Positions 1-64,000 of a stretch of 64,000 nucleotides of DNA are shown one piece after another. A program made the translations under genes and the position numbers. This DNA comes from Gammaproteobacteria bacterium (GTDB lineage Bacteria; Pseudomonadota; Gammaproteobacteria; Enterobacterales; Psychrobiaceae): the NCBI GenBank assembly GCA_013214945.1, contig JABSRT010000015.1:1-64000 (forward strand), in the 5' to 3' direction. Position 1 is the first letter of the stretch; each line of letters starts with the position of its first letter. A model generated the notes under the pieces. It saw only the letters and a program-made list of their open reading frames with translations. It had not been told where the DNA came from and ran no database searches.

Positions 1-1810
1 TTTCTGACACGCTGTTGTTACTGCTGTCGTTATCAGCATCGAGTACCGCAGAGACATCATGATCGGTCACTGCTATCGTAAATTGCGTGTCGTTGCTGCT
101 GCCATCTGATGACGTCGCGATAACCGTGATCGTGTGCTCGCTGGCTGTTTCATGGTTGATGCTCGACGCATCTTTAACCGTCACTACACCGCTTTGCGCG
201 TTGACGTCAAAAATACCGGCGTCTATATCAGTCTGACTCAGGCTATACGTCACCGTGTCACCCGCATCGGCATCGGTCGCGGTGGCTGTAATGCCCACCG
301 CTTCACCGTTGCTGATGTTTTCTGAGATAACATTGTTGGCCGCATCCACATCGCTGATTTCACTTATGATATGATTAGTATCAGCTGGATTAATTATATT
401 CGAGGCTATCCCATTAGCATCAACAGTAAAATCGGGTAAATCCTCACCTCTATTGACTAAATCTGCGCCGGCTTGGGTTAATAACACTTCATCACCAACA
501 ATTACATAATTTGTAGTGTCACTAAGCGTTAGGACAAGTGCATCATCTTCGTCACTTGCAGCAATTGTAGCAATTTTTATATCTGGAGCTACTGAATTTT
601 CTGTGAATGTAGCGTCAGTAGGTGTTAGCGAGATAATAGCGGGGTCATTTACAGTCGTGACAGATGGGGTTGCTGTCGTGGTACCGGATAATGCGCTGTT
701 ATCATCTTGCGTCACGGTCAGCGAGACTTCATCTAAAACTTCACCAGCATTAATCGCATCAACACCGGCTTGGGTTAAAATAACCTGCCCGGCATCACCT
801 AATTCGTAATGAGCATTGACATTACTTTCCGGGGTAATCGTTACTGTACGTGCATCATTTTCTTCATCGGCAGTGGTATAAGTACCAGCAACCGCGCCCG
901 CCTGAACACCGCTGTCCTCGGTGAAACTATTCGTCGTCAACTCTATTGTTGGCGCATCATTTTCCGTCGTGATAACAGGCGTTGCTGTCGCGGTATCTGT
1001 CAAACTACTGTTATCATCTTGAGTAACAGTTAGTGAAATTTCATCTAAAACATCGCCGGCGTTAATTGCATCAACACCCGCTTGCGTTAAAATAACTTGC
1101 CCGGCATCGCCTAATTCGTAATGACCATTGGCATTGCTGCCCGGGGTAATCGTTACTGTGCGCGGATCATTTTCTTCATCGGCAGTGGTATAAGTACCAG
1201 CAACCGCGCCCGCCTGAACACCGCTGTCCTCGGTGAAGCTATTAGCGGCAAACTCTATCGTTGGCGCGTTATTAACCTCGCTAGCAGCTGCGGCAGTACT
1301 GCCCAACAACTCATCAATTTCATCAGCATCAGTTGCTGTACCCGCAGTATCATAACCAGCTGCTGCGAGTGTTTCAGAACCACTGCGATCCATAGTGACA
1401 AAGCCAAATCCTTCGTTTTCACCACCGCCACCAGCAGCGGTTGCTGGTAGGTCGATATCTTCATCGCCAGATTCGATTAACGCCTGAATATCGGCAATTT
1501 CGGCGAGTAAGTCAGCCGGTAAATCATCTGAAAAATCACCTTGGAAATCATTATCGCCCGTTGCGGCTAATAATCCGTCAAAACTATCAAGATTTTCTTC
1601 ATCGGCCGCGTCATTTGCGCCACCAATTATAACTTGTTGACTACCATCAGCTAACTCTAAGGTAATTTCACTGCCGGGTGGCAATTTAAGTTCAGTACCT
1701 TGGTTTATTGTATCGCCTGTTTGCAAGGTCGATGTTGCAGCATTATCGCTATTTACGTCACCTTTAATGTTGGTGATTTTGGCATTTTGAGCTGCGGTGA
1801 TAGTTTTCAT
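1..1810 (-). CDS. LapA-type giant surface adhesin, N-terminal part (runs off the window)
   Basis: The reverse strand is open from an ATG at 1810 to the window edge, giving 603 visible residues; AAGG about 10 bases upstream is the likely ribosome site. Residues 1-120 resemble the retention module of LapA/BapA adhesins, which holds the protein in the outer membrane. TAAG at residues 124-127, followed by a Gly run, matches the di-alanine site cut by the LapG periplasmic protease. Two near-identical 104-residue repeats follow (roughly residues 180-390, each opening with a PTIE..NSFTEDSG-like segment), then a diverged third repeat and a cadherin-like domain containing DADAGD. Composition is very acidic. 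By family, the protein is exported by a type I system with its C-terminal signal off-window, and LapD/LapG control release in response to c-di-GMP. Total length and binding target cannot be seen. Confidence 0.85.
   Translation of the reverse strand, partial: MKTITAAQNAKITNIKGDVNSDNAATSTLQTGDTINQGTELKLPPGSEITLELADGSQQVIIGGANDAADEENLDSFDGLLAATGDNDFQGDFSDDLPADLLAEIADIQALIESGDEDIDLPATAAGGGGENEGFGFVTMDRSGSETLAAAGYDTAGTATDADEIDELLGSTAAAASEVNNAPTIEFAANSFTEDSGVQAGAVAGTYTTADEENDPRTVTITPGSNANGHYELGDAGQVILTQAGVDAINAGDVLDEISLTVTQDDNSSLTDTATATPVITTENDAPTIELTTNSFTEDSGVQAGAVAGTYTTADEENDARTVTITPESNVNAHYELGDAGQVILTQAGVDAINAGEVLDEVSLTVTQDDNSALSGTTTATPSVTTVNDPAIISLTPTDATFTENSVAPDIKIATIAASDEDDALVLTLSDTTNYVIVGDEVLLTQAGADLVNRGEDLPDFTVDANGIASNIINPADTNHIISEISDVDAANNVISENISNGEAVGITATATDADAGDTVTYSLSQTDIDAGIFDVNAQSGVVTVKDASSINHETASEHTITVIATSSDGSSNDTQFTIAVTDHDVSAVLDADNDSSNNSVSE
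648..1271 (-). repeat. 312-bp tandem repeat inside the adhesin gene (two close copies)
   Basis: Two adjacent units of 312 bp (104 codons) are nearly identical: for example AATTCGTAATG occurs at 801 and at 1113, and the flanking 140 bases differ at only scattered positions. A third, diverged unit lies at about 335-647. Such in-frame repeats are usual in bacterial adhesins and change copy number by recombination. Confidence 0.8.
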
Positions 1811-2235
1811 AAATTACGTACCTTGTATATTTGACCAATTAGTTCAACGGTTAATTGGGAGCATCCTTACTAATGGAGTAAAAAACTGTTCAAAATAACA
1901 TTGTGAACACGTTCTTTTTTTGTTGCAGTGTCAACGATCAATTCTTTGCTTATGCAATTGAATATAAACAATTAAATAAGCAAAAAGCTAACGATCAACA
2001 CAACGACTCCATCGATAAGACATGATTAAGAAACCAATACTTTATGGTGAGTTTGGGCCATAAGCAATCAAATTATACACGTAAAAAATGAGCAATAAAA
2101 ATGTTTTTAGTGCTTAATTATTATTAATTAACAGTACGGTATGTATGCGATAAATAAACAGTTTTTTAGTTGATTTGTCTTTAGAATGAGGTGAGGTTTT
2201 AGATTGTTCTATATCAATATTTAATGACGAATAAG
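1811..2235. other. AT-rich intergenic region upstream of the adhesin gene
   Basis: These 425 bases hold no credible gene on either strand. They separate the adhesin start at 1810 from the stop of the DUF3482 gene at 2236, so they should contain the adhesin promoter and leader. I see long A/T runs but no convincing operator and no strong terminator hairpin. Confidence 0.5.
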
Positions 2236-3612
2236 TCATCTATCACTAGCAAGTGCAGCTTCAAATAATGGAGCCAATATTAACGCCAAATCTGTAACAT
2301 CTTTTTGTCGACTTAGACGGTCACAAGCAACATAAATTGCTTTTTTTTCATCCTTACTTAATTGTTCCAATAACTGGTTGATTCCAGCTTCGCCCAAATT
2401 TAATTGACTACGCTGGGCGTGATTTCGACAAGTCAACAAGCGATAGATATATAAAATTCGCGCAAGAATCACATAAGGGAAGTTCTTATTAGCAATCGGT
2501 CCTTGACGCGCTTCGACGCCGCCAAGTGGTATTCCTCTAATTCGACTAGCAGCGAGCTTATCGGCGCCAAACCATGCTGCTGACGATCCGACAATGCCGC
2601 CCCCAATTGCGCCGAGCATAAATGAATGCCCCGCTACGGCCAAATCAAATACTCCGCCCGCGGTCATGCCAGCAATAGCAGCCACTGTGGTCAATTGTTT
2701 ACGATCTAAACCCCAGCCATACCATTTGTCGGTATCGAATAAATCATCGGGCAATGCCAACTCGTTTGCTTGACGCTTGAGATGATGATGACGAAAGATC
2801 TGTTGCAATTTGTCATGGGCCTGTGATTCACGCTGGCGCATCCATTGATAATATCGTTGCTCGAGCAGGCGCTGCAATGAACTGGCTTGTGATTTGTTCA
2901 ACACTTTTTTACTAACGCTGTATTGAGTGAGATCTTCAAGTAACTTAGCGCACAGTTCACAACTCTGTTGCCGCTGCCGCTGTGCTTGATGGCCAAATTC
3001 GGTTATTAACAGACCAAGTGTTTGCGACCACGGCTGATGAATATGGGCAAAGGCTTCAAGTAGCGAAATATGTTGCTGCAGATCAGCGGTTACCGCATCA
3101 AATACTCGAACAATTCTAAAATATTGATGCAAAGCGTCTTGCCACACTGAGACAAATTCTTCATTTTCAATCGGATTGATTAACGCCATGCTGGGCTGGC
3201 CAGTCCAACGTAATATTTCCATTTCAGCTTCGTACTCTCGGCTATAAGGTCGCGAGCCATCAACAACATACAAAATCGCCGCACCAGCCATAATTGGCCC
3301 TAATAATTCAATTTCATCTTTAAATTGCGCAATACACTGCGGATCGGCCAAGAACTCATTAATTCTGGCCCCACGTTTATCTGCACTTGGCGCTGTAGCG
3401 TTGAGCCAAGCCAACACTTTGCGCGGTCGTTGAAACCCTGGGGTATCTATTAACTGATAACTGGCCTCGCCAACGTTAACATCGAAAACTTCGGCCACCA
3501 CAGTCGTGCCGCTTTGCATCGATACTGCCACCCTGTCATCGCGGGCCAATGTTGATACCACCGACGATTTCCCTTTATTGGGATGACCGACCACCGCAAA
3601 ACGTGGCATCAT
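2236..3612 (-). CDS. GTPase with DUF3482 C-terminal domain
   Basis: A predicted 458-residue P-loop GTPase. Near the N-terminus GHPNKGKSS is the Walker A/G1 loop; DTPGF is G3. A weak NP.E segment stands where the NKxD G4 motif would be, so guanine specificity is less certain than ATP/GTP binding in general. The middle is helical and Gln/Leu rich. Near residues 300-345 a Gly/Ala-rich segment with GAIGGGIVG looks like a membrane hairpin. The chosen start is the ATG at 3612: it overlaps the upstream stop as ATGA and has GGAG 8 bases before it; an in-frame ATG at 3642 would add ten residues. Families DUF2868 and DUF3482 regularly occur as a pair, as here, which suggests a joint membrane-associated role. 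The function is unknown. Confidence 0.8.
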   Translation of the reverse strand: MMPRFAVVGHPNKGKSSVVSTLARDDRVAVSMQSGTTVVAEVFDVNVGEASYQLIDTPGFQRPRKVLAWLNATAPSADKRGARINEFLADPQCIAQFKDEIELLGPIMAGAAILYVVDGSRPYSREYEAEMEILRWTGQPSMALINPIENEEFVSVWQDALHQYFRIVRVFDAVTADLQQHISLLEAFAHIHQPWSQTLGLLITEFGHQAQRQRQQSCELCAKLLEDLTQYSVSKKVLNKSQASSLQRLLEQRYYQWMRQRESQAHDKLQQIFRHHHLKRQANELALPDDLFDTDKWYGWGLDRKQLTTVAAIAGMTAGGVFDLAVAGHSFMLGAIGGGIVGSSAAWFGADKLAASRIRGIPLGGVEARQGPIANKNFPYVILARILYIYRLLTCRNHAQRSQLNLGEAGINQLLEQLSKDEKKAIYVACDRLSRQKDVTDLALILAPLFEAALASDR

Positions 3613-4715
3613 GATAGTTGCTCCAATTGTAATAATTGCCATTGCGATAATTTAAAGCAGCAACGACGCCATTCAGCTAGGTGTTCAACAGTCACTTGGT
3701 TAAACTCAGTTGATGTCCAATCAAGTGGCATTAAATAGCCTTGCCCTAAGGCTAAAAAATCCATCAGCTCGCCCATCGGCGGCTCCCATGAACTAACGAT
3801 AACCAATTTATTGTGCTGATTATTAATCGCTGCCTGCTCTTGAGTGAGATCGCCATAAGCACCCACCACAAAAATTTGTTGTGGCTGTCCAGTTATCGCG
3901 ATTATTTTTGCCAATAAACCCTGTGGTAAATCAGCCCATATCACCAGCGAGAAACCCGTTAAATCAATATCACTATTTACAATCTCGGCTAATGGTTGTT
4001 GCTGCGGCTGTGGATTAAGTACCGGGCGAGCCTTTGACGACAAAGGACGGTTAAGTAAGGCAAGTTGGCGTTTAAAACGAAAGTTGCACCAGCACCATAA
4101 CAGCAAACGTGGCGTAATACCGTACACCAGTTGCGCCATCACTAAAAATTTCCACCACGCACCGTAATCAGCCCCTGTAAGAGTATCTGAATTTAAGCGT
4201 GAATCTTGGCTGCTTGCTAACAGCTGATACATTGGTTGCGCAGACTCAACAAACGACCAGGGCCACGCTATTGCCTTTAATACCGGAAAAATTTGCTCAG
4301 CCCCAAGCAACGTACTGCGCCAGACAAAGGATAAATCATTGACCAGCAAAATTAACATAAAGGAGACAATTGCCCCAATGCAAAAGGCCAACATCTGTTT
4401 TTGGCTTTGACCAAATAGCCAAAATTGAAATAAACCATCACGTTTGAGTTCAAGTAATGATTCCTGCCACGACCGTGGCCATATAGGCAATTGCAGTAAG
4501 ATGTTCGTTAGTGAGCCTGTTTGCGGTTTGATTGAACACGCCATCAGCAACAATAGAGACACTAAAGGTAACGCGACGTAAAGCAACACTAAATACAGTA
4601 AATTAACGCGCCCCAGTTCATCTCCAGAATTAACGGCGATAGAACTAACAAAACCAGCTAGAAACATCAGTAAAGAAGCCCCTAGGCTGAGTTTGGCATA
4701 AGATTTATTAACCAC
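3609..4715 (-). CDS. DUF2868 family membrane protein
   Basis: A 368-residue protein with at least three clear transmembrane segments: residues about 10-28, 38-62 and 108-130. A fourth hydrophobic stretch near 190-210 is followed by a Lys/Arg-rich, Pro/Gln-rich linker and a soluble C-terminal domain. In that domain a DLTGFSLVIWADLP segment opens a Rossmann-like alternating pattern. It is the first gene of a two-gene unit; its stop overlaps the start of the GTPase gene, so the two are almost certainly cotranslated. Assignment to DUF2868 rests on the pairing and overall layout. No enzymatic motif is evident. Confidence 0.7.
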   Translation of the reverse strand: MVNKSYAKLSLGASLLMFLAGFVSSIAVNSGDELGRVNLLYLVLLYVALPLVSLLLLMACSIKPQTGSLTNILLQLPIWPRSWQESLLELKRDGLFQFWLFGQSQKQMLAFCIGAIVSFMLILLVNDLSFVWRSTLLGAEQIFPVLKAIAWPWSFVESAQPMYQLLASSQDSRLNSDTLTGADYGAWWKFLVMAQLVYGITPRLLLWCWCNFRFKRQLALLNRPLSSKARPVLNPQPQQQPLAEIVNSDIDLTGFSLVIWADLPQGLLAKIIAITGQPQQIFVVGAYGDLTQEQAAINNQHNKLVIVSSWEPPMGELMDFLALGQGYLMPLDWTSTEFNQVTVEHLAEWRRCCFKLSQWQLLQLEQLS

Positions 4716-4879
4716 AAATTGGCCTTAAGTTATAATGCTTGCGCACAATGATGTAAATTGACCAGCTAAGAATATGTTGGTTTAGATAATTTTGAAACAA
4801 ATTTATCAACAAGCAAAGATGTTTCAATGAGTAATAGCGCAAAGAAAGGGACAGGCCAAGATAGCAAAGAACTCTCAAC

Positions 4880-5152
4880 CTAAATGTAAATATCTAAACT
4901 GGCCGGTTTATCATCATCGCTTGGCTCAGTATTATCAGTGGACACTTCAGGGGCGTCAGTACGCCGCTCTCCACCACGTCGGTCGCCCCGACGTTTTCGC
5001 TCGACCTTAAATTCAGACTCTAATGGTGACTCATTTTCATCGATCGTCTTTAGTGAAGATCGCTTGGTTACTTTCTCAACCATTCGCGGCTGATGAGCAA
5101 CTTGAGTTGTCTGACGTGGTAGTACTGAATATATCAAATCTTGACTTACCAT
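4880..5152 (-). CDS. Small charged protein of unknown function
   Basis: A 90-residue ORF with an excellent ribosome site: AGGGGG four bases before the ATG. The protein has no signal peptide or membrane segment. A strongly basic patch near residues 50-64 (ERKRRGDRRGGERR) is followed by an acidic tail ending in SLDIYI, a layout seen in short intrinsically disordered proteins. It is divergent from metK and separated from the DUF2868 gene by 164 bases. I do not recognise a family. It is probably a real gene because of the ribosome site and lack of a competing frame, but function is open. Confidence 0.55.
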   Translation of the reverse strand: MVSQDLIYSVLPRQTTQVAHQPRMVEKVTKRSSLKTIDENESPLESEFKVERKRRGDRRGGERRTDAPEVSTDNTEPSDDDKPASLDIYI

Positions 5153-5441
5153 TTATCCCCCTATCAATTTTGCTTGGCTATAACTTAGTATCGGCAAATC
5201 GAACAAAAACTTCAATCATCACGCTAAAATTACAATAAAGGTAGGATTAAGCCATGCAAGTTTAATTCCTTTGTATCAGTTCAGCTAAATGACCTGCAGC
5301 GCCATAAAATGATGTGACATCGCGCAAAAAATTTATCTTAAGCATGCATTCTAATCAATAATTTACTACCCAAGCCACTAAAAAATACATACAATAGCCG
5401 TCCAGACGTAAAAACATCTTTCATTAAAAGGGCTATTAACT

Positions 5442-6593
5442 ATGGCACAACACTTATTTACTTCAGAATCAGTTTCTGAAGGGCATCCAGATAAAATTGC
5501 AGATCAAATATCAGATGCAGTATTAGATGCAATTCTTGAACAAGATCCAAAAGCACGTGTTGCTTGTGAGACTTACGTCAAAACAGGCATGGTAATGGTA
5601 GGTGGTGAAATTACCACTTCAGCTTGGGTCGATATTGAAGAGATTACCCGTAAAACAGTCCGTGAAATTGGTTATACCAATTCAGACATGGGTTTTGATG
5701 CCGACTCTTGTGCCGTGCTAAATGCTATTGGCAAACAATCGCCAGATATTAATCAAGGTGTTGACCGTAGCGACCCACGTGAAATGGGTGCTGGCGACCA
5801 AGGTTTAATGTTTGGTTATGCGTCAAACGAAACTGAAGAGTTAATGCCTGCGCCTATTACGTATGCTCACCGCTTGGTAAAACGTCAAGCGCAAGTACGT
5901 AAAGACGGTACCTTGCCATGGTTACGCCCTGATGCAAAATCTCAAGTCACCTTTGCTTACGAAAATGGTATTATTACCGGCATCGATGCGGTTGTTTTAT
6001 CGACTCAACATTGTGAATCGATTGCGCAAGATGCTTTGATTGAAGCCGTCATGGAAACAATCATCAAGCCAGTATTACCAGAAAAGTGGCTAACCAAAGA
6101 CACCAAGTTCTTTATTAACCCAACCGGTCGTTTTGTAATCGGTGGCCCAATGGGTGACTGTGGTTTAACCGGTCGTAAAATTATTGTCGATACTTATGGC
6201 GGCATGGCGCGTCATGGTGGTGGTGCATTCTCTGGTAAAGATCCTTCAAAAGTTGACCGTAGTGCCGCTTACGCAGCCCGTTATGTTGCAAAGAACATTG
6301 TTGCCGCTGGTCTTGCTGAACGTTGTGAATTACAGCTTTCTTACGCAATTGGCGTGGCTGATCCTACTTCAATTAGCATCGAAACTTTTGGTACTGGTAA
6401 GGTTAGCGAGCAGGTATTAATTAACCTAATCCGTGAACATTTCGACCTGCGCCCTTATGGTTTGATTGAAATGCTTGACCTTAATCGTCCTATTTACCAA
6501 GCAACAGCAGCTTACGGTCACTTCGGTCGTCCTGAGTTCCCGTGGGAAAAGACCGATAAAGCACAAGCACTAAAAGATTCAGTGAACTTATAA
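5442..6593 (+). CDS. metK: S-adenosylmethionine synthase
   Basis: This cytosolic enzyme makes S-adenosylmethionine from methionine and ATP. The 383-residue length is normal for bacterial MetK. Family signatures are all visible: GHPDK near residue 15 (ATP/Mg binding), the [12 protein letters not shown] loop near residue 117, and [19 protein letters not shown] near residue 258. Translation starts at the ATG preceded by AAAAGGG. The gene stands alone, with about 290 bases upstream and a rho-independent terminator about 180 bases downstream. I see no SAM or methionine riboswitch in front of it. Confidence 0.97.
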
Positions 6594-6660
6594 TAAGCAC
6601 CAATTGCTCAGTAGGGTTAGTTAGAGGCGCTTGCTTTAAACAGCAGGGTTTCTGATTCAC

Positions 6661-6770
6661 CCTGAACATCATCGCTCTTTGGCGTCCATGCCAGCGCGAC
6701 ATACCGTTCATCCTGAACATCGTCGCTCCTTGGCATCCATGCCACTGCGACATACCGTTCATCCTGAACA
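6661..6770. repeat. 51-bp tandem repeat with internal dyad (two copies plus a partial third)
   Basis: CCTGAACATC-like unit starts fall at 6661, 6712 and 6763, a 51-bp period; the third copy ends after a few bases. Each full unit contains a dyad: TCGC and GCGA arms enclose TGGCATCCATGCCA (unit 2) or a near match (unit 1). The layout resembles REP/BIME-type intergenic elements. Because 51 is a multiple of three, the region produces a spurious repetitive ORF on the reverse strand. Confidence 0.75.
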
Positions 6771-6771
6771 T

Positions 6772-6800
6772 AAAAACCACCGATAACGGTGGTTTTTTTA
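6772..6800. terminator. Rho-independent terminator, bidirectional
   Basis: The stem CCACCG/CGGTGG closes on an ATAA loop and is flanked by A5 on the left and T7 on the right. It can therefore terminate metK on the plus strand and the RND operon, which ends at 6987, on the minus strand. Confidence 0.8.
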
Positions 6801-6891
6801 TGGGCTCAATTAATACGATTGGCTCTGTTGTACGACAGTGTGGCCACTTAAACAGCAAGTCGCCGTAAATCCATCCGTGGAGGCTCTGGAC

Positions 6892-6905
6892 CAGCATCCA
6901 TGCTG
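6892..6905. repeat. Small dyad CAGCATCCATGCTG
   Basis: A 14-bp dyad sharing the CATCCATG core with the dyads in the nearby 51-bp repeats. It may be a further member of the same dispersed element family or chance similarity. Confidence 0.35.
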
Positions 6906-6986
6906 ATCAAGCTTGCTTTATCAAACACCAACACTTTCAATTAGTTGTAAAGCTAGCTACATTTAAGGTGAACAGAGCCAACCCGA

Positions 6987-9900
6987 TTAACTTTTCGGGT
7001 ACTTAATGCCATGAACCATCGCATACAATACCGGTATCACAATCAGGGTTAGTACGGTTGCAAAGCCTAAACCGAACATAATCGTGACCGCCATTGACTG
7101 GAAAAAAGCATCGAACAACAACGGGATCATGCCAAGTACTGTGGTTATCGCTGCCATGGCAACCGGGCGTACTCGGCTGACACCAGAGTTATAAATTGCC
7201 TGATAAGGATCGATGCCAGTCGCTAGCTCAATGTTTATTTGGTCAACCAACACAATACCATTTTTAATCAACATGCCAGAAAGGCTCAGCAAGCCCAACA
7301 GCGCCATGAAACTAAACGGTGCGTTCATGACCAACAAACCAAAACTGACCCCAATAATCGCTAATGGCACCGTGGCCCAAATCACTAACGGTCCACGAAT
7401 TGAATTAAACAGCAATACCGTAATAACAAACATCACTAAGTAGCCCATAGGCATGCCGCCCATCAGACCAGCTCGCGCTTTGGTTGACGATTCATGCTCA
7501 CCGCCCCAGGCTAAGCTATAACCTTTAGGCAACTCTATCGCTTCAATTTTACCTTTAATCCGGTTTAACGCCTGCGCGGCAGTGCCATCACCTAACACGT
7601 CATGGTCGGCTTTAACCGTTATCGTTCGTTTGCGGTCGCGGCGCATCACCAATGAATCTTCCCACTGGGTTTCAAAACCAGTCACCACCTGCGCAATTGG
7701 AATATAACGATTAAGCGTTGGGCTATATATTTGCAGCGCATTAAGGCTATCAATATCTAACCGTTCAGCGGCCGGCGGCCTAGCGACAATTGGCAACATT
7801 TTAGTGCCGTCACGATACAAACCAACGGTTTTTCCTGAGAAACTGACCAATAATAGCTGATCTAAATCAGCCTTAGAAATACCGACCCGACGGGCCATCG
7901 CTTCATTAAACTGCGGCCGAATCACCTTAGTGCGTTCACGCCAGTCGTGACGGATATTAAAAATAGTACCGTCGCTGCGCATGATAGCTTGGGTTTGAAG
8001 TGCTATTTTTCTTAACACATCAGGGTTTGGCCCAGAAAACCTCGCCTCTATTTTAGAGTCGGTCGACGGCCCAATTTCCATTGGTTTAATTTTAGCGACT
8101 GCATCAGGAAAACTATCGCTAATAAACTCACGCACATCGCGCATGATTACCTGTTGCACTTCCCTGTCAGCCGCCCGCACAATTAACTGGCCAAAGGCTT
8201 CGTAAGATTTTTCAGGCGCGTAAGTTAGCATGAAACGTGGCGCGCCCTTGCCAACAGTCGAGGTAACTTCTACCACCCCGGGCTTGGCTAATAAATACTT
8301 TTGCAGTCGCTCAATGTCGCGCTGAGTTTCATGAATGTCAGAGCCTTGATAGCGCCACAAATCAACATAAAACATTGGGGTATTCGACGCAGGAAAAAAA
8401 GATTGTTTAACCAAGCCAAATCCCATCACCGCGCTGACAAGCAACAGTAATAACACCACCAGCATCGTTTTACGATAATGCATGCAACCATCTAACAAGG
8501 CACGGTAGCTATTAAAAATAATGCCTTTATACGGATCTTCATCATCTCGCTCCGTTACCGGTTGGTCGCGATATAATAGGCTAGCAAAGAATGGAGTCAG
8601 GGTAATTGCCGTTACCCAACTCAACAATAGCGAGATAAGCAAGACCCAAAACATGCTGCCGGCAAATTCACCCGTGGCATCAGAAGACAGCCCAATCGGG
8701 GCAAACGCCACAATTGAAATAATAGTCGCGCCCAACAATGGCCACTTGGTTTGATTAACAATATCGCTGGCCGCTTGTAGCTGGGTGCGCCCCTTGCGCA
8801 TGCCGATTAAAATACCCTCGGTCACCACAATCGCGTTATCAACCAACATGCCCAAGGCAATAACCAAAGCTCCTAACGAAATCCGTTGTAAATCAATCGC
8901 AGCCAACTTCATAAAGATAAAGCTGCCCAACACGGTAATCAATAAAATACCGCCAATTAACAGGCCACTGCGAAAGCCCATAAAGATAAACAATACCGCA
9001 ATTACAATCGCCACAGCTTCGGCTAGGCTAATGATAAAATTGTTAATCGATGTTTCGACTTCTTTTGGCTGGTTATAGACTGCGTTTATTTCAATGCCCA
9101 AAGGTTTAATATATTCAAGCTCGGCTAAACGTTGGTCGACTTTTTTGCCAATATCAACAACATTACTACCACTGCTAAACGAAATGCCAATCAGCAACGA
9201 TTGTTGTAAATTGTAGTTAATGATATTGGTAGGAATTTGAGCATATTCACGGCGTACGGTTGCAACATCACCCAAATAAATTAATTTGGCACTGCCAGGG
9301 CTTGAGATAATTAATGACTCTAACTCACTAACATCTTGAAATTCACCGGTCGAATGAAAACGAATATTTTCCTGCCCAACCTTAATACGCCCGGCATTAG
9401 ACACGGTATTTTGATTTTGTAATAACTCAAAGATATGTTGCTGAGAAATGCCCAAGCTCACAAGTTTATCGCGTGATATTTCGACCACCACCTGCTCTCG
9501 TTGTTGGCCCGCAATTTTAACTTTACTGACCCCGTTAACCAACACTAATTCACGGCGAATATAATTGACATAATCATTGAGTTCGTCGTAACTAAAACCT
9601 TGACCAGACACCGCGAGCAATACCCCAAACACATCGCCAAAGTCATCGACGACTTTAGGAGTCATCACCCCTGCCGGTAAGTTTGGCGCCAGATCATTAA
9701 CCTTGCGCCTTACCTCATCCCAAATTTGCCGCAGCTCTTGCTTACGATGATGACTTTTCATCGTGACGATAATTTGTGACATGCCAGGTGAAGATATTGA
9801 ACGAACAAAATCAACATAGGGCAACTGCTGCAACGCGTTTTCGATCGGGTAAGTGACTTCTTCTTCAACCTGTTCTGGACTAGCGCCAGGATAAAGAGTC

Positions 9901-10043
9901 ACCACCATGGCGTCTTTGATGGTAAATTCGGGATCTTCAAGTTGCCCCAAACCCATATAGGATATTAGTCCACCAATCGCTAAAATTAACGCGAACATCC
10001 AGCAGACAACTTTGTGATTAATCGAAATTTTAGCAATATCCAT
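6987..10043 (-). CDS. RND-family efflux permease (inner-membrane pump)
   Basis: A 1018-residue proton-driven pump of the AcrB/HAE-RND superfamily. It has one N-terminal membrane helix, a large periplasmic loop beginning with the DAMVVTLYPGASPEQVEEEV segment, a helix bundle near 335-480, a second periplasmic loop, and a final bundle from about 860. The proton-relay region is recognisable as GMLVDNAIVV near residue 400. Divergence from AcrB places it closer to the VexH/MexK-like or HAE-1-like marine pumps; the substrate cannot be read. Its start overlaps the stop of the adaptor gene by one base (TAATG), so the pair is one operon. A TolC-like outer-membrane partner is not adjacent, but tolC itself begins at the end of the window. 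Confidence 0.93.
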   Translation of the reverse strand: MDIAKISINHKVVCWMFALILAIGGLISYMGLGQLEDPEFTIKDAMVVTLYPGASPEQVEEEVTYPIENALQQLPYVDFVRSISSPGMSQIIVTMKSHHRKQELRQIWDEVRRKVNDLAPNLPAGVMTPKVVDDFGDVFGVLLAVSGQGFSYDELNDYVNYIRRELVLVNGVSKVKIAGQQREQVVVEISRDKLVSLGISQQHIFELLQNQNTVSNAGRIKVGQENIRFHSTGEFQDVSELESLIISSPGSAKLIYLGDVATVRREYAQIPTNIINYNLQQSLLIGISFSSGSNVVDIGKKVDQRLAELEYIKPLGIEINAVYNQPKEVETSINNFIISLAEAVAIVIAVLFIFMGFRSGLLIGGILLITVLGSFIFMKLAAIDLQRISLGALVIALGMLVDNAIVVTEGILIGMRKGRTQLQAASDIVNQTKWPLLGATIISIVAFAPIGLSSDATGEFAGSMFWVLLISLLLSWVTAITLTPFFASLLYRDQPVTERDDEDPYKGIIFNSYRALLDGCMHYRKTMLVVLLLLLVSAVMGFGLVKQSFFPASNTPMFYVDLWRYQGSDIHETQRDIERLQKYLLAKPGVVEVTSTVGKGAPRFMLTYAPEKSYEAFGQLIVRAADREVQQVIMRDVREFISDSFPDAVAKIKPMEIGPSTDSKIEARFSGPNPDVLRKIALQTQAIMRSDGTIFNIRHDWRERTKVIRPQFNEAMARRVGISKADLDQLLLVSFSGKTVGLYRDGTKMLPIVARPPAAERLDIDSLNALQIYSPTLNRYIPIAQVVTGFETQWEDSLVMRRDRKRTITVKADHDVLGDGTAAQALNRIKGKIEAIELPKGYSLAWGGEHESSTKARAGLMGGMPMGYLVMFVITVLLFNSIRGPLVIWATVPLAIIGVSFGLLVMNAPFSFMALLGLLSLSGMLIKNGIVLVDQINIELATGIDPYQAIYNSGVSRVRPVAMAAITTVLGMIPLLFDAFFQSMAVTIMFGLGFATVLTLIVIPVLYAMVHGIKYPKS

Positions 10044-11146
10044 TACAAACCTCGCTCACGAACCCAGCGACGTACGGTCATGCCTTCACTAATAAAATGA
10101 ACGCCAGCCCCAACAATTTGCTCGTCGCCCTGCAAGCCACTGATAATTTCAATGCCCTGGCCCGATATTTCCCCCACTTCAACCGCCACTCGGGTTACGG
10201 TCATATCAGGCAATACCTGCCACACAAAACGCTTATTCGCCGATAGCGGCAAATCTTCAGCCGAAAATACCGCCGCGACAGGCACCACTCTACTATTAGT
10301 GCCAGTAGCAGCAAGTTTCGTCACCTTAGCCATTTCGACCCAAACCGTGCCGGTCATGCCAGGTAATATATTGGCGTCGGCAGGGATCGGCATGTTAAAC
10401 ACCACTTTATAAGTACGAGTCAATAAATCGGCTTGGGCGTCCCACTCTTTAATGGTTAAAAGATGTTTGCGTTTGGGGTCAAAGTCGAAGGTCATGGTCG
10501 GTTGATAGTTAGTCTTTTTGTCAATATTTGCCATCACATGTTCAGAAACCTGAATCGAAACATCAACACTGTCACTGTTTTGCATGTTAAGAATGACTTG
10601 TTGTGCCTGAACATTTTCTAAATTGTCGGCATATACCTTAGCGACAACACCATCATAAGGCGCGCGCAAGCTGGTGTACGCTAAGGCCGTTTGGGCACTA
10701 CGCAATGTTGAGCGGGCCACCAGCAAGTTAGCTTTGGCTTGATCAAACTCAGCTTGCGAGGTTAACCTTTTAGCCAATAATTGCTTAGCGCGCTCAAACT
10801 GCGCTTTAGCTAAGCCATGACGCGCTTTGCGTTCGTTAAGTTGAATTTGAAAATCAGTTGGATCTAACTGAGCTAATAACTGACCTTTTGTCACTCGGTT
10901 ACCAGCTTTAACTAAAAATTGTTTTAATTCACCGCTGACCCGAAACGCCAAGTGAGAGTCTTGGTTTGCTTCTATTTCAGCCGGGAATTGGTGTAAGGTC
11001 GATGTTTTACGACTAACATCAACAATTTTAACGACCGGGATCACAGCAACAACGTCTTCGCTAACCTCTGGTGTACATGATGCAAGCATAGTCAAACTAG
11101 CCAACGAGAGTGTTGCTCTTACTATTACATTGAATTTATTTAACAT
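10043..11146 (-). CDS. RND efflux periplasmic adaptor (membrane-fusion lipoprotein)
   Basis: This subunit bridges the inner-membrane pump and an outer-membrane channel. The N-terminus is a lipoprotein signal with lipobox LASC (Cys 24 from the chosen start). Next come a beta-barrel/lipoyl half (SGELKQFLVKAGNRVTKGQ), a helical hairpin rich in Ala/Lys/Gln, and the second lipoyl half (SLRAPYDGVVAKV). I chose ATG 11146; an in-frame GTG at 11158 would add four residues but has no better ribosome site. It is the first gene of the operon and diverges from a LysR regulator 130 bases away, which probably controls it. Confidence 0.9.
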   Translation of the reverse strand: MLNKFNVIVRATLSLASLTMLASCTPEVSEDVVAVIPVVKIVDVSRKTSTLHQFPAEIEANQDSHLAFRVSGELKQFLVKAGNRVTKGQLLAQLDPTDFQIQLNERKARHGLAKAQFERAKQLLAKRLTSQAEFDQAKANLLVARSTLRSAQTALAYTSLRAPYDGVVAKVYADNLENVQAQQVILNMQNSDSVDVSIQVSEHVMANIDKKTNYQPTMTFDFDPKRKHLLTIKEWDAQADLLTRTYKVVFNMPIPADANILPGMTGTVWVEMAKVTKLAATGTNSRVVPVAAVFSAEDLPLSANKRFVWQVLPDMTVTRVAVEVGEISGQGIEIISGLQGDEQIVGAGVHFISEGMTVRRWVRERGL

Positions 11147-11211
11147 TTTTATTGCCACTGGTTTATTTATCGCACAATTAAAGTTAGTTTACGCCCCTAT
11201 CAACAAAAATA

Positions 11212-11254
11212 AAATTTATATAAAATTAAAATAATGATAAAGTAAATTTATATA
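11212..11254. promoter_or_regulatory. Paired 11-bp direct repeats in a divergent promoter region
   Basis: AAATTTATATA occurs at 11212-11222 and again at 11244-11254, 32 bp apart (about three helical turns). The region lies between the RND operon and the divergent LysR gene, so the repeats are candidate binding sites for that regulator, although plain AT-richness could also produce them. Confidence 0.35.
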
Positions 11255-11276
11255 GATTGACGTATTAGATTAAATC

Positions 11277-12155
11277 ATGACCTTAGAGCAATTAAGAGTA
11301 CTCCAAAAAATAGTCGAACTAGGTAGCCTAAAAGCCGCTGCCAATGCCTTGCACAAGACTCAACCCGCGTTATCAATGGCCATCAAAAAACTCGAACAGC
11401 AATATAATATTACCTTACTTGATCGCAGCCAATATCGCTTATCTCTAACGGCTCAAGGTGATATTTTTTTTCGCCATGCTCAACAGATTTTACTCGGCGC
11501 CGATCAGCTTGATTCCTTAGGTCACCAACTCGCCCAAGGCAACGAACCTGTCTTAAAAATAGCCTATAATCCGGTCTTTGCCATCAGCACCATCTCCGAC
11601 GTGTTATTAGAGTGTCAGCGACAATTTCCCTTAACCGAGTTTCAAATTATTACCGGTTCGCGTTTTTCAGCACTTGAGCAAATAAAAAATCACGAAGTCG
11701 ATATTGCAATCAGTGCGTGGTTTCATGTTTTTCATGGCATCGCCGATTTTATTACTCAGCCGTTAGGCGAATTTGAAATCGTGTTAGCTGTTTCGCCAAA
11801 GCTGGCAAGCTCCGCAGATATTAAGACCACAGCGGATCTTAATCAGTACCCAGCAATCAACCTAATTCAAACGAGTTTCAGTTTTGATAATGACCGACTG
11901 TCATTGAGTTCTGCTAAACAACAAGTAAAAACCAAAGACATTCATACCCTTAAAGCCTTATTGCTAGCAGGCTTGGGCACGGCGTTAATTCCACGACCGT
12001 TAATTAGTCAAGAACTCGCTGATGGCAGCTTAGAGCTCATTTCCCTGTCGGACGCCGAAACCAATTTGTCGGGTGAAGTAAGACTGATTAGAAACGCCGA
12101 GTGTACGCTAGGCCCAGTCGGCAAATTTTTATGGAATAGTTTGAAAATTAAATAA
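11277..12155 (+). CDS. LysR-family transcriptional regulator
   Basis: A 292-residue regulator. The N-terminal winged helix is typical: MTLEQLRVLQKIVELGSLKA, then KTQPALSMAIKKLEQQYN as the recognition region. The rest is a periplasmic-binding-like effector domain. It is transcribed away from the RND efflux operon, the classic arrangement in which a LysR protein controls its neighbour in response to a ligand. Neither ligand nor direction of control can be read from sequence. Confidence 0.88.
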   Translation: MTLEQLRVLQKIVELGSLKAAANALHKTQPALSMAIKKLEQQYNITLLDRSQYRLSLTAQGDIFFRHAQQILLGADQLDSLGHQLAQGNEPVLKIAYNPVFAISTISDVLLECQRQFPLTEFQIITGSRFSALEQIKNHEVDIAISAWFHVFHGIADFITQPLGEFEIVLAVSPKLASSADIKTTADLNQYPAINLIQTSFSFDNDRLSLSSAKQQVKTKDIHTLKALLLAGLGTALIPRPLISQELADGSLELISLSDAETNLSGEVRLIRNAECTLGPVGKFLWNSLKIK

Positions 12156-12365
12156 CAGTAGTACTGATTATCAAACAGCACTTTTTTATAACGCTATCAA
12201 GCAAGCTAACACGGCTGCTCTGCTAGCGTTTTCTATCATCGCCTCATCATCCTTTAGGTTCAGTTACAATTCAGTATCTAGTCACTATGATGGACTCTAT
12301 CGAACAATCTACAAATAGCTCAGTAGCACTTGGCTACATATTTTAAGCTATTTAGGAGTCTCATT

Positions 12366-12896
12366 ATGAAATTCACCTTACTAACATCGGCGCTGTTAAG
12401 CCTTACTCTTATTGCGACGCCTCAAGCGATAGCTGGTCAAAATAATCATAACAGCCATAATAATCACAACAACTATAGTAAGTATGGCAATCATCATAAG
12501 TACCAACATGGTCATCATTACAAGCATCGTATTAATAACCAGAACAGACACAAGCGCCACTCTCATCACCGCAATAGCAACATTATTGGCGGCGTGATTG
12601 GTGGGGTTATTCTAGGCGCGATTATTCATGATGCTGTCACTCAGCCAAGCCACCACAGGGTAACTAAAACTTACACCACTTACCCTGCCAACAAATTAAA
12701 CTATTACAGTAATCCGTCTTATAATAATGGCCGTTATAATCAGCATTCTACTATCAGCAGCAACAGCATCGTCATTGCTAACAGTGCGACGACCACCTAT
12801 CGCGTGATCAATGGCAATCAGTGTTTTTTAACCAACACCAATAAATTCGGCAACGAAGTATTGACTCAAGTACCTAAAGTTAACTGCGGGTTTTAA
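12366..12896 (+). CDS. Secreted His/Asn-rich protein with glycine-zipper segment
   Basis: A 176-residue predicted exported protein. The chosen ATG has TAGGAG eight bases upstream; an in-frame upstream start at 12330 lacks a ribosome site. The signal peptide runs to about ATPQAIAG (residue 24). Then comes a low-complexity stretch of His and Asn (about residues 25-70, with HNSHNNHNN). After it IIGGVIGGVILGAII is a glycine-zipper-like hydrophobic segment of the kind found in small envelope proteins such as RcnB/SlyB relatives. Two Cys lie near the C-terminus. The His run suggests metal binding, which is inference. No family is firmly recognised. Confidence 0.6.
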   Translation: MKFTLLTSALLSLTLIATPQAIAGQNNHNSHNNHNNYSKYGNHHKYQHGHHYKHRINNQNRHKRHSHHRNSNIIGGVIGGVILGAIIHDAVTQPSHHRVTKTYTTYPANKLNYYSNPSYNNGRYNQHSTISSNSIVIANSATTTYRVINGNQCFLTNTNKFGNEVLTQVPKVNCGF

Positions 12897-12987
12897 CTTT
12901 AACAGACTCTGCTGCGGTGTTCATTCCCCAAGGTTCAGCTGGCGCTATGGTAACAAACGAATATGTGATAATACCTTAAGCACATAT

Positions 12988-13542
12988 TCACCCGCAGGAA
13001 TTAGGCGCTAATTCCAACGGCTTGTTGGTCACTAATTTTAAAACATAGCGTGTTTCTTCAATACCTGAGAATCTCTCATTTATCTTAGTGAGATTTTCAC
13101 AGATAAAACCATACGCTTGATAAAACGCCCTAGCTCTTTTATTTTCTGTAGCCACCCAAAGGTAAACAAATTCGTAACCACGACTAAGCAACTCGTTAAT
13201 AACATAATCAAGCAGCTTTCCCCCCATACCAGAGCGCCAATACTTAGGACAGATATTTATCGCTACTAGCTCTGACGCCATGCCACCTTGCAACTCTTTA
13301 TCGCTCGCAGGCCCGAAAACTGAAAAACCTTCGATTATCCCATTTTTTTCAACTACAGCTAACGATCCGAGACTCACCTGCGTGATAGATTGATGCCACA
13401 GATCAATGATCTCGCCAAGCTTCAATGAAGCTAAAAAATTGTCCTCCATAATCCCCGCATAAGCCTTCTGCCACGCACTAATATGTATTTCGGCAATACG
13501 ATTCTCGTCCCCATTTTGTGCTTGCCTTACTATAAGGTTCAT
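12988..13542 (-). CDS. GNAT-family N-acetyltransferase
   Basis: A 184-residue acetyl-CoA-dependent acyltransferase. It begins IVRQAQNGDENRIAEIHI, the usual beta1-alpha1 start of the fold. The acetyl-CoA loop region is CPKYWRSGMGGKLLDYVI (QxxGxG/A-like), followed by YLWVATENKRARAFYQAYGF, the typical motif B. The ATG has TAGGA at good spacing. It sits 18 bases downstream of the glnE stop, so it could be read with glnE. Its substrate is unknown. Confidence 0.85.
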   Translation of the reverse strand: MNLIVRQAQNGDENRIAEIHISAWQKAYAGIMEDNFLASLKLGEIIDLWHQSITQVSLGSLAVVEKNGIIEGFSVFGPASDKELQGGMASELVAINICPKYWRSGMGGKLLDYVINELLSRGYEFVYLWVATENKRARAFYQAYGFICENLTKINERFSGIEETRYVLKLVTNKPLELAPNSCG

Positions 13543-13560
13543 GATGTTCCTATCAAAACG

Positions 13561-16455
13561 TTAGCTAATTGGATCGAGTAACCATTGCTGCCATAGCGTT
13601 GTGACAAATTCTCTGTCGGCTTCAAACTCTGGCACTGATACGGTATTGGGTAATTGTTGTAGCGCTAACCGATGACCACGATTGCGATAACTGCAATAAA
13701 TATCGCTTAATCGTTGCGCCACCGATTCTGGCAGTAAACCACACTCGGCCACCGCCTCAAAAATCCGAACATTATCCGAACTTAGCGCCAGCTTTGGAAA
13801 ACGCTCAGAAAAACCGAGTACAATATATTGGGCCAAAAATTCAATGTCGGCAATGCCACCAGTATCTTGTTTAAGGTCAAACTGCAACGGATCTTTAGAG
13901 CCAAGATGGCTGCGCATTTTTTCGCGCATTTTAGCCACTTGTTGTTGCAGCTCTACCGTGTCGCGGGTTTTACTAATAATGGCATGGCGCGCCTGATTAA
14001 AGCGCTGCTGTAAAAACGGATCGCCGGAAACCGCCCTCGCCCGAACCAGCGCCTGATGCTCCCAGGTCCAAGCGTCTTGCTGTTGATAATCAATAAAGGT
14101 ATCGATATGCGAGACCATTAAACCCGAGTTGCCCGACGGCCGTAATCGCATATCCGCTTCGTACAAGACCCCTGAATTGGTTCGGGTATTAAACAAATGC
14201 AATATTCGCTGGGCCAGCTTAAGATAAAAATGACTGCTCGCAACCGGCTTATCACCGTTAGTTTGCGTATTCGGGGTGGCGCAATGCACAAAGACCATGT
14301 CCAAATCGGAACTATACCCTAATTCAATGCCACCCAGCTTGCCATAACCAAGCGCCGCAAAACCACGTTCAACGCCATCATGAATCGGCTCACCATAACG
14401 CTGCGTTAGCTGATCCCATGCCATGTCTATGGTTTGTTCAACTATCGCTTGGGCCAAATAGGTTAAGTGATCACTTACTTTCATCACCGACAGTGCGCCC
14501 GTGACATCTGCCGCGGCAATGCGCAGCTGCTGTGCTTGTTTGTACTGACGCACACCCTCCATCATTTGCTCCATGTCATCGGGCGGAATGCGCATTAAAT
14601 ATTGCCGTAACTCATCGCCATAATTTGCTAATGGCGTCGGGTTATAAAGCAATTTAGGATCGAGTAATTCATCCAATAAAATGGGAAATTCGGTTAACTT
14701 AGTACTAATCCAGACACTGGCATCGCACAAGCTAATTAACTGTTTTAAAGCGCCTGGATTTTCCGCGAGCAGCTCAATATAAGCGGTTCGGGTTGCTATT
14801 TTATTAAGCAAAACCCCGAGTCGCCCCAGCAAGACATCGGCGTTGGCAAACTCAATAATTTCCAACAACAGCTTGGGCAACAACCGCGACAGCATCTCAC
14901 GGCCACGTGGGCCCATCGCTCGTTTGGCTAATTCGACTTTCATTTGCTGTATTTGACTAAATAATTGCTGCGGACAACTGCATTTAAGCTCAAACAAGAC
15001 CGACTCACCGTCAAAGTCTTCAGACGACTCATAAACTAATTGCAATAACGCCAGTTCTTTATTGTGTTGGTCGTCGGCCTCGTCGTGACTGTCATCGCCA
15101 ATCACGGCATTAAACTGACTGATCACAAAGCGGTGGTGGCGCTCAAGTTCAGCCCTAAATTGCGCTTGGCTGTCATTAGCCATTAAATAAATTAAGCGCT
15201 GCCAGTCGCGTTCATTATCGGGCAGCGTTTGCGTTTGCTTGTCGTCAAATTGTTGTAAATAATGCTCAACTTGGCGTAAATAAAGATAACTTTTGCGTAA
15301 ATCAGCACAGACTTGCGGCGGCAAAATAGCCAATTTTTCAAAACTATCCAAAGTCGTTAATAAAGATTGATAACGTAATGAGGGCTCACGGCCGCCACGG
15401 ATCATTTGAAAAACCTGAACAATAAACTCAACTTCGCGAATGCCACCAGCCCCCAGTTTAATGTTGTCAACTAAACCGCGACGGCGTACTTCATGGGTTA
15501 TCATCAGCTTCATTTGGCGTAATGACTCAATCGCACTAAAGTCAATGTAACGACGAAAAACAAAAGGACGTAACAGCTCACTTAATTCGGTGCTAAAGGC
15601 ACCATCGTCGCCTAATACTCGCGCTTTGACCATCGCATAACGCTCCCATTCTCGTCCCTGCGATTGGTAGTAATCTTCCAATGCATTGAAACTCACCACT
15701 AACGGTCCTGAATTACCAAACGGGCGCAATCGCATATCCACGCGATAGACAAAACCTTCGTAGTTATATTTATCTAAAGAATTAATCAGTTTTTGTGCCA
15801 GTTTTACGAAAAACTGTTGGTTTTCGGTACTGCGACGACCACCGATAGTCTGGCCATGCTCAGGGAAGGTAAAAATAAGGTCAATGTCTGACGAAAAATT
15901 TAATTCTCGACCGCCGAGTTTGCCCATGCCAAGAATAAGTAAGGGTTGTGTTACGCCTTTGTCATCAACCGGCTCGCCCCAGGTTTTAGCCAAAAATTGA
16001 TAATACCAATCACGGGCGCCAATAATTAATAATTGTGCCAACTCCGAGATATGACGCAGCGAGTGCTCAATCTTACCTAAGTGACATAAATCGCGCCAAG
16101 CAATGATTAATTGATAAAAATTACGACACTGACGTAACGCGCTATCAAAAGCCAATTCACTGTCACACTGAGCCGTTAACTCAGCGAAACGTTGTGGCAT
16201 GTTGTGCTCGAGCTGGTCGTTATAAAGTAGTTGTTGTGACAAAATATCATTAAGCCATAACGGATGACGGGTCAATTGGGTAAAACAAAAATCACTCAAA
16301 CCAAATAATTGCAATAAAAGTTCGCGTTCTGATGATGTTAATTGTTGAACTAGTTGATCATTTAGCTCGCTGTACTCATAATAACGCTGACACGCCAAAG
16401 AAAATAATGCTTGTGACAAGCCAAATGTATTTTCCAATTTAACGTCATGGTTCAT
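13561..16455 (-). CDS. glnE: Bifunctional glutamine synthetase adenylyltransferase/deadenylase
   Basis: This cytosolic enzyme adenylylates and deadenylylates glutamine synthetase in response to PII and so tunes nitrogen assimilation. At 964 residues it is slightly longer than E. coli GlnE (946). Both nucleotidyltransferase halves show the signature: GMGKLGGRELNFSSDIDLIF near residue 180 and GYGKLGGIELGYSSDLDMVF near residue 700, each with its paired Asp residues. Translation starts at an ATG preceded by AAAGGG. The 75-base gap to the divergent lipoprotein gene contains a palindrome shared with the PspA-like unit. Confidence 0.96.
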   Translation of the reverse strand: MNHDVKLENTFGLSQALFSLACQRYYEYSELNDQLVQQLTSSERELLLQLFGLSDFCFTQLTRHPLWLNDILSQQLLYNDQLEHNMPQRFAELTAQCDSELAFDSALRQCRNFYQLIIAWRDLCHLGKIEHSLRHISELAQLLIIGARDWYYQFLAKTWGEPVDDKGVTQPLLILGMGKLGGRELNFSSDIDLIFTFPEHGQTIGGRRSTENQQFFVKLAQKLINSLDKYNYEGFVYRVDMRLRPFGNSGPLVVSFNALEDYYQSQGREWERYAMVKARVLGDDGAFSTELSELLRPFVFRRYIDFSAIESLRQMKLMITHEVRRRGLVDNIKLGAGGIREVEFIVQVFQMIRGGREPSLRYQSLLTTLDSFEKLAILPPQVCADLRKSYLYLRQVEHYLQQFDDKQTQTLPDNERDWQRLIYLMANDSQAQFRAELERHHRFVISQFNAVIGDDSHDEADDQHNKELALLQLVYESSEDFDGESVLFELKCSCPQQLFSQIQQMKVELAKRAMGPRGREMLSRLLPKLLLEIIEFANADVLLGRLGVLLNKIATRTAYIELLAENPGALKQLISLCDASVWISTKLTEFPILLDELLDPKLLYNPTPLANYGDELRQYLMRIPPDDMEQMMEGVRQYKQAQQLRIAAADVTGALSVMKVSDHLTYLAQAIVEQTIDMAWDQLTQRYGEPIHDGVERGFAALGYGKLGGIELGYSSDLDMVFVHCATPNTQTNGDKPVASSHFYLKLAQRILHLFNTRTNSGVLYEADMRLRPSGNSGLMVSHIDTFIDYQQQDAWTWEHQALVRARAVSGDPFLQQRFNQARHAIISKTRDTVELQQQVAKMREKMRSHLGSKDPLQFDLKQDTGGIADIEFLAQYIVLGFSERFPKLALSSDNVRIFEAVAECGLLPESVAQRLSDIYCSYRNRGHRLALQQLPNTVSVPEFEADREFVTTLWQQWLLDPIS

Positions 16456-16472
16456 TTAATCACCCTTTATTG

Positions 16473-16485
16473 GACATAATATGTC
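16473..16485. promoter_or_regulatory. Palindromic operator candidate (site 1)
   Basis: GACATAATATGTC is an inverted repeat around its central base. It lies between the divergent glnE (start 16455) and the lipoprotein gene (start 16531). It is the exact reverse complement of the two GACATATTATGTC sites before the DUF2170 gene. Its CATAAT could serve as a -10 element for the plus-strand unit. Confidence 0.65.
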
Positions 16486-16530
16486 AAAACTGTTACAACA
16501 AAACACAACAATATCACCGACGAGGTCTTT

Positions 16531-17490
16531 ATGGCACTACAGCCAATAAGAATTTTAGTTTTACTGCTCACGTTAGCACTTGGGGTTGGCTGTAGCGATC
16601 CTGTGGCTGACAGCATTGGGTTGTTACAGCAACAAAACAAATCGAAATTAACCGTGCTTAAACAACAGCTCGAGCAAGGTAAAATTCGTAATGCGATGTT
16701 ACTGGGCCAATATGCCAAGATTTTAAGCAAGCAACGTCCCCAATTAGCACCTTTATTAGAGCAGCTAGCTTTAGATGCTACTACGAGTGGACCTTTGTAT
16801 AGCAACCTGCGCCAACGCGTAAACGACAGTAATAACAGTGCTAATTTCACCGACCAACAGCAATTACTCGAAGAACTTGAAAATCTTAATCAAGCGCTTG
16901 ACCCTAATCTCTTTAACGACGCGTTAAGCGACCCGCTCAATGTCATTGCCGATTTGTCTCAAGGATCACTGGCTCGGGTTAATTCCATTAGCCAAGCACA
17001 AGAGCAAATGGCCAATCAGTCACAAAACTTTGGCGCGGGCTCGCAGCTGGTTGGCAATCCCAACTATGGCTCGTGGAATAGCGGCACCTCATTTTGGCAA
17101 TGGTATGGCATGTATGCGATGTTTTCTAATTTAACCTCAGGTGGGATTGGCTATGATCGCTGGGGCCGCCATCGTGGATATAGTTATTACAACGACTATG
17201 GCCGTTATCGTTATAGCTCGCCAAAACAACGTAAACAGCAACAAGCGACTTGGGATAAAACCAAAAAGAAATTTAGTACCGGCCAGCGCTATAACACGCC
17301 TTATAGTAAATCTCGCGCCGGCGCTAGCGGACTATCGCGCAGTAGTTCTCGAGCGCAAACTGCCGCAGGTAAAGGTTTTAGCACTTCAAGCAAATTTAGC
17401 AAGCAACGTGCAAGCTCTAGCTATTCAAATAGTTCAAGCTTTAGAAATAGCCGTAGCAATACATCACGTGGCGTTAGTCGCTCAAAATAA
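16531..17490 (+). CDS. Putative lipoprotein of the yjf-like envelope cluster
   Basis: A 319-residue protein with a lipoprotein signal: a hydrophobic core then LGVGC, with the lipidated Cys at 21. The mature N-terminal half is helical and Gln/Leu rich. A middle segment contains GTSFWQWYGMYAMFSNL, then a Gly/Tyr/Arg-rich part (GYDRWGRHRGYSYYN). The last 100 residues are Ser/Arg/Lys low complexity. Position and layout recall the YjfM (DUF1190) lipoprotein of E. coli, which also has a short FW..Y segment before a low-complexity tail, but I cannot claim homology. It opens a unit with the DUF350 gene 14 bases downstream and has GAGG before its ATG. Confidence 0.65.
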   Translation: MALQPIRILVLLLTLALGVGCSDPVADSIGLLQQQNKSKLTVLKQQLEQGKIRNAMLLGQYAKILSKQRPQLAPLLEQLALDATTSGPLYSNLRQRVNDSNNSANFTDQQQLLEELENLNQALDPNLFNDALSDPLNVIADLSQGSLARVNSISQAQEQMANQSQNFGAGSQLVGNPNYGSWNSGTSFWQWYGMYAMFSNLTSGGIGYDRWGRHRGYSYYNDYGRYRYSSPKQRKQQQATWDKTKKKFSTGQRYNTPYSKSRAGASGLSRSSSRAQTAAGKGFSTSSKFSKQRASSSYSNSSSFRNSRSNTSRGVSRSK

Positions 17491-17504
17491 TAGGACGGAT
17501 CACG

Positions 17505-18407
17505 ATGGAACAATTACAACAATTGATAGCACAACATACCGAGATGGCTGGGTTTCTGGCGATCGATTTAACCATCGCCATTATTTTATTATGTGCGATG
17601 CGGTTTTTTTCTGGCTTATGGGCCGGGGTAGATACCACCCATGAACTATCCACTAAAGACAATTTCGCCTTTGGGGTATCGCTAGCAGGCAGTTTATTAG
17701 CGTTAGCGATTGTGCTAACAGGCGCAATTACTGGCGAATCTGCGACGTCGTTTATTGACGAAGCCATCGGTATGAGCATTTATGGCGTAGTCGGTTTAGT
17801 ATTAATTAAAGCAGGTCGTTTAATTCATGATAAGTGGGCCTTACCTGGGCTGGATAAAATTGACGAAATTGAAAAAGGTAATATGAGTGTCGCGATTGTT
17901 GATGCGGCCGCTTTAATTTCAACTGCACTGATCATCAGAGCCAATTTAGTCTGGGCCAGTGGGTTAAATTTCAATACGCTCATCGCAATTTTGTCAGGTT
18001 TTGTCATTTCGCAAGGACTGTTGGTTATTGTCACCCGATTACGTGAGCGAGCTTATCGTAAAAGAAATCAAGGCGCGTGTTTTCAAAATGCCCTGATCGA
18101 AGGACAAGTTGCACTGGCTATTCGCCATGCTGGTTTCTTAATTGCGATCGGTTTTGCGTTAACCGCTGCCAGTAACTTTTTAATCTATCAACCAACTGCT
18201 TATATCACCAACATCTTAGGTTGGTTAACCTATGGATCGGTCATGGTCGCATTACTTTATGGGCTAGTGCCTTTGGTTAAACGCATTGTATTAGCACGCA
18301 TAAACCTGACCGAAGAAGTCGATTTACAACATAATATCGGCGTCGCCACGCTAGAGTTTGTTTTAAGTATTGCGATTGCCTTAATCCTAATGGCCTTGAT
18401 GGCATAA
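17505..18407 (+). CDS. DUF350 family membrane protein (YjfL-like, duplicated)
   Basis: A 300-residue integral membrane protein, apparently two DUF350 units in tandem. The first has helices around residues 18-38, 55-78 and 88-105, the second around 120-300. Each half carries the family-like pattern of a helix, a conserved acidic/Gly loop (AGSLLALAIVLTGAITGES in the first) and more helices. E. coli YjfL is about 130 residues with one unit, so this form is doubled. It follows the lipoprotein gene by 14 bases. The molecular role of DUF350 is unknown; its recurrent partners are PspA-like proteins and polyamine synthases. Confidence 0.8.
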   Translation: MEQLQQLIAQHTEMAGFLAIDLTIAIILLCAMRFFSGLWAGVDTTHELSTKDNFAFGVSLAGSLLALAIVLTGAITGESATSFIDEAIGMSIYGVVGLVLIKAGRLIHDKWALPGLDKIDEIEKGNMSVAIVDAAALISTALIIRANLVWASGLNFNTLIAILSGFVISQGLLVIVTRLRERAYRKRNQGACFQNALIEGQVALAIRHAGFLIAIGFALTAASNFLIYQPTAYITNILGWLTYGSVMVALLYGLVPLVKRIVLARINLTEEVDLQHNIGVATLEFVLSIAIALILMALMA

Positions 18408-18429
18408 TTGCGCGTTTAAACCGACTGAC

Positions 18430-18512
18430 CGTTAAGTGTTTTATTTTGCCTGACATTGTTAACCAAAGCTGAGCTGACAAGAGTAAAGCTAACAAAAGCA
18501 AAGCACTTAACG
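18430..18512. repeat. Long imperfect hairpin between the DUF350 and aminopropyltransferase genes
   Basis: CGTTAAGTG at 18430-18438 is the exact complement of CACTTAACG at 18504-18512. Pairing continues inward for about nine more positions with one A-C mismatch and two G-U pairs, giving an 18-bp stem with a 47-base loop. It could be an mRNA processing or attenuation element within the operon; there is no U-tract of terminator type. Confidence 0.5.
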
Positions 18513-18556
18513 ACATTTTTGTAATCCTATGACTCTAAAACTGATCACGAATATTA

Positions 18557-20299
18557 ATGCAAAATAATCCAACCACACCTAAGAAAACCCCCTCCAAGTC
18601 TCGTGCATATTTGCTCGATGACATCATTCTTATCACGATCATGGCAGTGCTGGCTGGTTGCGGGCTAATTTACGAATATCTGCTGTCTCATTATGCCGGA
18701 CGGGTTATTGGCGCGGTTGAGTCTGCAATCTATACCATGATTGGCATTATGATTGTTTCAATGGGTGCCGGCTCCTTTATGGCCCGTAAAATAACGTGTG
18801 CCTTTACCGGTTTTGCCTGGCTTGAGTTATTTATCGCGATCATTGGCGCGAGCGCTATTTTAGTGATTTCAGGTGCAATAGCTTTTATCCAATTAATGCC
18901 ACAAATTATTGCCGACTCTTTTAACATTCCGCCCGACTCATTACCACAAGGCGGGATCATTAAAAGCTTATATAACCTCGCGCATTACAGCCCATACTTT
19001 ATTGGCGCCGTGCTGGGTTTTTTTATCGGGATGGAAATTCCGTTAATCGCCCGAGTCCGCGAACAAATCCACCGTCAACATTTGGTGCATAATACCGGCA
19101 CAATCTACGGCGCTGATTATATCGGCGCCGGCTTCGGTGCCGCTATTTGGATCACGGTAATGTTATCGCTTGAAATAAATTTAAGCGCCAGCATCACCGC
19201 TAGCGTTAACTTGCTGGCAGGATTTGTGTTCTGGCTTCGCTATCGTCAGTTTATAAATTATTCTAACCTGTTATTTGCCGGCCACATCCTAACTAGTGTG
19301 TTGGTGGTTATTATCTTTAGCTATGGCGGCCAATGGAGCAAAGAGCTCAATAACTTGCTCTATCTTGATAAGGTCGTTTACCAACAACAATCACGTTTTG
19401 CCCAAATCGTCTTAACCGAGCGTCATATCAACAACCAAGCAACGCCCAGTTATAGCCTCTATTTAAACGGTCGACTGCAATTTTCAGCCAATGATGAGCA
19501 CATTTATCATAAATTTTTGGTCTACCCTGCGCTTGCTAGCTCAGCCCGCCAGGATAATATATTAATCATTGGTGGTGGCGACGGCCTAGCACTGCGCGAA
19601 GTACTAAAATGGCAACCACAACAGGTGACCTTGGTAGATTTAGATCCCGCAGTGATCGCGTTATTTAAACAACCCGCAGCCGTGGTTAGCTCAAGGGTTG
19701 CCGACGCACTCCTAAAGTTAAACCGCAATGCGCTTAATGATGCCAGAGTCAATATTATATATAACGATGCGTTTAACGCGATTGATGATTTACTCAGTAA
19801 CAATGCCAGCTTTGATTCTATTATTATTGATTTACCGGATCCTTCCCATCCCGATTTAAACAAGCTTTATAGTCAAATGTTCTATCATAAGCTCAAGCAA
19901 CTACTGAGCGCTGACGGCGCGCTAGTCGTGCAATCGACCTCGCCTTTTCATGCAAAAAAAGCCTTTATTAGCATTGGCAATACAGTTAAAGCAGCCGGCT
20001 GGGCCAATGTTGAACAATATCATCAAAATGTCCCTAGTTTTGGTGAATGGGGTTGGACTATCGCGACCCCAACAGGCGTCGGTGCCAGAGCACGCTTGGC
20101 TCAGACACCAATGGCACCGTTTGAGCAGTGGTTAACCCCTGGCTTAATTCAAGCAAGTTTTGAATTTTCAAATAACTTTTATCGTGACCGCGATAAAATT
20201 ATGGTAAATAGGCTTGGCAGTTTTACCCTTTATCGCTACCATCAACGAGCATGGGAGTCGCAACAAGGACTCAATAACAGTTGGTATCAAGATAATTAA
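18557..20299 (+). CDS. Membrane-fused polyamine aminopropyltransferase (spermidine-synthase-like)
   Basis: A 580-residue protein. Residues about 18-265 form a membrane domain with seven or so helices. Residues about 280-560 are a spermidine-synthase methyltransferase-like fold. The catalytic half has GGGDG at 339-343 (decarboxylated-SAM loop), LVDLDPAVI as the acidic second strand, and DLPDPS at 425-430 holding the catalytic-type Asp residues. Fused synthases of this kind are known in bacterial PspA-associated clusters. Which polyamine or other amine is modified is unknown. It lies 149 bases after the DUF350 gene, and a long hairpin fills that gap. The start has no strong ribosome site, so it may be shifted slightly. 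Confidence 0.85.
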   Translation: MQNNPTTPKKTPSKSRAYLLDDIILITIMAVLAGCGLIYEYLLSHYAGRVIGAVESAIYTMIGIMIVSMGAGSFMARKITCAFTGFAWLELFIAIIGASAILVISGAIAFIQLMPQIIADSFNIPPDSLPQGGIIKSLYNLAHYSPYFIGAVLGFFIGMEIPLIARVREQIHRQHLVHNTGTIYGADYIGAGFGAAIWITVMLSLEINLSASITASVNLLAGFVFWLRYRQFINYSNLLFAGHILTSVLVVIIFSYGGQWSKELNNLLYLDKVVYQQQSRFAQIVLTERHINNQATPSYSLYLNGRLQFSANDEHIYHKFLVYPALASSARQDNILIIGGGDGLALREVLKWQPQQVTLVDLDPAVIALFKQPAAVVSSRVADALLKLNRNALNDARVNIIYNDAFNAIDDLLSNNASFDSIIIDLPDPSHPDLNKLYSQMFYHKLKQLLSADGALVVQSTSPFHAKKAFISIGNTVKAAGWANVEQYHQNVPSFGEWGWTIATPTGVGARARLAQTPMAPFEQWLTPGLIQASFEFSNNFYRDRDKIMVNRLGSFTLYRYHQRAWESQQGLNNSWYQDN

Positions 20300-20325
20300 C
20301 CTGAGTACCAAAAATCAGGTTAATT
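20294..20325 (+). terminator. Stem-loop overlapping the stop of the aminopropyltransferase gene
   Basis: AATTAACCTGA at 20294-20304 pairs perfectly with TCAGGTTAATT at 20315-20325; the TAA stop is inside the left arm. The 11-bp stem has only a short T-poor tail, so termination may be weak. It marks the end of the first unit of the cluster. Confidence 0.45.
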
Positions 20326-20360
20326 AGCACTAGATTATTTAAGTATTTATTAAACAAGCC

Positions 20361-20389
20361 TTGACATATTATGTCAGGGATATTAAATT
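20361..20389 (+). promoter_or_regulatory. Predicted sigma-70 promoter of the DUF2170-PspA unit
   Basis: TTGACA (20361-20366, perfect -35) is followed by a 17-base spacer and TAAATT (20384-20389, 4 of 6 matches to -10). Transcription would begin near 20396. The -35 lies inside the first palindrome, so a bound repressor would block it. Confidence 0.6.
20363..20375. promoter_or_regulatory. Palindromic operator candidate (site 2)
   Basis: GACATATTATGTC (extendable to TGACATATTATGTCA, 20362-20376) overlaps the -35 of the predicted promoter. It is identical to site 3 and the reverse complement of site 1. Confidence 0.7.
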
Positions 20390-20399
20390 CATTACTCAA

Positions 20400-20412
20400 G
20401 ACATATTATGTC
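20400..20412. promoter_or_regulatory. Palindromic operator candidate (site 3)
   Basis: A second exact GACATATTATGTC, 37 bp (centre to centre) from site 2. It falls just after the predicted transcription start and 13 bases before the ATG of the DUF2170 gene, partly covering the ribosome-binding region. Confidence 0.7.
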
Positions 20413-20425
20413 ACAAGGACAGATT

Positions 20426-20839
20426 ATGAATATCCACACTATTGCAAACTATTTAAATGAACTTGCCGACAATAGCCATACTGGTTTTAGTTTTGACTGC
20501 TTGCCAATCGCCGGTGAAGTCGATGTACTGCAAGTCACTATTATTAACCGTGAAGAATTACCAATTTTTGTCTCAGTAACCGAAGACCAAATTTTATGTA
20601 TTGCCTATTTATGGGGCGAAGACGAAGTTAATCCGAAAACTCGCAGTGAAATGCTTGAAGCGATGGTTGAGATGAACATTCCGATGCCGTTATCTTCTTT
20701 TTCTAAAATTGATAACAAATACGTTATTTTTGGCGCCTTGTCGGTCAATTCGACCTTATCAGATGTCGAGCACGAACTTGCGGTCTTAAGCGATAACTCA
20801 TTAGAAGTTATTGATGAAATGGCCGATTACCTTATTTAA
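20426..20839 (+). CDS. DUF2170 family protein (YjfI-like)
   Basis: A 137-residue acidic cytosolic protein beginning MNIHTIANYLNELADN. I took the ATG at 20426 because AAGGACAG precedes it; an upstream ATG at 20408 overlaps the operator and lacks a site. The alternating strands and acidic helices (YLWGEDEVNP, EMLEAMVEMNIPMP) match the DUF2170 family. In E. coli, yjfI is likewise directly followed by a pspA-like gene and a DUF2491 gene. The biochemical role is unknown; a chaperone-like partner for its neighbour is a guess. It is the first gene of the second unit and has 12 bases to the PspA-like gene. Confidence 0.82.
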   Translation: MNIHTIANYLNELADNSHTGFSFDCLPIAGEVDVLQVTIINREELPIFVSVTEDQILCIAYLWGEDEVNPKTRSEMLEAMVEMNIPMPLSSFSKIDNKYVIFGALSVNSTLSDVEHELAVLSDNSLEVIDEMADYLI

Positions 20840-20851
20840 TGGAGAACTATC

Positions 20852-21541
20852 ATGAGTATATTTAGAAAGATTATTAGTGCATTACGTGGTGGCGCCAGCG
20901 AAGTCGGTGAAGCCATTGTTGATTCAAACTCAACTCGAATTTTTGCCCAAGAAATTCGTGATGCAGAAAACCACCTAACCAAAGCAAAACGCGACTTAAC
21001 TGACATTATGGCCAAGCAAATGCAAGCCGAACGCGAAGTCAGCCGTGTAAAACGCAGTGTTAGTGAACATGAAGGTTATGCCACTCAAGCATTATCACAA
21101 GGCAATGAAAGCTTAGCGCTAGAAGTTGCAGAAAAAATTGCAACGCTTGAAATTGAACTTAATGATCAACTGCAAGCTAACCAGAGCTTCAGCGCCAGCG
21201 CCGAACGTTTAAAGCACTTAGTAAAAACTACTGAGCGCCAATTAGCGGATTACCAACGCCAACTGAGCATGGTTAAAACCACTGAAAGTGTTCAGAAAGC
21301 GACTGCGGCTATTACCACCAATTTTAGTAGCAGCAATTCAAAACTGCTGAGCGCCAAAGAGTCGCTCGAACGCATTAAAGCCAAGCAACAGAACTTTGAT
21401 GATAAAATGCTAGCCGCCGAAGCGCTTGAAGCAGAAGGCAGCGATAAGTCATTGCGTGACAAGCTAGCCCAGGCAGGCATTGGCGAGCAGCAAGCCAGCG
21501 CTAATTCTGTGTTAGAACGTTTAAAAGCAAAACAAGGCTAA
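20852..21541 (+). CDS. PspA/IM30 family membrane-remodelling protein (YjfJ-like)
   Basis: A 229-residue, almost wholly helical protein of the PspA/IM30/ESCRT-III fold. Coiled-coil heptads run from about residue 25 to 145 (EIRDAENHLTKAKRDLTDIM, then alternating Lys/Glu). A shorter helix with KESLERIKAKQQNFDDK leads to the C-terminus. Such proteins bind the inner membrane and polymerise to repair or remodel it under stress. E. coli has PspA plus this YjfJ paralogue; this is the YjfJ type by its neighbours DUF2170 and DUF2491. No PspF or PspBC genes are nearby and no sigma-54 promoter is evident; control is more likely through the palindromes. Confidence 0.9.
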   Translation: MSIFRKIISALRGGASEVGEAIVDSNSTRIFAQEIRDAENHLTKAKRDLTDIMAKQMQAEREVSRVKRSVSEHEGYATQALSQGNESLALEVAEKIATLEIELNDQLQANQSFSASAERLKHLVKTTERQLADYQRQLSMVKTTESVQKATAAITTNFSSSNSKLLSAKESLERIKAKQQNFDDKMLAAEALEAEGSDKSLRDKLAQAGIGEQQASANSVLERLKAKQG

Positions 21542-21544
21542 GCC

Positions 21545-22198
21545 ATGGGCTTTTTAAGCAAACTGTTTGGCAAATCAGGCCAAAACAAGTCGGTCGAACG
21601 GCAGTTAGATCACCCAAACAAATTACTCGTTGGTGATATTATCTGCCTAGATGACAGTTTTGCCCTGCCCAGTCAACTCAAGGGCCAGTCCCTTGAAGTG
21701 ACTGAGGTTAATTGCTACGAGTATGAACACCATAAGAATAGCGAATGGGTATTGCGTGGCAACAATGACCAGCTAATTTTTATGTCATACGAAAAAGATG
21801 ATGACGAACGATTGGTTTTTTCGATTAAAATCACTCGTGACCAAGTCGAGCAATTATTCGACTTGGATCAGTTTAGTCAGTTGTTTGATGAACCCGGCCA
21901 AGCGAAGCTTGAGTTAAAACAAACGCTGCCAGAATTTAATAACTGGCTCGGCCAACTGTATCGACAAACTGATTTTGCCACGGTTGGTTTTTATCATCAA
22001 AAAGACCACCGCAGCGAGGAAATTAGCCAGTACGAAGGCAGTGACCAAGGTGACTCATTTGAGTTATACAGCGCAGTGAGTGATGACGAACGTTATGCGA
22101 TTGAAGCGGAAGTCTATCAAGGCGGCGAAACAGATGTCATACTGTGTCTTTATCGCCCGATCTCGGACATTCGACAATACTGGCCAAAATCACAATAG
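21545..22198 (+). CDS. DUF2491 family protein (YjfK-like)
   Basis: A 217-residue soluble protein starting MGFLSKLFGKSGQNKSVERQ, three bases after the PspA-like gene stop. The short amphipathic basic N-terminus could touch the membrane. Then follows a beta-rich acidic body (NSEWVLRGNNDQLIFMSYEK, and later DVILCLYRPISD). It matches E. coli YjfK in position and general length. The family has no known activity. Translational coupling to the PspA-like gene is likely. Confidence 0.82.
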   Translation: MGFLSKLFGKSGQNKSVERQLDHPNKLLVGDIICLDDSFALPSQLKGQSLEVTEVNCYEYEHHKNSEWVLRGNNDQLIFMSYEKDDDERLVFSIKITRDQVEQLFDLDQFSQLFDEPGQAKLELKQTLPEFNNWLGQLYRQTDFATVGFYHQKDHRSEEISQYEGSDQGDSFELYSAVSDDERYAIEAEVYQGGETDVILCLYRPISDIRQYWPKSQ

Positions 22199-22203
22199 AC
22201 CTT

Positions 22204-22563
22204 ATGACCAAATCAAAAACAACCAAAAATTCGTCCTTGCCACAAAAATGGCAAGGGGCGAACAAAGCCATTAAAGCGATTCAGGTTGCTTTTGATATGG
22301 ATGAAAAGATTCAATATCAAATTCGCCGCCAAGCGCTAGAAGATGGGGTAAGCCCTTCGGATCAAATTCGTCATATATTAGGTCTGCCATGTACCCGACG
22401 GCCTAAACGCCCTCGCCTAACTGTTTCACTAAGTCAGCAAGATTATGAATTGCTTGCACAAAAATACCAGTTAGACCCTGCGCAACAGCTCGAGATAAAG
22501 AAAATTGTGGTTGATGAACTTATTTCGTTTGCCAAAAAAAGTTCGTCACAGGAGAGTGAGTAA
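22204..22563 (+). CDS. Tandem ribbon-helix-helix-like DNA-binding protein, candidate cluster regulator
   Basis: A 119-residue basic protein, counted from the ATG at 22204 (an in-frame GTG further upstream overlaps the DUF2491 gene). Residues 23-59 read as a ribbon-helix-helix unit: a strand with IQVAFDMDE, a helix QIRRQALEDG, a turn VSPSD, then QIRHIL. Residues 71-110 repeat the pattern with RLTVSLSQQDYELLAQKY and a second helix. Ribbon-helix-helix proteins bind palindromic or direct-repeat operators, often controlling their own operon. It lies between the DUF2491 gene and the channel gene, whose start overlaps its stop by one base (TAATG). Assignment is by pattern only; an unrelated helical adaptor is possible. 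Confidence 0.6.
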   Translation: MTKSKTTKNSSLPQKWQGANKAIKAIQVAFDMDEKIQYQIRRQALEDGVSPSDQIRHILGLPCTRRPKRPRLTVSLSQQDYELLAQKYQLDPAQQLEIKKIVVDELISFAKKSSSQESE

Positions 22564-23015
22564 TGAATTCAAGGTTTTATCGGGTTGATGAATTTGGTGT
22601 GCGTAATTACAAATCGCGCTATTTAGCACTTTTAAGTATCAGTTCTTTATACTTGGTAATCTCGTTGTTTTCTGTGCTGCTGTTACATTTTGAAACTGGC
22701 GTCAATGGTGCCAACATCACCAACTATGCTGACGCATTTTGGACCCTGCAAATGAGCGCTAGCACCATAGGTTTTGGTGATCATTACCCCATTTCATTCG
22801 GTGGCAGAATGATTGTAACGTTAATGTTTTATATAGGCGTAGGCTTAGTCGGTTTTATTGGCGCAATCGTTGCTGAGCGAGTCTTTGGTTTTGCCGATAC
22901 CAGCATTAAAAATCGTGAGCTTCGACAGCAAAATGCTCAAATTCTTGCTTATAATCAAAGCTTGGACAAAAAGTTAGATGTGCTGATTAAGCAGATGGAG
23001 TCAACTGAGAAGTAA
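22563..23015 (+). CDS. Two-helix potassium-channel-like protein
   Basis: A 150-residue membrane protein: helix 1 about residues 22-42, pore loop, helix 2 about 80-103, then a cytoplasmic coiled tail. The pore sequence is STIGFGDHYPIS with TIGFGD at residues 68-73, matching the potassium selectivity filter TVGYGD/TIGFGD. The tail (ELRQQNAQILAYNQSLDKKL) is predicted to be coiled coil and so could gate through partner binding. The gene begins at the last base of the preceding stop. Ion channels of this class are recurrent partners of PspA/DUF350/polyamine-synthase clusters. Confidence 0.88.
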   Translation: MNSRFYRVDEFGVRNYKSRYLALLSISSLYLVISLFSVLLLHFETGVNGANITNYADAFWTLQMSASTIGFGDHYPISFGGRMIVTLMFYIGVGLVGFIGAIVAERVFGFADTSIKNRELRQQNAQILAYNQSLDKKLDVLIKQMESTEK

Positions 23016-23204
23016 TTTTTTAGCGATTAAATGCTTAACTGCACTTCACTGAACTGAACTGAACTGTACTTACACCCTGCGGTTAGGCCAGGCACAACAA
23101 ATCACTTAGTACCAACTCCACTTAATGCTAAAACCTCTGTACTAACACCTCAGCACTAAAAGCAAACTTACAATTTAATCGTTCGGTTATGCCATTGAAC
23201 GGTC

Positions 23205-23747
23205 TTGGTACACTTTCTTTATCTTAATTACTGTTTGCTGATGTTAAGCTGCGGTAGTAGTCAAGATTCAGCCCAGACAGCCACCAGTAAGACACCGCCC
23301 CAAGGAGGCGTAACCGAGATTGTTAACGTTCAGCCAATGACTGGCATTGTTTTTTGCAAGACAGTGAACATAACGACTCAGAGGCGTTTTCACGAAGCAA
23401 TAGATGGCTATTGGGAGTAAAATCAACACTGATAGGTGCTAAAAGAGCGTTATTGAGCTAATTCGCTTATCCGGCATTCAGGTTAGTTGTCATTGGTAAC
23501 GATCAAACCATCATTACAGCAACAAACATTTGTGATAGATAATGGCTTAGGTAACAGCCTAACGATTGAGTGCGACCGATTACTTGATGGTCAAACGATT
23601 GATTTTATTAAGGGGTATAACAAATTAGGTCATTGCTATCTTTCTAGTGAAAATAACAATGACCTTGGCTTCGTCGCTCTAATTAACAGTCCGTCTGATG
23701 AACAGCTTGCTAATCAGGTGAACTGTTTACTGCCAATACGGCATTAA
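23205..23747 (+). pseudogene. Region of small ORFs, possibly a decayed lipoprotein gene
   Basis: Between the channel gene and the CYTH-CHAD gene about 700 bases lack a convincing intact gene. One ORF (23205-23420, TTG start) looks lipoprotein-like, with LLMLSC as a lipobox and then a Ser/Thr/Pro-rich stretch. A second ORF (23487-23747, TTG start) has coding-like composition with FVIDNGLGNSLTIECD. Stops lie between them in all frames. This could be one gene broken by frameshifts, two tiny genes, or noise. It overlaps the end of the convergent triphosphatase gene by 21 bases. Confidence 0.25.
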
Positions 23748-25244
23748 TTTTAACGCCGATTTACGTGAAAGTTCCATTGCCCCAATCAGCGACTGCTGCT
23801 TACGGCTCAGCCATTCTTTTATATTACCTTCATCGGTAATCAGCTCATCACGTAGTAATTGATAAATGGGCTCTAGTTGCAATAACTGCTCAATGCCAGC
23901 GCTAATATCTTGCCACGGCGCTCTAAAGTTTGATCGGGCACTGACTTCATAGATATTGCCAACACAAATTCCGACCTGCATATTATGTTGCAAATTTTGG
24001 CGCTGAGCCAAATAGTCTTGGTAAGTTAAAGTGGCTTCATAAGGTAATGTTTGCTGAACAGCTTCCCAATCTTGAGCCAAAAATAACCCTGCAACACGGC
24101 GAAGTTTAATCCGTTGAAACTTCTCAAGTGTTTCCCCAGCCGTATCTAAGCGCCATGGCTTGAAATATACCCACTGGATCAAGCGCGATACTAAATGACT
24201 ATGTCGAGTCGACGTAAATAACTGCTCTAACGAATTGACATCGCTAAACTGATAACGTTGATTTTCCAATAGAGTAAATATCTGTTTATGATTGTTTAAT
24301 TTTTTAAATTTTTGGCCATTGCCAGCAAGCAATTGATTGACCCAAGTATACTGGTCAATAAATGCTAGCTGTTCCATCAACCAAAACAACTCTTTGGTTA
24401 ATGACTTTAGTTGACTATTAACCAAATAATCTTGGTAAAGTTCATTGGCCTTAATAATTAACTGCAGTGCTTGTCTAAGCTCTTTTATCGCTAAGTAGTC
24501 ACCAGATTCAATAAACAACTCAACGTGGTATTGCCAGTGTTCTAAACCATGACTAACCGTTTTAATATAGGCTTGCTCTAACGTATCATTAGCCAATACA
24601 GGGGCTATCGTCAGTGATTTTACCGAGTTAACACTGCTGTTGGCTAATTGATAACCGCGAGCCGCTTTGCTGACAGTGCCAAAACGCAGCGGATTTAACT
24701 CGGCTAATTTGTGAGCTAAGTTAAATAGCAGCTGCGGTTTCCCTTTGACCAATTCGAGCTCTACTTCACAAATTTCAACATTTTTATCATCACTGGTGAT
24801 AGTACCAACGTCATAAACCAAATCAACAATACTGCCATCAGGATAAATAAGCATCGAACTTCTTCTTAAAAAGTCAGTTGAAAACAAAGGCTTAATTGAT
24901 TTCTGAAGCTCAGGGAGATTACAATTGTTCGGCCAGATTAACGATGGGAACAACGACAGTTTTGGAAAAGTATTATCAAGGTCAATATTATATTCTGGAC
25001 GCTGGTGCAGGCCACCAATCACTTGCCCGGCGGTCTTAATTGTTTGCTCGATATGACCGCCATTGACCCGGATCCTAAGACCCATATCCCATTGACGCAA
25101 CAATTTGTCATCAGTATCAAAATAAATATTCGCAAGATCGTGGTGTTGAGATACGACCTTTACTCCTTGATTCTTATAGAGTTCATTAAATGATTCTTCT
25201 ATGTTTTTTGAGACAATTAGTTTAATCTCAATTTCGTTTTCCAT
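23727..25244 (-). CDS. ygiF: CYTH-CHAD protein, probable inorganic triphosphatase (YgiF-like)
   Basis: A 505-residue cytosolic protein. The CYTH domain (residues 1 to about 200) starts with the diagnostic ExExK motif at residues 4-8 and includes conserved Arg/Glu strands such as GLRIRVNGG and ICEVELELVKG lining the tunnel. The C-terminal CHAD domain (about 215-505) is helical with His/Arg-rich patches, thought to bind polyphosphate. E. coli YgiF hydrolyses inorganic triphosphate. I started at ATG 25244, which puts ExExK at the N-terminus; the longer ORF would add 32 unlikely residues. The gene is divergent from the phosphate transport pair, which fits phosphate metabolism. Confidence 0.88.
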   Translation of the reverse strand: MENEIEIKLIVSKNIEESFNELYKNQGVKVVSQHHDLANIYFDTDDKLLRQWDMGLRIRVNGGHIEQTIKTAGQVIGGLHQRPEYNIDLDNTFPKLSLFPSLIWPNNCNLPELQKSIKPLFSTDFLRRSSMLIYPDGSIVDLVYDVGTITSDDKNVEICEVELELVKGKPQLLFNLAHKLAELNPLRFGTVSKAARGYQLANSSVNSVKSLTIAPVLANDTLEQAYIKTVSHGLEHWQYHVELFIESGDYLAIKELRQALQLIIKANELYQDYLVNSQLKSLTKELFWLMEQLAFIDQYTWVNQLLAGNGQKFKKLNNHKQIFTLLENQRYQFSDVNSLEQLFTSTRHSHLVSRLIQWVYFKPWRLDTAGETLEKFQRIKLRRVAGLFLAQDWEAVQQTLPYEATLTYQDYLAQRQNLQHNMQVGICVGNIYEVSARSNFRAPWQDISAGIEQLLQLEPIYQLLRDELITDEGNIKEWLSRKQQSLIGAMELSRKSALKLMPYWQ

Positions 25245-25479
25245 ATTTAGCCTAATTAAAGTTAGTCTTGTCATAAAAAAGTCATAAAACTTTAATATAA
25301 TCGTCACCGCTATTGAGTCACAGTGGTATATTAACCGCACGACACTAGTTTATATCGTTTTTTGCCACAGTTTAAGCAGTTAGATCAGCCCTAATGGTTT
25401 TATTGTCATTAAAACTGAGTTAACATGCGCGCGATTTTTAATTTGATACGCTAGTATACACAATAAAAAAGGTCAGGAT

Positions 25480-26160
25480 ATGTCGATGAATTCGATACTT
25501 GGAGTATTTGCCAAATCACCAATTAAACCGCTTCAAGAGCACATATACAAAGTACATGAATGTGCTTCGCATTTAGTGCCATTTTTTGAAGCCGCTTATG
25601 CCAACGATTGGAATAAAGCGACTGGGATCCGTGCTGAATTATCTAAAATGGAAAAATCAGCCGATAAATTAAAACGTGAATTACGGATGAACTTGCCAAA
25701 AGGCTTGTTTATGCCAATAGATCGTACCGATCTTTTAGGTTTAGTTACAGAACAAGACAAAATTGCCAACACTGCTAAGGATATCTCAGGGCGAATTTTG
25801 GGACGAAAGTTAGTCATTCCACCTCCTATTCAACAGGAATTCATGGAATATTTATTGCGCTGCCTCGACGCATCAGCCTGCGCGGTGAAAGCAATTGACG
25901 AACTTGATGAATTGTTAGAAACCGGCTTTCAAGGCCGTGAGTTACAAATTATCGATAAATTAGTTGTCGAATTAGACAGTATTGAAAATAGTACCGATGT
26001 AATGCAAATATCATTACGTCACTCTTTGCATGGAATTGAGCAAGACCTAAACCCAGTGGACGTGGTTTTTTTATATAACGTAATCGAATGGGTTGGCGAA
26101 TTAGCCGATTTAGCCGAACGCGTTGGTGACAAATTAGAGCTAATGTTAGCTCGTTCATAA
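25480..26160 (+). CDS. PhoU-like/DUF47 phosphate transport accessory protein
   Basis: A 226-residue helical protein of the DUF47 family (TIGR00153-type). The N-terminus NSILGVFAKSPIKPLQEH is characteristic. Then come alternating acidic and basic helices with EKSADKLKRELRMNLPKG and EHIYKVHECA. Such proteins are distant relatives of PhoU and are found directly before pit genes. It probably gates or regulates the Pit transporter, 19 bases downstream. Two possible starts (25480 and 25486) share one ribosome-binding stretch. Confidence 0.9.
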   Translation: MSMNSILGVFAKSPIKPLQEHIYKVHECASHLVPFFEAAYANDWNKATGIRAELSKMEKSADKLKRELRMNLPKGLFMPIDRTDLLGLVTEQDKIANTAKDISGRILGRKLVIPPPIQQEFMEYLLRCLDASACAVKAIDELDELLETGFQGRELQIIDKLVVELDSIENSTDVMQISLRHSLHGIEQDLNPVDVVFLYNVIEWVGELADLAERVGDKLELMLARS

Positions 26161-26179
26161 TAGTTAAAAGGTTTTATCA

Positions 26180-27448
26180 ATGGAAATCATTGCAACGTAC
26201 GGCTTTGAGCTGGTTTTACTGGCGGGCGTATTCGGCCTATTTATGGCTTGGGGTATTGGTGCAAACGACGTAGCTAACGCTATGGGCACTTCTGTTGGCT
26301 CTAAAGCGCTGACAATTAAACAAGCAATTATTATCGCGATGGTATTTGAATTTGCTGGCGCATATTTAGCCGGTGGTGAAGTCACATCAACCATCCGTAA
26401 AGGTATTATCGATTCAGCTTATTTCGTCGATAGTCCAGAATTACTGGTATACGGCATGATTGCCTCGCTACTAGCCGCCGGTATTTGGCTGTTATTAGCG
26501 TCATATCTTGGTTGGCCAGTATCTACTACCCACTCAATTGTTGGCGCTATAGTAGGCTTTGCTGCCGTTGGTGTTAGTGCTGACGCAGTGACTTGGTCGA
26601 AAGTTGGTGGCATTGTGGGCAGTTGGCTTATTACCCCATTAATTTCAGGGATCTTCGCTTACCTTATCTTCATGAGCGCGCAAAAGTTAATTTTCAATAC
26701 CAGTGATCCGCTAGCAAACGCACGACGTTATGTCCCATTTTATATGGCGCTGTCTGGCTTTATGCTATCGCTAGTAACGATTAAGAAAGGCCTTAAACAT
26801 ATTGGCATCCATTTCGAAACCAATGAAGCACTGTTAACTGCAGGCGGCATTGGCCTAGTAGTAGGACTCATTGGCGTTGTGTTGATCAAACGATTAAAAG
26901 TTGATCCTAAAGCCGATAAAGAAATGCACTATGCCAGTGTTGAAAAAGTCTTTGCGATCTTAATGATTGTTACCGCATGTTGTATGGCGTTTGCGCACGG
27001 TTCTAACGATGTAGCCAATGCGATTGGCCCATTAGCTGCCGTTGTATCAATTGTTGAGAACGGTGGTGAAATAAACAAGCAAGCAACACTAGTATGGTGG
27101 ATATTACCACTAGGTGGCGTCGGTATCGTATTAGGTCTTGCGATCTTTGGTAGCCGCGTTATGGCGACTATCGGTCAAGGTATCACTCACCTAACGCCAA
27201 GCCGTGGTTTTGCTGCTGAATTAGCTGCTGCAACTACCGTGGTACTTGCTTCGTCTACTGGATTGCCAATATCAACCACTCAAACCTTAGTAGGTGCCGT
27301 GCTGGGTGTAGGTATGGCACGTGGTATTGCCGCATTAAATATGGGTGTTATCCGTAACATTGTTATTTCTTGGGTTGTTACCTTGCCAGCAGGTGCCGTA
27401 TTATCAATTGGCATTTTCTATATGCTAAAAGGCATTTTCTCAAGCTAA
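26180..27448 (+). CDS. pit: Low-affinity inorganic phosphate transporter, Pit family
   Basis: A 422-residue inner-membrane transporter moving phosphate (as metal phosphate) with protons or sodium. The two inverted Pit repeats each carry the signature: GANDVANAMGTSVGS near residue 28 and GSNDVANAIGPLAAV near 273. A second pair, GWPVSTTHSIVGAIVGF and TGLPISTTQTLVGAVLG, completes the family pattern. About ten membrane helices are expected. It is operonic with the PhoU-like gene and followed by a strong terminator. No Pho box was recognised. Confidence 0.93.
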   Translation: MEIIATYGFELVLLAGVFGLFMAWGIGANDVANAMGTSVGSKALTIKQAIIIAMVFEFAGAYLAGGEVTSTIRKGIIDSAYFVDSPELLVYGMIASLLAAGIWLLLASYLGWPVSTTHSIVGAIVGFAAVGVSADAVTWSKVGGIVGSWLITPLISGIFAYLIFMSAQKLIFNTSDPLANARRYVPFYMALSGFMLSLVTIKKGLKHIGIHFETNEALLTAGGIGLVVGLIGVVLIKRLKVDPKADKEMHYASVEKVFAILMIVTACCMAFAHGSNDVANAIGPLAAVVSIVENGGEINKQATLVWWILPLGGVGIVLGLAIFGSRVMATIGQGITHLTPSRGFAAELAAATTVVLASSTGLPISTTQTLVGAVLGVGMARGIAALNMGVIRNIVISWVVTLPAGAVLSIGIFYMLKGIFSS

Positions 27449-27492
27449 CAATATTGGATTGAGAACGACTTGTCGCTTAACTTAAGTGACCC

Positions 27493-27523
27493 AAAAGCCA
27501 CGGTGTAAACCGTGGCTTTTTTA
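27493..27523 (+). terminator. Rho-independent terminator after pit
   Basis: AAAAGCCACGG pairs with CCGTGGCTTTT around a TGTAAA loop, followed by T's. It lies 45 bases after the pit stop and has the shape of a strong intrinsic terminator. Confidence 0.88.
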
Positions 27524-27667
27524 TTGATCACAACAACTCCTCCTAAAATATCCCTTTATTCCTAGTGTTAATACCAGAACAAAAAATATAATATAATTAA
27601 CATTACCAGCAAGTTAAGTTAACCACTTGGCAGCCTCCCATTCACCATTGAAACAACTGCGGATGAT

Positions 27668-27697
27668 AATTGCTCGCCCTGTCGGCGACTGGCAATT
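27668..27697 (+). promoter_or_regulatory. Stem-loop in the leader of the AGCS symporter gene
   Basis: AATTGC-TCGCC pairs with GGCGA and GCAATT around a CTGTC loop, with a three-base bulge CTG. It lies 72 bases before the symporter start. There is no T-tract. Function is unknown; glycine riboswitches often precede AGCS genes but their GGAGAG-type conserved motifs are not visible here. Confidence 0.4.
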
Positions 27698-27769
27698 AGT
27701 CATATTCAACGCTGATTAAACATGCTAAGTTTCGCGAAATTTTCCCCGCGTACAACACAGCAGGTATTT

Positions 27770-29200
27770 ATGTTAGAAACAATTGTTAATTTTATTAATA
27801 GTCTTTTATGGGAAACCGTTTTAATTTACGGTTTGGTCGGAGCTGGGATATTTTTTACCCTGCGCTTAGGTTTTATTCAAATTACCTATTTTGGCCATGC
27901 AACTCACCTCATGAAAATTAGTCGCCAAGGTGGCTCTCGTGATGGCGGTTTATCATCTTTCCAAGTATTTTGTACTAGCATGGCGGCACGTGTCGGTGCT
28001 GGCAATATGGCTGGTGTCGCCGTTGCTATAACAACGGGCGGTCCAGGCGCAATATTTTGGATGTGGCTGATCGCCTTTTTAGGCATGTCGACGTCGATGA
28101 TCGAATCGACACTGGCGCAGATATTTAAAGTACGAGATAAAGAAGGCCAGCTCCGCGGCGGCCCTTCATATTACATGACTCAAGGCCTTGGCCAAAAGTG
28201 GATGGGCGCCCTGTTTGCGGTGTTTTTAATCATTGCCTTTGGTCTGGTCTTTAACGCCGTGCAAGCTAATACGATTTCAGCCGCGCTGGTCACCGTGTTT
28301 GACTTTGATCCAACCAGTGTCGGCATCGTGTTAGCGGTGCTTAGTGGTTTGGTCATTATGGGTGGACTAAAAAAAATCGCACGAGTGTCCGAAATAATCG
28401 TACCAATAATGGCACTCGCCTATCTGGTTGTTGCTATTTATGTGGTCGCGATTAATATTGAAAAAGTACCTGCGGTATTTATGTTGATCATTAACAGTGC
28501 CTTTGGCTGGCAAGAAGCTGCCAGTGGCGGTGTCGCTTATGCGATAGCCCAAGCCATGAAAGCAGGCATCGCTCGCGGTCTATTCTCGAATGAAGCCGGC
28601 ATGGGCAGTGCTGCTAATATCGCAGCGAGTGCCACGCCAAACCCTAACCATCCAGCCTCGCAAGGCTTTATTCAGATGTTTGGGGTTTTTGTTGATACGT
28701 TAGTGATCTGTACCGCCACCGCCGCTATTATCTTACTAGCGGGCGATACCCAGAGCCAGAGTGATGGCATTGGTCTAACGATTGCAGCATTAAACTCACA
28801 TGTTGGTGATTGGGGCGGCGCCTTTATTGCCGGTTCTATAATCTTGTTTTGCTTTACCTCGATCATTGCCAACTATTCGTATGCTGAAACCAATGTGCTG
28901 TTTTTGAGTAAGAACAATCACCGAGTATTACCACTGTTTCGATTAGCCGTAGTCGCAATGGTCATGTTTGGCGCTGTTGCCAAAATAGACATAGTGTGGA
29001 ATCTGGCTGATGCTTCAATGGGCTTAATGGCGCTGGTCAACTTAGTGGCATTGCTGTTACTTTCGAACCTAGCAATTAAGGTGATTAAGGATTATCAGCA
29101 GCAAAGAAAAGCGGGATTAGAGCCGGTATTTGATCCGAAGAAATTCCCAGAGTTGAACGGGAAAATTGCGCCAGGGATCTGGCAGCAAGACAATAAATAA
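27770..29200 (+). CDS. Sodium:alanine/glycine symporter, AGCS family
   Basis: A 476-residue inner-membrane transporter driven by sodium. The chosen ATG begins MLETIVNFINSLLWETVLIY, typical of the family, with CAGG just upstream; an in-frame ATG 48 bases earlier has no ribosome site. Family features include GGPGAIFWMWLIAFLGM in helix 3 and GIARGLFSNEAGMGSAANIAA near residue 270, the AGCS signature. About ten helices are expected. Substrate is most likely alanine, glycine or D-alanine. It is monocistronic and ends at a terminator shared with ilvH. Confidence 0.92.
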   Translation: MLETIVNFINSLLWETVLIYGLVGAGIFFTLRLGFIQITYFGHATHLMKISRQGGSRDGGLSSFQVFCTSMAARVGAGNMAGVAVAITTGGPGAIFWMWLIAFLGMSTSMIESTLAQIFKVRDKEGQLRGGPSYYMTQGLGQKWMGALFAVFLIIAFGLVFNAVQANTISAALVTVFDFDPTSVGIVLAVLSGLVIMGGLKKIARVSEIIVPIMALAYLVVAIYVVAINIEKVPAVFMLIINSAFGWQEAASGGVAYAIAQAMKAGIARGLFSNEAGMGSAANIAASATPNPNHPASQGFIQMFGVFVDTLVICTATAAIILLAGDTQSQSDGIGLTIAALNSHVGDWGGAFIAGSIILFCFTSIIANYSYAETNVLFLSKNNHRVLPLFRLAVVAMVMFGAVAKIDIVWNLADASMGLMALVNLVALLLLSNLAIKVIKDYQQQRKAGLEPVFDPKKFPELNGKIAPGIWQQDNK

Positions 29201-29245
29201 TAATGATTTAAACTAGCGCGACTTTATTGCTTGCGCTTTAGACAT

Positions 29246-29277
29246 AAAAAAGCACTGAATAAATCAGTGCTTTTTTT
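29246..29277. terminator. Bidirectional terminator between symporter gene and ilvH
   Basis: AAAAAAGCACTGA pairs with TCAGTGCTTTTTTT around an ATAAA loop. A's on one side and T's on the other let it serve the convergent symporter gene (plus) and ilvIH (minus). Confidence 0.9.
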
Positions 29278-29334
29278 ATTTAAAGCTAAGACCAAAAACT
29301 AAGGTTTATAGTGTCAGATTTGTAGTATTAAGGC

Positions 29335-29832
29335 TTATAGTCTTAAGGCGCGTTCGCCTCGAGCAATACCTAATACACCTGAGCGAACCACTTCAATGAT
29401 TTCACTGGTTTGAGATATTTGCTTAACAAAAGCGTCAAGCTTAGAGCTTTCACCAATTAATCGTACCGTGTAGATCCGCGGTGTGACATCAATAATTTTG
29501 CCATCAAAAATATCGACCAAACGTAAAACTTCATCACGTTTGGCACCAACAGCCGCCACTTTAACCAGCGACATTTCTTGCTCAATGTGCTCGCCATCGG
29601 TTAGATCTGACACTTTAAGTACATCAATCAGCTTGTTTAATTGCTTCAAGATTTGCTCAATCACCCGAGAATCGCCGCTAGTCACTAGCGTCATCCGCGA
29701 CAATGATGGATCGTGAGTAACCGACACCGTTAAAGACTCGATATTGTAACCACGTTGTGAGAACAGCCCGACAATTCTTGACGTTGCCCCTGCTTCGTTT
29801 TCAACCAGCAGCGATATAACAGTTTTAGACAT
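29335..29832 (-). CDS. ilvH: Acetolactate synthase small (regulatory) subunit
   Basis: A 165-residue regulatory subunit that confers valine feedback inhibition on the branched-chain amino-acid enzyme. The N-terminal ACT domain is clear: ISLLVENEAGATSRIVGLFS then GYNIESLTVSVTHD. The C-terminal half (VKVAAVGAKRDEVLRLVDIF) is the second regulatory domain. Its ATG overlaps the ilvI stop by one base, so the subunits are coupled. Length equals IlvH of enteric bacteria (163). Confidence 0.95.
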   Translation of the reverse strand: MSKTVISLLVENEAGATSRIVGLFSQRGYNIESLTVSVTHDPSLSRMTLVTSGDSRVIEQILKQLNKLIDVLKVSDLTDGEHIEQEMSLVKVAAVGAKRDEVLRLVDIFDGKIIDVTPRIYTVRLIGESSKLDAFVKQISQTSEIIEVVRSGVLGIARGERALRL

Positions 29833-31550
29833 TATGAACGCTCCGTTTTACTAAGGTACATTTCATTCATTGCCCCATACTTTACTAACATTGGGTAAAC
29901 GTGCTCTGCTTCGTCAACTGAAATATCCATCACGACTAAACGATCTTTGAGCGCGAAACAACGTTCAAGTGCCCCTTCCAATTCGTCAGGTTTGTCCACT
30001 TTAATGCCAACGTGGCCATATGCTTCTGCCAATTTAACAAAGTCTGGCACCGAATCCCAATAAGAATGAGAGTGGCGACCTTTATAAACCATGTCTTGCC
30101 ACTGCTTAACCATACCTAACGAGCGGTTATTTAAAATAATAACTTTAATCGGTAAATCGTATTGTAAACAGGTCGACAATTCTTGAATATTCATTTGAAT
30201 ACTGCCATCACCCGTTATACAAATAACCGTGGCATCAGGATGGGCCATTTGCACGCCCATCGCTGCAGGTAAACCAAAGCCCATGGTGCCTAAGCCACCA
30301 GAGTTTATCCAGCGACGTGGCTTGTCAAACGGGTAATACAACGCCGCAAACATCTGGTGCTGACCAACGTCAGAACAAACATAGGCGTCACCAGCCGTCG
30401 CGTGATACATCGCGCGCACCACTTGTTGTGGTTTTAATGACTGGTCATTCGTTTCAAACTCAAGACATTGACGTGAACGCCATTGTTCAATTTGCTGCCA
30501 CCATTGCTCTAATGCTGCTTGGTCTAGCACCAATTCATCGTCATTAATCATCTGCAACATATCGGTAATGACATTTTCAGAGTAACCAACAATTGGAATA
30601 TCGGCATGCACCGTTTTCGAGATTGACGTCGGGTCAATATCAATATGAATGATCAAAGCTTCAGGACAATATTTTTCTAGATTATTGGTCGTACGATCAT
30701 CAAAACGTACGCCTACCGCAAAAATAACATCACTGTGGTGCATCGCATTATTCGCTTCGTACGTACCATGCATGCCAAGCATCCCAACAAACTGCTTATC
30801 AGTGGCCGGATAAACGCCCAGCCCCATTAAGGTATTAGTTACCGGAAGGCCAAGTTGCTGAATTAGCGTTTTTAACAGTTCAGGGGTATTACCCGCTACG
30901 GCCCCGCCACCAGCATAAACAATAGGTCTTTTCGCGCCAAGCAAGGCAGTAACCGCTTTGCGTATTTGACGTTTGTGACCATTCTCAGTCGGATTGTATG
31001 AACGTAAGCTCACCGACTCAGGGTAATGGTAAGGGTACTTTAGCGCTGGATTAATAATATCTTTTGGTAAGTCGACTACCACAGGTCCCGGACGACCAGA
31101 CGCAGCAATGTAGTAAGCTTTTTTGATCGTTAACGCAATATCTTCAGTCTTTTTGACCAAAAAACTGTGTTTCACAATCGGGCGTGATACCCCGACCATA
31201 TCTGTTTCTTGGAACGCATCTTCACCGATATTTTGAGTCGGTACTTGACCCGAAATAATCACCATTGGGATCGAATCCATGTACGCTGTTGCAATACCAG
31301 TAATACAATTGGTTGCGCCGGGCCCAGAAGTTACTAGGACAGTACCGACTTCACCGGTCGCTCGGGCATAGCCGTCAGCCATGTGGACTGCTGCCTGTTC
31401 GTGACGAACCAAAACATGCTCAATTTTCGATTGCTGAAATAATGCATCATACAGGTCTAAAACTGAACCGCCGGGGTAACCGTAAATTCGATCTATTCCC
31501 TGATCTTGTAAGGAGCGGATAACCATTTCCGCACCAGAAATCATTTCCAT
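29832..31550 (-). CDS. ilvI: Acetolactate synthase large (catalytic) subunit
   Basis: A 572-residue thiamine-diphosphate and FAD enzyme for the first common step of valine, leucine and isoleucine synthesis. [16 protein letters not shown] and [17 protein letters not shown] carry the catalytic Glu. [14 protein letters not shown] with the later [13 protein letters not shown] is the thiamine-diphosphate site. I started at ATG 31550, with GGAG six bases before it; earlier in-frame codons would add 23 residues not found in the family. The two-gene order matches E. coli ilvIH. An 8-bp inverted repeat lies 51 bases upstream. Confidence 0.95.
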
Positions 31551-32058
31551 GGTGAACTCCAAATTAATACTATTGCTATTCAAAAAAAAGTGAGCTGAAA
31601 TTATGATTAACACTGCCAATCATAAATTGTCTAACCAGACCAAAACAGCTGAAACTTGATAGTAACCATTCTAATTAAGTCCTAGCAAGGTTTTTTAGCA
31701 TTAAATGGCTAAATACATAGCATTTCTTAAGTGAATTTGACTTTAGTCTAATAAGAAAAACCCAAATTGAGCATGCATCTAGCACTAAGGCCTTTAACTG
31801 GTTAAAAAACAACAAAATAAAATACGGTAGTTTTAAACGTTTGTTCGGCCAGTACCGCTCAATCGCAACCGATTGAAAAATAACGATTTTAATTATTTGC
31901 ATTTTCTGTGTGCTTTAAAATTATTAAAGGTCAAATAATCAGCGTTTTTGCCATGCTGCGCTAAGGCTAAATCCGTGATCTTTTCGCGCAATTTGTCGCC
32001 ATCTAAACACTAAATAATGTTAAAATGAGCATCTGAGATAAAAAACAGAGCCAACTCA
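31551..32058. other. Divergent intergenic region upstream of ilvI
   Basis: About 500 AT-rich bases between ilvI and the plus-strand coiled-coil gene. A short ORF on the minus strand (31675-31902) has no ribosome site and no recognisable product. TTATGATT at 31601-31608 and AATCATAA at 31618-31625 form an 8-bp inverted repeat in the ilvI leader. I did not find a convincing leader peptide rich in Leu/Val/Ile codons with an attenuator. In E. coli this operon is controlled by Lrp; AT-rich flanks here would suit that but do not prove it. Confidence 0.45.
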
Positions 32059-32382
32059 ATGGAACATCAAATTATAGCGATTGTTAATCAATTGATACAA
32101 AACGGCAAAAAACCAACTGTAGCACTAGTTAGGGCAAAACTAACCAGTCATGTTGCGATGCCGATATTACTTAGAACTTTACACAAAGTTGAATCTTTAA
32201 GCCCGGCTCAAATAGGTGCTTTAGTCGATGATAGCTCGCAATCAACACCTAAAATCAGCCAAGCGACTCCCAATGAAGTCGCGGTATTAAATGCCAAGGT
32301 TGATCAATTACAAGATCAAGTAACGCAGCTAAAGCAACAACTTAACGCCATTACAACCCAGTTAGGATTAAACTCACAGTGA
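32059..32382 (+). CDS. Small KfrA-N-like helical/coiled-coil protein
   Basis: A 107-residue protein. The N-terminal 55 residues (IIAIVNQLIQNGKKPTVALV onward) resemble the helix-turn-helix-like N-terminal domain of KfrA/PlmA plasmid proteins; TLHKVESLSP ends it. A Ser/Thr-rich linker leads to a C-terminal leucine-zipper coiled coil (LNAKVDQLQDQVTQLKQQL). It overlaps the following DUF2310 gene by four bases (GTGA), so they are co-translated. The exact role is unknown; nucleic-acid binding is an inference. Confidence 0.65.
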   Translation: MEHQIIAIVNQLIQNGKKPTVALVRAKLTSHVAMPILLRTLHKVESLSPAQIGALVDDSSQSTPKISQATPNEVAVLNAKVDQLQDQVTQLKQQLNAITTQLGLNSQ

Positions 32383-33152
32383 TAATAGCCAAACTAGAAT
32401 TTGAGTGCTTTGAAGACACCACAATGACCGCCGCCGAACGCGCCATTTCAGGCGTTATCACCGAGCTGAAATACAATGGACAAATCATAGGTCAAGAGTT
32501 TCCAACCTTGCTTAAAGAAGGTGCTTTCGTTACTCAAATTTTATGTCATGAAGAAGACTCCCTCGCCTACAGCAACCACAATCAAGCGGTAAAAAATGCG
32601 ATTTCAGATTTAAACAAAGCCGGAATATTACAACCAAAAATAACTATTTTAGGGCAAGATATTCACTGTGATACCACCGATCCAAAGCACCAACCGCAAT
32701 GGCAAGTTTTGTACACCAGTTATGTGCAAACATGCTCGCCGTTACGATGCGGTGATCATTTTTCGCCGATCCCACTCTATCGCCAACCACCCTTGGCCAA
32801 TGGTTGTTATAAACAGTTGATTAATTGGCAGCAAGACTGGCAAGCGTGCGATCAATTGCAAATGAATGGACGCAGTGCCGAGTTTGCTGCTTTAGCCGAA
32901 ATCAGCGAATTAACCAGCTCTTTGACGCAACGAGGTTTGGCATTACGCGACAAAATTTCACAACTTAGCGGGATCTCGACCTACTATTATTTGTATCGAG
33001 TGGGTGGCAAAGATGAAGCCAGTGAACGCAGTCGCCGATGTCCGGGTTGTGATGGTGATTGGGCTTTGCCAGAGCCACTGCACCAGGTAATAGACTTTAA
33101 GTGTGATAGTTGTAAAATTGTTTCGAATATATCATGGGACTACAATAGTTAG
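32379..33152 (+). CDS. DUF2310 zinc-ribbon protein
   Basis: A 257-residue protein of the DUF2310 family. The C-terminus bears two Cys pairs: RRCPGCDGDW and FKCDSCKI, forming a zinc ribbon. An upstream TCSPLRCGD adds a second possible metal site. The start is a GTG overlapping the preceding stop. The family is described as possibly nucleic-acid binding, but no activity is proven. Coupling to the KfrA-like coiled-coil protein suggests the two form a complex. Confidence 0.82.
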   Translation: MIIAKLEFECFEDTTMTAAERAISGVITELKYNGQIIGQEFPTLLKEGAFVTQILCHEEDSLAYSNHNQAVKNAISDLNKAGILQPKITILGQDIHCDTTDPKHQPQWQVLYTSYVQTCSPLRCGDHFSPIPLYRQPPLANGCYKQLINWQQDWQACDQLQMNGRSAEFAALAEISELTSSLTQRGLALRDKISQLSGISTYYYLYRVGGKDEASERSRRCPGCDGDWALPEPLHQVIDFKCDSCKIVSNISWDYNS

Positions 33153-33391
33153 TTTTGTCCCAGTAACTATTCGCGGTCAAAAGTGTCCAGTTAATTCTAT
33201 TTTCTGGTGGCCGTACTGCTTAAGCCACACGGCGAAAGCGTTTTAAATAAAACGCCGGTATTGATCAATATATCGGTGTATGTGCAGTAAACCGTATTTT
33301 TCATGGACGAGAAATTGAGCGTATACGGACATATTCACCTCGACTTTACGTAAGATGTATCGATATCTAAATGATAATGTCTTACCCTGGT
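33153..33391. other. Non-coding stretch downstream of the DUF2310 and receiver genes
   Basis: About 240 bases between two convergent genes. A minus-strand ORF lies in it but has no ribosome site and no known product. The text near 33178-33250 (with GTGTCCAGTTAATTC) looks like a decayed insertion-sequence end, but no transposase motif supports it. Confidence 0.3.
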
Positions 33392-33820
33392 TTAAGTCAT
33401 TGCCGCACGTAGCCGGTCTTGACGGGCAATTTGTTCTTCTTGCGAGCTGGCGCAATACTTCTCAAACTGGGCTAACGCGTCTTCTATCATGTGTAAATTG
33501 AAAGGTTTAACAATAAAGCCACTCGCACCAAGGGTAAATGCCTGCTTAACATTATCTGCAGTGCTAGCACTGCTAATAATAACAACGTAAGTGGTAGCAC
33601 ACAGTTGCTTTATTTTTTTTAAGGTATCCATGCCACTAAGCCCCGGCATATCGAGTTCAAGAAAAACGAGATCTATTTTTTTCGATTCAAATATTTTAAC
33701 CGCTTTAGCGCCATCACAAAGCGTCATCACATTTTGATAGCCCATTTGGGTGATACTGCTACTTAACAATTGCCGCATCGAAGGTGAGTCATCTACCACT
33801 AATATTTTTATTTCGCCCAT
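33392..33820 (-). CDS. CheY-like receiver protein with Glu at the phosphorylation position
   Basis: A 142-residue stand-alone response-regulator receiver. The acidic pair DD at residues 10-11 and the FIVKPF Lys loop near residue 105 are intact. In the phosphorylation segment DLVFLELDMPGLSG the acceptor Asp is Glu (residue 55), which often mimics the phosphorylated state or removes phospho-control. Ser replaces Thr in the VVIISSAS segment, an accepted variant. No output domain is present, and no histidine kinase is next to it. Downstream of the C-terminus lie 240 bases with no gene. Confidence 0.88.
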   Translation of the reverse strand: MGEIKILVVDDSPSMRQLLSSSITQMGYQNVMTLCDGAKAVKIFESKKIDLVFLELDMPGLSGMDTLKKIKQLCATTYVVIISSASTADNVKQAFTLGASGFIVKPFNLHMIEDALAQFEKYCASSQEEQIARQDRLRAAMT

Positions 33821-34176
33821 AGCATTTCCATATTGTTCGTAAATTGGGACCTAAGCCAACTCGTTCCTTGTTAGCCGCTAATTTTTTAGTTTTGCTCGAG
33901 TGATAAAATATTTATATCATGCTATTTCAACCTGAACTAAAAATACTAGCACGAAAGAACCAAAATACTCACAAATCAAAGTGTTTATTGTGTTTATTAA
34001 CTAACCACTCTAGAATGAATTTGAATTATTTATTATTGATTTAGTCATTTTTACAACCATCGAGTAAGTAAAGTGGCTTATCTGTAGTTCTCATTTCTGA
34101 CTGTAATATTATTGTCACTAATCCATAAGATACTGATCATGGCTTTATGCCATTTAGCTTAATTACGGAGATAACA
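33821..34176. other. Divergent intergenic region between the receiver gene and the pot operon
   Basis: About 355 AT-rich bases that should carry both promoters. Near 33899-33919 TGATA and TATCA ends form an imperfect dyad with an A/T interior. I see no other distinctive motif. ACGGAG before the pot start codon is the ribosome site. Confidence 0.4.
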
Positions 34177-35247
34177 ATGAATATTTTTAAAATTAGCTCA
34201 CTGACGATGGCCGGCATTAGCCTGTGCCTGACACCCCAAGTGGTCAATGCCGAAACCTTACGTTTACTTACTTGGGGTGGATATGCACCTAAAGAAGTGG
34301 TTGATATCTTTAAGGCAGCCACAGGTATTGATGTCGAAGTCACCAAATCAAACAATGAAGACATGATTGCTAAGCTATCTGCTACCCGTGGTGGTGGCTT
34401 TGATCTGGTTCAGCCGAGTCAAGATCGAATAGCAAGCGCCCATGCCGAGTTCAATATTTATAAACCAATTGATTTTTCAAAAATCGACAAAAAATATATT
34501 ATTACCAGCATGTTAGACGCCACTAAAAAGTCTTCGATGTATCAAGGTAAATCCTATGGCGTGCCGCACGTCTGGGGCACATCGGGCTTAATTGTAAATA
34601 GCGATAAAGCCAGCGATGTAACAGATTATACCGATTTATGTAATGACCAGTATAAAGGCAAGGTCACCTATCGCCTCAAGCGCCCTACTTTAATCGGTTT
34701 TGCTTTTGCGATGGGCATGGATCCCTTTGCTGCTTACGATGACTCAGCTAAATATAGTCAAATAATGAATAAAGTTGGTGAGCGCTTAATCAGTTGTAAA
34801 GGTAATGTCAAAGCCTACTGGTCTGGCGGTGACGCAATGAAGAACCTAATGCGCAGTGAAGAAGCAGTCGCGGCCATGGCATGGGACGCAGGCGGCTGGC
34901 AACTCAATAGCGACAATAAAGCGATCAACTTTGTTGCGCCAGCTTCGGGCGCCTTAGGCTGGATCGATGCCTTTGCCATTCCGCGTAAAAGTAAAAATGA
35001 ATCGGCGGCTTACCAGTGGATAAATTTTGTGATGCAACCAAGAATCGCGGCGATGATCACCGATGCTGCGGGTAATTTTACCGCTTCAAAAGGTGCCGAT
35101 AAATTCGTAAACGCAAACTTAAGCGCCAAGTTTAAAGCAAGTTTTGATACCGCTGCAATTGATAACATTAAATGGTATCCACCGGTACCCGCAGGTTTAG
35201 AAGTGATCGAAGGGAAAATTTTAGACCGGGTTAAAGCGGCTAAATAA
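34177..35247 (+). CDS. Polyamine ABC transporter, periplasmic substrate-binding protein (PotD/PotF type)
   Basis: A 356-residue secreted protein with an N-terminal signal peptide (residues 1-22, ending VVNA-E). ETLRLLTWGGYAPKEVVDIF and the DLVQPSQDRI and SYGVPHVWGTSGLIVN segments match the PotD/PotF binding-protein family, and AYWSGGDAMKNLM/AWDAGGW belong to the ligand cleft. The ATG at 34177 has GGAG eight bases upstream; an upstream in-frame ATG at 34147 has no site. It heads a four-gene operon. Substrate (putrescine, spermidine or a relative) cannot be resolved. Confidence 0.88.
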   Translation: MNIFKISSLTMAGISLCLTPQVVNAETLRLLTWGGYAPKEVVDIFKAATGIDVEVTKSNNEDMIAKLSATRGGGFDLVQPSQDRIASAHAEFNIYKPIDFSKIDKKYIITSMLDATKKSSMYQGKSYGVPHVWGTSGLIVNSDKASDVTDYTDLCNDQYKGKVTYRLKRPTLIGFAFAMGMDPFAAYDDSAKYSQIMNKVGERLISCKGNVKAYWSGGDAMKNLMRSEEAVAAMAWDAGGWQLNSDNKAINFVAPASGALGWIDAFAIPRKSKNESAAYQWINFVMQPRIAAMITDAAGNFTASKGADKFVNANLSAKFKASFDTAAIDNIKWYPPVPAGLEVIEGKILDRVKAAK

Positions 35248-35254
35248 ATCACTT

Positions 35255-35414
35255 ATACCAATTACATTAAATGTATGATCTTGCTGTGCGTGGAGAAAAT
35301 TAATTTAGACAAGGCGCTCGATTGAGTAATAGCTAGCTATTAGGAATGAGAGCAACGCAGAATTAATGGATTTTATCAAGCTCAGGTGATCACTTAATTA
35401 ATGGGATTGGTATT
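35255..35414. repeat. MITE-like element with terminal inverted repeats
   Basis: ATACCAATTACATTAA at 35255-35270 is mirrored by the complement of ATACCAATCCCATTAA at 35399-35414 (two differences in 16). The enclosed 160 bases have no gene. The element separates the binding-protein gene from the ATPase gene in the pot operon. Similar ATACCAATT-type ends are dispersed in Alteromonadales genomes as far as I recall. Confidence 0.55.
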
Positions 35415-35451
35415 ATGCTTGGCACAACCGCTGTTGTGCCAAGTCTATTGA

Positions 35452-36591
35452 ATGAGATCAATCAGTGGATATCAATCAGTGTTAAAAAATATGAATTTAG
35501 ACTTAGAATGCAAAAACATCTATCGACGGTTTGATGAATTTATCGCCGTTGATAACATTTCATTTTCAATCCCTAAGGGCAGTTTTTTCTCAATTTTAGG
35601 TCCTTCTGGTTGTGGTAAAACCACCTTGCTAAGGATGTTAGCCGGTTTTGACAATCCAACTTCAGGTGAGATTTTTATCAAAGGGAAATCGATGGTTGGG
35701 GTCGCCCCCAATAAACGTCCAGTCAATATGGTGTTTCAACATTTGGCTTTATTTCCTAACATGAATGTGGCGCAAAACATCAGCTATGGTTTGCAACGCC
35801 AAGGTGTTAATCGAGCAGATACTAAACGCAAAGTAGATGAAGTACTCGCCCGAGTAAGCCTAGCCGATAGTGGCAACAAGAAAATATCCCAATTGTCCGG
35901 CGGCCAAAAACAACGCATTGCTATTGCGCGTTGCTTGGTATTAAATCCCGATGTTTTACTGCTCGACGAACCTCTAGGCGCCTTAGATCTCAAGCTGCGC
36001 GAGCACATGAAAGTAGAATTAAAACAGCTGCAACAAGAGTTCGACACCACCTTTGTGTATATCACCCATGATCAATCCGAAGCCTTGGTAATGAGCGACC
36101 AAGTGGCGGTAATGAACCATGGTAAATTTTACCAAGTGGGCGATCCACAGCAATTATATTATCAGCCGAAAAATGCCTTTGTCGCTGGTTTTGTTGGCGA
36201 CAGTAACAAATGGACAGGCCACATAACTGCAATTTCAAACACCGAACTGGCGGTTAAAACCGAATCAGGTTTAGTGTTTAACTGCGATGCCACGGATAAT
36301 TCCCAAATGAACCTTGGTGATAAGGTCGAAATTTTTGTCAGACCAGAAGCAATTGATATTTCTAACGCGACCAGCGATCACAGTTTGCACAATTTGCTAG
36401 AAACTCAGGTAACAAACATTTTGTTTGATGGCGCTAACAGTCAAATTTTAGTAAAAGAGCAAAACTCAGGCGCCGAGCTGCAAGTTAAGCTACCGCAAAC
36501 AGCAAACTATATGCAGCTAAAAGCGGGCGATAAATTGCAAGTATGTTTTCCGGCCAGCCAAGTAAAAACCTTCGCCCTGACCACGGAGTAA
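35452..36591 (+). CDS. potG: Polyamine ABC transporter ATPase (PotG/PotA type)
   Basis: A 379-residue ATP-binding subunit. Walker A is GPSGCGKTT near residue 50, the Q-loop is in VFQHLALFPNMN, the signature is LSGGQKQRIAIARC, and Walker B is LLLDEPLGALD. After the ATPase domain a C-terminal TOBE-like domain follows (residues about 280-370). The start is uncertain: ATG 35452 lacks a clear ribosome site, and GTG 35479 or ATG 35491 are alternatives; homologues tend to start near the last. A MITE-like element separates it from the binding-protein gene upstream. Confidence 0.92.
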   Translation: MRSISGYQSVLKNMNLDLECKNIYRRFDEFIAVDNISFSIPKGSFFSILGPSGCGKTTLLRMLAGFDNPTSGEIFIKGKSMVGVAPNKRPVNMVFQHLALFPNMNVAQNISYGLQRQGVNRADTKRKVDEVLARVSLADSGNKKISQLSGGQKQRIAIARCLVLNPDVLLLDEPLGALDLKLREHMKVELKQLQQEFDTTFVYITHDQSEALVMSDQVAVMNHGKFYQVGDPQQLYYQPKNAFVAGFVGDSNKWTGHITAISNTELAVKTESGLVFNCDATDNSQMNLGDKVEIFVRPEAIDISNATSDHSLHNLLETQVTNILFDGANSQILVKEQNSGAELQVKLPQTANYMQLKAGDKLQVCFPASQVKTFALTTE

Positions 36592-36599
36592 TCAAGCTG

Positions 36600-37472
36600 A
36601 TGCGACAACCTGCAACGAATTCCTCGTTTAATCTTGGCCTTATTTTATTACTGGGCCCGATCTTATTGTGGTTAATCATTTTAGTTATTTTACCCCAACT
36701 CACAATGCTCAATATTTCATTGCAAGAGCGAGTTGCGCCGCGAGTTTACGAGTATGGACTGGCTAACTTTATTGAATTTTTTAACGAGCCTCTGTACTGG
36801 AATACTTTTGTTCGCACCGCGACGATGTCGATTATCGCAACCATTTTAACCTTGCTTATCGCATTCCCTGTATCGTATTACATCGCAAAAATGTTACGCG
36901 GCCGAGCCAAAGGTTTGTTATTTGTTTTGTGCTTAATTCCATTTTGGGTCAGTGAACTGGTGAGAACCTATGGCTGGATGATCTTATTACGAGAAAGTGG
37001 GGTAATTAGTACCTGGTTGCAGTATTTAAACTGGGCTGATGGCCCGGTTGAAATGTTATATACCGATGCCACTATTATGCTGGGTTTAGTGTATACCAGC
37101 ATGTTATTTATGGTCGTGCCTTTAACTTCCACCTTAGAAAGTCTGGACGATAGCCATATTGAAGCGGGTTATGATTTGGGCGGTAATGGCTGGTCGGTCT
37201 TATGGCATGTCATTATACCCCATGCTAAGCCGGCTATTGTCTCGGGCTGTATTGTGGTGTTTATGCTAACGCTCGGCAATTACCTTACCCCTATTTTACT
37301 CGGCGGTAAGTCAAGCCTGTGGTTTACTGAACAAATCTTCACGCAGTTCATCACCCGATTTAATTGGCAGCAAGGCTCAGCATTTGGGGTATTACTGCTG
37401 ACCATTTCATCGTTAATTGTGTGGGGTGGGCTCAAACTTACTCGCCAGTCTTTCACGAAAGTTATGTCATAG
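36600..37472 (+). CDS. potH: Polyamine ABC transporter permease (PotH/PotB type)
   Basis: A 290-residue membrane permease with about six helices. The EAA loop with the ABC contact is in ESLDDSHIEAGYDLGGNGWS. The ATG at 36600 overlaps nothing coding and has GGAG upstream; the longer ORF would overlap the ATPase gene by 49 bases. It follows the ATPase gene by eight bases and is part of the four-gene pot operon. Confidence 0.92.
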   Translation: MRQPATNSSFNLGLILLLGPILLWLIILVILPQLTMLNISLQERVAPRVYEYGLANFIEFFNEPLYWNTFVRTATMSIIATILTLLIAFPVSYYIAKMLRGRAKGLLFVLCLIPFWVSELVRTYGWMILLRESGVISTWLQYLNWADGPVEMLYTDATIMLGLVYTSMLFMVVPLTSTLESLDDSHIEAGYDLGGNGWSVLWHVIIPHAKPAIVSGCIVVFMLTLGNYLTPILLGGKSSLWFTEQIFTQFITRFNWQQGSAFGVLLLTISSLIVWGGLKLTRQSFTKVMS

Positions 37473-37484
37473 GAAACTCGTCTG

Positions 37485-38342
37485 ATGATCCCCTCGATCC
37501 CACAATCTAAGCTGTTTAAATTTAGTTATAAAAGCTATGTCGCACTGTTTTTTTGCTTTTTGTTTGCACCTTTAGTGGTGGTGGCTATTTTTGCCTTTAA
37601 CGACAGCATGTTTCCATCATTACCCTGGCAAGGATTTACCTGGGCTTGGTTTATTTCGGATAGCGAACCTAAACTGGGTTTATTTAATGATAGTCAGTTA
37701 TACCAATCCATTTTAACCAGTTTTGTGGTCGCTTTTTTTACCACAATACTATCAGTTGGTTTGGCGATTAATAATGCCTTTTTATTCGAACGTAAAAACT
37801 TTCGCGGCAAAACCTTTCTTTACATTCTAACCTTGTTACCTTTGGTTATTCCTGGGGTGATTTTAGGAGTTTCGATCTTAATTATGAGTTCGTCGGTCGC
37901 CAATTATTTTGACGATGTTTGGGGCATTGATCTTGAAATATTCCGTCCGGGTTTACCGCTGGTTGTCGTGGGACAATTTGCCTTCATCACCACAATTTGC
38001 ACGTTAATTGTCGCCGCACGGCTGCGAAATTTTGATCTATCGCTTGAAGAGGCAGCCCTTAATTTAGGTGCCAGCAAACTTGTAGCGATTAGGACCATCA
38101 CAATACCCTACTTAATGCCTGCAATAATCGGCGCGACCGTGATTAGCTTTTTAATGTCATTTGAAAATTTCAATACCACCTTAATGCTCGTTGGCTCCGA
38201 TAGCCCATTAACCATCACGCTGTACGATCGCTTACGCGAAGGGGCAACTCCGGTGATAAATGCCGTGTCGTTGTTGTTAATGGTTGGCAGTGTCGTGCTG
38301 GCTTTTGCCAATTTTTTATTCCAAGAAAAGAGCCAACACTAA
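37485..38342 (+). CDS. potI: Polyamine ABC transporter permease (PotI/PotC type)
   Basis: A 285-residue membrane permease paired with the preceding one. About six helices; the EAA motif segment is LSLEEAALNLGASKLVAIRT. RBS AGGAAA precedes the ATG. It ends the operon, with a stem-loop shared with the convergent syd gene. Together with its three upstream partners it would import putrescine or spermidine. Confidence 0.92.
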   Translation: MIPSIPQSKLFKFSYKSYVALFFCFLFAPLVVVAIFAFNDSMFPSLPWQGFTWAWFISDSEPKLGLFNDSQLYQSILTSFVVAFFTTILSVGLAINNAFLFERKNFRGKTFLYILTLLPLVIPGVILGVSILIMSSSVANYFDDVWGIDLEIFRPGLPLVVVGQFAFITTICTLIVAARLRNFDLSLEEAALNLGASKLVAIRTITIPYLMPAIIGATVISFLMSFENFNTTLMLVGSDSPLTITLYDRLREGATPVINAVSLLLMVGSVVLAFANFLFQEKSQH

Positions 38343-38361
38343 CAGCTTATTTAATAGCGTT

Positions 38362-38382
38362 AGCCTACTTGCCACGTAGGCT
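38362..38382. terminator. Stem-loop between potI and syd
   Basis: AGCCTAC at 38362-38368 pairs with GTAGGCT at 38376-38382. It overlaps the last codons of syd, so one hairpin may end both convergent units. It has no long T-tract. Confidence 0.35.
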
Positions 38383-39009
38383 ATTGAAAATTTCTTTAAG
38401 CCGCGGCATCAATCCAACTTTAAGCGGGGTTGGCTGCTCGTAGACTAATTCCTCGTCAGGCTCAGCTAGTGGTTGTGCCTGGCTAAAAAACTCACTTAAC
38501 GAGCCACACAATACCGTACGCTGTTTAGCGCCGGGGATCTCGAGCAGCACTTCACCGGTGTTATTATCAATCGAAAGCATCTGCTCGCCATTAACAATAC
38601 AGCCAATAAACACCGTGTGCTGCTGCTTGAGTCGGCGCTGCATTAAAATATGACCAATAATATTTTGACTTAATCGCTCAAAGTCACTGTTATTCCAAAT
38701 TTGTAGCAGCTCAATTTGATGCTCCCCAAAGGTGGCAAACAACGAACCACTATATATCGTATTGTAATAAGTGGTAATTGCTTCATTAAAGCTCAGCTCT
38801 AGCGCTTGCTCAACGTCAACAAAACTTAATTGCCCCGTTTGATTTTGCCATTGCCACTGTGACATCTCCCCCTCGGTGCCACTTGCCAGCTCACAAGGAG
38901 AAGTCCACTGTGGATCATGGCAAACTTGTGGGAAAAGTCCGGTTTTATTCACGACAGTTTTGCTATAATCACCCGCAAACTGCTTTAAGCTATCGGCAGT
39001 ATTTAACAT
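38365..39009 (-). CDS. syd: SecY-interacting protein Syd
   Basis: A 214-residue peripheral membrane-associated protein that binds SecY and may check translocon integrity. The acidic [16 protein letters not shown] near the C-terminus and [21 protein letters not shown] fit the Syd family. The chosen ATG begins [15 protein letters not shown], as in homologues; the longer ORF adds 28 residues without support. It diverges from queF with 39 bases between starts, the same arrangement as in enteric bacteria. Confidence 0.9.
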
Positions 39010-39048
39010 TTTATTACTCAGTATTATCAACAATGGATTACCGATCCC

Positions 39049-39909
39049 ATGACAGACACTTCTAATCACTATCAAGATGCCCCAGCCTTGCAATCTTTAA
39101 CCCTAGGGAAAGAAACGCAATATAATAACAGTTTCGACGCAAAACTGTTACAGGGTGTTCCGCGCTCATTAAACCGAGACAGTCTGGAATTAGGCCTTGA
39201 GCTACCGTTTACTGGACAAGATATTTGGACCGGTTATGAGTTGTCTTGGTTAAATCTAAAAGGTAAACCTGTCGTTGCAATGGCACAATTCTCGTTACCT
39301 TATGACAGTGAGTTTTTAGTTGAGTCGAAATCTTTTAAGCTGTATTTAAATAGCTTTAATCAACACAAATTTGCCAGCGCTGTCGAGGTTGAGCAGCAAT
39401 TAGTTCAAGATCTGTCACAGTGTGCCAAGGGGCTAGTCACGGTCACCGTCATTTTAGCCGCACAATTTAACCAGCAACACATTGTAAGCCCCCAAGGCCA
39501 ATGCATTGATGAGTTAGATATATCAATCGATAACTACCATTTTGAACCACAGTTACTCGCTGGCGCAGTTAATTTGTCGGATCCGGCAATTAGTGAACGA
39601 TTACACTCTAACCTATTAAAATCTAACTGTTTAATCACCAACCAACCGGATTGGGGCACGGTAGAAATCCATTACCGTGGCCCTAAAATCAACCAAGAAG
39701 CCTTGTTGCGTTATATTATTTCGTTCCGTCAACATAACGAGTTTCACGAGCAATGTGTCGAACGTATATTTGTCGATTTAATGAAGTATTGTCATTGCCA
39801 GCAGCTCAGTGTGTATGCCCGTTATACTCGTCGTGGTGGCTTAGACATTAACCCGTTTCGCAGTAACTTTGAAAGCGCGCCAGCCAACCACCGGCAAGCT
39901 CGGCAGTAA
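39049..39909 (+). CDS. queF: NADPH-dependent preQ0 reductase
   Basis: A 286-residue long-type QueF that converts preQ0 to preQ1 in queuosine biosynthesis. [16 protein letters not shown] is the QueF substrate/NADPH segment. The catalytic Cys is in [11 protein letters not shown] near residue 196. The N-terminal half is the degenerate repeat found in the gammaproteobacterial form. It is divergent from syd and ends at a strong terminator. Confidence 0.95.
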
Positions 39910-39945
39910 TACCAATTGAGTTAAATAAAATACCGCACCGACCAA

Positions 39946-39976
39946 CAAAAAAGCCCTTATTACTAAGGGCTTTTTA
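39946..39976 (+). terminator. Rho-independent terminator after queF
   Basis: AAAAAAGCCCTTA pairs with TAAGGGCTTTTT around TTAC, with T's following. It lies 36 bases after the queF stop and could also serve the convergent HDOD gene in the opposite direction. Confidence 0.85.
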
Positions 39977-40008
39977 GATGTGCTTTTTTGGTGTTGTTTG
40001 CGCAGGTT

Positions 40009-40851
40009 TTATTCGAACGTTGCTTTGACCGCTGCAAGTTCTTCCACAAACTCTTCAGAGCTTAATGATTCCATGCTCACCAATACCCCTTTATCGATAA
40101 AGGGTTTAAGCACCGCTTCACTGGCCGCCAAATCAGCTTCATTTTCTTGACAGATAATGGCTAGCTGCACAAAATCTAAATAGCTAATTTCTTCGGTTTG
40201 ATGCTTGGTAGTATTGCAATAACGGATACACTCGACCATATCATCACTAAAGTTCCATGTTTTAACAATCGCAACACCGATATGGCTCTGCAGGTCGTTA
40301 ATAGCACGCGCTAAAAACTCAGGATCAGCAAATATTTCGGGATAACTATCCGCTTCAGTCAAAATTGGTAACACACCAATGTTGTGTAATAACGCTGATA
40401 ACGTCAGCGTATCCACCAATAGCGGAGTATGCTTATTTTCTGCTTTAAATGTGGCAAACAAAGCCATTGCATAAGCCGCGACATCGGTTGATTTTTGCCA
40501 AGATTTGGCGAGATAATTTGAAATGAATTCGTTTTCAGAAACAAAAAGTTGCTCCATCGCTAATGCCATTACGATGTTTTTAATTTGGCGCATACCAATC
40601 CTTGTAACCGCCGTTTGTAAACTTTCGACCTTGATTGCACGGCTATAATGAGCCGTATTAGCAATGCGGATCATTCGAGCAGATAATGCAGCATCCTGTG
40701 CTATTAGACTGGAAATTTGATTTAGGTTTGAATCTGGGTCTGCCACCGTATCTCTAACTTTTATCGCGACGCGGGGTAAGGTTGGTAATACTAAGGAGTC
40801 ATTTTTCAACTTCTCAATTAGAATAGTTCTCAAAGCATTTGCAGTAGACAT
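40009..40851 (-). CDS. HDOD-domain signalling protein
   Basis: A 280-residue protein that is mostly a single HDOD domain (residues about 18-215), opening with LPTLPRVAIKVRDTV. HDOD domains are HD-like but lack the phosphodiesterase metal ligands; they are usually scaffolds in chemotaxis, motility or c-di-GMP signalling. I started at ATG 40851, with ACGGA upstream; a TTG two codons earlier is possible. No output domain is fused, and no partner gene is adjacent. Confidence 0.87.
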   Translation of the reverse strand: MSTANALRTILIEKLKNDSLVLPTLPRVAIKVRDTVADPDSNLNQISSLIAQDAALSARMIRIANTAHYSRAIKVESLQTAVTRIGMRQIKNIVMALAMEQLFVSENEFISNYLAKSWQKSTDVAAYAMALFATFKAENKHTPLLVDTLTLSALLHNIGVLPILTEADSYPEIFADPEFLARAINDLQSHIGVAIVKTWNFSDDMVECIRYCNTTKHQTEEISYLDFVQLAIICQENEADLAASEAVLKPFIDKGVLVSMESLSSEEFVEELAAVKATFE

Positions 40852-40989
40852 AAGCAATCCGTTATATATCTAAGTGAATGAAATTCATGTCTAATAATCG
40901 AATAATTAATAGGCATAATACTTAATTACTAATATAGCACCATTTTTATTTTTCGCTCTAACTTTTTTAAATTTTTACTTTTCTAAGCC

Positions 40990-41022
40990 CAAAATAAAAA
41001 ACAGCATTAAAAAAATGCTGTT
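40990..41022 (-). terminator. Rho-independent terminator of the argG-like gene
   Basis: On the minus strand AACAGCAT pairs with ATGCTGTT around a T-rich loop (plus 40999-41022) and runs into a T-rich tail (plus-strand A's at 40990-41001). It is 33 bases after the argG-like stop. Confidence 0.8.
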
Positions 41023-41054
41023 TCGGGGCGAACTACTTAGTAAACGCTAGTGAA

Positions 41055-42293
41055 CTAGCTATCACCGGCAAATTGTCCGGCTTTCGCTAATGCACATGCT
41101 TCAACCGAAATAATATCGGCATAACCTTGCGAGCTTTCAGGGTTAAGACCGTCGCTAGCTTCCATTGAGGAATCTTCTTCATTGTATAAAGACGCCTCAA
41201 TATTAACCATGCTATTGAAAAACACATTGCCTTTATATAAACCTAAGTTCACTTCACCGGTCGCGCTGTGAGTTAGCTTATCAATCGCACTCATCGCTGC
41301 TTTAGTTGCAACATCAAAATTACGGCCATCATAAATTTGATCTGCCACAACTCGACTTAAGCTGTTATAAAGTGCTGTCGAACGACGATCTAAAGTGGCT
41401 TGCAAAATGTTTTGTAGACCTTGGCTTAATAACTCCATGCCAGGGGCTTCATAAACACCACGGCTTTTGGTGCCAATGATTCTATTTTCTAACGCATTGG
41501 ACATGCCAACACCATTACGACCACCGATTTCGTTGGCTTTGCTCATTAAATCAAAAGGGTTTAATGCTTCACCATTAATTTCAACTGCATAACCGTGTTC
41601 GAATTTAACGGTAACATTTTCGATCTTGTCTGGTGCTTGTTGCGGCCATACGCCCATGGTCGGCTCAACAATGAGACATGAAGTTTCGAGACTTTCTAGA
41701 TCTTCCGCTTCATGAGACAAACCAGCAAGGTTAGCATCCGTCGAATACTTCTTTTTCATGCCAATGACAGCAGGAATACCGAACTGAGCAAGATAGTCGG
41801 CCATTTCACTACGACCAGGAAATTGCTCTAACAACTTGGCGTCACGCCATGGCGCATATACTTGCATGTCAGGTGCAAGCGAGCGTGTGTAACGCTCAAA
41901 ACGCATTTGATCATTGCCACGACCTGTTGCGCCGTGCGCTAAAATATTCACGTTACGCGCTTTCATGGCTTTAATTAGCCCCTGCACAGTCACGGCTCGC
42001 GCAATACCTGTGGTATTCCAATAACCGCCGTCATAGGTCGCATTAGCTTTAATTGTTTCAAAACAAGCGTCTGCCATTTCTTTTTTCAGGTCTACTAATA
42101 CCGTTTCGGCACCGCAAGGATCCATTTTACGCACAACATTTTGAATATCGTCTTCATCAGGTTGAGCCAGATCAGCTGAAAAACAGATAACTTTAATGTT
42201 ATCTTCCATTAATCGCTTAGTAACTGTTTTGCTATCCAAGCCACCAGAAACACAAACACCTACTAATTTATCTTTTAAATCTGACAATTCCAT
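41055..42293 (-). CDS. Argininosuccinate-synthase-related protein
   Basis: A 412-residue member of the ATP-pyrophosphatase superfamily. VCVSGGLDSKTVTK is the PP-loop, resembling ArgG's SGGLDTS. GRGNDQMRFERY and YNSLSRVV are ArgG-like segments. Sequence is far from canonical ArgG (for example Lys replaces the Ser after SGGLD, and KMDPCGAE is unusual), so this may be a paralogue with altered substrate. ATG 42293 is preceded by GTGAG at good spacing; a GTG three codons upstream is possible. It stands alone, divergent from trhP; no other arginine gene is nearby. Confidence 0.8.
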   Translation of the reverse strand: MELSDLKDKLVGVCVSGGLDSKTVTKRLMEDNIKVICFSADLAQPDEDDIQNVVRKMDPCGAETVLVDLKKEMADACFETIKANATYDGGYWNTTGIARAVTVQGLIKAMKARNVNILAHGATGRGNDQMRFERYTRSLAPDMQVYAPWRDAKLLEQFPGRSEMADYLAQFGIPAVIGMKKKYSTDANLAGLSHEAEDLESLETSCLIVEPTMGVWPQQAPDKIENVTVKFEHGYAVEINGEALNPFDLMSKANEIGGRNGVGMSNALENRIIGTKSRGVYEAPGMELLSQGLQNILQATLDRRSTALYNSLSRVVADQIYDGRNFDVATKAAMSAIDKLTHSATGEVNLGLYKGNVFFNSMVNIEASLYNEEDSSMEASDGLNPESSQGYADIISVEACALAKAGQFAGDS

Positions 42294-42497
42294 ACTAAAC
42301 ACTCACACAAATATCGGTTAAAAATATCGACTATATACCAGCCGAAAAGAAGACAAACACCCAGTAATCATATACCGAGTTATTATGCTAGCCAACATAT
42401 ACTAATGACTAATAAAACACAACAATAAATGAATACTTATATCGAGATCATGAATAAAAATTCATTAATCATGCAGTCTGTTGCGAGTTTATTGACT

Positions 42498-42529
42498 GGC
42501 TATCACTTGATTGAGATCAACTGATAGCC
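42498..42529. promoter_or_regulatory. 32-bp palindrome with perfect FNR-type core
   Basis: GGCTATCA, C, TTGAT, TGAG, ATCAA, C, TGATAGCC form an almost perfect 32-bp palindrome. Its core TTGAT-N4-ATCAA (42507-42520) is an exact FNR/ANR consensus. It lies between the divergent argG-like and trhP genes. Confidence 0.75.
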
Positions 42530-42542
42530 CTTAACATCAAGA

Positions 42543-42548
42543 TAAAAT
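42543..42548 (+). promoter_or_regulatory. Predicted -10 element of the trhP promoter
   Basis: TAAAAT at 42543-42548 would give a start at about 42555. The centre of the FNR-type core (42513/42514) is then at -41.5, the position of class II FNR activators. Confidence 0.55.
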
Positions 42549-42579
42549 TCCCGATCCAAATTCCCTGAGAACTGCTTTA

Positions 42580-44013
42580 ATGTATACCCCCGAACTATTA
42601 TCCCCGGCTGGCAGCTTAAAAAACATGCGCTACGCCTTTGCCTATGGTGCCGATGCTGTCTATGCAGGACAACCTCGTTATAGCTTACGCGTGAGAAATA
42701 ATGAATTTACCCTTGAAAATTTAACCATCGGTATTAACGAAGCCCATGCGTTAGGAAAAAAATTCTACGTGGTCAGCAATATAGCGCCACACAATAGCAA
42801 GTTAAAAACCTATATCCGCGATCTAGCGCCAGTAGTAGCATTGCAACCAGACGCATTAATTATGTCTGATCCGGGCTTAATTATGCTGGTCCGTGAGGCC
42901 TATCCTCAATTGACTATCCACTTGTCGGTCCAGGCCAACGCGGTTAATTGGGCAACCGTAAAGTTCTGGTATCAGCAAGGGATCAAACGCGTGATCTTAT
43001 CGCGTGAATTATCAGTCAAAGAAATAGCAGAAATCCGCCAAGCCGTGCCGGAGATGGAATTAGAAGTATTTGTCCATGGCGCTTTATGCATGGCCTATTC
43101 TGGTCGCTGTTTATTATCAGGTTACATCAACAAACGCGATCCAAATCAGGGCACCTGTACCAATTCATGTCGCTGGAAATATGATGCGCACGGTGCAACA
43201 GAAAATGAGACTGGCGATATTGTCGCCACTAAGCCGCCATTATTAGCGCAAACACCCGCTGATCGGGAACAAGTTAATCCGGTAAAAATTGAGCCAGCAC
43301 AAACTGAGCCAGCAATAGTACAACCAACTTTAGGCAAGGGAACGACCACCGATAACATTTACCTATTACAAGAAGCCGGCCGCCCCGGTGAATATATGCC
43401 AGCATTTGAAGACGAGCATGGTACCTATATCATGAACTCAAAAGATTTGCGGGCGGTCGAAATGGTTGAGCAGCTAACGCACATTGGACTACATTCATTA
43501 AAAATAGAAGGTCGAACAAAGTCATTTTATTATTGCGCCCGAACAGCGCAAGTGTATCGCAAAGCCATTGACGACGCGGTGGCAGGTAAACCTTTCGACC
43601 CAACTTTAATGACCTCTTTAGAGCATTTGGCACACCGTGGTTATACAGAGGGCTTTTTACGGCGTCATAACCATGATAATTATCAAAATTACGATTACGG
43701 CTACTCAATGTCCCAAACCCAGCAATTTGTTGGTGATATAACCTGCCGTAACGATAAAGGTTGGGCACGGGTTGAGGTTAAAAATAAATTTCTGGTTGGT
43801 GATAGCCTCGAATTAATGACGCCTAGCGGTAATATCAACTTTGTTTTAGAACAACTTGAAGATAAAAATGGCCAAGCTATTACGGTTGCTCCCGGCTCAG
43901 GTCATGTGGTTTATCTGCCCGTGCCGCAAGATATTGACTTAGCATTTGCATTATTAATGCGTCACTTTAAAGTTGAACAGGACTCACGCAATCCGCATTA
44001 CGAGGCTAAATAG
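42580..44013 (+). CDS. trhP: tRNA 5-hydroxyuridine synthesis protein, peptidase-U32-like (YegQ)
   Basis: A 477-residue protein matching E. coli YegQ (453), renamed TrhP, which makes 5-hydroxyuridine at tRNA position 34 in a prephenate-dependent, oxygen-independent reaction. The N-terminal U32 barrel contains ELLSPAGSLKNMRYAFAYGAD; the signature CMAYSGRCLLSGYINKRDPN holds Cys residues thought to bind an iron-sulfur cluster. A Pro/Gln/Glu-rich insert near residues 210-250 is about 20 residues longer than in E. coli. FNR-type palindrome 60 bases upstream suggests induction without oxygen. Ferredoxin gene yfhL follows. Confidence 0.93.
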   Translation: MYTPELLSPAGSLKNMRYAFAYGADAVYAGQPRYSLRVRNNEFTLENLTIGINEAHALGKKFYVVSNIAPHNSKLKTYIRDLAPVVALQPDALIMSDPGLIMLVREAYPQLTIHLSVQANAVNWATVKFWYQQGIKRVILSRELSVKEIAEIRQAVPEMELEVFVHGALCMAYSGRCLLSGYINKRDPNQGTCTNSCRWKYDAHGATENETGDIVATKPPLLAQTPADREQVNPVKIEPAQTEPAIVQPTLGKGTTTDNIYLLQEAGRPGEYMPAFEDEHGTYIMNSKDLRAVEMVEQLTHIGLHSLKIEGRTKSFYYCARTAQVYRKAIDDAVAGKPFDPTLMTSLEHLAHRGYTEGFLRRHNHDNYQNYDYGYSMSQTQQFVGDITCRNDKGWARVEVKNKFLVGDSLELMTPSGNINFVLEQLEDKNGQAITVAPGSGHVVYLPVPQDIDLAFALLMRHFKVEQDSRNPHYEAK

Positions 44014-44111
44014 GCCAATAAAAAAACTTATATAGACACTGATAACTGAACAAGTAAATCAAGCCAGAGGCATCGCTTAAAGCGCTGCCTCTGGAATTGG
44101 TATTAATGTAA

Positions 44112-44378
<267 letters not shown>

Positions 44379-44544
44379 CTCAAATAATCTTCTACTCGAT
44401 CAAACAATTATACTATTTTATTTTAGTGATAATTGAGTTAGTATCAAAAACGGTTAAGAAGTAACCATGACTTTTCGTCATTTAAATAATGTGTAATAAC
44501 AAGAAATAATAGTTACACAAATCATCGATACATGGAGATCAAAC

Positions 44545-44748
44545 ATGGCAGTAACAGGTCGAGTAAAATGGTTTAATGAGAAAAAAGGCTTTGGGTTTAT
44601 AGAGCAACCCGGTGGCGAAGACATTTTTGTTCATTTTAGAGCAATTCAGTCTGATGGTTTTAAGACCCTCAACGATGGCCAAGAGGTTCAATTTGACGTT
44701 GAGCAAGGCCCGAAAGGTTTGCAAGCCCTTAACGTGGTACTACGTTAA
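44545..44748 (+). CDS. Cold-shock-domain protein (CspA family)
   Basis: A 67-residue nucleic-acid-binding protein. RNP1 is KGFGFIEQ and RNP2 is DIFVHF, both fully typical. GGAG lies seven bases before the ATG, and a 165-base leader precedes it. By family it acts as an RNA chaperone. It is monocistronic, followed by a strong terminator. Whether it is cold-induced cannot be seen. Confidence 0.93.
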
Positions 44749-44761
44749 ACCGACCGACATT

Positions 44762-44794
44762 AAGCAAGGTGTCTTCACACCTTGCTTCGTTTTT
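44762..44794 (+). terminator. Rho-independent terminator after the cold-shock gene
   Basis: AAGCAAGGTG pairs perfectly with CACCTTGCTT around TCTTCA, followed by CGTTTTT. It lies 13 bases after the stop codon, and could also help end the convergent parC. Confidence 0.88.
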
Positions 44795-44839
44795 AAAACC
44801 AACCGCTAAACCGTTATCAACGCCAGCCTAACTATCCTT

Positions 44840-47140
44840 TTAAGCTTCTGGTTCTATTTGCTCAGCTAACGGCTCATCAAGACCATCCCAGCCAGACACT
44901 ACAATTGAATCAACTCGCTGTAAACCACGCGGTAACTTATTACCACGACGTCCTCGCTCACCAATGTAATGTTCTAAATCACTTGGTTTTAAGGTCAGTT
45001 TACGCTTGCCTGCAAACAAGGTTACTTCGCTGTCCGTACTAATAACAGCAATTTGTTTGACAAACTCTTCACGAGTTTGCACCCGAGAACTTGGGATATT
45101 AATAATTTTGTTGCCCTTGCCTTTCGCCAGCTTTGGCAAGCTTTCCAGTGGGAAAATCAACATCCGACCTTCATTAGATATCGACAAACACAGCTGCGAT
45201 GTTTGATCGCTAATGGGGGTTAACGGCAGTACATTCGCGCCTTTAGGTCGACTAATTAACGCCTTACCATTTTTATTGCGGCTTATCATGTCACTAAAGC
45301 TGGCAATGAAACCATAACCGCCATCGGTCGCCAATAAATATAACTGGTCGTCCTTGCCCATTAGGGTATGTTCAATGCTTTCACCTGCAACTAAAGTGAA
45401 GCGTCCTGTTAATGGCTCACCTTGACTACGTGCAGATGGCAAGGTGTGGGCGTCGGTCGTAAATGCACGTCCTGAACTATCAATAAAGACCACGGGTTGA
45501 TTACTACGGCCTTTCGCCGAACACAAATAACCGTCACCGGTCTTATAACTGAGCTTATCAGCGTCAATGTCATGGCCTTTGGCGCAACGGGCCCAACCTT
45601 TTTCGGATACGACGACTGTCACGGCTTCACTAGGTACTAAGTCTTTTTCTTGCAGCGCTTTGGCTTCAGTACGCGCAACAATTGGCGAGCGTCGGTCGTC
45701 GCCATATTTTTCAGCGTCACTGATCAATTCTTTTTTAACTAAAGTTTTCATCCGGCGCTCTGACGACAAAATAAGTTCTATTTTGTCACGTTCAATCGCC
45801 AGTTCGTCTTGCTCCGCTTTAATCTTAATTTCTTCAAGCTTAGCCAGCTGACGTAATTTTATTTCTAATATTGCATCGGCTTGAATCACCGAAATATTGA
45901 ACCGACTCATTAACTCGGCTTTAGGATTGTCAAAGGTTCGAATTATTTCAATCACTTCATCAATATTTAAAAACGCGACCAGCAAACCATCAAGAATATG
46001 CAAGCGGGCTAATATTTTATCGAGTCGGTGTTGCAAACGCCGGCGCACGGTGTCAAGCCGGTAAGATAACCAGTCCCTTAAAATTTCGCTTAAGCTCATT
46101 ACCCGTGGGCGTTTATCAAGCCCCAGAATATTAAGATTAACCCGGTAGTTTTTTTCCAGATCGGTTGTGGCAAACAGATGATTCATTAATTCTTGGACAT
46201 CGACCCGATTAGACCGTGGCACAATCACCAAACGAGTCGGTGACTCATGATCAGACTCATCGCGTAAATCAGACACCATCGGCAGCTTCTTGGCCTGCAT
46301 TTGCGCCGCAATTTGTTCTAAAATTTTACCACCAGAAACCTGATGTGGCAGCGCCGAAATAACGATATCACCGTCTTCAACGGTAAACACCGCCCGCATT
46401 TTTATTGAGCCCTTGCCATTAGCATAAATTTTTTCAATTTCAGCCTTAGGGGTAATAATCTCGGCTTCAGTCGGATAGTCAGGCCCTTTCACATGCTCGA
46501 GTAACTCGCCTAAACTCGCTTTAGGGTTGTCAAGTAAATGAATACAAGCACTGGTCACTTCACGGACATTATGTGGCGGAATATCAGTTGCCATGCCCAC
46601 GGCAATACCCGTAATGCCGTTAAGTAGGATATGCGGTAAACGCGCAGGCAACACCATCGGTTCTTTTAAGGTGCCGTCAAAGTTCGGCTGCCAGTCAACC
46701 GTGCCCTGACCCAGTTCACCCAACAGCAATTCACTAAAGCGTGATAATTTGGCTTCGGTATAACGCATTGCCGCAAACGACTTAGGATCGTCAGGCGCGC
46801 CCCAGTTACCTTGGCCATCCACTAACGGATAACGATACGAAAAAGGTTGAGCCATTAATACCATGGCTTCATAACAGGCGGAATCGCCATGGGGGTGAAA
46901 TTTACCTAAAACATCACCAACGGTACGGGCCGACTTTTTATATTTGGCCCCTGCTGACAAGCCTAATTCAGACATCGCATAAATAATACGGCGTTGTACT
47001 GGTTTTAAACCATCACCAATGTGTGGCAATGCACGATCCATAATGACGTACATTGAGTAATTTAAATAAGACTCTTCGGTAAATTGCTGCATCGACAGTT
47101 GCTCGATGCCATCTAGGCTCATTTTTGTTGTGTCGTTCAC
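44840..47140 (-). CDS. parC: Topoisomerase IV subunit A
   Basis: A 766-residue subunit of the type II topoisomerase that unlinks daughter chromosomes. The catalytic Tyr lies in [13 protein letters not shown]. The quinolone-determining segment [12 protein letters not shown] keeps Ser and Glu at the usual resistance positions, so no common resistance change is present. The C-terminal beta-pinwheel follows from about residue 495. Start GTG has AAGGG eight bases upstream. Its partner parE is 12 kb away on the same strand. Confidence 0.96.
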
Positions 47141-47542
47141 GGCTCTGACCCTTGTGATTATTTTCAGCTGTCGATAATGGCGATAAGATGAGCAAGTTTC
47201 ATCTTAATAACCCGTAAGTTAACAGCGACAGTATTTTAATTTCATTTTATCAAACCAGCCTCAATTTGTCATTGCTAGCACAACAAACTTTGCCCACTAA
47301 GGCGCGCAATATATATTCTCAACCCGCCAACATCAATTAGTTAAATCTAAACCCAAATGAAAATTACTTGCATTACCACTTGCTCAATGAATCAGTAACC
47401 ATTATCATTGTCGCGAAATCTACGGGTAGATTTTACCTGAACTCAACAATTAGCTCGCTGTAAGTTAACTTACGGATAACTAAATTAAAACGTTGAACCA
47501 AACATACATATATTTGATTTACGTAATAAAGGAATATCGATA
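47141..47542. other. Divergent intergenic region between parC and the imelysin operon
   Basis: About 400 AT-rich bases. The Fur-box candidate at 47394-47412 is the only distinctive signal. Its distance to the imelysin start (131 bases) suits a promoter at roughly 47415-47450 with an untranslated leader. Confidence 0.45.
47394..47412. promoter_or_regulatory. Fur-box candidate upstream of the imelysin operon
   Basis: The 19-mer AGTAACCATTATCATTGTC matches the Fur consensus (GATAATGATTATCATTATC) at 14 of 19 positions. It lies 131 bases upstream of the imelysin start. Confidence 0.5.
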
Positions 47543-48898
47543 ATGAAGATTAACTCTCTGTCTAAAGTAGCACTAGCGGTTGTTCTAGGTGTAAGCCTAC
47601 CTGTAGTAGCTGGCTCTGCAAGCAACAGTGACGTAACACGCGCTGCCGTATTAAAGTCTAATGCTGACATCGCTTATGCAGCTTACAGTGACTCGCTAAC
47701 GACGGCTAAAGCTTTAAAGCAAGCCCTAACAGCTTTCGTTGCAGCGCCTACCGAGCAAAGCCTAGCTACCGCCAAGCAAGCTTGGATTGATTCACGCGAA
47801 CCTTACGGCCAAACTGAAGTTTACCGTTTCCGCGTTGGTCCTATCGATGCACTTAAAGCAGATGGTAGCTTAGGTGAAGAAGGCGACGGCCCTGAAGGTA
47901 ACATTAACGCTTGGCCACTAGGCGAAGGCATTATCGATTACGTATCAACATCTCCAAAGGTTGACGGCGACGCATTTGGCGAAAACGGCCGTGCACTTAG
48001 CAGCAACATTATTGCTAACAGCAAAGATTACGCAACGATCAACAAAGCAACCATCTTAGAGCTAAATGGTAAAGGCGAAGACGAACGTAACGTAACAACT
48101 GGTTACCACGCGATTGAATTCTTACTTTGGGGTCAAGATTTAAACCAAAATTCAAGTTCTAACCAACTTAAGCATGACAATACTCCTGGTCAACGTCCGG
48201 TTTCTGATTACTTCTCAGCAGCTAACGGCAACGCTAAAGCATGTACTTCAGGTGCTAAAGTTAGCGTAGCTGATGCAACATGTGACCGTCGTGGTGATTA
48301 CCTACTTGCTGTTACTGACATTTTAATTGATGACTTAACACCTGTTGTTAATGCTTGGGCGCCTACTGGCTCACACTACAAGAACTTTGTTGCTGGTGGC
48401 GATGCTTCTCTGGCTAAAATCTTAGAAAGCATGGGTCGTTTAAGCTTCGGCGAACTTGCTGGCGAACGTATCAACATTGCACTAACAACTGATTCTCAAG
48501 AAGATGAGCATTCATGTTTTAGTGACAATACTCACCGTGACATTTTCTTAAATGCTCAAGGCGTACAAAACAGCTACAACGCTACTTACACTCGCATCAA
48601 CGGCGAAAAGATCCACGGTACTTCGGTTCACGATCTACTAGTAGCTAACAAGCAGCAAGCATTAGCAAACAAGCTACGTGGTTCATTAGCAGCAACAATG
48701 AAAGCCGCTGCTGTTATCGATGCAAAAGCTAAAGCCGGTATTCCTTTTGATGTATTAATTCAAGAAGGTGTTGCTCAGCAAGACGTTATGGCTGTGATTA
48801 AAAACTTAGTTGCACAAACTGATGATATTGAAAACGTGATCAAGGCACTAGGCGTTACCACTAACAGCTTACGTGATGACACTGAAGAAAAAATCTAA
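47543..48898 (+). CDS. Imelysin-family iron-regulated protein (IrpA-like)
   Basis: A 451-residue exported protein with an ordinary signal peptide (about residues 1-24, ending PVVAGSA). The imelysin domain shows YHAIEFLLWG, the GxHxxE metal-type motif, near residue 193. Such proteins bind iron or heme-derived ligands at the cell surface or periplasm; a peptidase activity has been claimed for some, not shown here. AAAGGA precedes the ATG. It is the first gene of an apparent four- to five-gene iron-linked cluster; a 114-base gap separates it from the di-heme gene. Codon bias looks strong, suggesting high expression. Confidence 0.9.
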   Translation: MKINSLSKVALAVVLGVSLPVVAGSASNSDVTRAAVLKSNADIAYAAYSDSLTTAKALKQALTAFVAAPTEQSLATAKQAWIDSREPYGQTEVYRFRVGPIDALKADGSLGEEGDGPEGNINAWPLGEGIIDYVSTSPKVDGDAFGENGRALSSNIIANSKDYATINKATILELNGKGEDERNVTTGYHAIEFLLWGQDLNQNSSSNQLKHDNTPGQRPVSDYFSAANGNAKACTSGAKVSVADATCDRRGDYLLAVTDILIDDLTPVVNAWAPTGSHYKNFVAGGDASLAKILESMGRLSFGELAGERINIALTTDSQEDEHSCFSDNTHRDIFLNAQGVQNSYNATYTRINGEKIHGTSVHDLLVANKQQALANKLRGSLAATMKAAAVIDAKAKAGIPFDVLIQEGVAQQDVMAVIKNLVAQTDDIENVIKALGVTTNSLRDDTEEKI

Positions 48899-49012
48899 TA
48901 ATAAGTTAACTTGCGCTTAATCAATTTGAATTAAGCGACTAAGGTTATCATCAGTAATTTAAAGGGTTCATTTTATGAACCCTTTAGTCGTTTCAAGGAA
49001 TCAACATAAGTC

Positions 49013-50644
49013 ATGCGGTATCTAACACGTTCTATCCCCTCTTTACTGTGTTTACTCGTTTCTTACACAGCACTCGCCACTGAACCAGCAACTAATAGCC
49101 AAGCACAAGATCACAGCGGTTTACTGCCACTAACAAGTCATGTTATCGCGCCCAATGAACATCTCGCTGGCGGTGATACCACAATGTTTGTTTTTAACAA
49201 AAATGCCTTTAGCCGCCGACCAAAACCTGTGGCCAGAGATTTTAAAGCCGATGGTTTTTTTACCTCGGGCGATCACCTATTTAGAACCCCACACAAAGGC
49301 GTTGGCCCAGTAGTTAATGCGGCGAGTTGTCAGGGCTGTCACCTTAATGACGGCAAAGGTTTAGTACCCGAAAATGCCGATGAACCAATGGTCAGCATGT
49401 TTTTAAAAGTCGGTGATACCGACGGCAATGTCGACCCAATGTACGGCGACCAAATTCAAACCTTTGCAGCGCAAGGGTTACTATCGGGTGATACCACCTC
49501 AGGATTACCAAAACACAATGGTTCAGTAAGTGGCGAAAAACTCTATGGCGAAGCCTATGCCTTTATTGAATATAAAACCATTACCGGTCAATACAGTGAT
49601 GGCGTAAGTTACCAATTACGTCAGCCTATTTATAAGGTCAAAGACCTAAGCTACGGTCCATTTAACCCTAAAGTGGCCTTTTCGCCGCGCGTTGCGCCGG
49701 CCATTTTTGGTTCAGGTTTGTTAGAAGGTATTCCGGCCGAGCATATCTTGGCGCTGAGCGATCCGACTGACCAAGACAACAACGGCATTTCAGGTAAAGC
49801 CGCGATGGTTAAAGATGTGATGACCGGTAAAATGGAACTGGGTCGCTTTGCTTACAAAGCGCAAAACCCTAACGTTTTACAGCAAACATCGGGCGCTTAT
49901 CGTGGCGATATCGGCATTACGAACAGCCTGTTTATTGAAGAGTCTTGCATGCCATTGCAAGTCGCTTGTCTGGCACAAGCCAAGTTAGAAAAAAATAGCG
50001 GTAATAAACCCGACATTATTGACCGCCAATTAGCGCTGGTTGAGTTTTACAATAAAGTATTGGCGGTACCTGCACGCCGTGGTTACGATAAAAAGACGAA
50101 GACTTGGGCCCCTGAAATTGCCGCGGGTCGAGCGTTGTTTTTTGAAACCGGCTGTGTTGATTGTCATACCCCGCGCCACGTAACTGGCGACGTTGTTGGC
50201 AGTCGCTTAGGAAAAATAACCCTCCTTGCGTTGTTACCTGAGCCTGAAACCTTAAGTTATTTGTCCAATCAGGTTATTTTCCCTTATACCGATTTGTTAT
50301 TGCATGACATGGGCGGCAGCTGTCAGGTAACCCGCGAACTCGACAATGGTGAGAGTTGTGAGTCTGGTCAGCAATGTTTATATGTACAACGCTGTGAAGG
50401 CTTAGCTGATGACTTGCCAATGGCCGATGCTAATGGCCGCGAATGGAAAACCCCTGCCTTGTGGGGCACAGGTTTAGTGCAAACAGTTAATGCCAAGGCA
50501 ACATTCTTGCATGACGGCCGCGCGCGTAACCACGCCGAGGCTATCTTATGGCACGGCGGCGAAGCCCAGCTCGTTAAAGATAAGTTTACTCAATTAAATG
50601 CGACTGAACGTCAGCAGTTATTGGCCTTTGTAGGATCTTTATAA
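49013..50644 (+). CDS. Di-heme c-type oxidoreductase (DUF1111/di-heme thiol oxidoreductase type)
   Basis: A 543-residue periplasmic cytochrome c protein with a signal peptide (residues 1-22). Heme sites are CQGCH at 106-110 and CVDCH near 381-385. The family is annotated as di-heme oxidoreductase or thiol oxidoreductase, and regularly accompanies imelysin genes in iron clusters. Its stop overlaps the start of its paralogue by one base. The reaction is not established; iron oxidation or reduction at the cell envelope is one hypothesis. Confidence 0.88.
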   Translation: MRYLTRSIPSLLCLLVSYTALATEPATNSQAQDHSGLLPLTSHVIAPNEHLAGGDTTMFVFNKNAFSRRPKPVARDFKADGFFTSGDHLFRTPHKGVGPVVNAASCQGCHLNDGKGLVPENADEPMVSMFLKVGDTDGNVDPMYGDQIQTFAAQGLLSGDTTSGLPKHNGSVSGEKLYGEAYAFIEYKTITGQYSDGVSYQLRQPIYKVKDLSYGPFNPKVAFSPRVAPAIFGSGLLEGIPAEHILALSDPTDQDNNGISGKAAMVKDVMTGKMELGRFAYKAQNPNVLQQTSGAYRGDIGITNSLFIEESCMPLQVACLAQAKLEKNSGNKPDIIDRQLALVEFYNKVLAVPARRGYDKKTKTWAPEIAAGRALFFETGCVDCHTPRHVTGDVVGSRLGKITLLALLPEPETLSYLSNQVIFPYTDLLLHDMGGSCQVTRELDNGESCESGQQCLYVQRCEGLADDLPMADANGREWKTPALWGTGLVQTVNAKATFLHDGRARNHAEAILWHGGEAQLVKDKFTQLNATERQQLLAFVGSL

Positions 50645-52080
50645 TGCGAAACGCCATCAATCTTGGATGGCTGTTGTTGGCGGGGGTGGCTACAACCACC
50701 TTAGCCAGCAATGATAAAGCCAATACACTTGTGCCTAAATTTAGTCAGGCCGAACTCGCACCTGCAGGCGCTGCAACCGTTGAACGGTTGCATTTACGCA
50801 GTTATATTTATCCGTTGGCCAATATTTCGCGGATGGAACAGCTCAATTTTTGGACCGGATTTTCGTTTTTTCGCGATCCGTGGATAGCCGCCCCTGCGGC
50901 GACCGCCGATCGTGACGGCTTGGGCCCATTGTTTATCACCCGATCTTGCATAACCTGCCATCATGCTGGTGGGCGTGGCCCAATGTCAGAGGCAGGTGTT
51001 CACCAACCTTCGTCGTTATTATTACGTTTAGGCAGTACCGTCGCTGGAGTCAACAAGATTGACCCTCATTACGGCGGCCAAATCCAGCCTCGTGCCGTTA
51101 ATAAAGTGCACGCAAGCATCAAACAGCCTCTGCAAGGGGAAGCTTGGCTTGATTTACAATACCAGACCATTAATGGCACCTTCGCCGATGGTGAGCCGTA
51201 TCAACTGCAGCAACCAAGTTATCAGCTAACCAAACTTAGCAATGGACCGCTGGCTAAAGATATTGGTATTTCACCACGTTACGCCCCCAGCATTTATGGG
51301 ATGGGCTTGCTCGATGCAATAAGCGAGGATGATTTACTGGCTCAAGAAGATCCCAACGACAGTGATAACGACGGAATTTCAGCGCGTTATAACCGCGTGA
51401 CCAATGCCGTTTCAGGTAATCAACAGGCGATTGGTCGCTTTGGGTTTAAAGCCAAGCACCCTACTCTTGCTCAGCAAGTTGCCGCCGCTTTTGTTGGCGA
51501 CATTGGCATTACCAGCCCGATGTTCCCACAAGAAAATTGCACCGCGACCCAAGTAGGCTGTCAGCAAGTTTCAAAATTTGGCGAGCAAGACGGCCCTGAA
51601 ATTCCGCAAAAATTATTAAAACTAGTCAATGACTTTAGCGCCTATATCAGTGTGCCACCAACGCGATCGCTCAAAAGCCCGCAAAGCCAGCGCGGTCGCA
51701 GTTTGTTTTATCAAAGTGGCTGTGCCAGTTGCCATACCCCTAGTTATGTTACTAGCAGCGATTATCCAACCAGTGAACTGGCCAATTTAACCATTTGGCC
51801 TTACACCGATTTGGCGTTGCATGACATGGGACCGGGGCTGGCCGACGGTATTACTGAGTTTTCAGCCAATGGTAATGAGTGGCGTACCCCACCACTATGG
51901 GCTATCGGTCTACAACAGAAAATAACCGGTTCAAACCGTTTTCTTCACGATGGCCGCGCGCGCTCAATTAGCGAAGCTATCTTGTGGCATGGCGGTGAAG
52001 CCGAACATGCTAAACAACAATATTTAACAATGGAACAGCCTGATCGTATGGCGCTGATCCGCTTTATCAAATCAATTTAG
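50644..52080 (+). CDS. Second di-heme c-type oxidoreductase of the same family
   Basis: A 478-residue paralogue of the preceding gene, with its own signal peptide (residues 1-20). Heme sites are CITCH at 102-106 and CASCH at 360-364. It is shorter at the C-terminal part and lacks the extra Cys cluster of its neighbour. The duplicated pair is translationally coupled (TAATG). The two may form a heterodimer or act in sequence; that is inference. Confidence 0.88.
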   Translation: MRNAINLGWLLLAGVATTTLASNDKANTLVPKFSQAELAPAGAATVERLHLRSYIYPLANISRMEQLNFWTGFSFFRDPWIAAPAATADRDGLGPLFITRSCITCHHAGGRGPMSEAGVHQPSSLLLRLGSTVAGVNKIDPHYGGQIQPRAVNKVHASIKQPLQGEAWLDLQYQTINGTFADGEPYQLQQPSYQLTKLSNGPLAKDIGISPRYAPSIYGMGLLDAISEDDLLAQEDPNDSDNDGISARYNRVTNAVSGNQQAIGRFGFKAKHPTLAQQVAAAFVGDIGITSPMFPQENCTATQVGCQQVSKFGEQDGPEIPQKLLKLVNDFSAYISVPPTRSLKSPQSQRGRSLFYQSGCASCHTPSYVTSSDYPTSELANLTIWPYTDLALHDMGPGLADGITEFSANGNEWRTPPLWAIGLQQKITGSNRFLHDGRARSISEAILWHGGEAEHAKQQYLTMEQPDRMALIRFIKSI

Positions 52081-52090
52081 GATTGAGATT

Positions 52091-53245
52091 ATGAGAAAGA
52101 TTATGCGGGGCTCCACGCCGCTATTATTGGCACTGTCGTTAACCGCCTGTGGCAGCAACGACAGCAATAAGGCCGAGCAAATTGCCGTAAAGACTGAGGC
52201 CAAAGTGGTCGTAGCCCCTACTACCATTGAAGGGCACTGGTCTGCTTATTTAACCGATTTAACCAACAATCATATTGTGCCCGGTTATCAAAACTTCGCA
52301 AAGTCTAGCGCCCAGTTAAATCAAACTGCTCGTCAATTTTGTGCCCTGCCTGCGGCCACAACTAGCGACTTACAACAAGTACAGCAATCGTGGTTGCAAG
52401 CAAACCTGAGCTGGCAAGCGATTCAGTGGGTTAAAGTTGGCCCTGTCGTTGATAACGCATTTAGGATTCAATACTGGCCCGATAATAACAAAGCGGTAAA
52501 ACGCGCCATTGCGCGTCACTTGCAAGAGCCAAGCACGATAACTGCTGCATTAATTGCCAATAAAAATGTCGGTGGTCAAGGCTTGCCTGCTGCGGAATCT
52601 CTGCTTTATCCAGCGAACAGCCAAGATGGCCTATTAACCAGCGACAACAAGGCTAAACGTTGTGAATTGCTGACGGCGATCAGCCAAAACCTCACCAACA
52701 TCAGTGCACAATTAGTCACGCAATGGCAACCAAGTGGCGGTAACTACGCCACGACGCTTATCACTGGCAGCGGTGAGTTTAACGGTGCCCAAGATGCCGT
52801 TGAAGAGTTAATGAGCAACTGGTTTGAACAAATCGAGAAAGTCAGTAGCACTAAAACTGTTGCGCCTCTGAGTAAAAACGCGCCAGGATTAGCCAAAGTG
52901 GCCGAGAATTATTTAAGTGATACATCACTAGCCAGTATCAAAGCCAACATCGAGAGCTTTGCTGCCATCTACAGTGCAGGAAATGGCCACGGTTTAGGCA
53001 CCATCTTAAGTGGTTTCTTAAATGATCCAGAACTTGATCAAGCGATGCAACAGCAATTAGTTACCAGCCTAAGCGAGATTGATCAGCTGCAGGGGTCTTA
53101 TACCAAAGCACTCGCTGACGAAACACAGCGCGAGCAACTGTTTGAGTTTGCCTATACCTTGCTGGCACTACGTGACTTATTTAGTGGCGAGTTTATTCAA
53201 GCGACTAATCTCAATACTGGTTTTAACTCAAATGACGGTGATTAA
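52091..53245 (+). CDS. Imelysin-family lipoprotein
   Basis: A 384-residue lipoprotein with lipobox LTAC and lipidated Cys 20. The body is helical and imelysin-like (EGHWSAYLTDLTNNHIVPGY, later QGLPAAESLLYP). The GxHxxE motif is not obvious here, unlike the first imelysin gene. It follows the second di-heme gene by 10 bases. Paired soluble and lipidated imelysins bracketing di-heme enzymes suggest a surface-to-periplasm iron pathway. Confidence 0.85.
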   Translation: MRKIMRGSTPLLLALSLTACGSNDSNKAEQIAVKTEAKVVVAPTTIEGHWSAYLTDLTNNHIVPGYQNFAKSSAQLNQTARQFCALPAATTSDLQQVQQSWLQANLSWQAIQWVKVGPVVDNAFRIQYWPDNNKAVKRAIARHLQEPSTITAALIANKNVGGQGLPAAESLLYPANSQDGLLTSDNKAKRCELLTAISQNLTNISAQLVTQWQPSGGNYATTLITGSGEFNGAQDAVEELMSNWFEQIEKVSSTKTVAPLSKNAPGLAKVAENYLSDTSLASIKANIESFAAIYSAGNGHGLGTILSGFLNDPELDQAMQQQLVTSLSEIDQLQGSYTKALADETQREQLFEFAYTLLALRDLFSGEFIQATNLNTGFNSNDGD

Positions 53246-54345
53246 TGTTATCTCGTAGACAATTTCTAGTGAGCGCTTGCGCGCTCACTGGCGCTGCAAG
53301 TTTGCCTTGGTGGTTACACGCAACTGATCGAGACAACTCTTGGTTAGTTAGTGCTTACTCAAATCAAGATAACCAGCATTTCGCGGCAGCTTTTGATCTA
53401 AGCGGTAATTTAATTAATCAAGTTCAGTTGCCTGCTCGTGGTCATGGCCCGGTGGCTCACCCACTAAAACCAGGCCATGCGATTATTAATGCCCGGCGTC
53501 CTGGCACTTACTTAATTGAAGTCGACTTTAATCAAGGGCTTATTAGCCAACAAATAAAAGCCGAACAAAGCCATCACTTTTTTGGCCACGGTGTGTTTAG
53601 TCGTGACGGTAAATTACTGTTCTCAATTGAAAACAATTTTGAGCAAGGTCATGGTGAAGTCGTGGTACGTGACAGTATCAACTATCAAGTGCTCGAGCGT
53701 TATCATGCCGGTGGCGTTGGCCCCCACGAATGTAAGTTAATGCCCGACGGCAATACCTTAGTCATCGCCAATGGCGGCATTAAAACGCATCCGAGTATGC
53801 CACGTAAAAAATTGAATTTGGATTCAATGTCACCAGCGCTGACTTATTTAGATTTAAGCTCAGGTCAAGTTGTCGACCAATACAGGCTCGATAACCACCA
53901 GCTCAGCATTCGCCACCTAGATGTCAGTAGCAGTGGTAAAGTTATCGCCGGCTTGCAATATCAAGGGGCAAAAACAGATCAAGTACCGCTGGCTATTAGT
54001 CATCAGGGACAAGACCAGTTAAGTTTCTTGCACGCTGACGAGCAAGTGTGGCGACAAATGAATCAATACACGGCCAGTGTTTGCATTAATAACACCAGCA
54101 ATACCGTGGCGATTAGTTGCCCGCGTGGCGATATTATTACGCTATGGGATCTCAAAACAGACCGCTTTATCGAGCAAATAAAAATGCGCGATGTTGCGGG
54201 TTTATCTGTCGTTAAACAACAGTTTGTGGCAACGAACGGCAAAGGCACGGTGCTGCAACCAACGTTAGCGCGCGCGCAGCAACATCGCCATCAGTTTGCT
54301 AATGTGCGTTGGGATAACCACTTAACCTCAGTTACAGCAGTATAA
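53245..54345 (+). CDS. DUF1513 beta-propeller-like protein with Tat signal
   Basis: A 366-residue exported protein. The N-terminus MLSRRQFLVSACAL carries the twin-arginine SRRxFL motif, so it should pass folded through Tat. The body repeats short beta segments such as FDLSGNLINQVQLPARGHGP and HHFFGHGVFSRDGKLLFSIE, consistent with a seven-blade propeller. DUF1513 proteins are regular last members of imelysin/di-heme iron clusters. Its start overlaps the imelysin lipoprotein stop by one base. Confidence 0.87.
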   Translation: MLSRRQFLVSACALTGAASLPWWLHATDRDNSWLVSAYSNQDNQHFAAAFDLSGNLINQVQLPARGHGPVAHPLKPGHAIINARRPGTYLIEVDFNQGLISQQIKAEQSHHFFGHGVFSRDGKLLFSIENNFEQGHGEVVVRDSINYQVLERYHAGGVGPHECKLMPDGNTLVIANGGIKTHPSMPRKKLNLDSMSPALTYLDLSSGQVVDQYRLDNHQLSIRHLDVSSSGKVIAGLQYQGAKTDQVPLAISHQGQDQLSFLHADEQVWRQMNQYTASVCINNTSNTVAISCPRGDIITLWDLKTDRFIEQIKMRDVAGLSVVKQQFVATNGKGTVLQPTLARAQQHRHQFANVRWDNHLTSVTAV

Positions 54346-54692
54346 TATGTATTTACATCGCCAGATGTAGGTTCAATACCGCCTGAAAGGCTCACTCACT
54401 TTTGTACTACAGCGAGTGAGCCTCCACCGTAACAAATTGAAATAAAACATTAAAAACCTCACCAAATACAAAACCTAATACAAATCCAACATCCACTGTC
54501 GACCAAACCACTGCCCGTCCACAACGCGGTCATAATTTAACTACTGTTAATGCTAGTAAGAATCAGTAAAATGCAGACATTAAGCTGATACAAGTTCCAC
54601 TTAGATTGGAATGGGTTGGGTTGGGTTGGCTTTGCTATTATATAACTTGCCAATCGAGCAAGCGTTTGATTAATGAAGTAGTGGTAAATTGA
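54346..54692. other. Intergenic region upstream of the diguanylate cyclase gene
   Basis: Contains the operon-end stem-loop and, near 54612-54629, a run GGGTTGGGTTGGGTTGG with a telomere-like pentamer (period 5). Three GGG runs and one GG run could form a G-quadruplex on the plus strand. No gene is visible here. Confidence 0.5.
54388..54423 (+). terminator. Stem-loop after the DUF1513 gene
   Basis: AGGCTCACTC pairs with GAGTGAGCCT around a 16-base loop. The tail is C/T mixed rather than a T-run, so it may be a weak terminator or an mRNA-end stabiliser for the iron operon. Confidence 0.45.
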
Positions 54693-55697
54693 ATGAAAAA
54701 GTCTGAAGAATATGAATACCGTCGATCTGTATTGCGAGTATTACTCATTGTAACTATTTTTGCTGCTAGCTTTTTCGCTGTGTTTAATTGGACGGTTGGC
54801 TTGAAAACCTATGCTGCAATTGAAGCAATTGTCGCGGTCTTTTGGTGTTATATCCTGACTATTCTAAACACAACACGACATTTACAACGCTGGTCTTTTG
54901 TTTACCTCTGCACTTGCTACAGTCTGGTATTGCTTGGCATTGTGATTTCCAGTTTCAAATCTGGACTATTTTCATGGATCCTGATCTTTCCTATTTTGTC
55001 TTATCTGTTGTTAGGGCGCAGAATAGGCACGCCCATAACGTGTGTCGGAGTATTTTCTGGCTTGGCAATTATTGGATGGCGCGTGTGGCAGCAGGCTCCC
55101 GAAGTGCATTGGATTATATTAGCAAATGTTGGGCTTTGTGCTGTGGCAATCTGGGCGATGTCCTATGTCTATGAGTCCAAGCGCGAAACAGTGGTCGGCC
55201 GTTTACAAGAAATGGCAACGAGAGATCCCTTAACTAGCTTGCTCAATATGCGCACCATGGACGACACTCTCACGTATATCTTACGTCGTGCCAAACGCCG
55301 CTTAGAGCCAGTGGCGGTAGCCTATATCGATATTAATGACTTTAAGATAATTAATGATACCCAAGGACACCAGCGCGGTAACGAAATATTACTTGCTGTG
55401 GCAAGCGCGATTAACGCCATCACTAGGCCTGAGGATCACTCCTTTAGACATGGTGGCGATGAGTTCTTCATTATTTTTTCCAATTGCACCCAAGCCCAGG
55501 CGCAGCATGTTTACGGCCAGCGTTTAGCCGCTGAACTAAGCAACACGGTGAAAGATTTGTCGTTGAGCATTGGCTACGCTCAGACAGGTATCAACGAGTA
55601 CATATCCCCAGACGCACTGATTCAACAAGCCGATCAAAACATGTATGCAGTAAAATATGCTTCAAAACTAAAACCTCAATCAGTGGCAATAGCGTAA
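54693..55697 (+). CDS. Membrane diguanylate cyclase (GGDEF)
   Basis: A 334-residue enzyme making the second messenger c-di-GMP. Five or six helices fill residues about 14-165 (7TM-like sensor half). The catalytic domain follows, beginning ATRDPLTSLLNMRTMD. The active-site GGDEF is at 254-258, intact. The inhibitory I-site RxxD is present as RPED at 245-248, five residues before it, so product feedback is likely. The ligand of the membrane half is unknown. c-di-GMP also governs release of LapA-type adhesins, such as the one at the window start. Confidence 0.9.
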   Translation: MKKSEEYEYRRSVLRVLLIVTIFAASFFAVFNWTVGLKTYAAIEAIVAVFWCYILTILNTTRHLQRWSFVYLCTCYSLVLLGIVISSFKSGLFSWILIFPILSYLLLGRRIGTPITCVGVFSGLAIIGWRVWQQAPEVHWIILANVGLCAVAIWAMSYVYESKRETVVGRLQEMATRDPLTSLLNMRTMDDTLTYILRRAKRRLEPVAVAYIDINDFKIINDTQGHQRGNEILLAVASAINAITRPEDHSFRHGGDEFFIIFSNCTQAQAQHVYGQRLAAELSNTVKDLSLSIGYAQTGINEYISPDALIQQADQNMYAVKYASKLKPQSVAIA

Positions 55698-55809
55698 GAG
55701 TTCAGTCAAATAGATAGCGAGCCAGTGTTAATGTCTCGCTATTATTTATTAGCGATCGTTTACTAGCGATTGTGAAAGTAGGTGACCTAGCCATAAGCGC
55801 GCCTTACGT

Positions 55810-56703
55810 TTACAGATTTAAATTCGGCTTAATAAAGTCAATAAATGCTGAAATTCGCTTGGCTACCGCTGACGATTTATAATACACCGCATTAACTTGT
55901 TCGCGGTCACTGCCTAACAAGCGATAAGGTTCGAGCAAGCTAACTAATTTTCCTGAGCTGATATCGTTGTTAACCAAAAATCCTGACAAACAGGCTATGC
56001 CGTTATGATTTAACACTAATTGGCGGATCGTTTCGCCATTAGTGGCGGTTAAATTAGGCACAATGGGGCCTAACCCTTTGACTGGCCATTGATTAAGCGC
56101 TTTTACACTCGAAAAGCAAATAAGCTCGTGATCGATTAAGTCTTTCGGATGTGTCACGGTACCGTGACTAGCAATGTATTGCGGGCTCGCAACAATATAG
56201 AGCGGACTTTTTCCTAATGAGCGCGCGTGTAAGGTTGAATCGTCTAACTTGCCAATCCTTATCGCGACATCGGTTTTTTTTTCGAGTAAATCAACAAAAC
56301 CTTCATTGGAGCATAGCTCTAACTCAATATCCGGATAAGCTTGTTTAAATGCGCCAATCAGCGGCACAAGTTGATGGAAAATAAAAGGACTTGCAGCATC
56401 GACCCGCAAACGACCCGCGGGCAACTCACCACGATAAATAAGCTCATCTTCAGCTTGTTGCAAATGCAACAAACCAAGCCTGACCTTGTCAGCAAAAACT
56501 CGCCCTTCGTCGGTTAACTCAACCCGCCGGGTGGTGCGATTTAAAATAGTCACGCCTAACTGCTGTTCTAGCTTAGCAACAGCTCTAGATACACGCGCAA
56601 CCTGAATATTTAAAGTATTGGCCGCTGCTGAAAACCCACCACAATCTATCACGGTGAGTAAGATTTCAAGTTCATCTGAACGGGTTCTTAATGGTCTATT
56701 CAT
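55810..56703 (-). CDS. LysR-family transcriptional regulator
   Basis: A 297-residue regulator. The N-terminal winged helix is ELEILLTVIDCGGFSAAANT then VARVSRAVAKLEQQLGVTIL. It belongs to the CrgA/PecT-like subgroup by sequence flavour (ELTDEGRVFADKV). It is divergent from an MFS exporter gene with 134 bases between the starts, so it probably controls that exporter. Confidence 0.88.
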   Translation of the reverse strand: MNRPLRTRSDELEILLTVIDCGGFSAAANTLNIQVARVSRAVAKLEQQLGVTILNRTTRRVELTDEGRVFADKVRLGLLHLQQAEDELIYRGELPAGRLRVDAASPFIFHQLVPLIGAFKQAYPDIELELCSNEGFVDLLEKKTDVAIRIGKLDDSTLHARSLGKSPLYIVASPQYIASHGTVTHPKDLIDHELICFSSVKALNQWPVKGLGPIVPNLTATNGETIRQLVLNHNGIACLSGFLVNNDISSGKLVSLLEPYRLLGSDREQVNAVYYKSSAVAKRISAFIDFIKPNLNL

Positions 56704-56837
56704 ATCATTATCTACAAAAGTAATTTGTTAAAGACGCTATTTATCACAACAGTATAACAAGCAATAATCCTGCCTTCAAAGTGACTTTAACCGTCAACTG
56801 ACACTCTTAAATCAATCTTTACACAATGGAGAACACC

Positions 56838-58028
56838 ATGCCGTTAGCTTTACTGGCATTAGCGCTAAGCGCTTTTGTTATTGGAACCACTGAATTTGTT
56901 ATTGTCGGGTTATTACCGACCATGGCACAAGATCTTAATGTATCACTACCGTCGGCCGGATTACTGGTTAGCTTATACGCAGTAGGCGTTGCGATTGGCG
57001 CGCCAGTTCTTACTGCCTTAACTGGTAAATGGAACAGAAAGGTCGTTTTGCTGGCCGTAATGGCCTTGTTTGTGATCGGTAATTTAGTGGCTTGGCAAGC
57101 GCCAAATTACGAAAGCTTAATTGCAGCACGGATCTTAACCGGCCTAGCTCATGGCGTATTTTTCTCAATTGGATCAACCATTGCGACAGGTCTAGTGCCT
57201 AAAGAAAAAGCCGCCAGTGCGATTGCTATTATGTTTACTGGCTTAACCGTCGCGTTAGTGAGCGGCGTGCCTATTGGCACCTACATTGGTCAATTATTTG
57301 GCTGGCAAGCCACCTTTTTAACCGTGGCAGCACTGGGGTTAATCGCGATGATTGGCAGCGCTTTGCTAATACCAAACAACTTGGCTCAAGCAAAACCGGC
57401 TAAAATGTCGGCCCAGTTAAAAGTATTAACCCATCCGCGTTTATTACTGGTTTATGCCATTACTGCGATTGGTTATGGCGGCACCTTTATTGCCTTTACT
57501 TATTTAGCGCCAATCCTCAATCAAGTCACTGGTTTTGAAACCAGCACCATAGGTCTAATATTGTTGGTTTACGGTGTATCGGTCGCTATTGGCAACATCT
57601 GGGGCGGTAAAATGGCCGATTCTATGGGCCCAATTAAAGCATTGACGATTATTTTCACCGGATTGGCTGCGATATTACTGACCTTTAGCTTTACCGCGGT
57701 TAACCCAATCGCCGCCGTATTAACTATTTTAGTGTGGGGCGCGTTTGCCTTTGGCAATGTACCTGGCCTTCAGGTTTACGTCGTGAATATGGCGCAGCAA
57801 CATACCCCAGACGCGGTCGATGTTGCCTCAGGTTTAAACATTGCGGCCTTTAATGTTGGCATCGCTTTAGGTGCTTGGGGGGGCGGATTAATTGTTGAGC
57901 AGTCAGGATTAATGACGACCCCTTGGGTTGGCGCAATCGTGGTGCTTGGCGCATTGGCCCTAACCCGTTTAAGCGGCGCATTAGATAAACGTGATTCAGG
58001 CCAAGTGGCAGCGAGCAACGCAATATAG
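56838..58028 (+). CDS. MFS transporter, AraJ/sugar-efflux or drug-efflux type
   Basis: A 396-residue, 12-helix major-facilitator exporter. FVIGTTEFVIVGLLPTMAQD opens helix 1 as in the AraJ/YdhP/NepI group, and GALTGKWNRK-type signature follows helix 2. The chosen ATG has GGAG six bases upstream; the ATG at 56826 lies within that ribosome site. Likely substrate: a small metabolite or drug; it cannot be narrowed further. Confidence 0.9.
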   Translation: MPLALLALALSAFVIGTTEFVIVGLLPTMAQDLNVSLPSAGLLVSLYAVGVAIGAPVLTALTGKWNRKVVLLAVMALFVIGNLVAWQAPNYESLIAARILTGLAHGVFFSIGSTIATGLVPKEKAASAIAIMFTGLTVALVSGVPIGTYIGQLFGWQATFLTVAALGLIAMIGSALLIPNNLAQAKPAKMSAQLKVLTHPRLLLVYAITAIGYGGTFIAFTYLAPILNQVTGFETSTIGLILLVYGVSVAIGNIWGGKMADSMGPIKALTIIFTGLAAILLTFSFTAVNPIAAVLTILVWGAFAFGNVPGLQVYVVNMAQQHTPDAVDVASGLNIAAFNVGIALGAWGGGLIVEQSGLMTTPWVGAIVVLGALALTRLSGALDKRDSGQVAASNAI

Positions 58029-58035
58029 TGAACAT

Positions 58036-58079
58036 AATAGTTCATACACACTGGGGTTTATCAGCGTGTGTGAACTATT
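58036..58079 (+). terminator. Terminator-like stem-loop after the MFS gene
   Basis: AATAGTTCA pairs with TGAACTATT, and inside it CACAC pairs with GTGTG, around a G/T-rich loop. It is followed by TTTA. It ends the MFS unit. Confidence 0.6.
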
Positions 58080-58217
58080 TTATCGACAATATTTTTTAAC
58101 AATCAAGGGAAGCAATAACTCTGCCCTTTGATTTCTGACCCCTTGATTTCTTACAACACTTGTTTGCCACGTACTTTATTAGCGGCATCCCTGGTGTTTA
58201 TTCAAAACTAACTTCTT

Positions 58218-59099
58218 TTAAGTCTTGTAACCAGGCGCAATCGACAAGCTCTCAATGCGCTGTAATTGGTGAATATTGTCGAGCCTAAGTTGATACTGGC
58301 CGCCAACTAATGTGCCTTCTAATGTGCCTTCTAATGTGCAATCAACATTCCATTGACGCATTAAGTAACCTATCAGTGCTTCGCGCACGCTTAATTCGAG
58401 TTTGCCAGCCACCATGGCATAATCTAATTCAATCGCTTTAGGGTGTTTAATGGACGGGTGAGGTACGAGTGTAATGTGATGAAATGTATTCCATGCGCTA
58501 TCTTGCGCTAGTGCTGCTTTGTCCTCGACCTTTATCGATGATTCTTTGACGTTTTGCAAACGAGTACAGGCAAAGTCTCGAAACTCGTTTGATTTGCTAT
58601 CGAATGCTCGCACATGCCAACGTTGGCCGTTATTGGCCAGTGCATGTGGCACTAACATTCTTGTCGTTGTACCCGAACTTAGCGAGGTATAGTCACATGA
58701 TATGGCACTGCCACTGTTGATCGCTCGCATAAGAGTGGCGATAACATCGGTGTCGGGCTGGATTAAGCGACTAGCATCAATGCAAACTTGCGATGGTGTA
58801 ATGTGCTGTGAGAAACCATCACCAAAACCTCGGCACAAACTATCAAGGATCGCTTGGGGTTTATGGTCGAAAACTGGGATAAACCCATTCGTTCGGTAAT
58901 ACAGCTTGGTGGTATGTTTTAAGGTTAAATTATTGGGCGCAAGCTCACGATATAATGTTAAATCACGAGAACATGACGCTAAGCCAGTTTTAAAGTGCGC
59001 AATCAGATCGGCACGCGCGATTTGTCCGAAAAATTGCAAACTGAAATCTATAAACGCCAACCTTTCACGTTGGGCATGATTCAATTTTTCTAATGGCAT
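58218..59099 (-). CDS. WYL-domain transcriptional regulator
   Basis: A 293-residue regulator. The N-terminal helix-turn-helix part (LNHAQRERLAFIDFSLQFF then RADLIAHF) is followed by a WYL-type ligand domain: SCDYTSLSSGTTTRMLVPHA and GQRWHVRAFDSKSNEFRDFA. WYL proteins often sense nucleotides or signal defence, but no defence genes are nearby. The C-terminus contains an in-frame 12-bp triplication (see repeat). AGAG precedes the ATG. Its target is unknown. Confidence 0.85.
   Translation of the reverse strand: MPLEKLNHAQRERLAFIDFSLQFFGQIARADLIAHFKTGLASCSRDLTLYRELAPNNLTLKHTTKLYYRTNGFIPVFDHKPQAILDSLCRGFGDGFSQHITPSQVCIDASRLIQPDTDVIATLMRAINSGSAISCDYTSLSSGTTTRMLVPHALANNGQRWHVRAFDSKSNEFRDFACTRLQNVKESSIKVEDKAALAQDSAWNTFHHITLVPHPSIKHPKAIELDYAMVAGKLELSVREALIGYLMRQWNVDCTLEGTLEGTLVGGQYQLRLDNIHQLQRIESLSIAPGYKT
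58308..58341 (-). repeat. 12-bp short tandem repeat in the WYL gene
   Basis: The plus strand shows TGTGCCTTCTAA-type units three times (period 12), encoding repeated GTLEGTLEGT residues. Four codons per unit keep the frame, so slippage would change protein length without breaking it. Confidence 0.6.
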
Positions 59100-59148
59100 T
59101 ATCGACTCTTATTTATGACAGGATTAAAGTGCACCATACTAAATAAAA

Positions 59149-59197
59149 AATAAAGGTGCAATCAAATTGATAACATCAAAATGATTGCACCTTTATT
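59149..59197 (-). terminator. Rho-independent terminator after parE
   Basis: AATAAAGGTGCAATCA (59149-59164) is the perfect complement of TGATTGCACCTTTATT (59182-59197), 16 bp with a 17-base loop. On the minus strand it is followed by a T-rich tail. It lies 56 bases downstream of the parE stop. Confidence 0.85.
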
Positions 59198-59252
59198 AAG
59201 GATCTACATGCTCGTCTTCACATGCCGTCTTTACATATTAGTCTTATACAAA

Positions 59253-61160
59253 TTAATCTTCTACCACGTCAGTGACTTGAGCCAAGTTACCCTTAGTTTC
59301 TAACCAATGACGACGATCTGGCGAACGCTTTTTCGCCAATAACATGTCCATGCTTTCAACCGTTTCTTCAACATTGTCTAAGGTTAGCTGAACCAAGCGA
59401 CGGGTATTAGGATCCATCGTGGTTTCACGCAGTTGCAGCGGGTTCATTTCACCCAAGCCTTTAAAGCGTTGTACGTTGACTTTACCGCGTTTTTTCTCCG
59501 CTTCGATCCGGTCTAAAATGCCTTCTTTTTCGCTCTCGTCCAGCGCATAGAAAACCTCTTTACCAATATCAATCCGGTAAAGTGGCGGCATCGCAACATA
59601 TACATGGCCCTTTAGCACCAACTCTCTAAAGTGCATCATGAACAAGGCGCACAATAAGGTCGCAATATGCAGCCCATCGGAATCGGCATCGGCAAGGATA
59701 CAAACTTTGTCATAACGCAGTTGAGACAAATCACTCGAGTCGGGATCTAGGCCAATCGCCACTGAAATATCGTGGACTTCTTGTGACGCTAATACCTGCG
59801 TTGATTCGACTTCCCAGGTATTAAGGATTTTACCGCGCAGTGGCATTACCGCCTGAAACTCACGATCTCTCGCTTGTTTGGCAGAGCCGCCCGCCGAGTC
59901 ACCTTCCACCAAAAACAGTTCGGCGCGCGATGGATCTTGCCCGGTACAATCGGTTAATTTACCCGGCAGTGCTGGACCTGAAGTAATCCTTTTACGGGCA
60001 ATTTTCTTGCTGGCTTTTAAGCGGCGCTGGGCATTACTAATACAGAGTTCTGCCAGTAATTCAGCAATATCGGTATGTTGATTTAACCACAGGCTAAAGG
60101 AGTCTTTTACCACACCACTGACAAAAGCGGCGCACTGTCGTGATGACAAGCGCTCTTTGATTTGACCAGCAAATTGCGGCTCAGCCATTTTTACCGACAA
60201 GACATAGCTACACTTGTCCCAAATATCATCTGGGGTCAGTTTAATACCACGTGGGATAAGGCTTCTAAACTCACAAAACTCACGCATTGCGTCAAGTAAA
60301 CCAGTCCGCAAACCATTAACATGAGTGCCGCCCTGAATCGTTGGAATGAGGTTAACATAACTTTCATGCAGGCCATCGCCGCCTTCTGGCTGCCATACTA
60401 CCGCCCATTCAACAGCTTCAGATTGGCTGCTCATGCTGCCAGTAAAAGGGTCGTCAGGCAAACATGGCCATTGCTTTACGGTGTCGAGCAAATAGTCTTT
60501 AAGGCCAGCTTCATAACACCAGTCTTGCACTTCTTTGGTGATTTTATTGGTAAAACGAATTTTAAGCCCAGGACTTAATACCGCTTTTGAACGCAATAAA
60601 TGAAATAAACGTGAGACCGAGAATTTAAACGAATCAAAATATTTTGGATCGGGCCAGAACCGTACCTGAGTACCGGTATTGCGTTTACCGCAGGTACCCG
60701 TGACTTCAAGCTCTTCAACTTTAAAGCCATTTTCAAAGGCGATTTGATACACTTGAGCATTACGGCGAATACTAACTTCGACCCGAGTTGATAAGGCATT
60801 AACAACCGAAATGCCTACGCCATGCAAGCCACCCGAAAATTGATAATTTTTACCTGAAAATTTACCACCAGCATGCAGCTTACATAAAATAAGCTCAACC
60901 CCGCTAACCCCTTCTTCTGGGTGAATATCAACGGGCATGCCACGACCATCATCGGTCACTTCGATTGATTGATCTTCGTGTAAGGTCACTTGAATATAAC
61001 TGGCAAATCCAGCCAATGCTTCATCGACACTGTTATCGATAATCTCTTGTGCCAAATGATTTGGTCTGGTGGTATCGGTATACATACCGGGGCGGTGCTT
61101 AACGGGATCTAAGCCTTTGAGTACTTCGATCGCATCCGAATTATATTGTTGGTCAGTCAC
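59253..61160 (-). CDS. parE: Topoisomerase IV subunit B
   Basis: A 635-residue ATPase subunit of topoisomerase IV. The GHKL ATPase domain shows IDNSVDEALAGFA and DGRGMPVDIHPEEG and GGLHGVGISVVNALS. The TOPRIM part has EGDSAGGSAKQARD and DADSDGLHIATLL. It starts at a GTG with AGGG upstream. ParC is 12 kb upstream in the window on the same strand. A strong hairpin terminator follows. Confidence 0.96.
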   Translation of the reverse strand: MTDQQYNSDAIEVLKGLDPVKHRPGMYTDTTRPNHLAQEIIDNSVDEALAGFASYIQVTLHEDQSIEVTDDGRGMPVDIHPEEGVSGVELILCKLHAGGKFSGKNYQFSGGLHGVGISVVNALSTRVEVSIRRNAQVYQIAFENGFKVEELEVTGTCGKRNTGTQVRFWPDPKYFDSFKFSVSRLFHLLRSKAVLSPGLKIRFTNKITKEVQDWCYEAGLKDYLLDTVKQWPCLPDDPFTGSMSSQSEAVEWAVVWQPEGGDGLHESYVNLIPTIQGGTHVNGLRTGLLDAMREFCEFRSLIPRGIKLTPDDIWDKCSYVLSVKMAEPQFAGQIKERLSSRQCAAFVSGVVKDSFSLWLNQHTDIAELLAELCISNAQRRLKASKKIARKRITSGPALPGKLTDCTGQDPSRAELFLVEGDSAGGSAKQARDREFQAVMPLRGKILNTWEVESTQVLASQEVHDISVAIGLDPDSSDLSQLRYDKVCILADADSDGLHIATLLCALFMMHFRELVLKGHVYVAMPPLYRIDIGKEVFYALDESEKEGILDRIEAEKKRGKVNVQRFKGLGEMNPLQLRETTMDPNTRRLVQLTLDNVEETVESMDMLLAKKRSPDRRHWLETKGNLAQVTDVVED

Positions 61161-61239
61161 GTATTGGCCCTGTTTTTAATGAGTTGGTGCTATGGTGCCC
61201 AGTGTAGCGAAAATAAGCCGTTGATTTAAGTCTTTAGCC

Positions 61240-61821
61240 CTAGTTTTCAAACAAAAACTCTACAATTGCATTTAAATAACGCTCAAAACCGTAAAATCCA
61301 TGATCGCCGCCCGGTTCAAGGGTAATTCTGGCGCCTTGATAGGCATTGTTTGCACATTGATAATCAAGGGTCTCGTCACCTTGTTGCAACAAGACCCAAA
61401 AATTAGACGGTTGTTGCAATGAGGTCCAATCAAGCGTTGCTAGCTCGGCAAGTTCATTTGGGCCAACCTGATAAACCTCACCACTAACGGGGTGAGTATG
61501 CTGACCAAGAATAACATCGCCAATTAAATGCGGTTTAACCGCCGGATTAATTAACACGGCTTTAGTGCCAAATTTTTCTGCTAACAGGGTCGCGAAAAAA
61601 CCACCCAAAGAGCTGCCAACAAAACCAATTTTTTGACCGGGATATTGCGCACTAATCTGACATATTTGCTGCCACGCGGCCTGTGGAGTTAAGGCAATTT
61701 GCGGCATTTCTAGAATAATTTCTGGATAATGTCGCGCGATAAAATCGCGCATTTTTATCGCTTTTTGCGACTGCGGTGAACTATTAAAACCATGCAGATA
61801 GATTAAGACGTTCGATTTCAT
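61240..61821 (-). CDS. yqiA: YqiA-family esterase
   Basis: A 193-residue alpha/beta hydrolase. The oxyanion segment is YLHGFNSSPQS, the nucleophile Ser is in GSSLGG, and the acid/His pair is in GDETLDY and GGDHGFYGFERY. E. coli YqiA hydrolyses short-chain esters in vitro. It sits between cpdA and parE, the universal gammaproteobacterial order. GGAG precedes the ATG. Confidence 0.92.
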   Translation of the reverse strand: MKSNVLIYLHGFNSSPQSQKAIKMRDFIARHYPEIILEMPQIALTPQAAWQQICQISAQYPGQKIGFVGSSLGGFFATLLAEKFGTKAVLINPAVKPHLIGDVILGQHTHPVSGEVYQVGPNELAELATLDWTSLQQPSNFWVLLQQGDETLDYQCANNAYQGARITLEPGGDHGFYGFERYLNAIVEFLFEN

Positions 61822-61873
61822 GTTAACTCCATTGAAAAATCAAGCTAGCCAGTCTACCTAAAGAATCAGTAAA

Positions 61874-62683
61874 TCAATAGCCTGCAGCGTCAAATTGGGC
61901 GACAAACTTGCCTGATTTCACCCGGTGGACTTTGGTTTTTATCTGACCATTGGCCAGCAGATCCAAATGTCGAAAGCCCGGCTGTTGCACGTCAACATCA
62001 AACTCGTCAACACCTGGGGTAAATTGCACACTGGTCGATGGCACGCCAAGCAGACGCACGCCGTCTTTCACCACGTCAACTGCTTGATGAACGTGGCCAA
62101 ATATCATCGACTTAACTTGTTTAATCGAATTCACCACTTGCCACAGTTGCTCGTGGTTGATTAAGCGATGGCAATCAATCCACTGGCTGTCCATGGCAAT
62201 AGGATGATGGTGCATTACCAACATTAGGTGGTGATCTGGATATTGCTCGGCGGCTTGTTTGATTTGAGCGAGCTGATCCTGACAAATTTCACCACAAACC
62301 TTCCCTTCAATTTGCGAATTTAAGAGTAGTAACTGCCAATGTTTAAATAAGATCCGCTTAACGGGAGTAATAGCACCACCAGACAAGTATTGTTGTTGCA
62401 GAGCTACGTTGTCATGGTTGCCAGATATCCAGGCAACGGGGTGTTTAGACCCACGGAAAACTTCGGCACACTTTTGATAAGATACAGCGGAATCGTCTTG
62501 CGAAATATCGCCGGTCAGCAAGGTTAAGTCTATCGCATGAAAATGTGATGCTAACGCTTTAACCGCAGCAAAACTCTCGTCGCAATTAATGCCCATTAAC
62601 TCTTCACCGTCTGATAAATGTAAATCACTAAACTGCAATATTTGCGGATTACTATTGGCTAGTTTTAACATCTGTTGGTTCAT
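61874..62683 (-). CDS. cpdA: 3',5'-cyclic-AMP phosphodiesterase
   Basis: A 269-residue metallophosphatase that lowers cAMP. The five metal motifs are visible: QFSDLHLSDG, GDISQDDS, GNHDN, HHHPIAMDS and GHVHQ. It starts four bases inside the end of yqiB. In many bacteria CRP controls cpdA itself; no CRP site was confirmed here. Confidence 0.95.
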   Translation of the reverse strand: MNQQMLKLANSNPQILQFSDLHLSDGEELMGINCDESFAAVKALASHFHAIDLTLLTGDISQDDSAVSYQKCAEVFRGSKHPVAWISGNHDNVALQQQYLSGGAITPVKRILFKHWQLLLLNSQIEGKVCGEICQDQLAQIKQAAEQYPDHHLMLVMHHHPIAMDSQWIDCHRLINHEQLWQVVNSIKQVKSMIFGHVHQAVDVVKDGVRLLGVPSTSVQFTPGVDEFDVDVQQPGFRHLDLLANGQIKTKVHRVKSGKFVAQFDAAGY

Positions 62684-63144
62684 AAAATCCCTTGGCTTTG
62701 AGGCAAAACGCGCCCATCAATGCAACAATGTTTGAGCCATTGGCTCAAAAACTTGTTAATTTGATGCTTTTCATCTGGCTGCTGCATTAAACGATTGGGA
62801 TAATCATAACTCGATTTGAAAAACCGGATCTGTCGACTAGCTAACACTTCTGCCATTTCGGCATCGTGATATAAGCGAACTTTTATTTGAGGTGTGAGTG
62901 AACTGGCATTTTCGCCAAGCTCTACGTTACTGGCAATAGTTTCTATTGACACCACACAAGTATATTTTGTTTGTTCAATAACTTCCAACTGATAACACGC
63001 ACTGTCTAAGTGGTAGAAAAAATAACTGCCGGCGTTAAGTTGCGGCACGAGCTTGAGCAATAAGCCGTAATTCAAGCTGCAACAGCGGTGCAACCCGACT
63101 AAATCTGGCTGATATTTAGGTTTAATATACAACTTGTTACGCAT
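62680..63144 (-). CDS. yqiB: DUF1249 protein YqiB
   Basis: A 154-residue cytosolic protein of the DUF1249 family, always between nudF and cpdA. LHRCCSLNYGLLLKLVPQL and KVRLYHDAEMAEVLASRQIR are conserved stretches. Its start overlaps the nudF stop by eight bases and its stop overlaps cpdA by four, so the three are tightly coupled. No activity is known for the family. Confidence 0.9.
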   Translation of the reverse strand: MRNKLYIKPKYQPDLVGLHRCCSLNYGLLLKLVPQLNAGSYFFYHLDSACYQLEVIEQTKYTCVVSIETIASNVELGENASSLTPQIKVRLYHDAEMAEVLASRQIRFFKSSYDYPNRLMQQPDEKHQINKFLSQWLKHCCIDGRVLPQSQGIL

Positions 63145-63763
63145 TAGATAACCACTCTTGTTTGATCCGCTGATGATTTAGGGCTAACCACTGAATGCCG
63201 ATGATCGACGAGGCGTTCGTTATCTTGCCTTGCTCAATTGCGTCATAAGCTTGCTGACGATCCATCGCAAAAACCCTAATATCTTCCCCCTCGGCTTCAA
63301 GTCCGGCAATTTCTTTTATTTCACTGGCCTTAACTTGCGCAATGTATAAATCTATCCGTTCAGACATGCCACCAGGACTCGACAAATAACTCATGATTTT
63401 TTGACAGCGCTGGGTTTGAAGTCCGGTTTCTTCTAACGTTTCGCGTTTAGCTACCTCAATTGGGCGCTCGCCCACTTCAATTATGCCGGCCACCAGCTCG
63501 ATCAACCACGGGTTAATGTTGTGGTCAAAGGCGCCAACTCTTATCTGTTCAATTAAAATCAACTGGTCGGTTTGCGGATCATAAGGGATCACCACCACCG
63601 CATTGCCACGTTCAAATAACTCTCGTGTTACAGGCTCGCTGAACCCACCAGCAAATAACTTATGCCGGAAAGTAAACTTTACCATGTTAAAGTAACCCTG
63701 CCACACCAGCTCGCGGCTTAAAATTTGTAAGTCTGTGGACTCGAAGGTGGTTAATTTCGACAT
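63137..63763 (-). CDS. nudF: ADP-ribose pyrophosphatase (Nudix)
   Basis: A 208-residue Nudix hydrolase converting ADP-ribose to AMP and ribose 5-phosphate. The Nudix box is complete: G-x5-E-x7-RETLEETGL near residue 105. The preceding MVKFTFRHKLFAGGFSEPVT matches NudF. I used the ATG at 63763 (MSKLTT) by length; upstream in-frame starts at 63784 and 63790 lack ribosome sites. Tail-to-head order with yqiB, cpdA, yqiA and parE is conserved. Confidence 0.92.
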   Translation of the reverse strand: MSKLTTFESTDLQILSRELVWQGYFNMVKFTFRHKLFAGGFSEPVTRELFERGNAVVVIPYDPQTDQLILIEQIRVGAFDHNINPWLIELVAGIIEVGERPIEVAKRETLEETGLQTQRCQKIMSYLSSPGGMSERIDLYIAQVKASEIKEIAGLEAEGEDIRVFAMDRQQAYDAIEQGKITNASSIIGIQWLALNHQRIKQEWLSNA

Positions 63764-63960
63764 AAGAATGTAAACGCTCATCATAAACAAGCTGTTAGTT
63801 TAACAAGCCCTACTCGGGTAAAACATCATAATCCCAATAAAAATATTCAGTTAAGGTTAAATTTATATTAACTAACACTAAATTTAACTTTATTATCTTG
63901 TAAGACAATGAAGCTGTTAAACTTCGTTTTAATATAATTAAAAGGACATTAGATATCAGC

Positions 63961-64000
63961 ATGAAACTACATAAGCTAATCATCTCCGTCAGTCTGGGCC
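63961..64000 (+). CDS. tolC: TolC outer-membrane channel, first residues (runs off the window)
   Basis: Only 13 codons are visible (MKLHKLIISVSLG), the beginning of a signal peptide. Position opposite nudF is the conserved site of tolC in gammaproteobacteria, which is the main support. An AGGACA ribosome site lies upstream. Confidence 0.6.
   Translation, partial: MKLHKLIISVSLG

Follow-up and report, generated by a model that had tools for sequence, protein, structure and literature searches.

A predicted FNR-type site before trhP and a tRNA-like leader of the same gene in related bacteria

The trhP locus and its upstream region

The window, by which we mean the whole 64,000-nucleotide stretch of gammaproteobacterial DNA that was analyzed, contains a gene for TrhP, the prephenate-dependent tRNA uridine(34) hydroxylase, at 42580..44013 on the forward strand. 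The product matches the domains PF01136 and PF16325 and scores 810.6 bits against the NCBIfam equivalog NF011996 (cut-off 534), above its scores for U32 paralogues, which bears out the gene identity given in the initial annotation. UbiU or UbiV identity for 42580-44013 was ruled out, the UbiU score being 181.6 bits against a cut-off of 440. The divergent neighbor on the reverse strand is argG (41055..42302; TIGR00032). It was judged an unlikely target of the site described below, as its start lies ~200 bp from that site, which also occurs at trhP loci without argG upstream.

Downstream of trhP, a yfhL-family gene for a 2x[4Fe-4S] ferredoxin with a TTG start is found at 44121..44378 on the forward strand (NF033683, 129 bits). 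A yfhL homologue also adjoins trhP in Moritella, Psychromonas, Aeromonas, Shewanella, Vibrionaceae and Pseudoalteromonas. This adjacency suggests a functional link or an operon, with co-transcription possible, and because it extends across many genera, control at the trhP promoter may reach the ferredoxin gene. A hairpin on the forward strand between the two genes (CCAGAGGCA...TGCCTCTGG, 44064..44094), which lacks a strong T-run, could weaken read-through from trhP into yfhL. A literature search for yfhL together with hydroxylation found nothing.

The region before trhP contains the 14-mer TTGATTGAGATCAA at 42507-42520, which is the sole exact match to TTGATN4ATCAA in the 64-kb window. It reads TTGAT-TGAG-ATCAA, is assigned to neither strand, and is predicted to be an FNR-type site from its sequence and from its recurrence before trhP in relatives. 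The exact FNR/ANR consensus claimed by the initial annotation was thus confirmed, and the 14-mer matches exactly the type of site found in class II FNR-activated promoters. It is embedded in an imperfect inverted repeat at 42498..42529, likewise without strand, that is laid out as GGCTATCA-c-TTGAT-tgag-ATCAA-c-TGATAGCC, where GGCTATCA and TGATAGCC form the outer arms. The repeat had been described as a 32-bp palindrome. Its length is correct but its symmetry is not perfect, since the 13 paired positions are interrupted by a single C/C mismatch (42506/42521) and the TGAG center is unpaired. The outer arms occur once in the genome, and a search of nine other genomes of the genus did not find them, so that comparative support is limited to the 14-mer; their single occurrence also ruled them out as a mobile or conserved element. 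An Rfam search of the window returned no match.

A TAAAAT hexamer at 42543..42548 on the forward strand was taken as the -10 element, and a transcription start at 42555 (forward strand), 7 nt past it, was deduced from its position. For this assumed start, the site center (42513.5) lies at -41.5, which reproduces the arithmetic of the initial annotation. No good -35 element is found near TAAAAT; the best candidate is CTGATA, which matches at 4/6 positions and lies within the inverted repeat. Class II FNR-dependent promoters have TTGATN4ATCAA centered at -41.5 and a -10 element without a good -35. The trhP promoter of the window resembles them in its exact site, its predicted -41.5 position and its poor -35.

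Recurrence of the site and candidate regulators

The initial annotation had proposed a search for the site before trhP in relatives, and this search was positive. Exact sites no more than 170 bp upstream of trhP were found at 8/106 loci, which represent 3/20 families of the order; the family count is the safer of the two because loci within a family are related, and dinucleotide shuffles gave a mean of 0.05 for each. When up to one mismatch was allowed, 22 of the 106 loci had a site, versus 1.4 in shuffles. Among the seven complete trhP loci of the genus, three carry an exact site (L001, L006 and L007), two a one-mismatch site (L004 and L005) and two no site with at most one mismatch (L002 and L003). 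A further family (f2), whose sequence matches named Moritella loci, has a one-mismatch site at -96/-97 in 11/11 loci. Named site-bearing loci include Moritella, Pseudoalteromonas, Rouxiella and Serratia. Most families sampled have trhP without the site; neither an exact nor a one-mismatch site was found within 170 bp upstream of trhP in Vibrio-like, Pasteurellaceae-like and Aeromonas-like families, nor was such a site found in the ~150 bp before the start of E. coli trhP.

Lineages with the site differ in what lies upstream (argG, ndk, the baeR/yegP side or either of two unrelated genes for membrane proteins), which indicates that the site follows trhP. Even inside the genus its position, at -66 or -102 relative to the start codon, and its geometry vary; the site therefore seems not to be strictly conserved but to undergo gain, loss or relocation. 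The predicted FNR-type control of trhP is lineage-specific, and an FNR-type switch before the gene appears, from these comparisons, to recur in several unrelated bacterial groups.

Spacing to the promoter was evaluated with a TAnnnT hexamer having at least 4/6 matches as the -10 criterion. By this criterion, 6 of 11 site-bearing lineages have the site at -41.5±1 (shuffle mean 0.54, with 0/2000 shuffles as high), and a second group near -71 comprises 4 of the 11 (shuffle mean 0.69, P 0.0025); as these lineages were picked for bearing a site, the shuffle is a test of spacing alone. The two groups are close to the class II and class I positions, respectively. Where the site is missing within the genus, the -35 element is better (TTGCCA in L003, 5/6 with a spacer of 17), as is expected if an activator replaces the -35.

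Exact TTGATN4ATCAA sequences number 36 in the whole genome, versus 8 for a reversed-pattern control, and many of the 36 fall within genes. Intergenic exact sites are found upstream of ccoN, a NosR-like gene and a gene that is OmpW-like, its 208 bits falling short of the cut-off of 287. Judged by -10-like hexamers, the positions are -42.5 for ccoN and -40.5 for ompW; two more exact sites fall at -40.5 and -41.5. Counting two other genes besides the NosR-like gene, ompW and ccoN, the genes preceded by exact sites in L120, L123, L124, L132 and L136 make up a small candidate FNR regulon, and several of these sites are near the class II position relative to a -10. Another exact FNR-type site was observed 133 bp before a CBASS-cyclase-like gene that scores below its family cut-off (L129 1647-2678).

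Three proteins encoded in the genome match the Pfam Crp domain. FNR itself is encoded at L111 943-1674 (NF008365, 405 bits; cut-off 228), with N-terminal CHGTNSIHCQSCSMADLC cysteines and a later CEIP cysteine for the cluster, as well as an E. coli-like VETISR recognition helix. A second Crp-domain protein reads, by inspection, as CRP. We also observed, at L113 230-847 (G000 contig 6), a 205-aa protein of the Crp/Fnr family that has no cysteine cluster at its N-terminus. Its Crp-type helix, REVVSR, has the E..SR residues of FNR-type recognition, and it might for this reason read FNR-like sites. TrhO is encoded at L149 778-1755 (NF001133, 347 bits; cut-off 170).

A tRNA-like leader of trhP outside the window

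At 129 of 186 trhP loci, a sample in which some species are present twice, CTGA-N7-TCAG occurs in the 100 bases that precede the match. Every one of the 129 loops conforms to YYTRNNN and not one does so in the reverse orientation; this one-way orientation argues for an RNA element and against a symmetric DNA site. All 129 have U as their third loop base. As anticodons, the loops correspond to UGA (88), UGU (30), UGC (8), UAC (2) and UGG (1), all of which are anticodons of cmo5U34-carrying tRNAs in E. coli; because G35 is almost fixed, this set follows largely from U34-G35 and by itself is limited evidence. In L209, L225, L227 and L234, trhP is preceded by the core CTGACTTGTAATCAG, which exactly matches that of the anticodon arm of E. 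coli tRNA-Thr(UGU), a tRNA that we read as a TrhP substrate, and CTGACTTGTAATCAG copies checked in seven genomes are located in tRNA-Thr(UGU) genes. The motif is found only a few times per genome, in tRNA-Thr genes, the trhP leader and at most three other places.

A second hairpin lies 0-2 bases upstream of the anticodon-arm motif. It has at least six consecutive pairs in 75% of 80 non-redundant leaders, versus 7% of shuffles and 2.5% of the adjacent upstream stretch, and all four Watson-Crick pair types are seen at each of its first seven helix positions. Pairing was counted by script; a MAFFT alignment misaligned the variable first hairpin. A predicted hairpin followed closely by a predicted anticodon arm is the layout of the D-arm and anticodon arm of a tRNA. 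This leader, a hairpin and then CUGA-YYUGNNN-UCAG, precedes trhP in L053 (2460-2500), L209, L225 and E. coli K-12 (L258 919-970), where both the hairpin and the anticodon-arm copy are present. It was found in many families of the same order (Enterobacterales, GTDB). The more distant L292 and L297 have variant stems with a UGC loop, but these are single cases that could be due to chance. Among the 186 loci, the leader is absent from the genus of the window, its own trhP included, and from several other families. In Photorhabdus (L090, L095 and L106), the anticodon-arm-like leader looks degenerate, unlike that of its relative Xenorhabdus. No Rfam family matches the leader, 16 trhP loci yielding known sRNA, 5S rRNA and tRNA only, and a search of the literature for an autoregulated yegQ/trhP leader gave nothing relevant.

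The existence of a conserved, covarying trhP leader is well supported by these sequence comparisons. Its role is likely to be autogenous control by TrhP, which would bind the leader through tRNA mimicry. If so, the leader would be a new case, an RNA-modifying enzyme whose mRNA imitates its own tRNA substrate, and one that is testable in E. coli K-12.

Proposed control of trhP and comparison with known systems

We consider it highly probable that FNR binds the 14-mer and, from -41.5 of the trhP promoter, acts as a class II activator. As O2 falls, a [4Fe-4S] FNR dimer would bind the 14-mer and contact RNA polymerase, the promoter having no good -35. This would increase transcription of trhP, and perhaps also of the yfhL ferredoxin gene, and synthesis of ho5U34/cmo5U34 would be kept going while TrhO is without its O2 substrate. 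FNR binding, activation, the start site and the physiological purpose are all matters that we infer from DNA sequence. TrhO requires O2, while cmo5U34 is made anaerobically through TrhP, and the modification that depends on TrhP is unaffected by anaerobiosis (PMC6599085); anaerobic induction of trhP is therefore sensible, as the initial annotation had held. TrhP is presumably needed in air too, and induction could thus be modest. The view that such induction is undescribed also held, in that no paper tying trhP or yegQ to FNR was found in the literature searched.

Another Crp/Fnr-family regulator, such as the cluster-less 205-aa protein, might use the site instead and respond to a signal other than O2 itself, for example NO. 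FNR and DNR sites share a common consensus, the REVVSR helix of the cluster-less protein retains the E..SR residues, and a NosR-like gene with an exact site is present in the genome. We nevertheless regard this alternative as unlikely, because the genome encodes an FNR whose recognition helix resembles that of E. coli and because exact sites also stand before classic FNR targets (ccoN, ompW and nosR).

It is far less probable that the inverted repeat is not a protein site and serves as an RNA or DNA hairpin, either terminator-like or shielding an upstream transcript. The strand does fold to a hairpin of 13 bp, which is dominant in the centroid (z -2.06), but no T-run follows the repeat, the FNR core recurs in relatives that lack the outer arms, and a start downstream of the repeat, as deduced here, would exclude it from the trhP mRNA. 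A functionless chance match is just as improbable. The control pattern leads one to expect ~8 exact matches per genome, and the position of many of the 36 inside genes suits such a reading, yet chance does not account for recurrence before trhP in several families with a spacing to the -10 in common. Binding of FNR to the 14-mer is the reading that we prefer.

Taken together with the leader, these observations favor, with a modest degree of confidence, control of trhP at two levels within the order: FNR would act at the promoter in some lineages, and in many families TrhP would bind, and perhaps hydroxylate, the tRNA-mimic leader when unmodified tRNA is scarce, so that translation is repressed. 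The trhP gene of the window would have the FNR level only. If FNR control is true, modification of a tRNA wobble base would be tied directly to O2 sensing. The O2-independent route would be raised as the O2-dependent enzyme loses its substrate, comparable to anaerobic ubiquinone synthesis by the paralogous UbiUV, and there would be a ready explanation for why two enzymes are kept for one reaction.

The genome resembles E. coli in its dual pathway, with a prephenate-dependent TrhP and an O2-dependent TrhO. E. coli trhP differs from that of the window in that it has no FNR site near its start and has the anticodon-arm-like leader instead; FNR is unmentioned in the E. coli work on the two enzymes (PMC6599085). 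The closest parallel is with the U32 paralogue ubiUV of E. coli, for which activation by FNR is experimental and the site lies 36 nt upstream of the start (PMC10470549). The target of ubiUV is ubiquinone and not tRNA, and its F1 site (TTGATTTAAGGCAG) is weaker than the exact site of the window. In both ubiUVp (PMC10470549) and the trhP promoter described here, where the site is predicted, an FNR site lies just before the promoter of an O2-independent U32-family hydroxylase that has an O2-dependent counterpart.
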